Below, one piece after another: positions 1 to 64,000 of a stretch of DNA of 64,000 nucleotides. Origin of the DNA: Monodelphis domestica (Eukaryota > Chordata > Mammalia > Didelphimorphia > Didelphidae); assembly GCF_027887165.1 (NCBI RefSeq), contig NC_077235.1, positions 9,310,884 to 9,374,883 on the forward strand. The letters are read 5' to 3'. A model generated the notes under the pieces. The model saw nothing but the letters and a program-made list of their open reading frames with translations, had not been told where the DNA came from and did no database searches. The position numbers were made by a program, and so were the translations under genes. Within the stretch, counting starts at the first letter, position 1. The number at the start of each line of letters is the position of its first letter.

Positions 1-1035
1 TTAGATTTCTCTAGCTCTGAAAATTGAACATTAGAGTCTTTTATGAATATTGTCCTACTATCAACATAATTTTGCAATTTGTTAAACTTTTTCATTATGA
101 ATTGAGGTGGTATGACATTTGACTCATATATATGTTATTGCTAATAGTTCAATGTCTATTGTTCATAATAATTTCTTTATCTCTTGATATTTTTAATTTT
201 AATTTTGCTTTTTAAATGTTTCTCATTTTCACTATTCATGTAAAAAATTTGTCATCTTTCATTTTATTAGGTTATTTAGTTCACTCACTGGTTATGATTA
301 TTAGTCTTTTGTTTTATTCTGCTTCAATGTTACTACTTTAAAATTTATATTACCTTTCCAAAATTCTTATTTCCTCTTTAATTTCATTAATTTTAAAATC
401 TTCTCAAAGACTTCTCCCATCTTATTTGCCTATCCTGTCCTTATTTGGGGAGTTTTACTTTGATTATTGATTGTTCTTTAATTTATTCACTTTTCTGCAT
501 CTTCCCTTCTTTTTATCCCTTATGTATTTTCCCTATCAATTAAGCAGCTTAAAATACACCTCCTTCATTCTCTCCTCCCAACTTCTGTTTCTCTTAGTTG
601 TCCTTTAATGCTGGGTCTCTTTCCAGAAAGCTTTGCTTTGTTCTTTTTACTATTCCTTATCCTTTCCTTGTTTTCTGATTTATCACTTTAATTTTTATTA
701 TTACTTTTTAAATCTCTCTCTGATCTTTGTGGGGTGAATTTGAGCTCCTTCAAATTTCTGTGCTATTGTGCTTACATGGTACATATCTTGCCTCTTCCTT
801 TAATTCCCTGTTGTGTTTCACTCTGAGAAGTGTTCATTTGTGAGTGAAGTAATGTTGGTTAGAGCTGGTACTCCACAGTCCAAACTCTATATCCCAAATT
901 GTGTAGCCCCTTTCTATCCTCTGACTTGTTATTAGCTCCATCCCAAATGTCAGGTCATCTTGTTTCTAGATCTATGACAACCTCAGCATTCTTCATGCCA
1001 GCTGCCCATGGAGGTTCATCCATGCCTTTTGTCTT
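1..1035. other. T-rich intronic stretch, unassigned
   Basis: The + strand is rich in T and short of long open frames. The composition suggests an old minus-strand LINE body, but I recognise no diagnostic segment. It lies upstream of the last DOCK11 exon and is taken as intron. No exon-like block with both splice signals was found. Confidence 0.4.
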
Positions 1036-1500
1036 TTTCCCTTTCAATAATGTTTTATTCTTTTCCAATTACATGTAAAAACAGTTTTTGGCATTCATTT
1101 TCTAACATTTTTAAGTAAAAATTCTCTTCCTCCATCCCTCCCCTTTCTCCTCTCTGAGAGGGTAAGCTATTTGATAATGATTATACATGTGCTATCATAC
1201 AAAGCATTTCCATACTTGTCATGTTGTATAAGGAGACACATTTCATTAAATGAAGAAAACAAAATGAAACATGGTTTGCTTCGATCTGTACTCAGGCTCC
1301 ATCAGTTCTTTCTCTGGAGATGGGTAACTTTTTTCATCTTGTATCCTTTGGGATTGTCTTGGATGATAGCATTGCAGAAACTAGCTAAGTCATTTGCAGT
1401 TGTTCATTGTACAGAATTGCTGTTACCATAGACAATGTTCTCCTGCTTCTGCTTATTTCATTCAGCATCAGTTCACATAATCTTTCTAGGTTTCTTCTGA
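1036..1500 (-). mobile_element. L1 3' end fragment
   Basis: The + strand begins with the complement of the marsupial L1 tail (ccaattacatgtaaaaac) and continues through the complement of the 3' UTR and the extreme end of ORF2. The order of segments matches the better preserved copies at 6348 and 43258. It is 5' truncated. Confidence 0.65.
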
Positions 1501-1915
1501 AATCCTGGTCATCATTTCTTTAAAAAAACAACAACTTTTTCTCCAATTACATGTAAAAAACAAAATTTTATCTTTGGTTTATTTTTAAACTTTGAGACAA
1601 ATTCTCTCCCCCTCCCATCCCGGAGATGGCAAGCAATCCGATATAGGTTTTACATGTGCAATAATGTAAAACATTTTTCTATATTAATCATCAGTTTGTA
1701 GAAGAGAACTCAAAATAATGAAGAGAGCGAAATACAGTATGTTTTGGACTATATTCAGAATCCATCGATTCCTCCTCTGGAGGTAGGTGGCATTTTTTAT
1801 CATGAGTTCTTGGGAATTGTCCTGAATCATAGTATTGCTAAGATTAGCCAGGTCATTCACGAGTCCCTGGATTGTTACTATGCTGTTTGTTTTCAAAAGA
1901 TTTGGTAGGTGTTTC
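1501..1915 (-). mobile_element. Second L1 3' end fragment
   Basis: The same L1 tail signature (ccaattacatgtaaaaaa) restarts at about 1540, followed by the same order of segments as in the preceding fragment. These are therefore two separate or tandem 5'-truncated insertions in the same orientation. Confidence 0.6.
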
Positions 1916-2880
1916 TGTATTACTTCATGGATAATGGTAATGACCTCTTCAAATAATCTCAGTGTGTCCTGTCTCTCAGGTTAGTCATTTTGAATTGCAC
2001 ACAATCTGTGTGTTCTTTAAGCATTATGACTTTGCAATTCTTCTCCATTTCAGTATTTGTTTTCCAAAGCTGTTAATTTCTTCTTTTTAAACCCTCACCT
2101 TCCATCTTGGAGTCAATACTGTCTATTGGCTCCAAGGCAAAAGAGCGATAAGGGCTAGGCAATGGGGGTCAAGTGACTTGCCCAGGGTCACCCAGCTGGG
2201 AAGTGGCTGAGGCCAGATTTGAACCTAGGACCTCCCATCTCTAGGCCTGGCTCTCAATTCACTGAGCCACCCCACCCAGCTGCCCCCCCAAAGCTGTTAA
2301 TTTCTTAAGTGAAACTCCATCATGGAATTTTTTCCCTCATCTGTTCATTGAAGTTTTGAAACTTCTGTTTTATGATCTCTAATTTCTATCCTATATTCAT
2401 TCTTCATTTCTTCTTTTGTGGATTTTATCTTTTCAACCATTCTGTAAATACTTTTTTCCATGCCCTCTCATGAGTCCACCGGATTCTATATTTCCTATTT
2501 CCTTCAGATTTGGTGTAGCCACTCACACTGGCGTCTCACCTTAAGTCCTTCCAGTGGCTAACTGAATCGGCATCCTCCACATTTTGTGTAATTGGGGGCA
2601 AAACAAAGGTGTTCAACAGTAGTCTCTGGATCTTCTCTACATAACCTTTGGTAACCCCAGTCAAAAGAAAGCCCTTTTCCCCACACTCCTGCTTCACTGC
2701 TTCAGTTTTATATGTGTCTGTGCAGAGTCAGTGTTTGCTGATGCTTGAATGGGGTTGGGGTTGTTCCGGCAGAGTTTCTATAGAGCGAAGGGATCCCCAA
2801 ACGTGGGCTGCTTGGAAGCAGTTCTCGAAATGTCGTTCTAAGAGTCTGAGAATCCTCAGTCCAGACTGCGGTTTTTAGTT
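1916..2880. other. Unassigned intronic DNA, possibly old LINE body on the minus strand
   Basis: This stretch is split by the SINE at 2083-2289. The minus strand is A-rich and resembles a LINE ORF1 coiled-coil region, but it is too decayed for a firm call. The part after about 2500 is more GC-balanced and not recognised. Confidence 0.3.
2083..2289 (-). mobile_element. Marsupial tRNA-derived SINE (SINE1 type)
   Basis: Read on the minus strand this is the standard marsupial SINE: a tRNA-like head (ggcagctggg, gtggctcagtg), a ggttcaaatc box-B-like segment, 'gggcaagtcacttgacccc', and the tail 'gaaggtgagggttt'. It is flanked by a perfect direct repeat (aaagctgttaatttctt) at 2066-2082 and 2290-2306, so its boundaries are firm. 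Confidence 0.92.
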
Positions 2881-3879
2881 CTGTAAGTCTCTTTGCCTAG
2901 CTCTATGGAGTTCTTTCTTCTGGCTCTCAGCTAGTATGGAAAACTCAATATTAGTCACGAATAGTAAAGGCCCTTTTAAACTATGTCTTATTGTATCAGG
3001 AGTGGTATTAAAAATATCCAAGGAGCTTAGAGGAAGGGAGGATTACCTGGATAAGAGTAGTCTGGGAAACTGGCACGGAAAAAGAGATTGGAGCTACTTG
3101 CTGTGAAGGGTATCAGCTTCTTCCTTGAGCACAAGAGGTTCTTTTGCTTTGGTCTTTGTCTTTCTAGAACATATCCTGGCACATAGTATGTCCTTCATAC
3201 TGGGTCAGAATGAGTGAGGTTGATGAGAAGTGGTGGTAAAAGAAAAGGAAGAGGCCTGTATCTGGCCTGTAGTTAAAAAGACATTATTTTATGCTTCAGG
3301 ATTGGTGGTTATTGAGCATGACCAGCGATGTGGTACCTTTGGCTATAACCCACGCATTTCTCCTTTTCTTCTTATCCATTTAAACACAAGGTTTGAATCA
3401 GGAAGAAAAAGAAACGTCCTTGGCTCATGTTGTCCTGTTTCCCATCCAACTGGTCATATATCAGAAAAGTCAGAAAAGTATTTGCAGTAAAAGCCTCCCT
3501 TCCAATGGGGGCACCTAGTGGAGGGATGCTAACAACCAGCCTGTGAGAGCCCTGGCCTCTCATGCCTTACTTCATTTACCAGATACGCCTTTTCCCTTTA
3601 TGGATCAGACTGTGGTATGGGATAGCAGGAGGAATCCAGCTCAGGCAAAGAATGGACTTTAAGATACTTGGTGCCAAGAGACTAAGATCAGGGCAGAGTT
3701 GCATTTGGGGCCTGGGAGAAAAGAGAAAAGAGAGAAAGAAAGAAGGTGGGGAAGGGAGAGGGAGACAGAGATGGAGAGACTCAGACCTGTATCTAGACAT
3801 ATCTAGTCACTTCGTGCACTTTAACCCTCTGTGCTCTTTTCTTTCTCTCTCCTTTCCTGTCTCTCTTTTCTGTCTTTTC
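2881..3879. other. Unassigned intronic DNA with a purine-rich tract
   Basis: No gene was recognised. About 3160-3200 resembles a worn MIR/L2 segment (cctggcacatagtatg). 3718-3785 is a GA-rich, interrupted simple repeat. Several open frames of 60-120 codons overlap on both strands and show no protein signature. Confidence 0.4.
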
Positions 3880-6000
3880 TCCCCTCATTTTTATTTTTTA
3901 TGTCAATACAATTTTAAATAATCATTTTCTGACATGTTGCAATCCATGTTCTCTTCCTCCCATCCCTCAAGACAACAAGTAATATGGCATAGGTTGTATA
4001 TGTGTTATACTACATACTGTCATGTCCATCATGTCATGAAAGGAGACATGGATCACTTACACTAGAGAAAAATGTGTGTTTCAATACCCATTCAGACTTT
4101 ATCAATTCCTTCTATAGCAGTGGATGGCCCTTCCCCTCATGATCCTAGATCCCTGCATTGCTAATAATAGTTAGGTCATTCACAGTTGATCATCCTGCAC
4201 AATTTGTGTTAGCATGTACAGTGTTCTCCTGGTTCTTCTCACTTCACTTTGCATCACTTCACTAAGTCTTTTCCATTTTACTTTGATCATCTTGTTTGTC
4301 ATTTCTTATGGAATAATCGCATTCCATTTCAAGCATATACCACAACTTGTTCAGCCTTTCCCCAATTTTTGGATATCCCCTCAGTTGCCAGTTCTTTGCC
4401 ACCACAAAAAGAGCTGCTATAAATATTTTTGTGAAAGTAGGCCCTTCCCCCCTCCTTCGATCTCTCTGGGATACAGACATAGTTATGGTATTGCTGGGTC
4501 AAAGGGTACCCTTTGGGTACAATTCCTCATTGCCCTTTGGAATGGCTGGATCAGTTCACAGCTCTACCAATATTTTATTAGTGTGCCAGTTTTACCTACC
4601 ATATTCCCTCCAACATTAATCATTTTCTCTTTTCCTCATATTAGCCATTCTGATAGGTGTGAGGTGGTACCTCAGAGTTGTTTTGATGTGCATATCTAAT
4701 TATTAATGATTTGAAGCATTTTTCATATGGTTAGTTTTAATTTATTCATCTGATAATTGCCTATTCATACCCTTTCACCATTAGAAAGAATGCTTTGCAC
4801 TTATAAATTTAATTCAGTTCTCTATCTGTTCAAGAAATAAGGCTTTTGTCGGAAACACTTGATATAAAATTTCCCCCGGTGTGTTGTTTCCCTTCTAATC
4901 TTGGTGGCATTGGTTTTGTTTGTGCAACCCCTTTTTAATTTAATGTAAAGTTTATCTGTTTTTATTTCTTGTAATGTTCTCTGTGTCTTTTTGGACCCAA
5001 ATTCTTCCTTTAACCATAAGTCTGACAGGTAAATTATTTTGTGCTCTTAATTTGTTTAAGATGTCATCCTTTATTCCTAAGTCACGTATCCATTTTGACC
5101 TTACCTCTGTATATGACCTGGGGGTTGGTCTGTGGCTAGTTTCTACCATACTGCTTTCCAGTTTTCCTAGCAGTTTTTGTTGAATAGTGAGTTCCTCTAA
5201 CAGCTTGGACCTTTGGGTTTGCCAAACACTAGGGTAGCATATCGAGTGCTTCATCTGTTCCATTGATCTGCTACTGTATATTTTAGCCAGTACAAGATTT
5301 TGATGGTTGCCACGTTATGATACAGGTTGAGACCCAATACAGCTACCTACGTTCCTTCATATTTTTCCCATTAATTCCCTTGGTATTCTTGGCCTTACAT
5401 TCTTCCAGATGGATTTCATTATTTTTTTCTGGTTTTATGAAATAATTTTAGGTAGTTTGATGAGTATGGTACTGAATCAGTAAATTAATTCAGATAGAAT
5501 TATCAATTAGTTTAGACCTCATTTCATTTGTGTGAAAACTGTTTTATAGTTGTGAACATATGGTTCCTGAGTTTATTTTGGAAGGTAAACTCGCAGCTAG
5601 TTTATATTGTCTACAGTTATTTTAAATAGGATTTGTCTTTCTATATCTTGTGGTTGGACTTCATTGGTAGTATAAAGAAATGCTGATGAGTTACGTGGGC
5701 TTATTTTATATTCAACAAAGCTGCTAATTGTTTCAATTAGGTTTTTTTTGTTGAATCTCTAGGATTCTCAAAGTATGCCATCATAACATCTGCAGAGAGT
5801 GCTAACTTTATTTCCTCATTGCCAATTCGAATTCCTTGAGTTTCCTCTTGTCTTGTTGCTATAGCTACTATTTCTAGTACAGAATTAAATATTAAATAAT
5901 AGTGATAACAGGCATCCTGATTTTATTGGGAAGACTTCTAGCTTGTCCCCATTACAGATAATGTTTGCTAATGGCTTTAGGAAGAGGCAATTTATACTGT
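3880..6000 (-). mobile_element. 5'-truncated L1, about 2.1 kb
   Basis: Minus-strand translation gives broken ORF2 pieces in order. The C-terminal '[17 protein letters not shown]' block lies near 4400, the 'RSKWIRDLGIKDDILNKL' block near 5080, and a damaged polymerase region near 5780-5900. Frames shift several times. The 5' end stops inside the reverse transcriptase region near 6000. Confidence 0.85.
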
Positions 6001-6332
6001 TAGATAAAGCTAGAGAAGAATCAAGAGGAAACATGAAAGCAGACCTCTAAAGGATGTCATGGAGGAAAAGGATTGGATATCTTGCTTCTCTTTCTCCCAC
6101 TGACCTTAGAATACTATGTAAAAGAAGACTTAAGCCATCTCTTGTGTTATTCTAATTATAGCTCCACAGTATTTAAATGGTTTCTTACTAGTTGCTCCTA
6201 GTATTTTCTCCTTAACCCTGTGGAGTTATACACCTTAGCTCTAATGGTCCTGTGTGTTTCCTTTCAGGGTCTCTTACTGATGTTGATTGATAGATTCCTT
6301 CAATTTCTCCTCCTATCTTCTAGTTTCAAAAT

Positions 6333-6347
6333 TTAAGGGCAATTTTT
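6333..6347. repeat. Target site duplication, 3' side of the long L1
   Basis: The 15-base ttaagggcaattttt corresponds to ttaagtgcaattctt at 12806-12820 with two mismatches. The pair brackets the L1 between them and marks it as one insertion. Confidence 0.7.
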
Positions 6348-6639
6348 AAACATTATTTTATTTGGTCATATTCAAACATTATTCATTGGAAACAAAGATC
6401 ATTTTCTTTTCCTCCCCCCCTCCCACCACTTCTCCCATAGCCGATGCGCAATTCCACTGGGTATCACATGTGTCTTTGATTCGAACCCATTTCCATGTTG
6501 TTGGTATTTGCATTAGAGTGTTCATTTAGAGTCTCTCCTCAGTCATATCCCTTCAACCCCTGTAGTCAAGCAGTTGCTTTTCCTTGGTGTTTTTTCTCCT
6601 AGATCCCTGCAGATTGTTCAGGGACATTACATTGACACT

Positions 6640-9600
6640 AATGGAGAAGTCCATTACGTTAGATTGTACCAGTCTCTGTGTACAATGTTTTCCCAAGTCT
6701 GCTACTTTCTCTCTGCATCACTTCCTGGAGGTTGTTCCAGTCTCCATGGAATTCCTCCACTTTATTATTCCTTTTAGCACAATAGTATTCCATCACCAAC
6801 ATATACCACAATTTGTTCAGCCATTCTCCAAGTAAAGGGCATCCTCTCATTTTCCAATTTTTGGCCACCACAAAGAGCACAGCTGTGAATATTCTTGTGC
6901 AAGTCTTTTTCCTTATTATTTCTTTGGGGGTACAAACCCAGCAGTGCTATGGCTGGATCAAAGGGCAGATAGTCTTTTAGTGCCCTTTGGGCATAGTTCC
7001 AAATTGCCCTCCAGAATGGTTGGATCAATTCACCACTCCACCAGCAATGAATTAATGTCCCTACTTTGCCACATCCCCTCCAGCATTAATTACTTTCCTT
7101 TGTTGTCATGTTAGCCAGTCTGCTATGTGTGAGGTGATACCTCAGAGTTGTTTGGATTTGCATCTCTCTGATTATAAGAGATTTATAACACTTTTCCATG
7201 TGCTTATTAATAGCTTTGATTTCTTTATCTGAAAACTGCCTATTCATGTCCCTTTCCCATTCATCAATTGGAGAATGGCTTGATTTAGCTCTTTGTAAAT
7301 TTGAGTGATTAAACCTTTGTCAGAGGTTTTTATGAAGATTGCTTCCCAATTTGTTGCTTCCCTTCTGATTTTAGTTACATTATTTTGTTTGTACAAAAGC
7401 TTTTTAATTTGATGTAGTCAAAATTATTTATTTTGCATTTTGTGACTCTAAGTCTTGCTTGGTTTTAAAATCTTTCCCTTCCCAAAGGTCTGACATGTAT
7501 ACTATTCTGTGTTTGCCTAATTTACTTATAGTTTCCTTCTTTATGTTCAAGTCATTCACCCATTCTGAATTTATCTTGGTGTAGGGTGTGAGGTGTTGAT
7601 CCAAACCTAATCTCTCCCACACTGTCTTCCAATTTTCCCAGCAGTTTTTATCAAATGGTGGATTTTTGTCCCAAAAGCTGGGGTCTTTGGGTGTGTTGTC
7701 TTGCTGAGGTCATTTGCCCCAAGTCTATTCCACTAATCTTCCTTTATGTCTCTTAGCCAGTAACAAATTGTTTTGATGACCACTGCTTTATAGTATAGTT
7801 TGAGATCTGGTACTGCAAGTCCTCCTTCCTTTGCATTTTTTTCATGATTTTCCTGGATATTCTTGATCTTTTGTTATTCCAAATGAACTTTGTTATGGTT
7901 TTTTATAATTCAGTAAAGTTTTTTGGTAGTTCAATGGGTATGGCACTAAATAAGTAAATTAATTTGGGTAGGATTGTTATTTTTATTATCTTAGCTCGTC
8001 CCACCCATGAGCAATCAATGTTTTTCCAATTGTTTAGATCTAGTTTTAGCTGTGTGGAAAGTGTTTTGTAGTTGTGTTCATATAGTTCCTGTGTTTGTCT
8101 CGGCAGATAGATTCCTAAGTATTTTATATTGTCTAGGGTGATTTTAAATGGTATTTCTCTAATTCTTGCTGCTGAAATGGGTTAGAGATATATAGAAATG
8201 CTGATGACTTATGCAGGTTTATTTTGTATCCTGCAACTTTTCTAAAGTTGTTGATTATTTCGACTAGCTTTTTGTTTGATTCTCTAGGATTCTTTAAGTA
8301 GACCATCATATCATCTGCAAAGAGTGATAGCTTAATCTCATTGACAATTCTAATACCTTCAATTTCTTTTTCTTCTCTAATTGCTACTGCTAGTGTTTCT
8401 AGTGCAATATTAAATAATAGAGGTGATAATGGGCATCCTTGTTTCACTCTTCATCTTATTGGGAAGGCTTCTAGTTTATCCCCATTGCAGATATTAGTTG
8501 ATGGTTTTAGATATATACTGTTTATTATTTTTAGGAATGACCCTTCTATTCCTATAATCTCTAGTGTTTTTAATAGGAATGAGTGTTGTATTTTATCAAA
8601 GGCTTTTTCTGCATCTATTGAGATAATCATGTGGTTCTTGTTGGTTTGCTTGTTGATGTGGTCAATTATGTGGATGGTTTTCCTAATATTGAACCAGCCC
8701 TGCATCCCTGGTATAAATCCTACTTGATCATGGTGGATGACCCTTGTGATCACTTGCAGGAGTCTTTTTGCTAGTATCCTACTGAAGATTTTTGCAGCTA
8801 TATTCATTAAGGAGATTGGTCTATAGTTTTCTTTCTCTGTTTTTGACCTGCCTGGCTTTGGGATTCGTACCATGTTTGTGTTGTAAAATGAATTTGGTAG
8901 AACTCCTTCGCTTATTCTGTCAAATAGCTTGTATAATATTGGCATTAGTTGTTCTTTGAATGTTTGATAGAATTCATTTGTGAATCCATCTGGACCTGGG
9001 GATTTTTTTCTTAGGGAGTTCTTTGATGGCTTATTCAATTTCTTTTTCTGAAATGGGGTTGTTAAGGTAATTTATTTCTTCCTCTTTTAGTCTAGGCAAT
9101 TTATATTTTTGTAAGTATTCATCCATATCACCTAGATTGCCATATTTGTTGCCATATAATTGGGCATAGTAGTTTTTAATGATTGCCTTAATTTCCTCTT
9201 CATTAGAGGTGAGGTCTCCTTTTTCATCTTGGATATTGTCAATTTGGTTTAGTTCTTTCCTTTTTTTAATTAGACTGACTAGTACTTTGTCTATTTTATT
9301 TGTTTTTCCAAAGTACCAGCTTCTGGTCTTATTTATTAAATCAATAGTTCTTTGACTTTCAATTTTATTAATTTCCCCTTTGAGTTTTAGGATCTCTAAT
9401 TTAGTCTTCATGTGAGGATTTTTAATTTGCATGCCCAATTCATTGATCTCTGCCCTTCTTAATTTGTTAATATATGAACTCAAGGATATAAATTTCCCCC
9501 TGAATACTGCTTTGGCTGCATCCCATAGGTTTTGAAAAGATGTCTCATCATTGTCATTTTCTTCAATGAAGTTATTAATTGTTTCTATGATTTGTTCTTT

Positions 9601-10360
9601 AACTGGTTTTGGAGAATCATATTGTTTAATTTCCTATTAATTTGTGATTTACCTCTCCATGTTCCCTTACTAATTATTATTTTCATTGCATTGTGATCTG
9701 AGAAACTTGCATTTATTATTTCTGCTCTTTTACACTTGTTTGCAATGTTTTATGCCCTAATACATGGTCAATTTTTGTGAATTGCCATGTGCTGCAGAAA
9801 AGAAGGTATATTCCTTTTTGTCCCTATTTATTTTTCTCCACATGTCTACTACCTCTAATTTTTCTAAGATTTCATTCACTTCTCTTACCTCTTCCTTATT
9901 TTTTTATTTGATTCATCTAGTTCGGATAGAGGAAGGTTCAGGTCTCCCACTAGTATTGTTTTTCTATCTATTTCATCCTTGAGCTCCTTTAGTTTCTCAT
10001 TTAGAAATTTGGATGCTATGCCATTTGGTGCATACATGTTGAGTACAGATATTTCCTCATTGTCTATATATACTGCCTTCCCTGTCTCTCTTAACTACAT
10101 TTATTTTTACTTTGGCTTTGTCTGATATCATGATTGTGACTCCTGCCTTCTTTTTATCAATTGATGCCCAATAGATTTGGCTCTACCCTCTTACTTTCAT
10201 CCTAGGTGTATTTACCTTCCTCATGTGTGTTTCTTGAAGACAGCATATGGTAGGGTTTTGGATTCTAATCCACTCTATTTGCTTGCGTTTTATGGGTGAG
10301 TTCATTCCATTCACATTCAGAGTTATGATTACTAGCTGTGTATTACCCAGCATTTTGATT
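6640..10360 (-). pseudogene. L1 ORF2 (endonuclease - reverse transcriptase), broken
   Basis: Reading from 10360 downward, endonuclease fragments with 'CCLQETH' lie near 10240. Near 8970 is the '[13 protein letters not shown]' fingers segment, followed by '[14 protein letters not shown]', '[18 protein letters not shown]' and '[11 protein letters not shown]'. '[12 protein letters not shown]' and the catalytic '[16 protein letters not shown]' lie near 8300-8440. The C-terminal '[14 protein letters not shown]' block lies near 6850. The long open pieces at 9031-9483, 8451-9038 and 8133-8447 are in different frames or separated by stops, so no full protein can be made. Confidence 0.88.
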
Positions 10361-10899
10361 TCTACTCCTGGTCCTATTTCCTTCTACACCAATGTTTGTT
10401 TTTAATCAGTCCCCCTAGTTCCCACCCTTATTTTACTTCCCTTTCTACGCCCCCCTCCCTCCCTTGTACTGCTTTCCTCCCCACCAGTCCATTTGTTCTT
10501 ACCCTTCTATTCCCCTATAGGGCACAAATCTATTCTCTGCCCCCAATGGATTGGATTGTTTTTCCCTCTTTGAGCCAATTTCAAAGCACATAAAAGTTGA
10601 GTATTTCCTGTCTCCGACCTCTTTACCCTTCCAGTGTATTGATGTTCTCCCCCCTCCATACTTGAGTTTCTTTGTGACATATAAATTTACCCCCATTTGT
10701 TTCTTTTCCCATTTCTTTTAATATTAACCTATTTTAAGCTCTATTTATACATATATATGTATACACATGTCTATGTATTTATGCCTTGTCCTCTCATCCT
10801 ATACAGTTTGTCACTGTTCCCTGCTAAGTGTACTTCTTTTTGCTGCCCAGGTAATAAGTTTTTAAGAGCTACCAATGACCTCTTTTCTTATAGGGATAC

Positions 10900-11965
10900 A
10901 TATCATTTTAACTTTTTGAGTTTCTTAAAAAAAAGATTTTGTTTTGTTTGAGTTCTGTGCTTGGACATCAAATTTTCAGGTCTGGTCTTTACGGATTCTT
11001 GGAATTCTTCTATTTTGTTGAATGACCATACTTTCCCCTGTAAGAATATAGTCAGTTTTGCTGGGTAGTTGATCCTTGGTTGTAGACCTAGTTCCCTTGC
11101 TTTCTGGACTATCATATTCCATGACTTTTGGTTCTTCAGTGTAGATGCAGCCAGATCCTGCGTTATCCTCACTGTGGTTCCGTGGTATCTGAATGACTTC
11201 TTCTTGGCAGCTTGTAATATCTTTTCTTTGGTCTGATAGTTCTTGAATTTGGCTATAGCATTCCTGGGTTTTGTTAGATAAATACAGGAGGTGATCTGTG
11301 GATTCTTTCAATCTCCACTTTTCCCTCTTGTTCTAGGATATTGGGTCAGTTTTCTTTAATAATTTCCTGTAATATGATGTCCAGGCTTTTCCTTTTGTCA
11401 TGGTCTTCTGGTAGACCAATGATTCTTAAATGGTCTCTCCTTGAATGATTTTCTAAATCTTCTGTTTTGTGAATAGGATGCTTCATATTTTCCTCAATTT
11501 TTTCATTCTTTTGATTTTGTTTTATAGTGTCCTGATGCCTTGTGAAGTCACTTGTTTCTAGTTGTTGTATTCTGGATTTTAAAGACTAGATTTCCTCCCT
11601 GGATTTTTGGTCATCCTTCTCCTTCTTGTCTGATTTTCTTTGGAGGCCATCTTTCATCTCTTTTGCCTCATTTTCCAGCTGGTTGATTTTGGCTTTCAAG
11701 ACACTATTTTCTGTTTCCAGATGATTTACCTTAGTATTTAAGTTCTTTTCTCAAATGTCTTTAGCCTCTCCTGTGTTTTGAATTGCATTTTGAGTTCTTC
11801 CAAAGCCTGTATCCAATTCGCTGGGATTTCTGATTTTTTCCTTTGCTGATCCCCCCCCCCCGTTTCATTTCCTCTTTGCTCATTACCTGTACAGAAGCTG
11901 TCTATTGTAATTTCTTTCTTCTTTTTCTCTTGTTTGCTCGAGTTTACCCCTTCTTTGCTCCCCAT
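10900..11965 (-). pseudogene. L1 ORF1 (RNA-binding chaperone), broken
   Basis: The likely start is the ATG complementary to 11963-11965 (MGSKEG...), followed by lysine-rich sequence and 'NWIQALEELKMQFKTQ'. The frame is lost at about 11738. The C-terminal nucleic-acid binding part is recognisable at 10903-11172 through 'QKARELGLQPRINYPAKLTI'. The middle (11300-11740) is coiled-coil-like but interrupted by stops. The frame upstream of 11965 is open only because the GC-rich 5' UTR lacks stops. Confidence 0.75.
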
Positions 11966-12059
11966 ATTTGTCTGTTCTCTTGCTCCTCTAATTTTTTTTG
12001 GTTTGGGGGCTGTCAGTCTCCCCTCTTGGAGCTTTGTCATATCTCTTGGTACAGTCTCT

Positions 12060-12805
12060 AGGGGAGGAATGTTAAGCTTCCCTGTCCTCTGGAGGCTTTT
12101 AATCGGATTAAGTTCAACTGGGTTGGGCTGTATGTGCTCTGAGGCAGAAGACTCCTGGAAGGCAGGAGCTGCCCAGGCTCTCTCCAGTGCTCTCCAGCTG
12201 CTTCTCCGCTGTCTGAAGGTACCCCAGTGCCTTTGCCCACCCCGAGGTTCCTGTCCTTGCAGGAGGCCCTCCATGCTATGGGGGGATGGGTCCTGGCCTC
12301 CCTGAGCTCTGAGGAGTCCTGATGGGATTAGGTTCAACTGGGTTGGTCTGGATGTGCCCTGAGGCAAAAACCTCTGGTGAGACAGGAGCCAGATGGAACA
12401 ACCCAGCCACAGGGAGCCCCGGTCTCTCCCTTGCTACCTCCCTCCTGTGCGTGCTGGATGCTCTGAGCCCCCCAGCAACCTGCTGCTCACAAGGTAGACT
12501 CTCCAAACCAGCACCTTTGCCCGCCCAGAGGTTCCGGCTGCAGCTGGGGGCTCAGCACTCTGGGTTGGGGGGGAGGGGTCCTGGGACCTTCCTTCTGCCT
12601 TCCCGTTAGACCCAAGTGTTCTCGGATTCTGGCTTTTGGGGGGAGTACCTTTTGATTTGAGTCCAGAAGGAGGGTTCCCCACCTCTGTCCTGTTGTTAAG
12701 TTTGAATTTCAGTCCTCTAGGAGCGTTCAGTTTGTGATCGGTAAGGAAGGGTTTTCAGAGGTCTGAACTTTTGCTGCTTCTAAAGCGCCATCTTGACTCC
12801 GCCTC
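12060..12805 (-). promoter_or_regulatory. L1 5' UTR / internal promoter with repeated units
   Basis: This GC-rich 5' region precedes the L1 ORFs on the minus strand. A segment containing ttcaactgggttgg and a following 'tgtgcYctgaggca' occurs at about 12113 and again at about 12333, a spacing of 220 bp. Another shared block (ctttgcccRcccNgaggttcc) occurs at about 12231 and 12515. L1 promoters of other mammals are also GC-rich, and some are built of tandem monomers; activity here is inferred. Confidence 0.55.
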
Positions 12806-12820
12806 TTAAGTGCAATTCTT
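12806..12820. repeat. Target site duplication, 5' side of the long L1
   Basis: Partner of 6333-6347, with 13 of 15 bases matching. It ends 16 bases before the left arm of the palindrome begins. Confidence 0.7.
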
Positions 12821-12836
12821 GAAGCATTGTGTTAAA

Positions 12837-13710
12837 TTAATGTTTTTCTTGGAAGTCGAGCCACTTGTAAATCCTGCAGGCTTAAAAAGTCAACAATAAT
12901 TATTTTCTCTAAGTAACTTTAGCCAGAACTCTGCCTGGGTTTGCTGCTCTAGTCTTTTCCCATATTTAGGTATTGGCCAGCTCCTTCTGGGGTAGGGAAG
13001 CTCCTGTGGCACATATCAGTATTCCCCTAAAGTTACTGATTATGGATCATCCTTAGGCTCAGTATGAGAGACTAGCCCTGCTTGCCCTCCCTCTACATAC
13101 CACATATGAGGTCACTGAACATGTTCCAAGGCCTAAGGGGCCCAACAGAGAACTCTAGCATCTGTCAATCAGTAAGCCTTTATTAAGATACAAAACACTC
13201 AATCCTTACTCTAAAGGAGCTAACTAATGTTCAAGGGGGAGGGGCAGAAATTTCATGTGCAAATATATTACAGAATATATATAATACAAAAGTTAAATAG
13301 AAAGTTTAACAGTAGGGAAGAAATTCAATCATAAATTGGCAAAGACTGTCTGCAATCTTAATCCCTTGTTCCCTTGACCAGTCAGTGTTCTTGTATCTTC
13401 AGAGTTAGCTAATGAGATGAGGCTTAGCTAAATGAAACTCTCTCCTTTTCTTTCTTAGGCTCCAAGTTTACGCTTCCAAACAGCACTCTTCTGAGGATTC
13501 ACCTTTCACAGACAAGATGGGACAACCTAAAGGAACCATCCATGGCCTACAAGGTACTCACATCCTGGGACCTTGGCCAGCTAAGCTATCATCCTCCAAC
13601 AAATCCTGCTTGGACATGTAAGTTATGCACTGGTCCCCTCTTCCTCACTTGCATCACTCTAGGTGTCTATCTCTCTCCCTCCCTTGGTGTCTGTCTACAT
13701 AGGGGATCTC
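12837..13710 (+). repeat. Palindrome, left arm (874 bp)
   Basis: Base-by-base comparison with the reverse complement of 14149-15022 gives equal length, no gaps and three substitutions, at about 12857, 12972 and 13540. Outside 12837 the similarity stops abruptly. The arm holds a worn L2-like 3' end in minus orientation (cctttattaaga, about 13177) and an exon-like block at 13459-13617. Confidence 0.95.
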
Positions 13711-14148
13711 CGTCTTCTCTCCCTTCTTTTTCTCATCTACCCTTTACCTCTTATTTTCTCACTCTTTCCTTTCTCATTTCCATCTTCTCTCCTTTTTCTC
13801 TTTTTCATCTCCTATATCTTCTGTCTGTCTTTTTATCCTTTCCTCTCTTCTCCATTTCTGTCTATCCCTTCCCCTCTTTATTTTCGCACTCTTTCCAATC
13901 TCTTTTCTCTCCTCTCTCCTCTCTTCACTCTTATTTCCTCACTCTTTCCTGTCTTTTATCCTCTCCCCTCTACTCAACCTATTTCTCTCTTCCCTCTCCT
14001 TTCCTATCCCTCTTCTCTCTTTCTTGACTTCAAGTCAAGAAAGAGAGAAGAGGAAAGGAGATGGAGAAGAATTTAGAATAAAAAGACAGAAAAGATATAT
14101 AGGAAGAAGCGGCAAGAGACAAAGAGAGAGTAGAGGAAATAATGAAGA
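13711..14148. repeat. Palindrome centre, pyrimidine/purine switch
   Basis: Left of 14031 the + strand is almost pure C/T for about 320 bases; right of it the strand is purine-rich for about 117 bases. The exact centre is cttgactt-c-aagtcaag around 14031, with matching arms of at least 20 bases, so the hairpin has essentially no loop. The C/T side is about 200 bases longer than the G/A side, as expected from slippage in simple sequence or loss during replication. Confidence 0.9.
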
Positions 14149-15022
14149 GAGATCCCCTATGTAGACAGACACCAAGGGAGGGAGAGAGATAGACACCTAG
14201 AGTGATGCAAGTGAGGAAGAGGGGACCAGTGCATAACTTACATGTCCAAGCAGGATTTGTTGGAGGATGATAGCTTAGCTGGCCAAGGTCCCAGGATGTG
14301 AGTACCTTGTAGGCCATGGACGGTTCCTTTAGGTTGTCCCATCTTGTCTGTGAAAGGTGAATCCTCAGAAGAGTGCTGTTTGGAAGCGTAAACTTGGAGC
14401 CTAAGAAAGAAAAGGAGAGAGTTTCATTTAGCTAAGCCTCATCTCATTAGCTAACTCTGAAGATACAAGAACACTGACTGGTCAAGGGAACAAGGGATTA
14501 AGATTGCAGACAGTCTTTGCCAATTTATGATTGAATTTCTTCCCTACTGTTAAACTTTCTATTTAACTTTTGTATTATATATATTCTGTAATATATTTGC
14601 ACATGAAATTTCTGCCCCTCCCCCTTGAACATTAGTTAGCTCCTTTAGAGTAAGGATTGAGTGTTTTGTATCTTAATAAAGGCTTACTGATTGACAGATG
14701 CTAGAGTTCTCTGTTGGGCCCCTTAGGCCTTGGAACATGTTCAGTGACCTCATATGTGGTATGTAGAGGGAGGGCAAGCAGGGCTAGTCTCTCATACTGA
14801 GCCTAAGGATGATCCATAATCAGTAACTTTAGGGGAATACTGATATGTGCCACAGGAGCTTCCCTACCCCAGAAGGAGCTGGCCAGTACCTAAATATGGG
14901 AAAAGACTAGAGCAGCAAACCCAGGCAGAGTTCTGGCTAAAGTTACTTAGAGAAAATAATTATTGTTGACTTTTTAAGCCTGCAGGATTTACAAGTGGCT
15001 CCACTTCCAAGAAAAACATTAA
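14149..15022 (-). repeat. Palindrome, right arm (874 bp)
   Basis: This is the inverted copy of 12837-13710 and about 99.7% identical. The sequence following 15022 bears no relation to that preceding 12837. The long L1 that adjoins the left arm is absent here, so the duplicated unit ended at or just inside the L1 insertion site. Confidence 0.95.
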
Positions 15023-15595
15023 GTTGTACCATTTGAGGAAAAGAATCCCAATAACCTATATTTAATAATACTATTTCTTATTACAAAGGAGGGAAAGATG
15101 GTGGGGAGGGCCATGTGGCACAAGCAACACTAAGATCTTACTCTTATCAAAATTGGCTTCAAGAGGGACCAACACACATTCAGTTGGTTATAGAAATCTA
15201 TAGGGATAAGAGAAGGACTGACTGAAGGGAAGGGGGATTGGAGGAGGCAGCGGTCAAAAGAGAAGAAATAAGCTTGCAAGAGAATGTGAATGGGGTGGAC
15301 TCGCACATAAAATGGAAGGGACAGGATTAAAAACTGGAATCCTACAAATATGCTGTTTACAAGAAACACATCTGAAGCAGAGACACACATAGAGGAAAGA
15401 GAAGAGGCTTAAGCAGAATCTATTATGTTTCATCTGAAGTACATAAATGAGGGAAATGACATTTTACTAAGGAGTACCACAGACAATGAAGTAATAGCAA
15501 TACTAAAGATATATGCACCAAATGGTATATATCAGCAAAACAAATTCTGACAGAAAAAGTTAGGAGGAAGTAAGACAAGTCAGGTGGTTACCTAG
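15023..15595 (+). mobile_element. L1 ORF2 endonuclease fragment
   Basis: From about 15280 the + strand reads as worn L1 endonuclease: a 'tgctgtttacaagaaacaca' segment (the LQETH region), then 'aaagatatatgcaccaaatg'. It is broken by frameshifts. The first hundred or so bases after the palindrome are unassigned. Confidence 0.65.
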
Positions 15596-15663
15596 AAAAA
15601 GACATAGACACCGAGGGAAAGGGAAAAGATAGATTCCTACATAGACAATTAGAGAGACAATTA

Positions 15664-15960
15664 TAGATGGAAGGTCAGAGAGGCAGGCAGCCAGCCAGTC
15701 TACCTCTGTCTAGGTGTCAGTCTCTTTAGGGGTGTGTGTGTGTCTCATTGTGTCTCTTATCTGCTTTTCTAGGTGTCTGTCCATCTCTAGATGCCTATCT
15801 TTATCCATCCATCTAAATCTCTATCTAGAATTCTTGCTAACTCTAGATGTCTCTATCTATCTTATCTCTAAATGTCCATCTATCTCTGTGTGTCTGTCTG
15901 GCTGTCTAGGTTTCTCTCTCTCTCCCTCTAGGTGTCTACACCTATCTATCGTTTCTCTCT
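15664..15960. repeat. Degenerate minisatellite (CTAGGTGTCT / TATCTCT units)
   Basis: The stretch consists of variable units built from ctaggtgtct, ctctagatgt and atctatct. Clear ctaggtgtct(a/g) cores start at 15710, 15769 and 15928. The same 10-mer occurs in the palindrome arms (13659-13668 and, inverted, 14191-14200). Confidence 0.7.
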
Positions 15961-16570
15961 CCCCATATTGCTAAAAGAGGGTTTTGTTAACAATAATAAT
16001 TTTCTGCATCATTCGATAATATCTTAGAAAGCATAATGAATTGTCAAAAACAATGCACTTGGGACTCTGTCTTCATTGGCTATTTCCTTGGAAAACTCAA
16101 AAGTATTATTTTCAAGCCATATTCTATGAATCTTCAACCCGACTTTATAAGGAAGGACAGGACAGTATATTATCCAGCACACCCAGAAATCCTTTCAGTA
16201 GAACACTACATCTGTTGCCTAAAATTTTTTGCATTTATAAGTTTATGCTCTAATTGGAGACCACCATTCTTGCTTAACGCATTTGTTGGAAACAGTGAGA
16301 AACTGCTATTTCCCCTCCTTATTCCAGCAACTTACCATTGAGTTGAACCTAAGAAGACCACGTCACACTTTTCTTAATGAATAACCAATTTCTTTTTTGC
16401 TTTTTTACTATGCTGCCTTTGCAACTCAGCTCTGAGGACTCAAGTGGGTAATGTTACATTTTGTTGTCTGCCTGCTATCAGTGATGAGTTCAAATGATTT
16501 CACATTCACATTCTTTTTCAACAATGGCTACTTTGCACAATACCTAATGTGTGTGTTTCTTGTGTTTTAG
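15961..16570 (+). other. End of the last DOCK11 intron
   Basis: This repeat-poor, AT-rich sequence is not recognised as a mobile element. It ends in a pyrimidine/GT-rich acceptor (gtgtttcttgtgttttag) immediately before the coding exon. The open frame at 16036-16341 has no recognisable protein features and is treated as intronic. Confidence 0.6.
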
Positions 16571-16693
16571 ATGTTTCAAGAAGACACAATGCACTCTCCC
16601 TGGATGAACAACACATTACACGTATTCTGTGCTATCAGTGGGACATCAGGTGATGGAGGCTTTGGCTCCCCAAGATACATGGCAGAAGTGTGA
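16571..16693 (+). CDS. DOCK11: DOCK11, last coding exon (C-terminal 40 residues)
   Basis: DOCK11 (zizimin-2) is a DOCK-D family guanine nucleotide exchange factor acting mainly on Cdc42 at membranes, notably in lymphoid cells. This exon follows a good acceptor at 16569-16570 and reads 40 codons to TGA at 16691-16693. The peptide contains '[20 protein letters not shown]' and ends 'GSPRYMAEV'. From memory of the family, the mammalian DOCK11 tail carries the same [13 protein letters not shown] core, while DOCK9 has a related NSLHIFNAISGT core. The catalytic DHR2 domain lies upstream, outside the window or in undetected exons. The ATG at 16571 is an internal Met, not a start. I found no other DOCK11 exon in 1-16570; the intron is inflated by L1s and a palindrome. 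Confidence 0.9.
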
Positions 16694-17045
16694 GGAATGA
16701 TGGATGTAGCATTAACCTAGACTGCCCTTTCGTGGGCATTTCTGGAACTGTGCAGATGTTAGAGGGAAGGTTTGATATCTATCCGTGCAGTATTTCTTCT
16801 GACTACCAACAGCCCACACTGTCAGGCTCTCAGACAGGGTGCTCACTTACTGGCAATACTTAAGAAATGTGGAAGTGCCTGAAAAATGTACCACTGCGCT
16901 TGTTTTCTATTTTTTTTTTTGTTAAACCTGTATACCAGAAAGCAGAGCTCGGGTAAATGAATTCAATTTGCTTAATTATAGCTCCAAATTGTAACGGTAC
17001 TATGTAAAGTTGTACAATGGGATAATAAAAGGTGAAACATTTGTA
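16694..17045 (+). other. DOCK11 3' UTR
   Basis: Non-repetitive sequence runs from the stop codon to a canonical signal at 17024-17029, with GT-rich sequence (ctttgtgtcttc) about 45 bases downstream that can act as the downstream processing element. The 3' end is inferred to be near 17045. A T-run occurs at 16911-16921. Confidence 0.7.
17024..17029 (+). terminator. Polyadenylation signal AATAAA (DOCK11)
   Basis: An exact AATAAA about 330 bases after the stop, followed by GT/T-rich sequence. It is the only such hexamer between the stop codon and the next clear LINE fragment at 17500. Confidence 0.75.
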
Positions 17046-17499
17046 ATTTGAAGTCAAGAAAATATTACTTTGTGTCTTCTATTGTCACAGTAGTCCTTGG
17101 GGAATGAGATCAGATGGTTTTCTTAAAACAAATGGAAGAAAGAAAACACTTCAAAAGGGCTAACTGTACTCTCGTCTTCAAGGTGCATTTCGATTAGCTG
17201 AAACAAGAGGATGGTGTCTTCCAGTGGTAACCTGGAACCTACAGAATGAAAATTCCCCAGCTAAGGGATGTGGGTAGAAAATAACAGACCTTCATAACCT
17301 GAAGTTGCTCTGAGAACAAATGAAGAGGCAGGGCCCCCTTCCATACCTAGGGAGGGAGTTCCAGATGTACAGTCTATATGTAAGTAGAATCTAGAGCATG
17401 AAGCATTTGCCTCCAACTTCCTGGGCTCGTGATTTCTCAGCATGATAGGCTGCTTGCAGAACCTGAACCCAAGATGGGCTATGATTACCAGTCTGGGGA
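17046..17499. other. Downstream flank of DOCK11, unassigned
   Basis: Mixed-composition sequence with no gene, tRNA or repeat I can name. It begins the roughly 37-kb gene-free interval before IL13RA1. Confidence 0.5.
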
Positions 17500-17680
17500 A
17501 GGGGGAAAGCACTTATTCAGTGCCAGATCAAACTACCAAAATTATTTTTTAGAACTAGAAAAGATAATTACAAAATTCATCTGGAAGAACAAAAGGTCAA
17601 GAATATCAAGGGAACTAATGGGGGAAAATGTGATGGATGGTGGCATAGCAGTACCAGATTTCAATCTAATACCGGCTGAA
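17500..17680 (+). mobile_element. L1 ORF2 fragment
   Basis: The + strand includes 'acaaaattcatctggaagaa' and 'aggtcaagaatatcaaggga', the segment after the polymerase core found in every longer L1 here (compare 41960-42010). Confidence 0.75.
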
Positions 17681-17789
17681 AAACAGAGTCATGGAGGAGG
17701 GAAACAGGCAAGTTTGGTTCAACCATCAATGTGGGCCAGCAATATGAGGAGGCTTCCCCTGAAGGGAATGGGACTTTAGGCTGCATTAA

Positions 17790-18010
17790 GAAAAGAAGGA
17801 AGGAGATGCTGCCCTGGTCAGACATCATTGGAAGTACTTTGTTTAATTTCGGGTGCTATATTTTAAAAGGAACATCGCCAAGCTTAAATGAGTCTAGAGA
17901 ATCATGTCTAGGATGGTAAGGGGGTCTCAAACCATGACATGAGGAACACAATAAGGAGTTGGGGATGATTAATCCAGAGCAGAAAAAATAGTGTAGAAAA
18001 GATCACCAAG
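17790..18010 (+). mobile_element. CR1/L3-type LINE fragment
   Basis: The text follows the conserved end of CR1-family ORF2: a 'tggtcagacatcattggaag' segment, then 'gggtgctatattttaaaagg', 'ggatggtaag' and 'aggagttggggatgattaat'. Related sequence in birds and mammals encodes the CR1 polymerase C-terminus. It is short and strongly decayed. Confidence 0.6.
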
Positions 18011-18335
18011 TAATAGATGTGGGCTCATGTGAAATATGTATATCTAGGAGTTGTCTAATTTACATGGCTGTCACTTATGGGTGGCATGGATAGATATCTA
18101 CAGCATCTCCAAGGGAGACGGTAAGTTCTGCCTTAATGGGAGCAAAAGAAAGGCTGTGGAAAGATACTTGGTCCTTTCCTTGCCCATCTCATGGACAGAC
18201 AGTCCTCAGATTCAAAGATCTTCTCATTATACCCTTGCATCCAAAGACCCCTGTTATCAAGCTGGCTCAGAACTTTAACTCCAATACAGACTATTCAGAT
18301 CCCGTTTCATAGTTTTGCTTCAGTGAGAGCCAAAT
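18011..18335. other. Unassigned between LINE fragments
   Basis: No gene or element recognised. A 75-codon open frame (18051-18278) has no family signature. Confidence 0.4.
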
Positions 18336-18960
18336 AATTCACTCTTTTCCCAGTAAGATCAGCAGTGAAGCCAAGACGCCCATTATCACCACTACTAGTC
18401 AATATTGTACTAGAAATGCTCGCTCGCTAGAGCAGAAAGAGAAGAAATGGAAAGAATTAGAACAGGCAATGAGGAAACAAAACTATTGCCCTTTGCATGA
18501 TATCATGGCTTAGATTAGAGATTAGAGAATCCCAGAAAATCAGCTAGATGAAACAATGAACAACTTTAGCAAAATATAAAATGCATTACCATCAAAGCTG
18601 AGCAGCAAGTGATAGAAAAAGAAATGCCATGTAAAGTTACTGTAGACAATATAAAACACTTGGGAGTCTTCCTGCCAACACAAGCCCAGGAACTATGAAC
18701 ACAAATGCAAGACTTTGATATAATCAGATCTAAATGACTGGAAAAACACTAATTATTCATGGGCAGGCCAAGACACTACAATAAAAATGGCAATTCTACC
18801 TAGTCAGTGCCATACCAATTAAACTACCAAAACATCATTTTATAGAGCTAAAAAAAAGAGTAGCAAAATTCATCTGGAAGAATAAAAGATCAAGGATATC
18901 AAGGGAATGAATGAAAATAAAATGTGGCTTAGCAGGACCAGACCTCAAACTGTACTCTGT
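18336..18960 (+). mobile_element. L1 ORF2 fragment (polymerase to post-polymerase)
   Basis: Starts at the segment equivalent to [10 protein letters not shown] ('acgcccattatcaccactac') and runs through the region after the polymerase to 'gcttagcaggaccagacct'. Multiple stops are present. Confidence 0.8.
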
Positions 18961-19395
18961 GAATCTTGAAATTTCTCAGACTTGTGAATGTTAAAAATTT
19001 CCCCACTGGGGAATTCTCCATTGGAATAATTCCCTACTGGGAACATTCCCCATTTAAATGTAAGAACTCTACTTGGATCAGAAATGGAAAGACCTCTACT
19101 CCACCCTACTTAGGACTGCTTTAGGGAAGAAAAGCTCCTTGCAGAACAATGGAAAGTACTTAAGCCCATACTTAGGCCATGCCTATTTTTACAATTAACT
19201 ACAAAGGGATGCTAAGTACCTATAAAGGTCAGGTAACTTGTGAACTTACAAGGAGCAAAGAGGTGAAAACTTACTCAGAGCTTTCCTGATGTGAATTACT
19301 CAGAAGTTTTAGCCTACCCAGAAAAGGTGAGAACAAGATGTGAATTAAGAATGGTCTGTCCTTTGAAAAACGTCTACTGTGATTGGTGGATGTAA
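18961..19395 (+). mobile_element. LTR-like fragment related to the LTR at 36246
   Basis: It starts 'tgtgaatcttgaaatttctc' and near its end carries 'ctactgtgattggtggatgt' and 'aatttaggtgata'. The element at 36246-37136 has the same order (tgtaaactct..., then ctgtgattggtagacatgaa at 36651). It stops where an L1 3' UTR begins, so the 3' half of the LTR is missing. Confidence 0.5.
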
Positions 19396-19712
19396 GAATT
19401 TAGGTGATACACTGTGGTACAATCGAAGGTGATGGACTTCTCCATTAGTGTCAATGCAGTGTCCCTGAACAATCTGCAGGGATCTAAAAAATACTATCCA
19501 CAAGCAGAGGATAAACTGTGGGAGTAAAAGCACCGATGAAAAGCAACTGCTTGACTACAGGGGTGGAGGGGATATGACTGAGGAGAGACTCTAAATGAAC
19601 ACTCTAGTGCAGATACCAACAACAGGGAAATGGGTTCGAGTCAAGAACACATGTGATAACCAGTGGAATCGTCGGCTATGGGAGAGGGAAAGGCGGGGGG
19701 AAATGGAATAAT
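19396..19712 (+). mobile_element. L1 3' UTR fragment, first copy
   Basis: The diagnostic order is 'cactgtggtacaatcgaagg', 'atggacttctccattagtg', 'gaacaatctgcagggatct' and 'aaactgtgggagtaaaag', ending in the G-rich stretch before the tail. Confidence 0.8.
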
Positions 19713-20163
19713 GAACTAAAGGGATTCCATGTGAACTGGAAGGACCTCCAGGAAGTGATGCAGAGCGAGAGGAGCAGAACCAGGAGAACATTGTACACAG
19801 AGACTGATACATTGTGGTACAATTGAATGTAATGGACTTCTCCACTAGTGGCAATGCAATGTCCCTGAACAATCTGCAGGGATCTATAAGAAAGAACACA
19901 AGCAGAGGAAAAACTGTGGGAGTAAAAACACAGAAGGAAAACAACTGCTTGATTACATGGGTAGAGGGGATATGATTGGGGATATAAACCCTAAATGAAC
20001 ATCAACAGCATAGAAATGGGTTCTGATCAAGGACACATGTAATACCAGATGAAATTGCACATTGGCTACAGGAAGGGTGGGGTGAGGGGAGGGAGGAATG
20101 GAATATGATTTTTGTAATCAAGGAATAATGTTTGAAATTGACCAAATAAAATTAAAAAAAAAA
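19713..20163 (+). mobile_element. L1 ORF2 end and 3' UTR, second copy with poly(A)
   Basis: After a short junction the sequence returns to the end of ORF2 ('aggagaacattgtacacaga') and repeats the same 3' UTR through 'aataatgtttgaaattgacc' and an A-rich tail ending at 20163. Together with the preceding feature, the 3' UTR is present twice in direct order. Confidence 0.85.
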
Positions 20164-20530
20164 CTCAGCTACCACTCACACCCATCAGATTAGCTAAGAG
20201 GAAAGAAAAGGAAAATGACATATGTTGGAGGGGAAGTGGGAAAATAGGGGCACTAATGTTGAGTTGGCAGCTAGATAGCAAAGTAGATAAGAGTTCTGGA
20301 CCTCTAGTCAGGAAGTTCCCGAGTTCATCTTCCTGTGTTCAAATCTGGCCTCATACACTAATTATCTGTGTGACCCTGGGCAAGTCACTTAACTTCTGTT
20401 TGCCTCAATTTCCTCATCTCTAAAATAAGGTGGCAAGGAAATTGGCAAACCACTCCAGTATCTTTGCCAAGAAAATGGCAAACGGTCACAACTGAAACTG
20501 AACGAGAAATGCACTGTTGGTAGAGTTGTC
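20164..20530 (+). mobile_element. L1 fragment interrupted by a SINE
   Basis: 20170-20262 and 20511-20530 are consecutive pieces of the L1 ORF2 C-terminal region ('cacccatcagattagctaag' ... 'gcactgttggtagagttg'). A SINE lies between them. Confidence 0.65.
20264..20510 (+). mobile_element. tRNA-derived SINE with RTE-type 3' tail
   Basis: A tRNA-like head (ggcagctagatagcaaagtagat, gttcaaatctggcctcat) is followed by 'gtgtgaccctgggcaagtca' and 'ttggcaaaccactccagtat', then 'acggtcacaactgaaactga'. The last part corresponds to the RTE/BovB-like tail that supplies retrotransposition in trans. Confidence 0.8.
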
Positions 20531-20544
20531 ATCTAACTGTTATA

Positions 20545-20850
20545 TCTAAAATTAACATATCTCTTAGTTATTATTTTTATAAAGTTTATTAATAGAAAGG
20601 TCGATAACCACAGAGTTAAAGTTTCTGCTTTAAGTTCCCAGACCACGTGTGCCTAGCCTCCAAGTATCTTCCTCTCCCCCATTACATGTCTCTCTCCAGC
20701 TGTCCACGCAAAGAAGCCCCAGGTGAGCTCTGCTCCTTTCTTTTTTTGATGTACAGCACATTCACAGACATAACTCTAGAATGTGAAGAATGTTGACAGA
20801 CAGGTCAGCAACCCAGGGCGGGGGATAAGATCCCCTCAGTACATAACCAT
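20545..20850 (+). mobile_element. LTR-like insertion in L1
   Basis: L1 sequence is interrupted here and resumes at about 20851. The inserted piece has 'ttttataaagtttattaata' near its start, like the elements at 50502 and 57430. Ends are not resolved. Confidence 0.35.
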
Positions 20851-21530
20851 TCTGGAGTGCAATTTGAAACTCTGCCTAAAGGGCTCTAACTATGCCTCTC
20901 CCCTTTGGCCCAGCAAAAAATACATACATGTGTATGTATGTATGTGTGTGTACATATGTGTACATACACACACACCACTACTAGGTCCCAAAGAGATCAA
21001 TTAAAGAGGAAAGGACCTACTTGTACAAAAATATTTATAGCAGCACTTTTTGTGGGGGCAAAGAATTAGAAACTGAAGGACATCATTTGAGGAATGGCTG
21101 AACAAATTGGGGTACGTGTCGATGATGGAATACTATTGTGCCATAAGGAGTGATGAACAGGAAGATTTTAGAAAAACCTGGAAAGATCTACATGAACTGA
21201 TGCAAAGTGAAGTGAGTAGAACCAGAGGAGCCTTGTACATAGTCACGGCAGTAGTTGGTGTCTGATGATCCACTGTGAATTTACGCTCAATGATACAATG
21301 ATATCACCAAGATGATTCCAAAGGGCTCAAGAGGAAAAATGCTCTCCACCTCCCAAGAAAGAACTGATGGAGTTTGAAAGCAGATCAAAGCCGACTACTT
21401 TTCACTTTACTATTTAGGAGAATTTTTTTGGTCTGTGTTTTCTTTCACGATACATTTGGCACAATTGCACATGTTTTCCATGCATCTTTTTCCCTAACTC
21501 AATGTGATTATGAATTGGGTAGGGCAGGAT
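20851..21530 (+). mobile_element. L1 ORF2 end and 3' UTR
   Basis: The text runs from the 'ctggagtgcaatttgaaact' segment through 'tgtacaaaaatatttatagc', 'tgatggaatactattgtgcc' and 'catgaactgatgcaaagtga' to the 3' UTR. A TG/TATG microsatellite has expanded inside it. Confidence 0.85.
20916..20985. repeat. Alternating purine-pyrimidine microsatellite
   Basis: A run of TATG, TG and AC dinucleotides with near-mirror halves, sitting in an L1 where other copies have unique sequence. Confidence 0.8.
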
Positions 21531-22150
21531 TTATGAGACAGGACTGGGGCCAAACTTAAGGGTGAGGCAACCATTTGTGAAGCCCTCTAAAAACTGAAAC
21601 AGAAACTTCGTGGTGGCAATAATAGCAGGCCCTGGAACTGTGACCTGTGTTTGCCTCACCTGATAATTGTTAGCGCTGACTCAGTAGTTAATAAATAAGC
21701 TGAAGAGGCCCATCAACAAAGAAAGAGTATTGGGAGCCTAAGCCTTTTGTGTATAAAGATCATTCCAGCTATGGTTGAAAATAGGAAATCCTGAATTACC
21801 AAGATTTTCCACAAACTAGTGATTAAGCATTGCTTTGTGCTTCTGGGGTGCAGGAACGGAAGGAAGAAAGAAGTTCATTCTCTTGGAGGAAAGCCGTTGC
21901 GGCTCAGCACCACTTACTGGCCAGTTACAGCCTTTCAACAGCCTCAGCTACCTGATGGATGAACTCCACAGGAAAAGTAATGCAAAGAAGATAACAACAC
22001 AAAAGACCTGATCAAGAAGAGCTGAAGGAGCTGGAGACCGCTTCAACTGTCTGAAAAATAACTGGGAATCCTCCTGCGAGAAACAGTCCTGGCCATTCCA
22101 TGGCCACCTTTAACCCAACTGTATACATAGCACGCACGCAAGCACACACA
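21531..22150. other. Unassigned
   Basis: No gene recognised. The sequence is unlike the L1 and SINE families around it and may be an old LTR or unique DNA. Confidence 0.35.
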
Positions 22151-22560
22151 CGGACCTCAAACAGGCTAGGAGAAAAGAGAACAAAAGGTTGCCAAAATAG
22201 GTGCAACAACACTTGCAATGAGAGTAAAAAACTGGCAACAAAGTGGACAGCCACTGATTGAGCAACTGCTCAGCAAAGAGTGGGAAAACCAAATGACCAG
22301 ATGAAGTAGAGTGGAGGAAAATAGGTCCAGTACAGTCTGCACAATTATGTCGGGAATAAAAAGGAGAACAAAGTCATCACAATTCTGATTGATGCAAAGA
22401 TCAATGTCACCTCCCAAGTACTGAGAATAAAACATGCCCTCTTCTCCTCAGTGGAAAGAGGTAGGAGCGGGATAGATGAAGACACAGGCAATTTGTAGGA
22501 TGCTCTCTTTTTCCTCAAAGGGAGGGTTCTAGAAGTAGAAATGGGTGTTGGGAAATTATT
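22151..22560 (+). mobile_element. Old LINE (L1-like) 3' region
   Basis: Weak matches in the expected order: 'actggcaacaaagtggacag' (the VAKNW region), 'agtagagtggaggaaaatag', 'gcacaattatgtcgggaata'. Heavily decayed. Confidence 0.4.
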
Positions 22561-22574
22561 ATAAAGTGACAGGG

Positions 22575-22743
22575 AGGGGCAGCTAGGTAATACAGTGGAT
22601 AGAGTGCCAGACCTGGAGTTAAGGGGTCCTGGGTTCAAATGTGGCCACAGACCCTTCCTAGCTGTGTGACCCTGAGCAAACCTGTTTGCCTACCCATTAT
22701 CCTTCTGTCTTAGAGTGATACTAAGACAGAAAGTAAGGGTTTA
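22575..22743 (+). mobile_element. Marsupial tRNA-derived SINE
   Basis: Head 'ggggcagctaggtaatacag', then 'gggttcaaatgtggccacag', 'ctgtgtgaccctgagcaaac' and the tail 'aagacagaaagtaagggttt'. Confidence 0.85.
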
Positions 22744-23672
22744 TCCAAAAGAAGAGAAAGTGACAGTGATGTTGAAAAGAGCACCAATAAAAACATTTAT
22801 TTTTAAATTAAATTTTACTTCTTCAATTATTAAGCATTTTTTTCTCCTGCCAACTTCCTCCTTTGCAAAAGGAAATTTTCCCTCCCCTCTTTTCACTATG
22901 TGTACCTGGAGTGAGTTTCTAGGCATGAACCTGGAAGCGAGGACTGGGTGAGGGAAATCATTGGATAAATATAGTCACAGGATTAACAACAGCCAGAAAA
23001 AAATGGAGCAATTGAGTTAAGAATATCATGAGACCAGGAGGGCAAGATGATCTTCCCTGCAATACCCCTTGAACTTCCCCCCTGGGTGGCCTAGGCAAAT
23101 TAGAAAACCATAGTTGGCTCCTGAGATGTCACATGTGAGAGTTAGTGGGCAGAGAATAGGCCTGATAAACTGAGGCAAGAGGAGAGCTCGCTCTCTTCAC
23201 TTCCATGATCATGGGTGACTGCTCTCTTGAGTGTTGGTGTGGTAGGGGGACCAAAATGGCAGCCATTGATTTAGCAAGCTAATGTATCAGTAAGTAAATC
23301 TTTCTCCTATTTTTCTATCTTTTCTCCTATTACTTTTGATTTAATAAAATTATAAGATTTAGGGCCAGGCTTATAATTTTAATTCTTAGGCCCCTCACTG
23401 GAAAAACAAACTGTATCCTAGATAGGTAGATAGATAGATAGAATCAAGTCAAACAAATTCCCATATCGGCAATGTTAAAAAAGTCTGTATCTCATTCTGC
23501 ATATTTAGCCCCTTACTTACCTCTCTTTGAAGAACTGAGTAGCAACTTTCAACATTGCTTCTCTTAAGTCATGGTTACCAATCTGCACCTCTGGAGGCCT
23601 TACGTTTTTCAAAACTGCATTTGTATGTTATAGTTAAATATTGTTCCTATAAACCCATATATTTAATATGTT
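22744..23672. other. Unassigned, possible old LTR
   Basis: About 23100-23410 has LTR-like composition with 'gatttaataaaattataaga', but no clear ends. A short TAGA repeat lies at 23425-23442. Confidence 0.3.
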
Positions 23673-23890
23673 GTTGTTGTCGTTCTGCCGTTTTAGTTAT
23701 GCCTGACTGATGTGGTTTGCCATTTTCTTCCCCAGCTCATTTTAGAGATGAGCAAAGAAGTGACTTGACCAGGGTCACAAAGCTAGTAAGGGACTTGATT
23801 TGACAAGGGATACGCTGGATTTGAATTCAGCAAGATGAGTCTTCCTGACTCCAGGCCCAGCACTCTATCCACCATGCCACCTCGCTACAG
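23673..23890 (-). mobile_element. SINE with RTE-type tail
   Basis: The + strand begins 'ttgttgttgtcgttctgccg', the complement of the RTE-derived tail. It continues through 'tggtttgccattttcttccc' and the complement of the tRNA-like part, ending near 'agcactctatccaccatgcc'. Confidence 0.85.
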
Positions 23891-24659
23891 AGCCTCTGGT
23901 CCTAAACATCAGATGGCAATAACATGCTCTCCTACCCTCGGGTGACAGGAGGGACACTACAGCTTCAAAGTGTTGTTGGTCAGTTACTTATGCTTAACTG
24001 TTTTCCTTCTTTACCCAGAAGGATCAAATGGCTGAGATAGTGGTGAGGATATTAGGAAGTGACTACAGTATGAAAAACAAAAGACACCCATAAAATCTAA
24101 AACAGTGACAAGTTGAAGACTCTCCTCCCTCTCTGCACATATAGCGAGAGAGGGGAGTCTAGAACAATTGCATTTTCTTGAGCTGGTTACACTGAATAGC
24201 CTCATACAATCCATTATTCACTTAACAGTGTCAGTAACAAAATGATTTGGATGATTTTGCATTGCTGATGGGGAAAGGAGCTAGGAAAAGGCACAGACAG
24301 AACAGAGCCAGAGGGAGCTATGTGTTCTGTTATCAAACACCGCCCTGCTTCAGGCACCTCATCTAGGGCAGAGAAGAAGTTATCCCCATCTAATAAGTCA
24401 ATGGAGGCACAGAGGTTAGGTGGCTTGTTGGAGGCCATCCAGGGGAAAATGGGGAACTGTGTCTATAGCTATGGGGGGGGGGGGGGCAGAAAGAATGAGG
24501 GTAGTTAAAGGAGCCATCTGATTTGATCATTAGAATGTCACTTGTAAACCTGAGAGACATCAGTTTGAGTTTAGTGGTAGACCAGGGCAGAAGCCATATT
24601 GTGAGAGATAAGGAGCCATTAGGCAGTGAAGAAGGAGAAAGGAAAGAAACTGAACTAAG
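23891..24659. other. Unassigned, with a poly-G tract
   Basis: No gene recognised. 24473-24486 is a nearly unbroken run of 14 G. Short open frames on both strands carry no motif. Confidence 0.5.
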
Positions 24660-24845
24660 CATTTTGATAACAGATTTACATCTGAAAGGACCTAAGAGGC
24701 CATCTAGTCTGATCCCTTCATTTTGCAGAGGAGGAAACTGAGACCCAGAGAGGTAACATGACTCATCCAAGGTCACACAGATGGCACTGTGGCAAAGCCA
24801 GAATTCCTATTTGAATTGTCGGACTCCAAACCTAATGGTCTTTCT
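24660..24845 (+). mobile_element. MIR/THER-family SINE
   Basis: 'aggccatctagtctgatccc', 'ttttgcagaggaggaaactg' and 'ccaaggtcacacagatggca' follow the core of the ancient MIR-type family. Confidence 0.75.
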
Positions 24846-25499
24846 ACTATTTCCCTACTGATCTCTGACAGTATAAAGGCTGCAGAGGGCCCAAAGAGAA
24901 TAAGGATTGAGAAAAGACCAGTGGTTCTGGCAACAAAGAGACCGCTGGTAACTGGAGAGAGCAATTTAAATGCAATGATGAAATCAGAAGCCAGATCGTA
25001 AAGGGGAAAGGCGAGAGGGAGAGCAGAAACAGTGGACGTACCCCTTATGGATGGCCTTTTCAGGTCATCTAGCTTTGCTGCACCAAGGCATAGGAAAAAA
25101 GGATGCCAGTGAGGATAGAGGATCAAGGGAGAGTTTTTTCAGGCTGGGAAAGATATAGGCATGTTTGTAGGCAGCAAGGAATGGGCCAGTAGACAGGAAG
25201 AGACTGAAAATAAGTGAGAGTAGCGATGTCAGAGAGGGGGGGCAACCTGTTAGAGGAGGTGAGACAGGATGGGATTGCTTGTGCAGGTATAGGGGCCAGT
25301 TTTCTGGCTGAGGCAAATCAGCATCTGATCATTTTTGTAGACCTATAAGAAGACTACATGGGTATTCCTAGCAGAGTTTCCAGGGTTTGGGGGCTCCTTG
25401 ACCGAGAAGCTGCCCCAAGTAGAAAGGAAGCAATCCTTCCATACCTTCCCTTTGTCTATAATTGGCTGGAAAGTTAAAATCACGGTTTGTTCATTTGTT
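24846..25499. other. Unassigned
   Basis: Purine-rich on the + strand from 24900 to 25300. No exon, tRNA or known element recognised. Confidence 0.45.
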
Positions 25500-25780
25500 T
25501 TGTTTTTAAATTCTTACCTTCTCACTTAGAATCAATACTGTGTATTGGTTCTGAGCCAAAAAAAGCAGTAAGGGCTAGGCCAGTGATGGTGAGACTTTTA
25601 GAGACATAGTACCAGGCCCTGCCCCCACCCCCCAGACCAAGTGCTGTACCACCTTCTCTCCCCCCAACCCCTCTTTACCCCAGATAGCGGAGGGGAGGAA
25701 GGCCTGAGATCATATTTGAACCCAGGTCCTCCCAACTCCAGGCCTGGCTCTCTATCCACTGAACTACTGAGTTGCCCCTG
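25500..25780 (-). mobile_element. Marsupial SINE interrupted by another insertion
   Basis: The SINE tail (complement) is at 25510-25580, 'actgtgtattggttctgagc', and the head at 25700-25780, 'ggtcctcccaactccaggcc'. About 120 unrelated bases lie between, where intact copies are continuous. Confidence 0.8.
25584..25700. mobile_element. Partial hAT-type MITE inside the SINE
   Basis: It starts 'cagtgatggtgagactttta', matching the terminal motif of the MITEs at 58401 and 62366. The other end is not preserved, so it is probably a truncated copy. Confidence 0.4.
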
Positions 25781-25936
25781 AAGTCCACTGTTTGCTACAA
25801 CAGGAAGCTAGAGGAAGGGCAGGGCCAACCAGCCTATATTTTCCTTCTGTTGTAATTCCCTGGTGCCTTATTTTTCTTCTATTCTCCTTTGGGTTTCCCC
25901 ACTGGTTATGTGCTGCAGCCTGCTCACATCCACTAC

Positions 25937-26036
25937 ATATGTATCATCTTTCTGTTGGTCTTGATGGGACACTCATCTTTAGTTCTTTCCCAAAAAGATC
26001 AAAGGAAGTGGAAGAGGACCCAGAGGTACAAAAGTA
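25937..26036 (+). repeat. Local duplicate module, copy 1
   Basis: The order 'atctttctgttggtcttgat', 'cattYtttagttct'-like, then 'gacccagaggtacaaaag' corresponds to 26573-26672 over about 100 bases. Confidence 0.6.
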
Positions 26037-26275
26037 GCTTTTTTTGGAGTAATGAAAACTAAATCAATTTGAAAATGGTTCAACAAATTATGGCAAAGGA
26101 ATACAACATAAGAATATTGTGCTGTAAAAAATGATGAAAAGGATATTTTAAGAGAAATCCGAGAAGACATATGAACTGATGCAGAGTAAAGTAAGTAAGA
26201 GCAGGGGAACAACTTGTACAATAATATAAAGACAACTCTGAGTGACTCGAGGATTCTGATCAACACATTGATCCA
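26037..26275 (+). mobile_element. Old LINE 3' region (L1-like)
   Basis: 'ttcaacaaattatggcaaag', 'aatattgtgctgtaaaaaat' and 'atatgaactgatgcagagta' follow the L1 ORF2 C-terminal order. Decayed. Confidence 0.55.
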
Positions 26276-26880
26276 AAAGACTGATAATTTTATCTTGACA
26301 GAAAAGTCATAAACTCGGGCCTATAAGTAGCAGCATCGCATAAAGCAGAAACAGTGCAGAATAAGCGAGTTTAAAGAATCAGATGGTGAGAGATCCAACT
26401 AAGTAAATGCATTCCAAGGGCATCCAAGGAGGAAAGCGGAAGGACTACAAAGAAAAGAAAAACAGAAAAGATTTTAAAGCATTATTTCAACAAACTGCTT
26501 TCTTCATCAAGGACGGGGAAACTAAAACACTTGAACCCCAAAAGCACAATCTTAAATATATTTAGGGAAGAGACAGAGATATCTTTCTGTGGGTCTTGAG
26601 GAGACATTCATTTTTAGTTCTCTCTGAAAGATGAAAAGAAGAGGAAAAAAGACCCAGAGGACTAAAGAAATACAAAGGCAAAAGCAGTCAAAGTGGCCCA
26701 AGTACATATTGAGAAGATCCATGTTGGAAGTAGCATAATCATGAGATCACTGAGAGACTGATCCACAGGGTATCTGAAATAAAGATACTCAAAGCATGGG
26801 AGAAGGTGGCCAAGGGAGCATCAATAATGACTGACCTGTATGCTTACTCTCCTAGCGATACAAAATCTTTGGGAGTCTTT
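26276..26880. other. Unassigned, holding the second copy of the local module
   Basis: A-rich sequence, possibly part of an RTE element leading into 26881. The module at 26573-26672 repeats 25937-26036. Confidence 0.35.
26573..26672 (+). repeat. Local duplicate module, copy 2
   Basis: 'atctttctgtgggtcttgag', 'cattcatttttagttctctc' and 'agacccagaggactaaag' parallel copy 1, with roughly four in five bases matching by eye. Confidence 0.6.
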
Positions 26881-27005
26881 TTATGAGTCATGAATTAAGG
26901 GCATCCTCAATGACAGCATTAGTAGTAAGCAAATAGGCTTCCACAATAGATATTCAACAATAAACCACATGTTAAGTTGTAGAGAATATAAGATTCCCAT
27001 CTGCT
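26881..27005 (+). mobile_element. RTE-type LINE, polymerase fragment
   Basis: 'gggcatcctcaatgacagca', 'gtagtaagcaaataggcttc' and 'gagaatataagattcccatc' match the RTE/BovB polymerase segment (ILNDSIS-SEQ-GF followed by REYKIP). It is short but has a distinctive order. Confidence 0.65.
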
Positions 27006-27029
27006 TAATATTTATTACCCCCCCCCAAA

Positions 27030-27290
27030 TCTCAATTTTCAGTTCAATAAACAGTGCTTAAAGCACCTAATCTGTACCAGAAACTGTACTGAAAGCTGGA
27101 GATGCATATAAGAAAAAGACAGACAGTCCCTGCCTTCCAAGAGCTTAGCAATCTAAGGTGGGAAAACCATGCACAAAAGGAAACTAAAAAGTGAGAAAAG
27201 GGGTGGGAAGGGACACCAGAGAGTACTCTTCCTGAGACAAGGATATTCTTGTCTCTGCTGATGAAAAATGGAGAATTACCAGGGGAAAAG
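27030..27290 (+). mobile_element. Marsupial medium-length repeat (MAR1/L2-like)
   Basis: 'cttaaagcacctaatctgta', 'cagtccctgccttccaagag' and 'cttagcaatctaaggtggga' follow the common marsupial repeat beginning with the 'cctactatgtgccaggcact' motif. Confidence 0.55.
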
Positions 27291-28259
27291 GAAGGCTGTG
27301 GGAGGAGGTTGGTGCTCTACTCTCCAGCCCTCCAATCAGAAGGAGGTGCTAAGTATAAAAAAAGAGAGTCAACATGGTAGTGAGATGTTACAGGATCCGC
27401 TTGGCCTACCATGATGGTTTGTGGAATTGAAACCAGGCAGAGTTCCTGGTGGAAAATGGAGAGTTGAATCGGATTTAACAAAACAAAATGCTGTCTTATA
27501 GCAAGATGTTTCTAGGTTTAATAATCCAGTCAAAAATGGGAAGTTCTTGAAGCCCTGTTGGGCCGTTGTGACCACCACTTTCTTGGCTATCATTCACTAA
27601 GCTTTGTCCTCAGAATATATTCCAGAGATTTGTCAGGAATTGAACTACGCTGACCTGTAGTTGGCAAATTTCCTTCTGCTGTACAATTTTTTTAACGGAA
27701 AGATTATCTTCCCTTCTCTAGTGCCATGGTATTTCCTTCATATTCATGATCTCTCAAAGAACCCTGACTGAGGAAAGTTCTAAGAAGTACTTGAGATTTG
27801 AGCTCTGCAGCCCAAAGCTGCTTTCTGGTTGGGGTGTGAGTAATGCCTGTCAGAAAAGCCAAAAATAATTCACTTAAGTTGCATATAGAAATTCAGTTTT
27901 TAGATTTGACCTTTTCTAAATGACCTGGTAAAGTCTTCTTAACTTTTGGTGGAGGGATGAGACAGGATTTAGTCGATTTTTATTTGTTTTACATCATTCA
28001 TTCAGTAAGAATTTAATGAGAGGATGTATATATACTGTGCTGTGTTCCAGGGTGATACTTTCTTAACTATACCCATGATTTCATTAGTGCAAGGAAATTC
28101 CCTCTAATGAGATGGAGATCAGCAACTGGTCTAACACTGAAAACACTGAGATATTTTCCCAGGGAGCTGAGAAATTAAACACTCAGAGAATAAGAGACTT
28201 GTCCAGAGTCATGAATCTAGTTGGTGTCAAAGATGGGACTTGTGAAGATTCAAATTGTC
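27291..28259. other. Unassigned
   Basis: Mostly unique-looking sequence with no exon or family signature that I can support. Confidence 0.4.
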
Positions 28260-28740
28260 TCCTTCCTTCCCTTCCCTCCCCCTTCCCAGTGATGGTAAGT
28301 AATTTGATCTGGCTGGGTTATACACGTATTATCATGCAAAATCCTTCGCTATATTTTTCATTGTTTTAAGAGCACGCTCATATAAAATCAAAGTAAAAAC
28401 TGAAATAAGCTAAGGTGAAAAGTCATCTGCTTTCATCTGCTTTCTGACTCCAACAGTTCTATCTCTGAAGGTGGAGAGCATTCTTTGTCATGAATCCCTC
28501 AGAAGTGTCCCAGACCATTGTATTGCTGAGAGCAGCTAAGTGGTTCACAGTTGATTATTCCACAATATTGTTGGTACTATGTACAAAGTTCTCTGATTCT
28601 GTTTATTTCACTCTGCATCAGTTCACATGGGTCTTTTCAGCACTCTCTGAAATCATCTTGCTCATCATTCCTTACAGCACAATGGTATTCCATCACCATC
28701 ATATAGCATGATTTGCTCAGCCATTCCCCAATTTCCAATT
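28260..28740 (-). mobile_element. L1 3' end fragment
   Basis: Complement of the L1 tail and ORF2 end: 'ttgctgagagcagctaagtg', 'ttatttcactctgcatcagt', 'agcacaatggtattccatca'. Confidence 0.8.
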
Positions 28741-29539
28741 TTAGGGAGGTGAGACTTTTTCTTCCTGCCTCTGAGGCCAGCTCTCTTACCCCCTGTGCCA
28801 TGAGATCTCTCATGACTTTAAGGAAACTGGTGGACTCAGACTCATGCTTATTCTACTAAATGTATCGCATACACTTTGAATGATTATGGGTCAAAATCAG
28901 TAATATAGAGAACTCTTTCATTTCCATCAAATTAGCCTTCATGGCTAACGCTTCCTCTTGAGCATTTGCCATATCCATACGAGACGTACCTGGCACGGCT
29001 AATCCCCTTTGCCAGATACACTGATGGCACAAATAGCTAGGAGGGTCCCTTTCAGGGCTGTCACATTACCATCTACCTGAGAATCCATCCAGAAGTCTGA
29101 GATAACTTCCTTCTGCTCAAAAGGGAACTTCATGAACAACAGCTAACCATTGGAGAAATCATACCAAACAGGGAAGAGTTCCAGTTTTTAATGCCCTCCA
29201 AGGGCTCCTGTGTTTAAAGAAATAAAAAGGAACTAATTCTCTCCTCCTCCCCCTTTTCCTGCAATGGAAGGTTGAGGCCATGGATGGGGAGGGGGAGGCA
29301 GGTTTCACTTCCACCAAGATCAGGCTGCCTTCATCATGGAAGAAGACAGGCAACTTTTCATGCTGTTAAATCACTGGATAAAACCTCCAATAAGGCCACT
29401 GTCTTTACTTCTTGAGCTATGGGCTTGACCACATTGATTTCAGAAGCTGTCTGTCTCCTGCTGTCCCTTTCTAGGTCCCTAAGAAGTGATGTAATAGGAC
29501 TTAGGAACATGCCAAAACTGCCAACTTGCTTTACTCTTT
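28741..29539. other. Unassigned
   Basis: No recognised element. 28890-29170 reads with few stops on the minus strand, but without family resemblance or splice signals that would support an exon. Confidence 0.35.
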
Positions 29540-29945
29540 TACAGCTTGGAATGAGCACCTGCCTTTCCAGTCTACCCCTACCAGGTACTCTGCAATCCAG
29601 GGCCATGGACCTCTATTGCTCCCTACCCATGACACTCCATCTGATAGCTCTGGCCATTCCCAACGGCTGTCCTCCGTGCCTGGAATGCTCTCTCTCCTCA
29701 TCTCTGCCTTCAGCTGAAATCCCCTCTTCTGCAAGAAGTCTTGGCTGGGCCCCCTTAAAGCTGGATTAACTCCAATTTATCCTGTATTTCTCTTGTTTGT
29801 ATATACATGCTTACATGTTGTCTCCTCCATTAGACAGGAAGTTCCCTGAAAGTCTTTGGGCTTTCTTTGTATTCCTAATGATTAGTATGATGGCTGATGC
29901 GTAGTAGGTACTTAAATATATGTTTATTGATTGACTGGTCTACAT
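29540..29945 (+). mobile_element. L2 LINE, 3' end
   Basis: 'tctgcaagaagtcttggctg', 'aactccaatttatcctgtat' and 'catgttgtctcctccattag' follow the L2 3' UTR, ending 'atgtttattgattgactg'. Confidence 0.8.
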
Positions 29946-30029
29946 GGCATTATGTGATCTTGTTTATGGCCTATCATGCTTGCATCTCAGAACAAAGCAG
30001 CAAAACCAAAAATGGGCTCTGTGCCCCCA

Positions 30030-30230
30030 TTTGAAGTTTTCTTGGCAAAGACACAGGAATGGTTTATCATTTCTCTCTGGCTCATCTGACAGATGAGAAA
30101 AACTGGGTGAAGTGACTCACCCAGTCACACAGCTAGTAAGTATCAGAGGCCAGATATGAACTCAGGAAGATGAGGCTTCCTGATTCCAGGCCCTGGGTTC
30201 TATTCACTGTACCACCCAGCTGTCCTAAGG
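30030..30230 (-). mobile_element. SINE with RTE-type tail
   Basis: Complement of the family: 'ttttcttggcaaagacacag', 'cagtcacacagctagtaagt', and the head at 'attcactgtaccacccagct'. Confidence 0.75.
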
Positions 30231-30439
30231 CCTCGTTTTCAGTCCTTTTGAATTCTTCCTATGACTTTCTCTTGACACCATGACTTACTACCTTGTCCTG
30301 ACTCTTTTTTTGTCAAATAAAATTGATAGGGGACTGAGATGGCTATCAGGAGAGGGCCAGGGACTGCAAAGGGATGAAGGGGAAAGGAAGAGAGAAGAAG
30401 GTAGCACCTGGGTCCCAGGATTAATAGCAACACTTGTAC

Positions 30440-30625
30440 CCTTTACTCTTTTTTTCCCACTTTGCCACCTTCCTCTCCACTTTTCTCCATCTCCCTTCCT
30501 CACTCTCTCCCTCTGTTCCCCTTTTCTCAATGTTTCTTCTCCCCATTTCCTCATTTCTCTCTCTTCATTTTTCTCTTTTCCTTCTCTTCCTTTTCAAGTC
30601 TCTTTCCTCCTTTCCCTATTTCTCG
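30440..30625. repeat. C/T-rich tract
   Basis: The + strand is almost pure pyrimidine for about 180 bases, without a fixed unit. The open frames here are low-complexity Ser/Leu/Phe strings. Confidence 0.8.
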
Positions 30626-30689
30626 TAGAAAAATAAAATGCCTATGTTTATATATTCAGAGCTCTCTGGGGAAAAAATAAACATTGCAA

Positions 30690-30910
30690 AGGCACCAGTC
30701 ACTGTGCTAAATGCTTTACAAATACTCTCTCATTTGACGCTCACAATATTCATAGGAAGCAGATGTTATTACCTCCATTTTATAAGTAAAGTGTTGCAAA
30801 CAGAGGCTAAGTAGTATGCGCAGGGTCACGCTATCAAGTGTCTGAGGCTGTATTTGAACTCAGGTCTTCTCGATTTCAACGTCAGCACTCTATCTGATGC
30901 ATCACATAAA
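30690..30910 (+). mobile_element. MIR-family SINE
   Basis: 'cactgtgctaaatgctttac', 'tattacctccattttataag' and 'atttgaactcaggtcttctc' give the MIR core and 3' part in order. Confidence 0.75.
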
Positions 30911-31215
30911 TGCCTCCTCAAAATACTAGGAATAAGGAATAGGTCTGTGATTTCACTGGCATGGGGAATGACCAGGTAAGGAAATTCTCTTGCCCAATGC
31001 GGGTGGCACCCTCCAGACAACTTTTTATATTAGAGAGTTTCCTAGAGCATTGATTGAGAGGTTAATTGACTTATCTAGTATATATTACATTACATCATAT
31101 ATTATGTTATATATACCTAGTGTACATTATATAACCAAGTCTGCATCTTCGAAGACAATTCTATATACTCCCCTACCTTTTATGGAAATAATAAATTCCT
31201 TTTTTTAAATGCCTT
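30911..31215. other. Unassigned, AT-rich
   Basis: Contains a TATA/TTATA-rich patch near 31075-31130. No gene or clear element. Confidence 0.4.
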
Positions 31216-32465
31216 TGAAAGATGGAGTCAAGATGGTGGGGCAGAGGGAGTATTCCAAATGAACTCTCTGAGCAATTTTAAAATGACGTCAAATTAAACT
31301 AACAAAAGGTGAGGGGTTTGAGACATAACTTCGGAGGTCAGAGAAGGAGGTCTGTGACACTGGGCTAAGGGACATCCCTGACCACATGCCATGGCAACAG
31401 CAGCTCTGAGTCTTGGAAATGGCTTGGAAGTAGCAGCAGCTTCGGGAGCTCCTAGCCCAGAGAAGGTAAGGATGGCTGTTTAGAATGAGATTGCAGGGAA
31501 CTCCTGGGTTAGCACTAAATTTAGGATTAGATAAAAAGGGTTTGCCACTTCCAGTGCACATACTCAGTTCTAGGAAGAAGTTTCAGGGTGGAGAGGAGAA
31601 CAAGCAAGTATGGCCACAAGGGAACAGGGGCCCCTTGGAGTAAGGACCAGAGCATAAACCAGGAGTACAGCAACCACACCTCTCCCCAAGACACATCCAG
31701 GAACTATATGAACACAATTACAAAATGCTTTTTACACAAATATAGACAGATCCAAACAAGCAGAGAATTAATACATGCTATGCTCATGGATAGGCTAAGC
31801 CAATATAGTAAAACTGACAATTCTACATAAATTTATTTTCTTATTCAGTGACATACCAGCCACCTCCAAAATAATTATTTTACAGTTAGAAAAAATAATA
31901 ACAAAATATATCTGGAAAAATAAAAGGTAAAGAACATAAAGTAAAAGAAGGCAGCCTACTTTACCAGATATCAAACTATCTTTCAAAGCAGGAATCATCA
32001 AAGCAATCAGGTATTGGCTGAGAAATAGATGAGTAATAGATCAGTGGAAAATAGATTTGCATAATATACCTAGGTATTATGCATAAAACACTATATGGCC
32101 TTAGTAATCTAGTGCTTGATAAACACAAAGATCCCAGCTATTGGGGAAAGAGCTCAGTAATTGACAAAAATTGTGGAGAAAGCTAGAAAGCTGTTTGGTA
32201 GAAACCAGGCATAGACCAACATCTCGCATCTTATACTAAAATAAGGTCAAAACAGGTACAGGATTTAGACAGAAATGGTGATATCAGAAAATTAAAGAAA
32301 GAGTTTGTGACCAAATGACATAAGAGAAAATCAAAGGAAGTAAAATAGATAATTTTTTGCACAAATAAAAACAATCAGCTAAAATTAGAAGGAAGGCAAA
32401 AAACTGGGAAGGGATTTATAGCAAGTTTTTCTAATAATGGTCTCATTTCTCAAATACAGAAGAAA
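31216..32465 (+). mobile_element. L1 with 5' end joined directly to late ORF2
   Basis: 31216-31676 resembles an L1 5' end ('gagtcaagatggtggggcag'). At about 31685 the sequence jumps to ORF2 after the polymerase ('ccaggaactatatgaacaca') and continues to about 32465. ORF1 and the endonuclease/polymerase region are missing. Frames are broken. Confidence 0.65.
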
Positions 32466-35395
32466 CTGAGCCAAATTTCTAAAAACACGAGTCAGGTAGA
32501 CCCAAGATGGCAGCTTAGTAGCAGCGAAAGCTGAAACCCCTCTAACAATCCTTCCAAATCAAAAGTGCCTCAAAATGACAGGAGTCAAAATTCAAAAGCA
32601 AGACGGAGTGAGGGGGCTCTTCCACTGAACACAGCTTAAAAGATAAGCAGAGAGAGTTGATTTTCACAGGATAAGGGGGAACCAAAAGCAAAACTTCACA
32701 GGAGTGCTGACCAACCACCTCCCACCTTCTGGTCCAAGTTCTGAACCTGGGTATAGGCCAACTTTGGGAACCCCAGTACCCAAGCTATACCAACAAAAGA
32801 GCACCTCAGATTCATCCCTTTGAGTCCTAGGCTCACAGTAAGGCCTAGAAGTCCTTAGCACTGGGCCCTTTCAAGCCTGCAGTGCTGAGGTGAAGACCTA
32901 GCCTTAGGACAAAACAGCTCACAGTGCCAAGCCCTGCAAGCCAGTAGTAGAGGAGACAGAATCATAAACTTTCAGAATTCCCAGCCCACAGGCAAAAAAA
33001 AAGGCTGAGGAAATGAGCAAACAGCAAAAGAAACTCCTAACCCTAGAAAATTTCTTTGGTGACAAATAGCAAAGCACAGAATCAACTGAAGACAGTAACA
33101 TCCAAGCAACCACATACAAAACCTTGAAGAAAAATGGAAATGGTTCTTGATCTCTGGAAGAATTCAAAAAGGTATTCAAAAATCAAATAAGACAGGTCAA
33201 AGAAAAATGGGAAAAAGAAATAAAAGTAATGCAAAAAGAAAATAACTGCAAATTGGTCGATGAGAAAAAGAGGCACAAAAAAAATCCAATGAAGAAAAGA
33301 GTTTCTTAAGAAATAAAATTGACCAACTAGAAAAAGAGGCAAAAAAAATCCAATGAAGAAAAGAGTTCCATGAAAAGTAGAATGAACCAAATGGAAAAGG
33401 AGGATCAAAAGGCCATGACAGAAATTCAGTTTTTATAAATTAAAACTGGGCAAATAGAAGCTAATGACTTCACAAAACATCAAGAAACAATAAATCAAAA
33501 ACAAAACAATGAAACAATATAAGAAAATATTTAAATTCCCATTGAAAAAACAAGTGACCTGGAAAATAAAACCAAGATAGACAATTTAAGAATTATTGGG
33601 CTACCTAAAAGTCATGATGGTTAAAAAAGGGAAGTCTAGATATCATGTTACAAAAAATTATCCAAGAAAACTGCCCTGATATTCTTTTTAATTTGATTTG
33701 ATTTGATTTTTTACTTTTATCCATGGTTACATGATTCTTGTTGTCTCCCTCCCCTCTTCCCTCCTGGAGTGGACAAGCAATTTCACTAGGTTATACATAT
33801 ATTACCACTCAAATATTACTTCCATATTATTCATTTTTGTAATAGAGTAATCTTTTAAAACCCAAACCCCAAACTATATACCCATATAAACAAGTGATAA
33901 ATCACATGGGTTTTTGTCTGGATTTCTACTCCCATAGTTCTTTCTTTGGAAGCAGAGAGCATTTTTTTCTCATAATTCTCTCAGAGTTGTCCTGGATCAT
34001 TACATTTGATTGTCCCACAATTTTTCAGTTACTATGCATAATGTTCTTCTGGTTCTGTTTATTTCACTCTGTATCAGTTCATGTAGGTCTTTCCAGTTCT
34101 TATAGAAATCAAGCAGTTCATCATTCCTTATAGCACAATAGTATTCCATCACCATCCTATACCACAATTTGTTTACCCATTCCCCAATTGAGGGGCATCC
34201 CCTCATTTTCCAATTTTTGGCCACCACAAAAAGCACCGATATAAATATTTTCATACAAACAGAAGCTTTCCCATTTTTTTATCTCTTTGAGATACAAACC
34301 CAGTAATGGTATTGCTGGATCAAAGGACATGTATTCTTTTAAAGCCCCTTGCTACCCTGATATTCTTGAACAAGAAGATAATACAAAAATTGAAACAATC
34401 CACAGATCACCTCCTGCAATAAATCACCAAATGTCAATCCCCAGGAATGTAATAGGCAAGTTCAAGAGCTCCTAGGCCTAAGAGAAAATACTGCAAGCAG
34501 CCAGACAAATGGTCAAAGGATATGAACAAAATTTTCAGAAGAAGAAATTAAAGCCTTATCAATTATCAATAGTAATATAAAAATTCTCTAAATAACTAAT
34601 TATTAGAGAAATGCAAATTAAAACAACTGAGGCACCACCGCACACCTATCAGTTTAGCTAACATGACAGAAAATGAAAATGACAAACACTGGAGGGAATG
34701 TAGAAAAACAGGTACACTAATGAACTGTTGGTAGAGTTGTGAACTGTTCCAACCATTCTTGAGAACAAATTAGAATGATTCTTATTGACCCAGCAATACC
34801 CCTAATAGATCTGTATCCCAAAGAAGATCAAAGACCAGAAAGTAAAAAGATCTATATGTACAAAAATATTCGTGGTAGCTGGAAATTGAGGGGATGTTCA
34901 TCAACTGGGGAAAGTGGAATAAGTTGTGGTATATGATCGTGATGAGATACTATTGTTCTATAAGAAATGACAAGGGAGATGATTTCAGAAAAACCTGGAA
35001 AGACTAACATGAACTGATACAAAGTGAAATGAGCAGATCCAAGAGAACACTGTACACAATTACAGCAATACTATAAAGACCATTAACTGTGAAGGATTTA
35101 GCTACTCTAATCAATACAATGATCCAAGACAATTCCAAGGGATTCATGATGAAAAATGCTATCTACTCTCAGAGAGAGAACTGATGAACTCCAAGTGCAG
35201 ACTGAAGCAAACTTTTTCCATTTTCTTTACTTTTCTTGTTTTTTGGGGGCAACATGGCTGACATGGGCACATGTTTTATTTGGTTTCACATGCATAATGG
35301 GTATCATACTGCTTGCCTTCTCAGTAGGTGAAGGAGGGAGAGAATTTAGAACTCAAAATTTTTTTTCAATATATGTCAAAAACATTTTTTTAAAT
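32466..35395 (+). mobile_element. L1 with 5' end, ORF1 region and 3' end, internally deleted
   Basis: A second 5' end starts near 32490 ('acccaagatggcagcttagt'). The ORF1 coiled-coil region (about 33110-33660) contains a partly duplicated segment with 'gaaaaagaggc' and 'aaaaaaatccaatgaagaaa' at about 33265-33300 and 33330-33363. An opposite-strand L1 fragment interrupts it at 33687-34351. The ORF2 C-terminus and 3' UTR follow (34500-35395). Confidence 0.7.
33687..34351 (-). mobile_element. Nested L1 3' fragment with target duplication
   Basis: This is the complement of an L1 3' UTR and ORF2 end (short frame 34000-34254 with '[19 protein letters not shown]'). It is bracketed by ctgccctgatattctt (33671-33686) and ctaccctgatattctt (34352-34367), 15 of 16 bases matching, within the ORF1 region of the host L1. 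Confidence 0.9.
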
Positions 35396-36110
35396 GAAAG
35401 GCCAATACAAGACCTCAAACTATACTATAAAGCAGTAATCATCAAAACAACCTGGTACTGGCTAAGAAATAGAATGGTGGATTGATGAAATAGAATACAT
35501 ACACAATATACAGCGGTAAGTGACCTTTGTAGCCTAGTGTCTGATAAGCCCAAAGACCTTAACTTTTGGGGATATGAACTCACTATTTAACAAAAACTGC
35601 TGGGAAAACCAGAAAATAGTATGGCAAAAACAAGTTATAAACCAATATCTCACACCTTATACTAAGGTAAGGCCAAAATGGGTATATGATTTAGATATAA
35701 AGAGTGATACGATAAGTAAATTAGGAGAACACAGAATAGATCCATGAAGGGAAGAACTTATGACTAAACAAAAGACAGAGTATTATAAAATGTAAAATGA
35801 ATAATTTTTACTATATTAAATTAAAGCATTTTGTCAGATGCAGATCAAAGCATATCATCTTTTACATTTATTGATTTACACTTTTATTTTGGGATTTTGG
35901 TTTTAAATATGGAAGCACGTTTTGCATGGTAGTACATGTATAATCTAGATCTAATTCCTTACCATCTCCAAAAGGTTGGAGGGAAAGCTGGGAGGGAGAC
36001 AATTTGGATCTTATAATTTTAGAAAATGTATATTGAAAACTGTTATTCCATGGAATTGGGAAAATAAAATATCTTTGAATAAAAGGAAAAAATCCTTTTA
36101 ATATGTACAT
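35396..36110 (+). mobile_element. L1 ORF2 fragment and 3' tail
   Basis: 'gacctcaaactatactataa' and 'cctggtactggctaagaaat' start the fragment. 'ggaattgggaaaataaaata' ends it, an L1 tail. The two parts are not collinear, so there is a deletion near 35830. Confidence 0.7.
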
Positions 36111-36245
36111 GTTTCTATTGAAAGAATTTAAACTCTATGAAGGCAAGGGATGTTGCATTTTTGTTTTTTTGTCCTTTGTGCCTAGTACACTATTTGGTAC
36201 AAAGGTACTTGACCAATGTGTGTTGCTTGACTGATTATGGGACAT
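36111..36245 (+). mobile_element. L2-like 3' end
   Basis: 'actctatgaaggcaagggat' and 'ctttgtgcctagtacactat' match the L2/MIR-like 3' terminal consensus. Confidence 0.6.
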
Positions 36246-37136
36246 TGTAAACTCTAAGTCTGTAAATTCCTCAGGCTAGTCTCAAGATCGGAGATGGTAC
36301 AGAATAAGGTTCCAAGAAGGATGTTTTGCCCTTCATTGTTTCTTTCTGTGTGAAGATTGGATTTAGCTATCTCCTGATTGTAACAATGAAGATACTTAGC
36401 TCTTCCTTTACTGTGAAGATTAAATTGTAATCCCCTGATTCTAACAATGAAAGTACTTGGCTCTTCCTTTATAGTGAAGCTAGAATTGTAATCCAGTGTA
36501 TTTGAAGCATATCTACCCATTTTAACTACAAAAAGGTGTTAACTACAAAAGGTGAACTAAACAAAAAAGGTGTTAAGTAACCCCAAAAGGTATAATTTAA
36601 CCAAAGAAGGTGTGAACTAAAGAGTGGGCAGTCCTGGAGAAAAGCTTCCGCTGTGATTGGTAGACATGAAATTTAGGGGAAGTGACACAAGAGAAAAAGA
36701 TCTTTAAAAAGAGGACCAGAGGCCAGAAGAAGATATATTCAATTCGAGATCTCTGACTCAGAATTGGACTGGAGGAACTGGACCCCTTGAGGAACTCGTG
36801 CAGGAGACCTTGGTCTACTTTTATTTTAGATGGTCACCATTGGTGAGTGAAAGGCCGACTTAGTGACCCTTCCTTTCTCGGAGGTCTAAACCTCCAAGAA
36901 AGGTCCCTTGTCTGGAGACTTTTTTTTCCCTGGCTGGGGCTTAGAAATTCTAACTGATATCAGAAGAAGCCAGAGATCTCTCTCTCCTCCCCCTTTTCTC
37001 TCTTCCTTAATATCTTCCCTCTATTGTAAATAAACTACCATAAATTCCATTTTACTTAAGTATTTCATTTTGGGATTTAGAAATTAAATCCCTAGCAACC
37101 ACCTATATTAAGTCCAACCACAATTAAATTTTAACA
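36246..37136 (+). mobile_element. Solo LTR of an endogenous retrovirus-like element (probable)
   Basis: About 890 bases from TG (tgtaaactct) to CA (aattttaaca). It holds a candidate TATA region (tctttaaaaagagg, about 36700) and a polyadenylation hexamer (aataaa, about 37028). Two internal repeats occur: a 61-bp direct duplication at about 36365-36485 and several 'aaaaggtg' units at 36529-36612. A truncated relative lies at 18961. No target duplication is obvious, so the ends are provisional. Confidence 0.6.
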
Positions 37137-37580
37137 TCTGCTTTATGAGGCTGTGGTTCATTAACCTTCTTTGAAATATTTTACAAACGAGTTTATGTTC
37201 TAATCCAGCATTGGATTTGGTAGTTATTTTGTTTTTAGCAAGTAAATCAACTCTTTGCTTCCTAAAGCATCCTCTAAGTTCTTTTGGCCTAATTGTTGGG
37301 GCAATTAACTTTCCATTGAGCAAATTTATTGTAAGTATTGACATTATTTATATTGTTGATGACCCGTATGTATTTTCAATTACTTGTTTAAATAGTTCTA
37401 TTTTAAGTGGTTTCAACTATCCACCATCTTATTTCTTATTATTACTATTGTGTTTTTTTAAATCTGATATCAGCTCTGATGAGTTGATTTCAGAAATATC
37501 TGGCAAATTTTGATGGACACCTCTGTAAGGAACCTCTTCAGAGAATATCATTCCCTACCATGCTTGAGCCACCAATGTAG
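37137..37580. other. Unassigned flank of the LTR
   Basis: AT-rich. A 78-codon minus-strand frame overlaps the LTR end. It may be retroviral internal remnant or unique DNA; I see no diagnostic motif. Confidence 0.3.
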
Positions 37581-38554
37581 TGATCTCAGTCGCTGAGGAC
37601 ACTGATTGGTTTAGGTTCTGGAAGGTGGGAGGTCTAAAAGCAAGAGCTGCAAGGCCCAGTAGATGGGAGAAGTCAAATAGATTTACTCAAAGGAAATCAA
37701 GAAAAGACAACTGTTGGGTGGTAGTTGTAAAATCCTCAACTTTGTTGTCCCTCTTAGACCATAAGGTAACTACAAAATCAAGGCACAGAAAGCAGACCAC
37801 ACTGCACACACCAGGCAGAGATGGTAAAGAGACAGTGACTGAAGTAGAATTCAAATGCCAACCCCCTAGAGGCAGAGAATGTCTCACTGCTTAATCTCTT
37901 GTATCATTTCATATCATAACTAAATGCTTCTGCTACAGGATTGCAACATCTCCTTTGTATCTAGAAAAAGTTGTGACACATGGGGGTAGGCCACGGTTCA
38001 GAGAATTATTGCCCTGTCAAGACTCATGCTGAACAGGAGTTTCTTGGGGGTGGAGGAGGAAGGGTACGCGGCACCTCTAAGGGTAAAAAGGCATTTCAGA
38101 AACTTCAATCATTCTCTTATACACCTAAATCGCTCCCCACCCCCCAAAAGAAATCTCTGGGAAGGTGAACATTTATTTGATGTTGAACTTTCAAAATAAA
38201 AGTGAGCAAGCAGTGTGGGACTATTTCTAAACTCCTGGAAGTAGTGATCAGAGCACCAAAGAGCTATGACAAGAGGTACTAGTGCATCCTGCCTACACTG
38301 AGCCCTGTTTTGCCTCAGCCTGGAACACTACCAACAAACCATGTAGAAAGAACAATCATTTTAACAGCACCTCTTCCAAAAGAACATGCGGCTCATGATG
38401 GAAGGCCTCTTGTCCTCTTTCAAAGCTGGTTCTGTATGTGTGTCATCCATATCCCCACCCCCATCGCTAACCTCCCCATGACCATGACTCTCTCATGACC
38501 AAGCTAGCATGGGCTGGGCCATTTTTCCAAATGTGTAGACCTGAAAAGCTACAA
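37581..38554. other. Repeat-poor island, unassigned
   Basis: Mostly unique-looking sequence with balanced composition, unusual for this interval. No exon supported. Confidence 0.45.
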
Positions 38555-38765
38555 TGACAATAGTAGCATGGTACAGTGGAGAGAATGATGGCCTTGGGAA
38601 CTTCATTAAAATTCAGCCTCTTCCAATGACCAACTACATGACCTTGGGAGAATCACTGGACTTCTCTGGGCCTTAGTTTCTTCATCTGTAAAATGGAGAG
38701 TAGAGCAGGTTGGACTAGATAACTCCAAAGATCCCCTCTATGTCTTGACCCCATGACAGTGAATG
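38555..38765 (+). mobile_element. MIR-family SINE
   Basis: 'catggtacagtggagagaat', 'actacatgaccttgggagaa', 'ttcttcatctgtaaaatgga' and 'ggactagataactccaaaga' are the MIR consensus in order. Confidence 0.9.
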
Positions 38766-39435
38766 TATCTTCTTTAACTATAAACAACGATGAAATAATA
38801 TATAACATTAATTGTATGTTTTGCGAAGTATTGATAAATTAATTTTGTTGCTATATACCATTATATATAAGTGGGAATTGTGTGTCAATTTTAAATGAAA
38901 CTCTGTACTTTATCTTCATTAAGCTACAACTACTTATTGCCATGCCTGAGTGAGCCACACTGTTTACCAGCTGCCACTTCAAACAGTTTGGAAATTACCA
39001 AAGGCTAGAAGAGTGCCCCAAACTCCGACATGTGGCAAAGCTCTCATGGTGACTTGTCACCAGTTAGGAGGAGGATGGAGTAGCAGGGGGTGCATTGAAG
39101 AAAAGCAGGGACACGAAACAACTGGAATCCCCAAATTCATTTCCCATCTCGGTCCTTTCGCCAACAGTTGTGCCAGTTTCTGCGAGAGTCTCTGACAAAT
39201 GCAGTTTGCTAAATTTAGCTTGGAAGGGTGTCATAACAACTCTGACAAGATTTTTCTCTGACCACAATGTGTTTTACCACAAGTGGTTCCTTTTTCCAGG
39301 CTCTGGCTTGAACACGTACAAACACTTCATCAGTTGCTCCAAACAGAAAGCTGCAGATCTGCCCTACTAGGGCAGGTAGGGTACAGAGCAGGCAAACTCA
39401 GCAGCAGTTGGAGTCACTAGAGGTGCCAATTCTGT
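38766..39435. other. Repeat-poor island with clustered ACCACA motifs
   Basis: No gene. 39047-39062 forms a 7-bp-stem inverted repeat (tggtgac-tt-gtcacca). Two ACCACA motifs and one AGTGGT lie within 39260-39288. Confidence 0.4.
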
Positions 39436-39439
39436 AGCA

Positions 39440-39555
39440 GATACCCTACCTCGTTCAGTGTAAGGTCCTGGAGGGCAGGAGCTTTTCATTTTTGTTTCTG
39501 TAGCACCGGCACCTAGTACAGTGCCCAGGAAGTACTTGCTGAATTGACTCACATG
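39440..39555 (+). mobile_element. L2 3' end
   Basis: 'ggtcctggagggcaggagct' and 'ggcacctagtacagtgccca' match the L2 terminal consensus. Confidence 0.8.
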
Positions 39556-39619
39556 GAATCCAGAAAGAACTCTACACCTCATGCCAGACTACATTCCCTG
39601 TTACTATGCCATGCAGTCA

Positions 39620-39790
39620 TGACATAAAACAAAGTTGGAAATGAGCTTAGGGATCTTTTAGTTTCTCTCCATTTTATAGCTGAGGCAGCTGAGGCCCAGG
39701 GAGGTTAAAGCACTTGGTCAAGGTCTCACAAACCAAAAGCCCTTGTCTTGAAATTCAGCAATCTTTCCAGTATACCACTCTGGTCCTGCG
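39620..39790 (+). mobile_element. MIR/THER-family SINE
   Basis: 'ttttatagctgaggcagctg', 'gcccagggaggttaaagcac' and 'ttggtcaaggtctcacaaac' are the family core. Confidence 0.75.
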
Positions 39791-40344
39791 TCACCCTGGG
39801 GAGTATAAATTACTAGGCAAATGGCCTCAGCCCACTGATATAACACTGACCCCCACCATGTTTCACAAATCTCCAAACTTGGGGCATGGGTACTTGCACA
39901 GGAAGTATTACTTGGAAATGGCCCTACAGAATTCTGGAGAGAAAAAGTAGAACAGAAATAAGGACAAGATCTGTGATTTTACTGACAGAAAACTCCCAGA
40001 TGAGTAAACTCTCCTCTCTCAATGAAGGTTGGTACTGTCCCTGCAGTTGTCTTAGGGAGCTGCCTAAAAACCAGAAGTTACCTTACTCACAATCACATAG
40101 CCAGGACCTGAATGGAGATCTTGGCTTTGAAGCCAGTTCTCTAGTCACTATGTGCCATCCTGCTACCATCAAGGGGAGGAGAAAACAGGAAACTGATACT
40201 GAAGGACAATAAAGGAGAAATGAAAGAAAATGGAAAGAGAACAAATGGAACAGTGAGAGCAAAAAGGAGAACAAGGGAAGAGGAACAGTTTTCAGAAAAA
40301 GGGAGGCACCATCTACATGTAATAGCATTGCCTTCAGGCTGTCA
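39791..40344. other. Unassigned with a MIR remnant
   Basis: 40080-40170 carries 'tcacaatcacatagccagga', a MIR-like 3' part. The rest is unassigned and ends in A/G-rich sequence. Confidence 0.45.
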
Positions 40345-43300
40345 TTAATAGGATAGAGCAGAAAAAAAGTAAACCTATACCAAGAAAATTGAGAGGGACG
40401 AGATCAGTGAATTGGGCTTGCAACTTAAAAAAATTAGAAAAAGAACAAATTAAAAATCTCCAGATAAAAACTAAATAGGAAATCGTAAAAATTAAAGGAG
40501 AAATTAATCAAATTGAAAGTAAAAGAACTATTGAACTAATAATAAGACTAGGATCTGGTACTTTGAAAAAAACACATAAAATAGATGAAGTACTGGTTAA
40601 TCTAATTTAAAAAAGAAAGAAGAGAATCAAATGAATAGTATCAAAGATGGAAAGGGCAACCTTGCCTCAAATGAAGAGGAAAGTAAGGTAATTATTAAGA
40701 ACTATTATGCCCAATTACATGGCAATAAATATGGCAATCTAGGTAAAACGGGTGAATAGTTACAAAAAATAGAATACTTAAATAATCCCATCTCAGAAAA
40801 AAAAATTGAACAAGCCATCAAGGAACTCCCAAAGAAAAAAATCCCCAGGGTCTAATGGATTCACAAGTGAATTCTATCAAACATTCAAAGAACAGCTAAT
40901 CCCAATACTATGCAAACTATTTCACAAAATAAGCAAAGAAAGAGTCTTACCAAATTCCAAATACCAAATTCCAAACAAATATGGTTCTGATTCCAAGGCC
41001 AGGCAGGTCAAAAACAGAGAAAGAAAACTACAGACCAATCTCCTTAATGAACATAGATGCAAAAATCTTAAATAGAATACTAGCACAAAGACTCCAGCAA
41101 GTGATCACAAGGGTTATTCATTATGACCAGGTAGGATTTATACCAGGAATTCAAGGATGGTTCAATATTAGGAAAACCATCCACAGACTTAACCATATCA
41201 ATAACCAAAATAACAAAAGTCACATGATTATCTCAATAGATGCAGAGAAAGTGTCAAAAAATTCATTTATATTAAAAACACCAGAAAGTACAGAAATAGA
41301 AGGGCCATTCCTCAAAATAATAAATAGTATATATTTAAAACCAGCAGCAAGTATCATCTGCAATGAGGACAAGTTAGAAGACTTCCCTATAAGATCAGGA
41401 GTAAAGCAGGGATGCCCATTATCACCTCTATTATTTAATATTATACTAGACATGCTAGAGATAGCAATTAGAGAAGAGAAAGAATTAAAGGAATTAAAGT
41501 AGGCAGTGAGGAGAACAAGCTATCACTCTTTGCAGATAATATGATGCTCTACTTAAAGAATCCTAGAGAGTCAACTAAAAAGCTAGTGGAAATAATCAAC
41601 AACTTTAGCAAGGTTGCAGGATACAAAATAAAACCACATAAATCATCAGAATTTCTATATATCTACAACACATCTCAACAGCAGGAATTAGAAAGAGAAA
41701 TTCCATTCAAAATCACCCTAGACAATATAAAATACCTGGGAATCTATCTGCCGAGACAAACACAGGAACTATATGAACACAACTACAAAACACTCTCCAC
41801 ACAACTAAAACTAGACTTGAGCAATTGTAAAAACATTGATTGCTCATGGGTGGGATGAGCAAACATAATAAAAATGACCATCCTACCCAAATTAATTTAC
41901 TTATTTAGTGCCATACCCATCGAACTACCAAAAAATTGTTTTATTGAATTAGAAAAAAACATAACAAAGTTCATTTGCAGGAACAAAAGATCAAGGATAT
42001 CTAGGGAAATAATGAAAAAAATGCAAAGGAAGGAGGACTTGCAGTCCCAGATCTCAAACTATATTATAAAGCAGTGATCATCAAAACAATATGGTACTGG
42101 CTAAGAGACAGAAAGGAGGATTAGTGGAATAGACTTGGGGTAAATGACCTCAGCAAGACAGTTTATGACAAACCCAAAGACCCCAGCTTTTGGGACCAAA
42201 ATCCAATATTTGATAAAAAAAACTGCTGGGAAAATTGGAAGACAGTGTGGGAGAGATTAGGATTGGATCAACACCTCACACCCTACACAAAGATAAACTC
42301 ATAATGGGTGAATGACTTGAACATGAAGAAGGAAACTATAAGTAAAGTATGTGAACACAGAATAGTACACATGTCAGACCTTTGAGAAAGGAAAGATTTT
42401 AAAACCAAGCAAGACTTAGAGTCACAAAATGTAAAATAAATAATTTTGACTACATCAAATTAAAAATTTTTTGCACAAACAAAACCAATGTAACCAAAAT
42501 CAGAAGGGAAATAACAAATTAGGAAACAATCTTCATAAAAACCTCTGACAAAGGTCTAATTACTCAAATTTACAAAGAGCTAAATCAATTGTAGAAAAAA
42601 TCAAGCCATTCTCCAACTGATAAATGGACATGGGACATGAATAGGCAATTTTCAGTCAAAGAAATCAAAATCATTAATAAGCACATGAAAAAAGTGTTCT
42701 AAATCTCTTATAATCAGAGAGATGCAAATCCAAACAACTCTGAGGTATCACCTCACACCTAGCAGATTGGCTAATATGACACCAAAGGAAAGTAATGAAT
42801 GCTGGAGGGGATATGGCAAAGTAGGGACATTAATGCATTGCTGGTGGAGTTGTGGATTGATCCAGCCATTCTGGAGGGCAATTTGGAACTATGCCCAAAG
42901 GGTGCTAAAAGACTGTTTGCCCTTTGATCCAGCCATAGCACTGCTGGGCTTGTACCTCAAAGAGATCATAAGGAAAAAGTCTTGTACAAAAATATTAATA
43001 GCTGCACTCTTTGTGGTGGCCAAAAATTGGAAAATGAGGGGCTGCCCTTCAATTGGAGAATGGCTGAACAAATTGTGGTGTATGTTGGTGATGGAATACT
43101 ATTGTGCTCAAAGGAATAATAACCTGGAGGAATTCCATGGAGACTGGAATGACATCCAGGAATTGGTGCAGAGCAAGAGGAGCAGAACCAGGAGAACATT
43201 GTACACAGAGACCGATAGATACACGCTGCGGGACAATCAAATGTAATGGACTTCTCCATTAGTGGCAATACAGTGATCACGAACAACCGGATGGAATCTA

Positions 43301-43598
43301 TGAGAAAGAACACTATCCACATTCAAAGGAAAAACTGTGGGAGTAAAAACACCAAAGAAAAACAACCACTTGATGACATGGGTCGAAGGGGATATGATTG
43401 AGGATGTAGCATCTAAATGAACATCCTTGTGCAAATACCAACAACATGGAAATGGGCTCTGATCAAGGACACATGTAATACCCAGTGGAATTGTGCATCA
43501 GCTATGGGAGGGGTAGAGGGGAGGGGAGGGAGAAATAGAAAAAGATATTTGTAACCAAGGAATAATGTTTGAAATTGACCAAATAAAAATGTTAAAAA
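40345..43598 (+). mobile_element. 5'-truncated L1 with ORF2 and 3' tail
   Basis: Continuous L1 from the end of the endonuclease region to an A-rich tail (aataatgtttgaaattgacc, then A-run) at 43598. This is the largest sense-orientation L1 in the intergenic interval. Confidence 0.92.
40640..43246 (+). pseudogene. L1 ORF2 polymerase and C-terminus, broken
   Basis: Blocks appear in order: '[20 protein letters not shown]' (40830), '[20 protein letters not shown]' (41020), '[17 protein letters not shown]' (41130), '[12 protein letters not shown]' (41405). The catalytic box at 41529-41540 reads FADN instead of FADD. The open 174-codon piece 42722-43246 holds the C-terminal Cys/His cluster ([18 protein letters not shown]) and '[19 protein letters not shown]'. 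Several frameshifts separate these blocks. Confidence 0.88.
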
Positions 43599-45945
43599 AA
43601 AAGAATTTCTATATATTTCCAACAAAACTCAACAGCAGGAGTTAGAAACTCCATTTAAAATCACTCCAGAGGAATTCCACATGAACTGAAATGACCTCCA
43701 GGAATTGATGCAGAATGAAAGGAGCAGAACCAGAACATCCTTATACACAGAGGTGGATACACTGTGGTATAATCAAACGTAATGGACTTCTCTACTAGCA
43801 GCAATGTAATGATCCAGGACAATTCTGAGGGACCTATGAGAAAAAACGCTGTCCATATCCAGATAAAGAACTGTGGGAGCAGAAACATAGAAGGAAAAAC
43901 AACTGCTTGATCACATGAGTCAATAGGGATATGATTGGGGAGGTAGACAATCACTCTAGTACAACTATCAATAATATGGAAATAGGTCTTGATCAATGAC
44001 ACATGTAAAACCCAGTGAAATTGAGTGTTGGCTATGGGAGGGGGGTCAGAGGAGGGGAGGGAAAGAACATGAATCATATAGCCATGGAAAATTTTTCTTA
44101 ATCAATTAAATGTTTTAAAAAATCACTCAAGACAATATAAAATATTTAAGAATCTATTTGCCAAGACAAACAGGTACTATATGAACACAACTACAAAATG
44201 CTTTCCACACAATTAAAACTAGATCTAAATAATTGGAAAAATATTAATTGCTCATGGGTAGAACAAGCTAACATAATAAAAATTACAATCTTACCCAAAT
44301 TAATCTACTTATTTAGTGCCATACCTATCAACTACCAAAAAACTTTTTTATACAATTAGAAAAAATTATAACAAAGTTTATCTGGAAGAAAAAGAGATCA
44401 AGATTATCAAGGGAAACAATGAAAAAAAATGTGAAGGATGGGAGCCTAGCAGAATCAGATCTTAAAATGTACTATAAAGCAGTGGTCATGAAAAGAATAT
44501 GGTACTGGCTAAGAGATAGAGGGGTGGATCAATGGAATAGACTTGAGGTAAATGACAGTAGCAAGATAGTGTTCAATAAACCCAAAGATCCCAGCTTTGG
44601 GGGCAAGAATCCACTATTTAATAAAAACTGCTGGGAGAATTGGAAAACAGTATGGAAGAAATTAGGTTTAGATCAACATCTCATACCCTATACCAAGATA
44701 AATTCAAAATGAGTGAATGACTTAAATATAAAGAGTGAAGTCATAAATAAATTAGGTGAATATAGAATAGTACACCTGTCAGATCTGTGGGAAAGGAAGG
44801 AATTTAAAACCGAGCAAGAGAGAGAGAACATTATAAAATGTAAAATGAATGGCTTTAAATATATCAAATTTAAAATGTTTTGTACAAGCAAAACCAATTC
44901 AACCAAAATTAGAAGGAAAGCAACAAACTGGGGGAAATGTATTTAAAAAAACTCTCTGACAGAGGTTTAATTTACCAAATATATAAGGAACTAAGTCAAA
45001 TTTCCAAAAATAAGCCATTTCCCAATTGACAAATGGTCAATGGATATGAATAGACAGTTTTCAGAAATCAGAAGTATCAGTAAGCACATAAAAGTGTTCT
45101 AAATCCTTGATTAGAGAAGTACAAATCAAAATAACTCTGAGGTACCACCTCACACCTAGCAGATTGGCCAATATGGTAGCAAAAGGAAGTGGTAAATGTT
45201 GGAGGGGATGTGGAAAAATTGGGACACTACTACATTCCTAGTGGAGTTGTGAATTGATCCAACCATTCTGGAGGGCAATTTGGAATTATGCCCACAGGGT
45301 TTAAAAAACTTTCTGCCCTTTGATCCAGCCGAACCACGGAACCACCGATGGGTTTGTACACCAAAGAGATAACATGGAAAAGTACTTACACATTTATAGC
45401 TGCCCTCTCTGTGGTAGCAAAAAAATTGAAAAATGAGGGAATGTCCTTCAATTGGGCAATGGCCGAATAAATTGTGCTACCTGATGGTGATAGAGTACTA
45501 TTGTGCTCAAAGAAATAATGAACTGGAGGGATTCCAGGTGAACTAGAATGACCTCCAGGATTGTACACAGGGACTGATACACTGTGGTACAATGGAATGT
45601 AGTGGACTTCTCTACTAGCAGCAACATAATGATCCAGGACAATTCTGAGGGACTTATGAGAAAGACACTATCCACATCCAGAGAAAGAACTGTGGGAACA
45701 GAAAGGCAGAAGAAAAACATATGATCAATCATGTGGTTCGATGGTGATCTGATTGGGGTTTTGGCTTTAAAAGGTCACTTTATTGCAAATATGAATAATA
45801 TGGAAATGGGTTTTGAACAATGATATGTGTATAACCCAGTGGAATTGCTCGTCGGCTCCGGTATGGTGGAGGTAGGATGGGAGGGAAAGAACATGAATCA
45901 TGTAGCCATGGAAAAATATTCTAAATAAAATAATAATTTTTAAAA
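43599..45945 (+). mobile_element. L1 ORF2 and 3' UTR, interrupted by a nested L1
   Basis: ORF2 sequence at 43599-43666 continues at 44119 after an insertion and runs to a 3' tail near 45930 ('ggaaaaatattctaaataaa'). Frames at 44419-44712 and 44713-44946 are adjacent parts of one broken ORF2. Confidence 0.85.
43667..44118 (+). mobile_element. Nested L1 3' fragment with 10-bp target duplication
   Basis: A 452-bp piece (end of ORF2 and 3' UTR) is inserted in L1 ORF2. The host sequence aaaatcactc occurs at 43657-43666 and again at 44119-44128, and the host reading continues across it. Confidence 0.85.
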
Positions 45946-46135
45946 GGGAGATCAATCCCATGGGTATGGAGAGTAGGGGAGATGGGGAAAAGGAGAAAAA
46001 AGAATGTTGGTGCCATATCTAGGAGTGGTTTTAATTCATATTTATTCCAGTTCATTCTGATCACACCTTGAATCCTGAGTAAAGCATGTTGCCTGTTCAG
46101 ATTGTGTTATGTCTTCCACAGTGATGTGAAGTTTT
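45946..46135. other. Unassigned
   Basis: Short unique-looking stretch between L1 and SINE. Confidence 0.4.
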
Positions 46136-46151
46136 AACAAGTGGGCATGTG

Positions 46152-46361
46152 GAGGGCAACTGGGTAGCTCAGTGGATTGAGAGCCAGGCCCAGAGATGGG
46201 AGGTCCTAGGTTCAAATCTGACCTCAGCCACTTCCCAGCTGGGTGACCCTGGGCAAGTCACTTCACCCCCATTGCCTAGCCCTCACCACTCTTCTGCCTT
46301 GGAACCAATACCTAGTATTGATTCCAAGATGGAAGGGAAGGGGTTAAAAAAAAGAAAATAA
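46152..46361 (+). mobile_element. Marsupial tRNA-derived SINE, well preserved
   Basis: All diagnostic segments are present: 'gcaactgggtagctcagtgg', 'ggttcaaatctgacctcagc', 'gtgaccctgggcaagtcact', the tail 'ccaagatggaagggaagggg' and an A-rich end. The direct repeat aacaagtgggYatgtg lies at 46136-46151 and 46362-46377 (15 of 16). This is one of the younger insertions. Confidence 0.95.
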
Positions 46362-46564
46362 AACAAGTGGGTATGTGTGAATGAGTTGTCTACACTGCTT
46401 AATAAAAGAGAAGTAAGTATGTCAATTGAGTGAGATGGCAGGGGTGGGTAGGAATACGCAAAATAGCTCCTTCCCCAAAAATAATTATTTAGGAGAGATC
46501 TCCAAAGAAGCAACGAGAGGTTCTTTTTATAAAATATACATGAAAGGTCTTGGGTATTCAGAAG
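46362..46564. other. Unassigned
   Basis: Target duplication followed by unique-looking sequence. Confidence 0.4.
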
Positions 46565-46890
46565 ACTTCAATTTTTTATGATTTATTTATTTTCCCCAAT
46601 TACATGTAATCCGAAACTTCCACTTAATGTTTTTTAAAGTTATATGATCCAAATTGTCTGCCTCCACTCCCCCTTCCCAGAGCTGGCAAGCAGTTCAGTC
46701 TGGGTCATACATGTATGATCACACAAAACACTCCCATGTTGATCATTTTTGCAAGAGAATAATCATATAAAACTCAAATCCCCAAACAAAAACCCAAGTA
46801 AACAAGGGAGACATCTTTTGTTTTTGTCTGTGTTCTGACTCCAGCAGTTCTTTCTCTGGAGGTGGGAAGAAAGCATTCTTTGTGGCCCAT
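46565..46890 (-). mobile_element. L1 3' end fragment
   Basis: Complement of the L1 tail ('ttccccaattacatgtaatc') and 3' UTR, up to 'cagttctttctctggaggtg'. Confidence 0.75.
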
Positions 46891-46917
46891 GCAAACCGTG
46901 ATCAGCAAAGCATACCC

Positions 46918-47235
46918 AAAAGGGACACATGATGAAAAATGCCGTCCATGGCCAAAGAAGGGACTGTTGGCTTCTGAGTACACATCAAAGTATGCTGTCA
47001 TCTTCCACTTTATTTCCTTCGTGAGTTTTTTCTTGTATGTATATGTGTCGTCTATCATGACATGAACAATATAGAAATCTGTACTGCATGAAAACACTGG
47101 TATAAGCTATATCAGACTGTTTATTGCCTGAAGGGGACAAGGGAGGGAAGAAAAAGAAATCCAAATCCTAAAACATCAGAAAACAATGGTCAAAATTATT
47201 TCTACATGTAACTGAAAAAATAAAATAAATGAATA
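46918..47235 (+). mobile_element. L1 3' end fragment, opposite orientation
   Basis: 'gacacatgatgaaaaatgcc' to 'ctacatgtaactgaaaaaat' is an L1 3' UTR in the + direction. Together with the preceding fragment it gives two L1 tails pointing outward. Confidence 0.7.
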
Positions 47236-47339
47236 TTTTAAAAACCAAATTTTCAAGGTAACTAAATAATAAATTAATTTTTTGAATATAAGAAGTTAGG
47301 TGAATGAGCAGCTGGATGGTCAGATCCAAAAAGTAGTCA

Positions 47340-47570
47340 CAAAGGCCCAATGACTGACAACTCAGAAGAAGTCTCTTACGGAGTGCCTGAGGGAATCTAT
47401 GTTTGCCCTATGTGCTTTGACTTTGTTTTCGCCAGTGACTTAAAGGCAGCTCTAGCATGCTTATATGACACAAAGCTAGGAAGGCTGGCTATCACACTGG
47501 ATGAAAGTCTATATCAAAAAAATCATGATGGGCTACCACACTGGACTGAATCAATGATCTAATTAAAATA
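47340..47570 (+). mobile_element. CR1/L3 LINE polymerase fragment
   Basis: The 70-codon frame 47350-47562 contains 'DTKLGRLAITLDESLYQK' followed by 'PHWTES', matching the CR1 polymerase segment after the catalytic aspartates (ADDTKLG). The aspartate box itself is degraded to 'LYDTKLG'. Not a host gene. Confidence 0.7.
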
Positions 47571-48570
47571 AAGAGGATGATCAGTGGAACAGGCAAGGTA
47601 ATCAACATATAGAAGCAAACAAACACAGTAACCTAGTGCTTGGCTTATTATTCGACAAAAACTGCTGGGAAAACTAGATAATCAGTCTGGCAAAAATTAG
47701 ATTTAAGCTAACACTTTACTTCACACCCTATAGCAACTTGGCTCCAAATGGATTATATGACCTAGATACAAAAGACCATAAATTATAAGCATGAGGAAGA
47801 AATTCATTTTCAGAGTTCTGGAAAGGAGAGTTCATAACTGAGCGAAGAATAGAGAGGATCACAAAAAATAAAACGGGTCATTCACATATATAAAAAAAGC
47901 TTTGTATCAATAAATCCAATGCCGTTTAGAAGGGTAAAAGTTAAATAGGGAAAAAAAAGTCTTCACAGCGAGTTTCTCCTATAAAATTTCATTTCGAAGA
48001 CATCTAGGGAACTGATTCAAATTTCTAAAAATAAGAACCATTTGCCAATTGATGAATGCCCAAAGATATGACTAAGCAGTTCTCAAAGGAAGTAGTCTAA
48101 GCTATGCATAGCAATTTGGAAAAAAAATGTTCTAAATCACTTACTGGAGAAACATGAAAAAGTGACGCTGAGATTCGATCTTACAATCCAAAGATTGGGC
48201 AAGTTGACCAGAAAAGAAAATGACAAATGTTGGAGGGAGGGGCTGAAAGAAAACAGGCGCATTGTTGGTGGAACTGTGAATTAGTCCAGTCATTCTGGGA
48301 AGCAATTTGGAATGCCTTCCCCCAAGCCTCAGAAGTTATTAAACAGTGCATATCTTAGATTGAAAAGAGATCCAAGAAGAGGGAAATGTCTCATAGGCAC
48401 AAAAATATTTAAAGCAGCTCTTTGTGAATTGGCAAAGAACTGTAAACTAAAGGAGGTGTCCACCCATTGGCTTAATCAATTATGGTATATGAATGTAACA
48501 ACATTTGTGCTGAAAGAAATTGTGAAAGGGACAGTTACTGAGGAACTTGAGAAGATTTGTATGAGCCAAT
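47571..48570 (+). mobile_element. Old L1 ORF2 to 3' region
   Basis: 'gcttggcttattattcgaca', 'aaactgctgggaaaactaga', 'ccaatgccgtttagaagggt', 'gaattagtccagtcattctg' and 'gcacaaaaatatttaaagca' follow the L1 order with many gaps. Confidence 0.7.
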
Positions 48571-49120
48571 GAAGAGTGAAATGAGGAGAAAGAAGTAGGA
48601 AGGATGGATCAGGAAAAGCTTCATGCAAAAGATGCTACTTGAGGCTTGGGGGAAGGCATAAATTCCAAGAGGTGAGAATGGAAAAAGAGTGCTGCATATG
48701 GGGCTCAGTGAGAGAGCCTGAGTGGCCAGAGAGGCCATGGTAGGGGAGATGGAGTGGAGCCAAGCTGTGATGGGATTTAAATGGCAAACAAAGGAGTTTA
48801 TTCTGGACATAACAGAGAGTCCCTGGAGTCTACTGAATAAGGGGAGTAATGGGGTCAGACATGGAGAATGGATCAGATCAGGGAGAGACTTTGGGCAGGG
48901 AGACCAAGGAGGAGGAAATTGCAAGTGCAGCTCTGACACCAGAGTGCAATCGATGTTGTAGAGCCAGAAATGACGAAATCTAGCAAATGACTGGATGGGG
49001 TGGGAGGTGGGGAGACGTCACTGAGAGTGGGACCTCAAGGATAACACTGAGGATATGAACCTGGAGGACAAAAAATGGAATAGTCTGGGAAAGGGCTAAA
49101 ACACCCATGGATCATCCAGG
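48571..49120 (+). mobile_element. MAR1/L2-like marsupial repeat
   Basis: 'ctgtgatgggatttaaatgg', 'ggagtttattctggacataa', 'agtccctggagtctactgaa' and 'gtaatggggtcagacatgga' match a long, frequent marsupial repeat in the expected order. Confidence 0.6.
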
Positions 49121-49379
49121 CCAAAACGCCTAAGAAAAAGTTGGTGATGTAAGATGAGCTCTCGGTGTCACCAGTGTAATTCAAGGTGATACTTAAACCC
49201 ATAAGAGCTGATGAGGTCATTGCAGAAGAGTGAAGACAAAGCAGAGCAAGTGAGCATCTTGAGGTGTGACATTCCTGGCACAATGCTGGCCTGGGTCTTC
49301 TCATTTCCTGGTGATTCCTCTACTTAAGTGTAAGCTAAGCCTCTCAATCAATGAGTTTATCTACTCACATTGATTGCCA
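49121..49379. other. Unassigned
   Basis: Probable tail of the preceding repeat. No gene. Confidence 0.35.
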
Positions 49380-50480
49380 AGTCTACATCTGTAGCCCTTA
49401 CGTCTCTCCTGAACTCACATTCTGTGTTCTCCCAGGAATGCTAATCATTTCTAGCAGCATATACTGCTATAGTCCCTTCTATTCGACAAGCCCACACCTG
49501 AACTTAGCTTCTTCCTCTCCTACTCCAGCTGCTGCTCCTCCTTGATTTTGCTTTTGGTACCACCATCCTTCCAGTCACCTAGGCTTCCGAGTCATTTTTA
49601 CTTCTCCAGTTACTCTCATCTCCCACAGCTAGTCATCTCCGCATCTCCAGACTTTGTCCCCTCCTTAACGTTTCCTCTCCCATTGCCTGGGGTTTCTTCC
49701 TCATTATCTCTCATCTCCAAACTGGTCTCCCTACTTCAGAAACAATTCCAGAAGCATTTAACTAAGCGCCTGCTACATGCCAGGCATTACACCAGAAAAG
49801 AAATGAAATAGTCCCTGCTTGCCAGGAGTTTGCTGAGGACAGTTGAGAAGTCCAAGGATAAGTAAACAACAAATGGCTACCAAAGGGTTCGAATGGATAG
49901 CACAAACACCTGCAAGACTCAAGAAAAGCATCTACCAGAAGGTTGTACTTGAGCCAAGGCTTGAAGGGAATGAAAGGTTCAGAGAGACGAAGGGAAGAGG
50001 GGAAACCTTCCAAGCAAAGACATGAAGGCAGGAGATAGAAGGCCATATTTGGAAAACATCAAATAGGATGAGAGGATAACGAACAATCAGCCTGAAAATG
50101 TAAGCAGGAGCTGTACTGAAGAGAGCATTAAATGACAAACCTAAGACTTTGGTCTTTATCTTAGAGGCACAAAAGCTTCTTGAGCAGGACAGTGGCATGG
50201 TCAGATGCCCAGTTCTTCTCACTCCAATCTGCTGCTTGGTTAATCTTCCTAAAGAGCAATTCTGATCAGATCATTCCCCTGTTCAAAGCCTTCAAAGCCA
50301 CTTTGGTCTCTTGGAAATTCCACAGGCTCCTCATGTTGGCATCCAAAGACCTCCATGATACATTTTCCAATGGCCTTTTCAGTCTTACTTCCCACTACTC
50401 CCCTAGCATATACCTACACATGCAAACAAAACTAAACTATTTATTCCCCGTTTCCCCTCCTGCCCCTGTTCAGTGCTGTG
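49380..50480 (+). mobile_element. L2 LINE interrupted by a MAR1-like repeat
   Basis: L2 text ('ctcatctccaaactggtctc', about 49708) is interrupted at about 49741 by a MAR1-like block ('taagcgcctgctacatgcca' to 'agtggcatggtcagatgccc'). It resumes at about 50215 ('ctgcttggttaatcttccta', 'atcattcccctgttcaaagc'). Confidence 0.65.
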
Positions 50481-50501
50481 ATATGGAAATCACTTTAAAA
50501 G

Positions 50502-50622
50502 ACTGATATATATTAATTTAAGGTCGCCAAGGAATTCAGCTATGTAATTCCTAAATGAAAACTCAAGTCAGCAGTCAACCTTTTATGGAGTTCTTAATTA
50601 CTAACAGGAGGAAGAAAGGTAT

Positions 50623-50686
<64 letters not shown>

Positions 50687-50995
50687 GGAGAGAAGGGAAT
50701 AGGGCTTAAATACCCCCTCTGCTTAGGTTGGGCCAAAGGCCCAAGGCCTTGGATAGCCGAGGCAAAGAAAGGAGATCAGTCCCTATCACTCACATGACCA
50801 AAATGGAGAAACTGTCTGAGGGCATCCACTCCAAGCACCAGGCTTCAACAACAACCTTTCCTCCACACAGGAAGTCCCCAGACTCCTCAGCTGTCCTCTA
50901 CCTCACTTCCTGTGTCTCCAGCTTAACCCAGGACCACCCAGATGTCTGTCCCCTTTGCACATGTCTGTTGAAGGCCATATTCTCAAATAATTAAA
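50502..50995 (+). mobile_element. LTR-like element with a (GA)n expansion
   Basis: 'ttttatggagttcttaatta' is followed by (GA)n and the TATA-like 'ggcttaaataccccctctg'. The order parallels 57430-57775 (ttttatgaggtttattaaag, then aatttaaataccccttctcc). The 3' end is uncertain. Confidence 0.45.
50623..50682. repeat. (GA)n microsatellite
   Basis: About 30 uninterrupted GA units. Likely length-polymorphic. Confidence 0.95.
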
Positions 50996-51716
50996 TCTTG
51001 AGCTTTGCTGCAGCCCTTTCTAAATCCTGTTACGTTGAGTAGGGTGGAGAGTGTAGTTTCCAAGACCTGATTCTGTCATTCCAAGTATCTCCATTGTTAT
51101 TGATCAGGAAATAGCCAAATCCCATCCTCTAAAGAATGGTTTGAACAGGGTTGAGTAGTTTTGAAATTCACAGTGCTCAATCACCGTTGCTGTCTTTCTT
51201 GACCTTCAGCATTGTCTCTTCATCAATGGAGGATAGCCAACTTTTGGAAACAGAAGCTCTTGAAGAGCAAGTACTAAAGGACAGCCAGGTTGTGATCTCT
51301 GTCAATGGAGGAAATAAAAATACTGAAGATCGTCCCTGCTCTCCAGGAGTTGTCATTCTAATTGGAGGAGATGGGTGACTCAACCACAGAACTGATGGAA
51401 AGAAAGGTCTGCACGTCTGAAAAGTGAAGTGGAGGGCAGGCGGCAGTGCCCAGGGATCTGGAAAGGACAACAACAGGGAAGATGGGCAGACCCAGAGGAC
51501 CTCAGGACACAATCACCTGGCAGATGATAAGAGCTGCTGTTTTCATCCTTGTTAAACAGAATGTTTGGTTGTGGATAAATGGAGATTTTGAAACTGACTT
51601 CATTCCCCAGAAGTCCTTAGTATTTCCCCAAATTCTCTATAATCTCTCCTGTGTCTCCACATTGGCGAGATCGTGTTATTGGCATTTAAGTGGATGTATT
51701 CTCCTCTCATGCTCTT
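50996..51716. other. Unassigned with a possible MAR1 remnant
   Basis: 51285-51400 ('tcgtccctgctctccaggag') resembles the middle of the MAR1-like repeat. The rest is not recognised. Confidence 0.4.
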
Positions 51717-51916
51717 TTTTTTTAAAACCCTCACCTTCTGTCTTGGAATCAATACTGTGTACTGGTTCCAAGGCAGAAGAGTGGTAAGGGCTAGGCAATG
51801 GGGGTCAAGTGACTTGCCCAGGGTCACACAGCTGGAAAGGGTCTGAGGCCACATTTGAACCAGGACCTCCCATCTCTAGGTCTGAATCTCAATCCACTGA
51901 GCCACCTAACTGCCCC
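51717..51916 (-). mobile_element. Marsupial tRNA-derived SINE
   Basis: Complement of the family from 'aaaccctcaccttctgtctt' to 'gagccacctaactgcccc'. Well preserved. Confidence 0.92.
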
Positions 51917-52204
51917 CTAAAATTTCATTTTTTAAAGTTCAAAGACGCCATTAAAGTCCCTTGCTCGCAACTTAGAGGGTGTTAGTTGGGATACTGAGAT
52001 GAAAGCATGTCCCAGCTCTGGTCTGTGGGGGAAAGGTTAGAAAAGGCAGTGGAGATTAGACTCTCCTCTCTCCATTGTTCTTAAATACCACACACACAAA
52101 TAAGCCTCAACTAGCACTGAAAATCTGTTTTGTAAATATCAAGTGATGATAAAGGGCTCTGCTGAACATTTCTTTCAGGATCACAGATTTTATTTCTTTT
52201 TGTA
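51917..52204. other. Unassigned
   Basis: No element or gene recognised. Confidence 0.4.
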
Positions 52205-52440
52205 ATTGATTTATTTATCAACATGAGGATCAGAGATTTTAAATTGGGAAGAACCTCAGCTTTCATCTGTAACAACTTCCTCATTTTATAGATGAGGAAA
52301 CTGAGGACTGGAGAGGTTACTCGATTTTCCTCTGGCTACACAGGCTGATAAGTGACAGAGTAAGAATTTGACATTTGAACCCAGATCCTCTCACTCCAAA
52401 TCCAGTGACTTTGCCATTGTACCAAGCTTTCTAGCTGCTG
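52205..52440 (+). mobile_element. MIR/THER-family SINE
   Basis: 'ttttatagatgaggaaactg', 'aggactggagaggttactcg' and 'gacatttgaacccagatcct' are in order. Confidence 0.8.
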
Positions 52441-53185
52441 TCTAGTTCCCCCCCTGAGTGCCAAAGGAAGTCAGCAAGTGTCTCGAGTGGTGTTTTTTAT
52501 TCAAAGACGACATTTCTTGTTCCATGAGTTAAATGCTCCCTATGAATCTCCTCCTACTTTGCTTTTTCCAAATGGTGGCTCGGTCTCGGATTCCTGGGCT
52601 ACTAGAGTAAAACGGAGTAAGGCCTGAAACAGCACTACTTTGGTTCATCTCGGTTGAGGTTACCCAAAGCCAAGAAATGGAGTCCCAGAAAAGACCTCTT
52701 TTCCACATTTGTTCCTGTCTAAGTCCAGAAACCCCAGAGATGTCTGTCCATCCGTCTGTCCATCCATTCTGCACTACAAATAACCGACCCTTCCTGTGGC
52801 TATTTTTTGTTTACAACCATTTTGTACTTTGGGGAGGGAAGGAGACCTGAACAGAGTTATCTTCCTCACAGGCAGCAAGGACAAAACCATGATGGTAAAA
52901 GGAAATGACTCCCCGGTGCTCTTCACTGGCCACACTCCAACCTCCAGCCTCCCTCTCCTCCCCCATCCCAGCACAGCCCAGTTTCTCAGGCCCTTTGTGA
53001 CTTGGCATTACTCAGTATTCAGGAAAAGGACTGTTTTTACATGCAGAAGAAGCCACTACACCAGGGCTGGGAGCTCCTTTCAGAAATGGCTAAACAATTA
53101 GTCAGTCGCAGTAACTTCTGGGAGGGAATATGTGCTCGCCATCTGGACTGAAGAATTTGTAAACGTGGGGAAGCGTTTATTATTA
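52441..53185. other. Repeat-poor stretch upstream of IL13RA1
   Basis: No gene signature. Two neighbouring 80-100 codon frames on opposite strands are not supported by motifs. Confidence 0.45.
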
Positions 53186-53189
53186 GGCC

Positions 53190-53885
53190 TATTAACAACA
53201 AGCATTTAGAGAGTACTTACTGTGTGCCAGGCACTATACAGATACCTCATTTGAGGCTCCAAATACCCCTAGGAGGCAAATGCCAGAATTCTTCCCATTT
53301 TTCAACTGAGGAAACTGAGGCAGACAGAAGTATGGTGATTGACTTGCTAGATTTGAACTCAGGTCTTCCTAACTCCAGGTCCAGCACCACTTAGCTTCAG
53401 AATACTCAATCTGGAATCAGTAAGATCTGGGTTCAAATTCTCTTCCTTCCTGACAGTGAGCTATATGACTGTCTTCCCGAATGTCCAATTCCTCCCAGTC
53501 AAAGTGGCGATATGTACTGATCCCACTTTACTATGGGTAATAGGAGATCCCCGGTACTTGGTGAACCTGCTTCAAGAGGGCTCAAGAGAGATGCTGTGGA
53601 CAAAGGGCTACACAAATTAACAGCCATCTTTAGTCTTTCCCAGCTGCAACAAGAGAAGTTAACAGTTATGCTGCACCTACTATGTGCCAGGCCCTGGGCA
53701 CAAATATGCTATGATCTCACTGGGCCCTCACCAGGACCCTGAGAGATGGATACTCTTATTATCCCCACTTTAGAGGAAGCAGGCAGGCAGCGGGTGAGTG
53801 CCTTATCCAAGTAGATAGGTGCCTGAGGTCAAATTTGAACTCAGGTCTTCCTGTCTTCAGGCTCAGCCCTCTCTTCACTGTGGCC
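53190..53885 (+). mobile_element. Cluster of MIR-family SINEs
   Basis: Two MIR copies, at 53190-53400 ('ttactgtgtgccaggcacta', 'caactgaggaaactgaggca') and 53650-53885 ('tactatgtgccaggccctgg', 'aaatttgaactcaggtcttc'). A partial tRNA-like SINE lies between them (about 53400-53470). Confidence 0.75.
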
Positions 53886-53909
53886 ACATCTCGCTGCCCT
53901 CCCCTCCCA

Positions 53910-54080
53910 ATGGCAGCTGGGGGGCTCCGTGGAGAGAGAGGGAGCGGAGTGCCAGGCCTGGAAACAGGAAGTCCTGGGTTTGAATCTAGCCTCAGACACT
54001 TCCTAGCTGAGCAAATCGCCCAACCCCCCACTGCTCAGCCCTTACTGCTCTTCTGCCTAGGAACTGATAGAGATTTCAAG
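53910..54080 (+). mobile_element. Marsupial tRNA-derived SINE
   Basis: 'aagtcctgggtttgaatcta' and 'cagacacttcctagctgagc' give the family signature. The head is altered (ggcagctggggggctccgtg). Confidence 0.75.
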
Positions 54081-54339
54081 ACCTGACATCAGGGCAGGCA
54101 GGAGGCTTTTACACAAACTCAGACCCCGAGGCGGACCAATAACTGCTTCGCCTTGGGCTAGGGGCTCACCTGGGCTGCGGGAGGATTTTGAGCTTCTCAG
54201 GCGTCACTAGATCCAATCCCTCCAGGGGAGCGAGCAGGGAAGGGACTGGCTTGAGGCCACCAGCCCCGCAGTGGCCTTCTCCAGGCCCAGTTCTCACACC
54301 TCTAGCCCAGACAAGTGGATCCACGTGCCACCATCCCCC

Positions 54340-54717
54340 AGAAGCCCTCTCGGGGGCGGGCAGGAGAGCTCCGCCCCAGCGGGGATGAAGAGGAGCGGCA
54401 GGAGGGAGTTTAAGTTCAAGTTTGGAATTTTACTTCCGGGAAAGGCAGCCTAGGTAGCCGGGCCGGCCAGGCAGGTAGGTGTTTGGGGCGGGCTAGGCAA
54501 CTCAGCCTTCCCGGGTTACCTGAGGCAAGAGGGCGGGGCCTGCGACTGTTCACTCTTCCCGTCTGGCCCCGCCCCCTCGTCCCAGGCCGGCCGAGCAGCC
54601 CTAGAGTTGGAGTTGGGAAGTGCTCGGGAAGCCCGAGGGTGGACACCTCCTCCTCCGCTCTGCTGCCGCCGCCCTAAAGCTTTGGCCCGGCCGGCCAGTC
54701 TTGGGAGCAAGGGGCGC
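54340..54717 (+). promoter_or_regulatory. GC-rich promoter and 5' UTR of IL13RA1
   Basis: CpG-dense sequence, absent elsewhere in the window, leads into the first coding exon. GC boxes gggcggggcc (about 54531) and ccccgccccc (about 54567) can bind Sp1-type factors. 54434-54442 is ttccgggaa, which fits both an ETS core and a TTCNNNGAA STAT site. No TATA box is placed, so dispersed CpG-type initiation is expected. The exact start is not visible. Confidence 0.75.
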
Positions 54718-54799
54718 ATGGAGGGGCCCGTAATCCTCTGCCTGCTATGGGCTGCGGGGGTGCTTGGCACCCCCGCCACCTCCTCGGAGATCCCAACCG
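54718..54799 (+). CDS. IL13RA1: IL13RA1 exon 1 (signal peptide)
   Basis: IL13RA1 is the type I membrane receptor chain that binds IL-13 and, with IL-4R-alpha, forms the type II IL-4/IL-13 receptor signalling through JAKs and STAT6. This exon encodes 27 residues plus one base: ATG at 54718, a hydrophobic core (VILCLLWAAGVLG) and a small-residue region suited to signal peptidase cleavage. The donor is ccg|gtgagt at 54799/54800. Phase 1 matches the acceptor of exon 2 (joined codon GAA). The human protein also starts with a short MEW-type signal peptide from one exon. The upstream in-frame sequence is open but has no ATG, so 54718 is the start. Context at -3 is C and at +4 G. Confidence 0.85.
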
Positions 54800-55865
54800 G
54801 TGAGTGAGGTGCCCGGGGCTGGAATCGGCCCCCGGTGGGCTGGGGCGGGCACTTCCCTGAACTTGGGGCTCTTCCCCTGCCTGGAAGCTGACGGAGATCT
54901 GGGCAAAAAGTTCATCGATGGCCGAGAGAGAACGAACGGGGGGGAGGGGGGGGTTAAGAGGGGGCAGCCTGCTGGGAAAACGGACAGACGGACGGACAAA
55001 CACACGGGCGCTCGAGCTTTAAAGGGAAAGAAAAACTTTCTGATTTCTCTTTGGCGGCTTGACATTACCCTGTCCAGCAAAGCCTCCCTCAGGGAGAGAC
55101 ATTCTCTTGGCCGGTTGGACTTCGTGGCTCCCCCAGCAGAAAGGCAGCGTTGGCCAGGCTCGCTGGGGGGGGGGGGGGGCGGGGGGCGCCTTTAGGGAAC
55201 ATCCAGCATGAACCCCCACAGCTTCTGAAGGGAAGCGCCAAGCCCAGAGAGGGCGAGAGACCTGGCCCAGCTCCCACAGAGCAGCACAAGGACTCCAACT
55301 GGGCTGCTCAGTCGGCTGGCCTCTGACTAGGCGGCCACACAAGCCTGGTTCCATCTGACACCTCTGTTGGGCTCCTCAAATCCCTTTGTAAATGGCGGTT
55401 TGGACCTCGGAAGAATGAGGCCCACTGGATTTCCAGGCTGAGTGGCGGAAGGAGCTGGGCAAGGGAAGGTCTAGAGTGGCTTCTAGCAGCAAAATTGGCC
55501 AAAGTGGCTCCTAGCTCATTGTTCTTGGGGTTTTCACAAACCCTCAATCGTGTAGTTTCTCACTACAGATAACCACAGAAAGCTTCATGGAGGAAGAGGA
55601 ATGGCAGCCAGGCCTTGAAGGATGGATGAACTCTAAAAGATTGAAGGGGGGGGGGGGGAGGGCTTTCAGGTGAAGGCAAGACTGGGGGTAAAAAAAAGCC
55701 TGGCAGAGAAATCGGCTGAGCGGGTGGATTTTGAGAAGGCCCGGGGTGTGGAATAATGAGGTGTTAAATGAGTAAGAAGAACGAGTTAGATTTGATGTGG
55801 CAACAAGGAAGAAGGCTTCTTGTAGGGGAATGGCTCCATGAAAGTAACATCCTAGGGGGAGGGAG

Positions 55866-56018
55866 TTCTTTCTCTTTCTTCCTTCCTTCTCTTTCTCTCT
55901 CTCCCTCCCTCCTTCTTTTCTTTCTTCTTTTCTCTCTCTCCCTCCCTCTCTCCTTCCCTCTTTTCTCCCTCCCTTTCTCTCTCCCTTCCTCCCTCTCCCT
56001 CTCTCCTTCTTCCTTTCT
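55866..56018. repeat. C/T-rich tract in intron 1
   Basis: About 150 bases of CTTT, CCCT and CTCT units on the + strand with mirror symmetry in places. Potentially triplex-forming. Confidence 0.85.
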
Positions 56019-56331
56019 TTTGTAAATTAAATATGAAAAAGACAGGCATCTACTAAGATGTGGTTAATTCACATGTGAAAACTGGCCTGGGATGACAGGC
56101 TACACACCCTTTGTTAGTGGACCAAATGCCTTCCACACTGTTTTGTATGTCACACTGTGGCCCCCTGATGCCCTCCCTGTATGTGGTAGGGCCTCAATAT
56201 TTGTCAGATGCAAAAACTGAGAGGAAGGGATGGACACAAGAGATGCTAAAAGGAAATGGACAAGATTTGGTTAATGACCAAAAGATGGGGAAAAACGAGT
56301 CAAGGGTCAGTAACTCCCATTAATGTAGAGA

Positions 56332-56523
56332 TTTTTTAAACCCTTACCTCCCATCATATAATCAATACTATTATGTATTAGACCTAAGGCAGAAAGAGCC
56401 AATTGGGGTTAAGTAACTTGCCCAAGGGTCACACAGCTAAGAAGGTTCTGAGTCCACATCTGAACCCAGAACCTCCCATCTCTAGGCCTGGCTCTCTAGC
56501 CACTGAGCCAACTAGCTGCCCCC
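56332..56523 (-). mobile_element. Marsupial tRNA-derived SINE
   Basis: Complement runs from 'aaacccttacctcccatcat' to 'gagccaactagctgcccc', with the tail end on the left. Confidence 0.88.
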
Positions 56524-56574
56524 AGATAGAAATTTTTACAGAATACTTTTATGAGAAGAGCCCTGGTAGGTAAG

Positions 56575-56660
56575 CAGTACGTATATAATAGTATCCCCAT
56601 TTTCCAGATGAGGAAACTGAGGCTCACAGAGGTTAGTCATACAACCAATAAGAAGTATCA
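56575..56660 (+). mobile_element. MIR fragment
   Basis: 'atccccattttccagatgag' and 'gaaactgaggctcacagagg' are the MIR core. Confidence 0.65.
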
Positions 56661-56920
56661 GCTGATACAAACTCCAAGCTAGCAAAATTAACACTTCATT
56701 TTCTCTTCCCAGAAACCCACCCAATTCTGTCAGTGTTAATAAGTATTCACATAGGAGAAGCCAAAAGCTGGGATTTTGTAGAAAAGGCTAGTCAATTCTT
56801 CATAATGCCAAGAGTAGAGAGTTTGGTCATGTGCCATATTATAGACTAAATAAAGGATCATTTTTTTCCTTTCTAAACTTGAAATCCACAGTTTGGGGGT
56901 TTCTTGCTGCTTTAAGGGGC

Positions 56921-57085
56921 AATGTGGCAAAATCAAAAGAGCATTGGACCTTGTTATCAGGAAGACCTGAGTTCAAGTCGTGCCTCTAACACTTGCTAGT
57001 TGGGCAACCTTGAACAACTCTCTGCTTCCTCATCTCTAAAATAAAAGGGCTTCTCAGGTCCCTTTTCCCTCTGAATCTAGGATCC
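56921..57085 (+). mobile_element. tRNA-derived/MIR-like SINE
   Basis: 'gacctgagttcaagtcgtgc', 'ctgcttcctcatctctaaaa' and 'ctctgaatctaggatcctct' are in order. Confidence 0.7.
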
Positions 57086-57429
57086 TCTGACATCACTCAA
57101 GGTGTCCAGACCACCAATCCCAGCTCTTAGAGAAAGTTTTCTGGGCAGAATTGCAATGTGGTCGTCTTTGGGGACCTTGCAGGATTTCAGAGCCCTGCAG
57201 ACTGAAGCAGATCTCCAGAGTACATGTTTTTCAATCAGAAAATAAAAACGATATTCAGATTTGTACCTTTAGCTTGAGACAGCATAGATGAGACCTCGAC
57301 TGGAATTATAAATCTGGATGCTTTGGGTCAATGGGGGAGGACATAAGACAAAGAGTCAAAGTTTTCTAAAGGCTCTCAGGAAGATATAGTGGAAGATGTC
57401 AGAGGACTTGGGTTGGGTTTTTTCTTCTA
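57086..57429. other. Unassigned
   Basis: No gene or element recognised. Confidence 0.4.
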
Positions 57430-57775
57430 ATGTTACTACCTGTATGATGGTGGTGTTAAGATTAAAATTAGTTTCTCTGCTAAAAGTATTATATTTTTAT
57501 GAGGTTTATTAAAGATTAAGAAATAAAGAAAATACAGAATAAGAAAGCACGTGCCGAGGAAGGCCTAAAGGCCCATTCAATTTCACTTACTACATCTTGA
57601 GAGACGCGTGTCCTTGAAAGCAGAAGCAGGGAGTGTGAGCCGCGTGTACTGTCAATTTAAATACCCCTTCTCCTCTTGGCCCAGGTGAGGACCTCTGGTG
57701 AGATTAGAGGGCATCTTGGGAACTAGCAAGGACTTCTGGGAATTGAAGTCTGGGGTTCAAATCTCCATTTTTACA
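57430..57775 (+). mobile_element. LTR-like element
   Basis: 'ggtgttaagattaaaattag', 'ttttatgaggtttattaaag', 'cgtgtactgtcaatttaaat' and 'ggcatcttgggaactagcaa' are in order. It shares its layout with 50502 and, more weakly, with 20545. Internal genes are absent. Confidence 0.45.
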
Positions 57776-58375
57776 GTGGCAAATCCCCTCACTTCCCTGT
57801 GCCTCACTTTCCTCATCTAGACGATGAGGGATCTGAACTCGCTGGCCTCCGAGAGCCCTTCCTGATCTCTATCTTTGATCCCATGATCTTAGTCTAGAAA
57901 GAAGTTTTCTCTGCTCATCCTTTAGCCTCTGGCGCCTGATTCCATCGCCCTGCAGAAAACAGTTGATGATGTCACTATTCTTTTCATCCCCATTTCAGTC
58001 CCCATAACTCCTCTGCTACATTTACTACCATTAGCCCTACATACTATTCACCTTAGCATGCCTCTCTCATACAGTAGATTGCGTTGGTGCAATATTATTC
58101 ATTTATCCATGCAGAACACATTCCCAGTTAGGGCAAAGACTGTATCTTAAAAACATTTTCTCTCTGTCCCAACCCAATCTAGTATAATTCTCTGTACACA
58201 GTTGGGGGAAGGGGGTGACTGTGAATTGTAGCAGGAAGACCTGGGTTCAAATTCTACCTTAGACTCTTGGAAGTTCTGTAACCTTGGGAAGTCAGTTTAG
58301 ATCTCTCAGTCTCAGTTTCCTTCTCTGTACTCAGTAACCCCTAAAGACCCATCCTGAGATCCTATGACCTGCTTT
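57776..58375 (+). mobile_element. MIR fragments with unassigned DNA between
   Basis: 57776-57900 has 'tcactttcctcatctagacg' and 'gatcccatgatctt'; 58230-58375 has 'agacctgggttcaaattcta' and 'tctcagtctcagtttccttc'. Between them is AT-rich unassigned sequence. Confidence 0.55.
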
Positions 58376-58400
58376 CTTCTTTCTACTTGATACTCTATCC

Positions 58401-58604
58401 CCTGGTGGTGAACCTATAGCACACATACCAGACTCAGAGCCCTCTCTGTGGACACACATGCCATCATCCCAGGATGGAGTTCACAAGAAGTTGTTACTAG
58501 AAATCCAGAGGAATATGGGACGAGGTTGCTCTGTTCCCCCTCTTCACAGGCCCCTAAGGACATTTCTCACATCACCCACCCCTATAAAAGGTTTGCCATC
58601 ACTT
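58401..58604 (+). mobile_element. hAT-type MITE with 8-bp target duplication
   Basis: The ends are 'tggtggtgaacctat' and the complement of 'agtgatggcaaaccttt', giving imperfect terminal inverted repeats. They are flanked by ctctatcc (58393-58400) and ttctatcc (58605-58612), 7 of 8 matching. At about 204 bp it has no coding capacity. Confidence 0.75.
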
Positions 58605-58619
58605 TTCTATCCTCTTCCA

Positions 58620-59490
58620 GGATGACTCCTTTGCTAGCTTCTCATCCTTCCCTCAAGGTTTTGTCCCTATAATTCTTCTCTCTACATATCTTCTCTCCTT
58701 TTATCTTCTATCTGTTCCAGTGGCTTCAATTAGGACCTCATTGCAGATAACACTCAAATCTGTGTCTCCTCCTGACCTCTCTTGAGAGCTTTAGTCTTCA
58801 GTGTCCACCTGCCCTATTGGACAAAGCATCGAGAACAACCCCATTGGCATCTTGCACTCAACACCTCCAAAATTCATCACCTCTAAAAATCTTCTCTCTG
58901 TCCAGCAACTGCTTATGATGGTACCGTCATTGGGCCACTCACCTAGACTCAAGCACTTGGAAGCATCTTTGACTCTCCCTTCTCTGACATCGAAACCTTT
59001 TCTACTAGTCTCCTATCTAGCCTTCCTTTGTCCAGAGACTCCCTTTCACACAAGTAATCTTTATAATGCCCCGCTCTGATCACATTACTGTACTCTTCAA
59101 AACCTGTCTAATACAAACTAAATTATAACCTCTGATCGTAGCATACATTCAAGGCCCTGCACATCCTGGCTCCAACCTACCTTACATTACATGCCTTTCT
59201 CTGAAATCTTTACATTCATGCCACACTGCAACCCAAATTCACCATTCACCATCCACTGCTCTTTTCTACCATTTCACAACTCTGTTTGCTGGGCTTAAAA
59301 TGGACCCACCCCACTGGCTCAATCTCTAGCTGTGGGAATCCTGCCTTCCCCTCAAAGCTCAGCTTGGCTGCTGTCTTTTTGACGAAGCCTTCCCTGGCAT
59401 CCACTCCCAATACCCCCATTAGCTTGCCAACCCTTCCCCATGGATAGCGGCTGGTGTTTCTTCTTTGTGTACTCAGCACCAGAATGGAAA
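58620..59490 (+). mobile_element. L2 LINE, 3' part
   Basis: 'tcaaggccctgcacatcctg', 'ctccaacctaccttacatta' and 'gacgaagccttccctggcat' match L2 in order over more than 800 bases. Confidence 0.8.
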
Positions 59491-59569
59491 ACAAAGCCAT
59501 ATGCCACAAGCACTGAATGTTAGAATTGATCCAAATACACAATGTAAAAAGTTAGCAGGAGAATATTTT

Positions 59570-59765
59570 AAGCCCTCACCTTTTGTCTTGGAATCAATAC
59601 TGTGTATTGGCTCCAAGGCAGAAGAGTGGTAAGGGCTAGACCATGAGGGTCAAGTGACGTGCCCTGGGTCACCCAGCTGGGAAGTGTCTGAGGCCCAGAT
59701 TTGAACCCAGGACCTCCCGTCTCTAGGCCTGGCTCTCAATACACTTGCTTCCCAGCTGCCCCCAG
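59570..59765 (-). mobile_element. Marsupial tRNA-derived SINE
   Basis: Complement of the family, 'ccctcaccttttgtcttgga' to 'ttcccagctgccccc'. 'caggagaa' occurs on both sides (59553-59560 and about 59762), consistent with a target duplication. Confidence 0.9.
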
Positions 59766-59999
59766 GAGAAATTTTTTTAAAGCATAGAAATGCTTGCCAG
59801 AATGGCTACAAATTTGAAAAAGAAACTGGGGAGACTAGGTGATGCCCCCCATCTAAGATAGAACTGGCCAATTCACTGGGGAGTACAGAAGTGTTCGACT
59901 ACTTACAAAGCACTTTTCCCATCCCTTGAGTCAAAGCTGCAGGTGCACAATTGATCTGAGCAAATTTGGGAGGTGGGGAGAAGAGAGAGAGAGAGAGAT
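59766..59999. other. Unassigned
   Basis: No element recognised. Short GA repeat at 59980-59998. Confidence 0.4.
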
Positions 60000-60200
60000 T
60001 TTCTTAGCAGAGATACTGGAGTGGTAGTTTGCCATTTCCTTCTCCAGCTCATTGTACTAATGAGGAAACTGAGGCAAACAGGGTTAAGTGAGAAGCCCAG
60101 GGGCACACAACTAGTTAAGTGTCTGAAGCCACATTTAAACTCAAGTCTTCATGACTGCAGGCCCAGCACTCTACTTTCCCACCTAGTTAGCTTCACTGGA
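60000..60200 (-). mobile_element. SINE with RTE-type tail, complement
   Basis: 'ggagtggtagtttgccattt', 'actaatgaggaaactgaggc' and 'cagcactctactttcccacc' are in order. Confidence 0.75.
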
Positions 60201-60221
60201 GAAGCCATTTTCTTTCTTTTT

Positions 60222-60422
60222 TAAAAACCCTCACCTTCTACCTTAGAATCAATACTGTGTACTGGTTCCAAGACAGAAGAGTGGTAAGGGCTAGGCAATG
60301 GGGGTCAAGTGACTTGCCCAGGGTCACACCACTGGGGAGTATCTCAGGCCACATTTGAACCTAGGACCTCCTACTTCTAGGCCTGGCTCTCAATACACTG
60401 AGCCACTCAGCTGCCCCCCCCT
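60222..60422 (-). mobile_element. Marsupial tRNA-derived SINE
   Basis: Complement, 'aaaaccctcaccttctacct' to 'gagccactcagctgcccc'. T-rich sequence on both sides may be the target duplication. Confidence 0.92.
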
Positions 60423-60930
60423 TTTCTTTTTAAATTTTTTTTTTCTGTATCTTATTCTAGTTACAAATCTTCACTTAAGTTTTCCAAGGTTACATGATTC
60501 ATGTTGTCTCCCTCCCCTCTCCTGTAGTTGACAAGCAGTTGCTCTGGGTTATACATGTATTATCTCTCAAAACCTATATCCCTGTTGTTCATTTTTATAA
60601 TAATCTTTTGTAACCTTGGAAAATATTCTAAATTAACTAATTAAATAAGAATTTCCAAAAATAGTCATCTTTTAAAACCAAACCCGAAATCCTATACCCA
60701 TACAAACAAGTGCTAGATTGCATGTTTTTCTTCTGTGTTTCTGCTCCCACAGTTCTTCCTCTGGCGGCAGAGAGCTTTCTTTCTCACAAGTCCCTCAGGT
60801 TGCCCTGGATCACTGCACTGCTGTTACTAGCAAGGTCTATCATATTTGATCACCCCACAGTGTTTCAGTTACTGGGTACGACGATGTTCTCCTGGTTCTG
60901 CTCATTTCACTGCACATCAGTTCATGGAGG
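60423..60930 (-). mobile_element. L1 3' end fragment with a small inverted piece
   Basis: Complement of the L1 tail and 3' UTR. At about 60611-60650 a + oriented L1 tail segment ('gtaaccttggaaaatattct') lies within it, so a small rearrangement or second insertion is present. Confidence 0.7.
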
Positions 60931-61039
60931 TCTGGAGAAGCCATTTTCAAAAGCCACTAGGAAAGACTTATTAAAATGAAGTTGAAAAGGCTTTTCAGTT
61001 TCATTAAGAGAACCTTAGACAGTAGAGAAAGAAAGAAGG

Positions 61040-61260
61040 AAATACACATTTTTAAGCGTCTGCTTTGTGTCAAGCACTGTGCTAACTGCTGTACAATTAG
61101 ATCCTCACAACCAGCCTGGGAGGTAGGTGCTATTCGCATTCCCATTTTTCCACTGAGGAAACCGGGCCCGACAGGTTAAGTGACTTGCCCAGAAGGGCCT
61201 GAGGCCCAGGTTTGAACTGGGTCTTCCTGGCTTCTGGCTCAGCACTGTGGTGCCCCCTAG
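61040..61260 (+). mobile_element. MIR-family SINE
   Basis: 'ctttgtgtcaagcactgtgc', 'catttttccactgaggaaac' and 'ggttaagtgacttgcccaga' are in order. Confidence 0.82.
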
Positions 61261-61503
61261 CTGCCGGTAGTACCCTGACTCTGAAAGTCAAGGCAGAGTG
61301 TTGTGATTGAGGCAGATGAGCAAAGAGTACTGAATGGACTCTGGACAGAGAAAGCTAAGGTTGGGAGCTAGACTAGGGCCTATATTTTCAGTACATACAT
61401 ATAGAGAGATAGAGATGAAAAGATCCAAAGCGGCATCGATAATGCCAAGAGATATTTGTTGAAAAAACAAACAGAAGACTTTTCTTGTGCTTGGTTTGAA
61501 CAG

Positions 61504-61658
61504 AAGCCCACCCTCCACCTGTGATCAATTTCAGTGTTTCAGTGAAGAATCTCTGTACAATATATTGGATTTGGAGTCCTCCTGAAGGTGTCAATGCAAA
61601 ATGTGAGCTGTGGTATAAAAGTCACTTGGGGGAGGAAAAGGTACTGTCTAATTCAATG
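61504..61658 (+). CDS. IL13RA1: IL13RA1 exon 2 (start of the extracellular cytokine-receptor module)
   Basis: The acceptor is 'tgtgcttggtttgaacag', and the exon starts by completing codon GAA begun in exon 1. The peptide includes 'PPPVINFSVSVKNLCTIYWI' and 'WSPPEGVNAKCELWY'. It closely parallels mammalian IL13RA1 just after the signal peptide, with the paired cysteines (NLC...AKC), the W-W-PPEG core and 'LWY-SH-G'. This is the first fibronectin-III/Ig-like D1 domain, outside the cell, which contributes to IL-13 contact. Two donors fit: the perfect gtaagt after 61658 (chosen) and gtactg after 61640. Both keep phase 0 and differ by 6 residues. Sequence beyond the donor reads open to about 61793 but loses similarity. 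Later exons are outside the window. Confidence 0.92.
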
Positions 61659-62365
61659 GTAAGTTTTCTTGCGATTCATTACGCTGGTCACACAAAATCG
61701 GCATCAGGAATTCTGCCAAAAGGTTGGGCAAGTTTCAATCTCATATTGGTTTTGGATTGCCCTTCTAACATCTTCACATTAGAGTTCAAATGAAAATATT
61801 GAGAAAATGGAACATTCCCAAATTCTGGCCATTTCCAGGAGAAGATCCAGGTGAGAAGCCACGTGTGTTTTTGTTTCACATGGTTGCAGTAAGCATTCGT
61901 GGGGCAAATGTGGAATGCAATTCGTTTTTCAATGCTTGTTAGTCCCATAAACAGTCATGCAAGTGCACCGTGCCTAATTGTTCAAAGAGATTTCATGCCT
62001 TTTAGATCATTAAATCGCATTGGTTCTTGCCACACAACCAATTATGATGAATGAACACAGGCAAAATTCAGTTGTTTCTAGCAATGGGAAGTTAACTTGC
62101 ACAACTGACAGGGAACTTTGAACAGTGGCCAGTTAGCAAATTTAAATGAATTTTTCATTATATTCCAATATTTCAACAAATGGTAGGACAGTCTCTGTAC
62201 TACTTCCTCATGTGCCACTAATAATTCTTGTATATAACTCAGTAAATCATCTTTCTAAGGGGCAGTGCCCCCAAAAGTATCACTTGGAAGACATTTCTGG
62301 TTCATTATGTTCACTTATCTTATCCAACCACAATTCTTCTTCCCCAGGATGCCAGTGTCCTGGAG
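61659..62365 (+). other. IL13RA1 intron 2, unassigned part
   Basis: AT-rich with no repeat family recognised and no further exon with both splice sites. Confidence 0.55.
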
Positions 62366-62593
62366 CAGCATTGGCAAAGGTTTTCAAATTCACATGCCCA
62401 AACTGCAACTTCAAGCTGCCTGTGAGCCTCACCGTATTGCCCAAGAGAGAGGAGGGAAGAAGTGCTCACTTTGGGTGGCTGGACAGAGGGACGGGCTATA
62501 CAAAAAATGTCCTCAGGTGCTGGGAAGAGGGGGAATGGAGCAGCTGCTCCCCCATGCCAGTTGGGCATGTGTGCCAACACTTTGCCAATGCTG
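62366..62593. mobile_element. hAT-type MITE with 14-bp perfect terminal inverted repeats
   Basis: The left end cagcattggcaaag (62366-62379) is the exact reverse complement of ctttgccaatgctg (62580-62593). The interior, 'ctcactttgggtggctggac' and 'aatgtcctcaggtgctggga', is shared with the MITE family seen at 58401. No clear 8-bp target duplication remains. It explains the 189-codon open frame that spans it. Confidence 0.75.
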
Positions 62594-63029
62594 TCTTTAG
62601 AGCTCCCCAACGAGAGATGGTATTTGTATTTCCTGTTGTTGTTGCCCTTACTGTCCTTAGAATAGGGTTTGGGGTCTCTGAAAGTAGGGGATTTCTGAGA
62701 AAGCAAATAGTATAAGAAGATATTCATGGTTTCACATACAACTTTTTCCTGTTGTAATTTATGTATAAAACCGTTCTGGGGGGGTGGCATTCATTAAATG
62801 AAGACAAAACCAAAAGGAGTAATACTAATTAGTACCTTTCAGCATTTTATACAGTTGTGAGGAGGAGTGTCCTATGCCTGCTAAACTGTTATTACCCATA
62901 TTACTTAGGCATTAATTAATTAATAAGGTATTCAGTGAGATGGCAAGGGTTTAAGGTGCACTAGAGATACAATATTTGTATTTTCCCAAGGAACTCAAAA
63001 GACATTCAAAACAGTCGCTTTGCAATAAT
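62594..63029 (+). other. IL13RA1 intron 2, unassigned part
   Basis: AT-rich sequence. Short TTAATTAATTAATAA run near 62911-62925. Confidence 0.5.
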
Positions 63030-63885
63030 GAGAGAGCACTGTTACAACTATAGACCAATCCCACAAATGACTATCAATGCAAAAATTTGAAATAAAATGC
63101 TAGCAAGGAGATTACAGCAATATAACACAAAGATCATTCACTATGACCAGGTGAGATTTATACCAGGAATGCAACGCTGATTCAGATTAGGAAAACCATC
63201 AGCATAATTGACTCCATCAAGAACAAAGCCAAAATCACATAATTATCTCAATAGATGCAGAAAAAGCTTTTGACAAAGTACAACACCCCTTCCTATCAAA
63301 ACACTACAGAGCGCAGGAACTAATGGAACAGTGCATAAAGTAATAAACAGTATCTAAAACCATCAGCAAGCATTATCTGTAATGGAGATTAGCTAGATGC
63401 CTTCTCAATAAAATCGTGGTATGAAACCAGGCTGCCCATTATCACCACTATTATTCAATATTGTACTAGAAATGCTAGCTAGAGCAATAAGAAGTGAGAG
63501 GACCAGACAGGGGATATCAGACTGTAAGCCACTTATTCCAAAGATTAGCCCTGATTTGGTTGAATAGTGGTGACTGTCACTGCCTTAAAGAAGTCCAATG
63601 AAGGGAGCTTCGGCGCTGCCAGATATTACTGCCATGATAAGAGCCTAATCAGACAATTTCAGTAGTGAAAGAGAAGCCATCTGTCCAAACAGAAAAGGAT
63701 CTCCAGCAGTAAGAATAGAAAAAGGAATTTAAACAGGCAATGACGAAGCAAAACTAGCCTTCTGGACAGACGACACGATGGTATACTTCGAGACTTCTAG
63801 AGATTCAACCAAAAAGCAAATCAAAATCACTTACAATGTTAGCAGAGCTACAGGATATGAAATGAGCCCACAAAACAAATGGGGC
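63030..63885 (+). mobile_element. L1 ORF2 polymerase fragment, interrupted
   Basis: 'aactatagaccaatcccaca', 'cactatgaccaggtgagatt', 'ttatctcaatagatgcagaa' and 'ctgcccattatcaccactat' are the polymerase blocks. The text is interrupted at 63494-63704 and resumes with 'tagaaaaaggaatttaaaca', then 'gacgacacgatggtatactt' (the catalytic box region, degraded). Confidence 0.8.
63494..63704. mobile_element. Unclassified 211-bp insertion in L1
   Basis: It is bracketed by agcaataagaa (63483-63493) and agcagtaagaa (63705-63715), 10 of 11 matching. Other L1 copies (compare 41455-41490) are continuous here. The insert has no poly(A), no tRNA-like head and no clear terminal inverted repeat. I do not recognise it. 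Confidence 0.55.
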
Positions 63886-64000
63886 TCGGGAAACCCCTTG
63901 AGAGGTGAGGGTGCCATCGACACCTCGATTCTCTGTTGGAAAGAAGGGCAGGAATCAGAGCCCAGAGAGGTGGGACTTCTCACTGCTCACGGAGGAGGCC
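63886..64000. other. Unassigned window edge
   Basis: GC-balanced sequence after the L1 fragment. No feature supported. Confidence 0.4.

Follow-up and report, generated by a model that had tools for sequence, protein, structure and literature searches.

On mammalian X and Y chromosomes, large palindromes undergo conversion between their arms, and the excerpted text of PMC8981503 gives 37 kb as the median arm length on the primate X. PATRR11, PATRR22 and PATRR17 (in an NF1 intron) are near-perfect palindromes with a minimal centre, of several hundred bp and over 90% AT according to the excerpt of PMC7999016, which regards a long palindrome as a risk to genome stability when its spacer is short or absent. 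Fold-back inverted duplications have short inverted homology at the turning point and carry the inverted copy beside the original; the known cases, in the available portion of PMC3907307, are large, and their single-copy spacers measure 766-70,466 bp. For the human Y palindrome P8, growth by copying of flanking sequence through NAHR or BIR is reported, and its expansion in HG01781 is a 31.5-kb polymorphism in which the flank was copied onto the other end of the palindrome (PMC6790999, in excerpt). Among the ungapped, spacer-free palindromes with up to four mismatches catalogued in GRCh37, the longest is 618 bp (PMC7680136, in excerpt), and by the rule of that catalogue we would expect only the tip of the palindrome described here to count.

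Here we analyse a palindrome of Monodelphis domestica in a 64,000-nt stretch of DNA (hereinafter the window; C9:9310884-9374883), which lies on the 89.4-Mb contig C9 of a 13-contig, 3.586-Gb assembly. Like the large X and Y palindromes, it has arms more than 99% identical, an unequal middle, arms that are closer within than between loci and, as inferred from the contig and from the presumed neighbouring genes, X linkage. Unlike them, it has outer arms of 874 bp, almost no spacer and, in the two arm ORFs tested, no Pfam domain. It shares near-perfection and a minimal centre with the PATRRs, some of which are intronic, but its GC content is 0.39-0.46 and its centre is CT/GA sequence; the tip is perfect over 22 bp, but the halves are 203 nt out of register. 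It resembles fold-back inverted duplications in its turning point and in the placement of the copies, but not in size or spacer. The growth that we propose below for 12837-13337 is similar to that of P8, but is deduced from one assembly. Among the titles and openings of abstracts listed by a literature search, none concerned this locus, and we claim no absence from print.

Structure of the palindrome

The palindrome is real in the assembly. Its outer arms, paired by the rule p + q = 27859, align over 874 bp with no gaps and three substitutions (871 of 874 positions alike, 99.66%), as the original prediction had stated, and thus lie above the 99% identity used as a criterion for mammalian X palindromes. 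Specifically, read in the same sense, the left and right arms carry C and G at 12857/15002, T and C at 12973/14886, and A and G at 13538/14321, namely two transitions and one transversion, without an indel. At the third of these sites the base of the left arm looks derived in the alignment to a related locus described below, so either this site mutated later than the last exchange or that exchange did not include it. The repeat search makes the arms 3 bases longer (877 nt, at 12834/15025), with an extra mismatch at 12836.

The arms are separated by 438 nt, which comprise 320 nt of CT-rich sequence, 1 nt and 117 nt of GA-rich sequence. The two halves of this inner tract are diverged as well as out of register. 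At the centre, the predicted almost perfect hairpin around 14031 is present as a near-perfect tip. The palindrome had also been called loop-free, which is true of the tip and not of the whole, given the 438 nt between the arms and the 203-nt inequality of the halves. GC content is 0.393 in the outer arm, 0.392 in the flank and 0.464 in the inner part.

TTAA terminates the arms on both sides. Because the window contains 5.7 TTAA per kb, these ends say little alone; the motif is self-complementary, and we examined it as a possible target-site duplication. We rejected an older, longer palindrome extending beyond the arms, since the symmetry score of the flanks is below the shuffle mean both with the L1 removed (21.5 versus 26.8) and with the L1 left in (14.5 versus 18.0).

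Two arm ORFs, of 199 and 133 aa, matched nothing in Pfam at E up to 1. A splice-like exon at ~13460-13550 was dropped, as its acceptor AG is lost in the related locus (alignment, by eye). A MIR-like SINE considered at ~13160-13330 found no support in the analysis. Most likely the palindrome has no function, and it contains no recognised gene.

Table 1. Palindrome and neighbouring features (positions in the window).
Feature	Positions	Strand	Basis
Neighbouring L1, 5' end facing the palindrome; ends placed by eye	6355..12805	-	PF00078 and target-site duplication
Left outer arm, 874 bp; begins with TTAA	12837..13710	+	Arm alignment, repeat search
Polarisable arm difference; A in left arm, G in right arm and sister locus	13538	+	Sister alignment
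Left inner tract, CT-rich, 320 nt; degenerate 127-bp unit in ~2.1 copies	13711..14030	+	Sequence analysis
Hairpin tip; 36-nt arms, 22 bp perfect beside 1-nt centre 14031, then 6-nt indel	13995..14067	.	Repeat search
Right inner GA-rich tract, 117 nt; shorter, diverged counterpart of left tract	14032..14148	+	Tract alignment
Right outer arm, 874 bp; ends with TTAA	14149..15022	-	Arm alignment, repeat search
Old L1 fragment in right flank; placed by eye from L1 features	15095..15540	+	Sequence reading
Terminal-exon-like ORF of presumed host gene, 40 codons and stop	16571..16693	+	AG before ORF; AATAAA at 17024

Genomic context

The palindrome is probably X-linked, since the size of the contig and the gene names given in the original prediction would fit an opossum X chromosome. 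The original prediction placed it in an intron of DOCK11, and this host gene is unconfirmed: the product of the terminal-exon-like ORF matched nothing in Pfam at E up to 1, and its matches in the PDB were no better than E=0.3, which is noise. Further along the window, 54600-54810 holds a signal-peptide-like ORF start, which may be exon 1 of the gene that follows, putatively IL13RA1.

To the left of the palindrome lies an element with a reverse transcriptase domain (PF00078, E 1.3e-20, window 8454-9071, minus strand); its naming as L1 beyond this domain is our assumption. An imperfect target-site duplication of 22-23 bp (6333-6354 and 12806-12828) scores 16.0, compared with 14.0 for the best of 2000 shuffles, and stops 8 bp short of the edge of the left arm. 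The L1 fragment in the right flank has a 49-bp inverted match (82%) to the left L1. A second L1 at 40600-43200 is inverted relative to 6667-9265, the two being 82-94% alike over the listed blocks. The segment 15660-15960 is CT-rich with repeated 'aggtgtct'-like words, and within it 35 bp are 86% identical to 13658-13692 of the inner arm.

A second inverted structure on the same contig

Using the 874-bp arm as a query against the genome, we found at least three places (3 of 3 candidates scored), namely the two arms and C9:52754034-52754326, which is 72% identical over arm positions 502-829 (window 13338-13665). All counts from the genome searches are lower bounds, common words being skipped. 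A 391-nt query from this sister locus likewise found at least four places (4 of 4 scored), the two window arms and two sister copies. The sister copies are inverted, at C9:52753224-52753346 (minus) and C9:52753973-52754363 (plus), and the first is 85% like the second. The sister locus is a second inverted structure, whose inner arms are 84.6% identical over 123 columns around a GA/CT-rich middle. It is a decayed palindrome (C9:52753224-52754329), with arms of unequal length and an insert of ~45 bp in one of them.

The outer half of the arm, 12837-13337, matched the two window arms only (2 of 2 scored; a lower bound). Similarly, 12806-13720 was compared with the window, masked, and with 210 kb of C9 made up of the 20 control stretches described below and the sister-locus stretch; it matched the sister locus (over 13338-13665 and 13606-13672) and its own unmasked edge, besides four weak matches within 13624-13696. 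A permissive alignment to the sister extends outward to ~12979, is gap-rich and lacks BLAST support; if it is real, the outer half is not new. On this evidence, with counts that are lower bounds, the sequences appear to form a two-locus family on one contig and not a high-copy mobile element.

To put the palindrome beside chance, inverted pairs of at least 60 bp, separated by a gap of up to 1 kb and with E no higher than 1e-5, were collected by BLAST from twenty 10-kb stretches of the same contig (200 kb, of which 6,621 bases are N). None of the 20 stretches contained an inverted pair above 88.4% identity or a non-overlapping inverted pair longer than 204 bp (81%). In the rest of the window, the same filter yields two inverted pairs, of 439 and 252 columns, at 65-66%. 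One control stretch (L018, 5755-6183) has a self-overlapping inverted match of about 61%, probably low-complexity sequence.

Divergence within and between loci

Over the 94 columns common to the four arms, the window arms differ at 0 sites, the sister arms at 10 and arms of different loci at 26-28. The best-aligned 60 columns give the same order, with 0, 4 and 10-12 differences, respectively. A bootstrap of 0.998 supports the two sister arms as each other's nearest relatives. A 22-to-0 site pattern grouping the arms by locus was rejected as evidence, because the window arms are identical there and no opposing pattern is possible.

At an assumed rate of 2-3e-9 substitutions per site per year, the point age is 0.57-0.86 Myr for the window arms (Poisson range 0.1-2.5 Myr); the sister arms come out at 19-29 Myr, and the separation of the loci at about 60-90 Myr. 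Arms that are closer within than between loci fit conversion and two independent fold-backs alike.

The inner tract behaves differently from the arms. Its halves differ at 7 of 51 aligned sites, compared with 3 of 874 in the arms (Fisher 1.1e-7), and the tract is thus ~40-fold more diverged. This contrast depends on how fast the tract mutates: P is 0.0017 if it mutates 10 times faster, 0.059 if 20 times faster with the point estimate of arm divergence, and an unremarkable 0.25 if 10 times faster with the upper bound of arm divergence. The distance between the left and right halves, 0.137, is similar to their distances from the sister, 0.132 and 0.102.

Homology of the tracts exceeds that of shuffled sequence by a modest margin (z 3.2-3.8). 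Specifically, left against right scores 33.5, compared with a maximum of 32.5 in 500 dinucleotide shuffles. Against the long tract of the sister, with 300 shuffles each, the left tract scores 90.0 (maximum 88.0) and the right tract 35.5 (maximum 34.5). The presumed short side of the sister is below its shuffles, at 8.5 against a mean of 10.9. Three comparisons with CT-rich controls give z of 0.6-1.8, and none of four further CT-rich controls exceeds its own shuffle maximum. A global alignment of the cores does not place the left inner arm on its counterpart. The position of the long tract on the same side at both loci was rejected as support, as orientation is free. The divergence of the tract points weakly to an old palindrome in which later conversion passed over the middle; the evidence is weak because low-complexity sequence biases alignment and may mutate fast.

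Discussion

From the structure, the sister locus, the closeness of the arms and the contrast in divergence, we infer a common palindromic ancestry and later conversion, together with its direction and dates. On balance, and by no wide measure of confidence, we favour an ancient palindrome that predates the split of the two loci, with window arms overwritten by inter-arm conversion or break-induced copying. An ancestral inverted pair, consisting of inner arms, CT/GA tract and tip, would have existed before C9:9.32 Mb and C9:52.75 Mb separated, roughly 60-90 Myr ago at the assumed rate. At 52.75 Mb the arms would have stopped exchanging and then decayed. In the window, one arm would have suffered a break and been repaired from the other, and the outer 874 bp of one arm would have been written onto the other within the last ~2 Myr.

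Copying within homology would amount to non-allelic inter-arm gene conversion. Copying into the flank, with rejoining near TTAA, would be break-induced and would extend the second arm by 12837-13337; this would account for the sister having shown no counterpart of that half. Mammalian conversion tracts are typically up to ~1 kb (PMC3723533, in excerpt), which is enough for 874 bp. The CT/GA tract would have been skipped, its 203-nt length difference hindering heteroduplex, and would keep its older divergence. That the tip is perfect over 22 bp while the core around it is diverged counts against this reading, as the tip then calls for separate upkeep. Hairpin template switching is a candidate for this, and short events of that kind perhaps kept the tip perfect.

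Conversion between X-linked arms had been suggested at the outset. The sister palindrome, the closeness of arms within each locus and the divergence of the tract speak for it; the first two also fit fold-backs, and the third concerns low-complexity sequence. In primate X palindromes conversion is biased towards GC (PMC8981503, in excerpt), and the outer arm has no GC excess over the flank, which counts against conversion. Moreover, sharp, near-identical arms would also be given by a fold-back alone, and the evidence comes from one assembly.

A recent de novo fold-back, less than ~2 Myr ago, which the original prediction had also offered, is an unlikely but serious alternative. A 3' end would have snapped back at the tip hairpin, copied ~1 kb in reverse and rejoined near TTAA, which would make both arms at once, and the sister would have arisen separately from the same fold-prone sequence. 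The 99.66% identity and sharp ends of the arms are consistent with this, as is the short tip hairpin with its 1-nt centre, and closeness of arms within a locus is equally expected. Inverted duplications with 2-8 bp of microhomology are documented at 13 junctions in the excerpted text of PMC3907307. However, two events on one sequence would be needed, apparently at one tip (a match made by eye), and the ~40-fold greater divergence of the tract stays unexplained unless the tract is hypermutable.

An assembly or long-read artefact, with a fold-back or chimeric molecule incorporated into the contig, is improbable. Fold-back reads occur in both Nanopore and PacBio data, the two halves of such a read mapping to opposite strands of the same place (PMC12870357, in excerpt). 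A read of this kind returns over its own locus, so that its two outer flanks would share their sequence; the left and right flanks of the palindrome are unlike, with symmetry below the shuffle means given above. The simple form of the hairpin-read artefact raised in the original prediction is thus disfavoured, and its argument from the three arm differences is upheld, as these are clean substitutions with no indel. A second, decayed palindrome of the same sequence also speaks against an artefact.

We give very little credence to a mobile element of the fold-back type, which would have TTAA as its target site and terminal inverted repeats of great length: TTAA at both arm ends and two dispersed loci would suit it, but just two loci were found (a count of at least two), the outer half bearing the TTAA ends has no counterpart found at the sister, and TTAA is common in the window. 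A functional hairpin, to which we give as little credence, would on transcription yield a double-stranded RNA of roughly 1 kb, maintained for RNA editing or as a source of small RNAs; that a single contig carries two palindromes of the same sequence, and that the arms are nearly identical, would be in keeping with it, but the window and the sister-locus stretch have no Rfam match at the gathering threshold, and the sister has decayed.

Returning to the old palindrome with overwritten arms, we tentatively extend it as follows. The two sister palindromes may share one ancestor, tens of Myr old, of which one copy is now self-correcting and the other dying; spacer-poor palindromes of kb size might then persist over such a time through conversion between the arms and grow by flank capture, and the unconverted inner tract might record the true age of the palindrome. 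If the palindrome is ancient, arm-to-arm conversion can maintain even a 2-kb palindrome and not just large, gene-bearing ones. It would be a small case of the arm overwriting known mainly from much larger repeats, and a homogenised and a decayed palindrome, with a tract that was skipped, would provide a natural test of how palindromes are born, grow and die.
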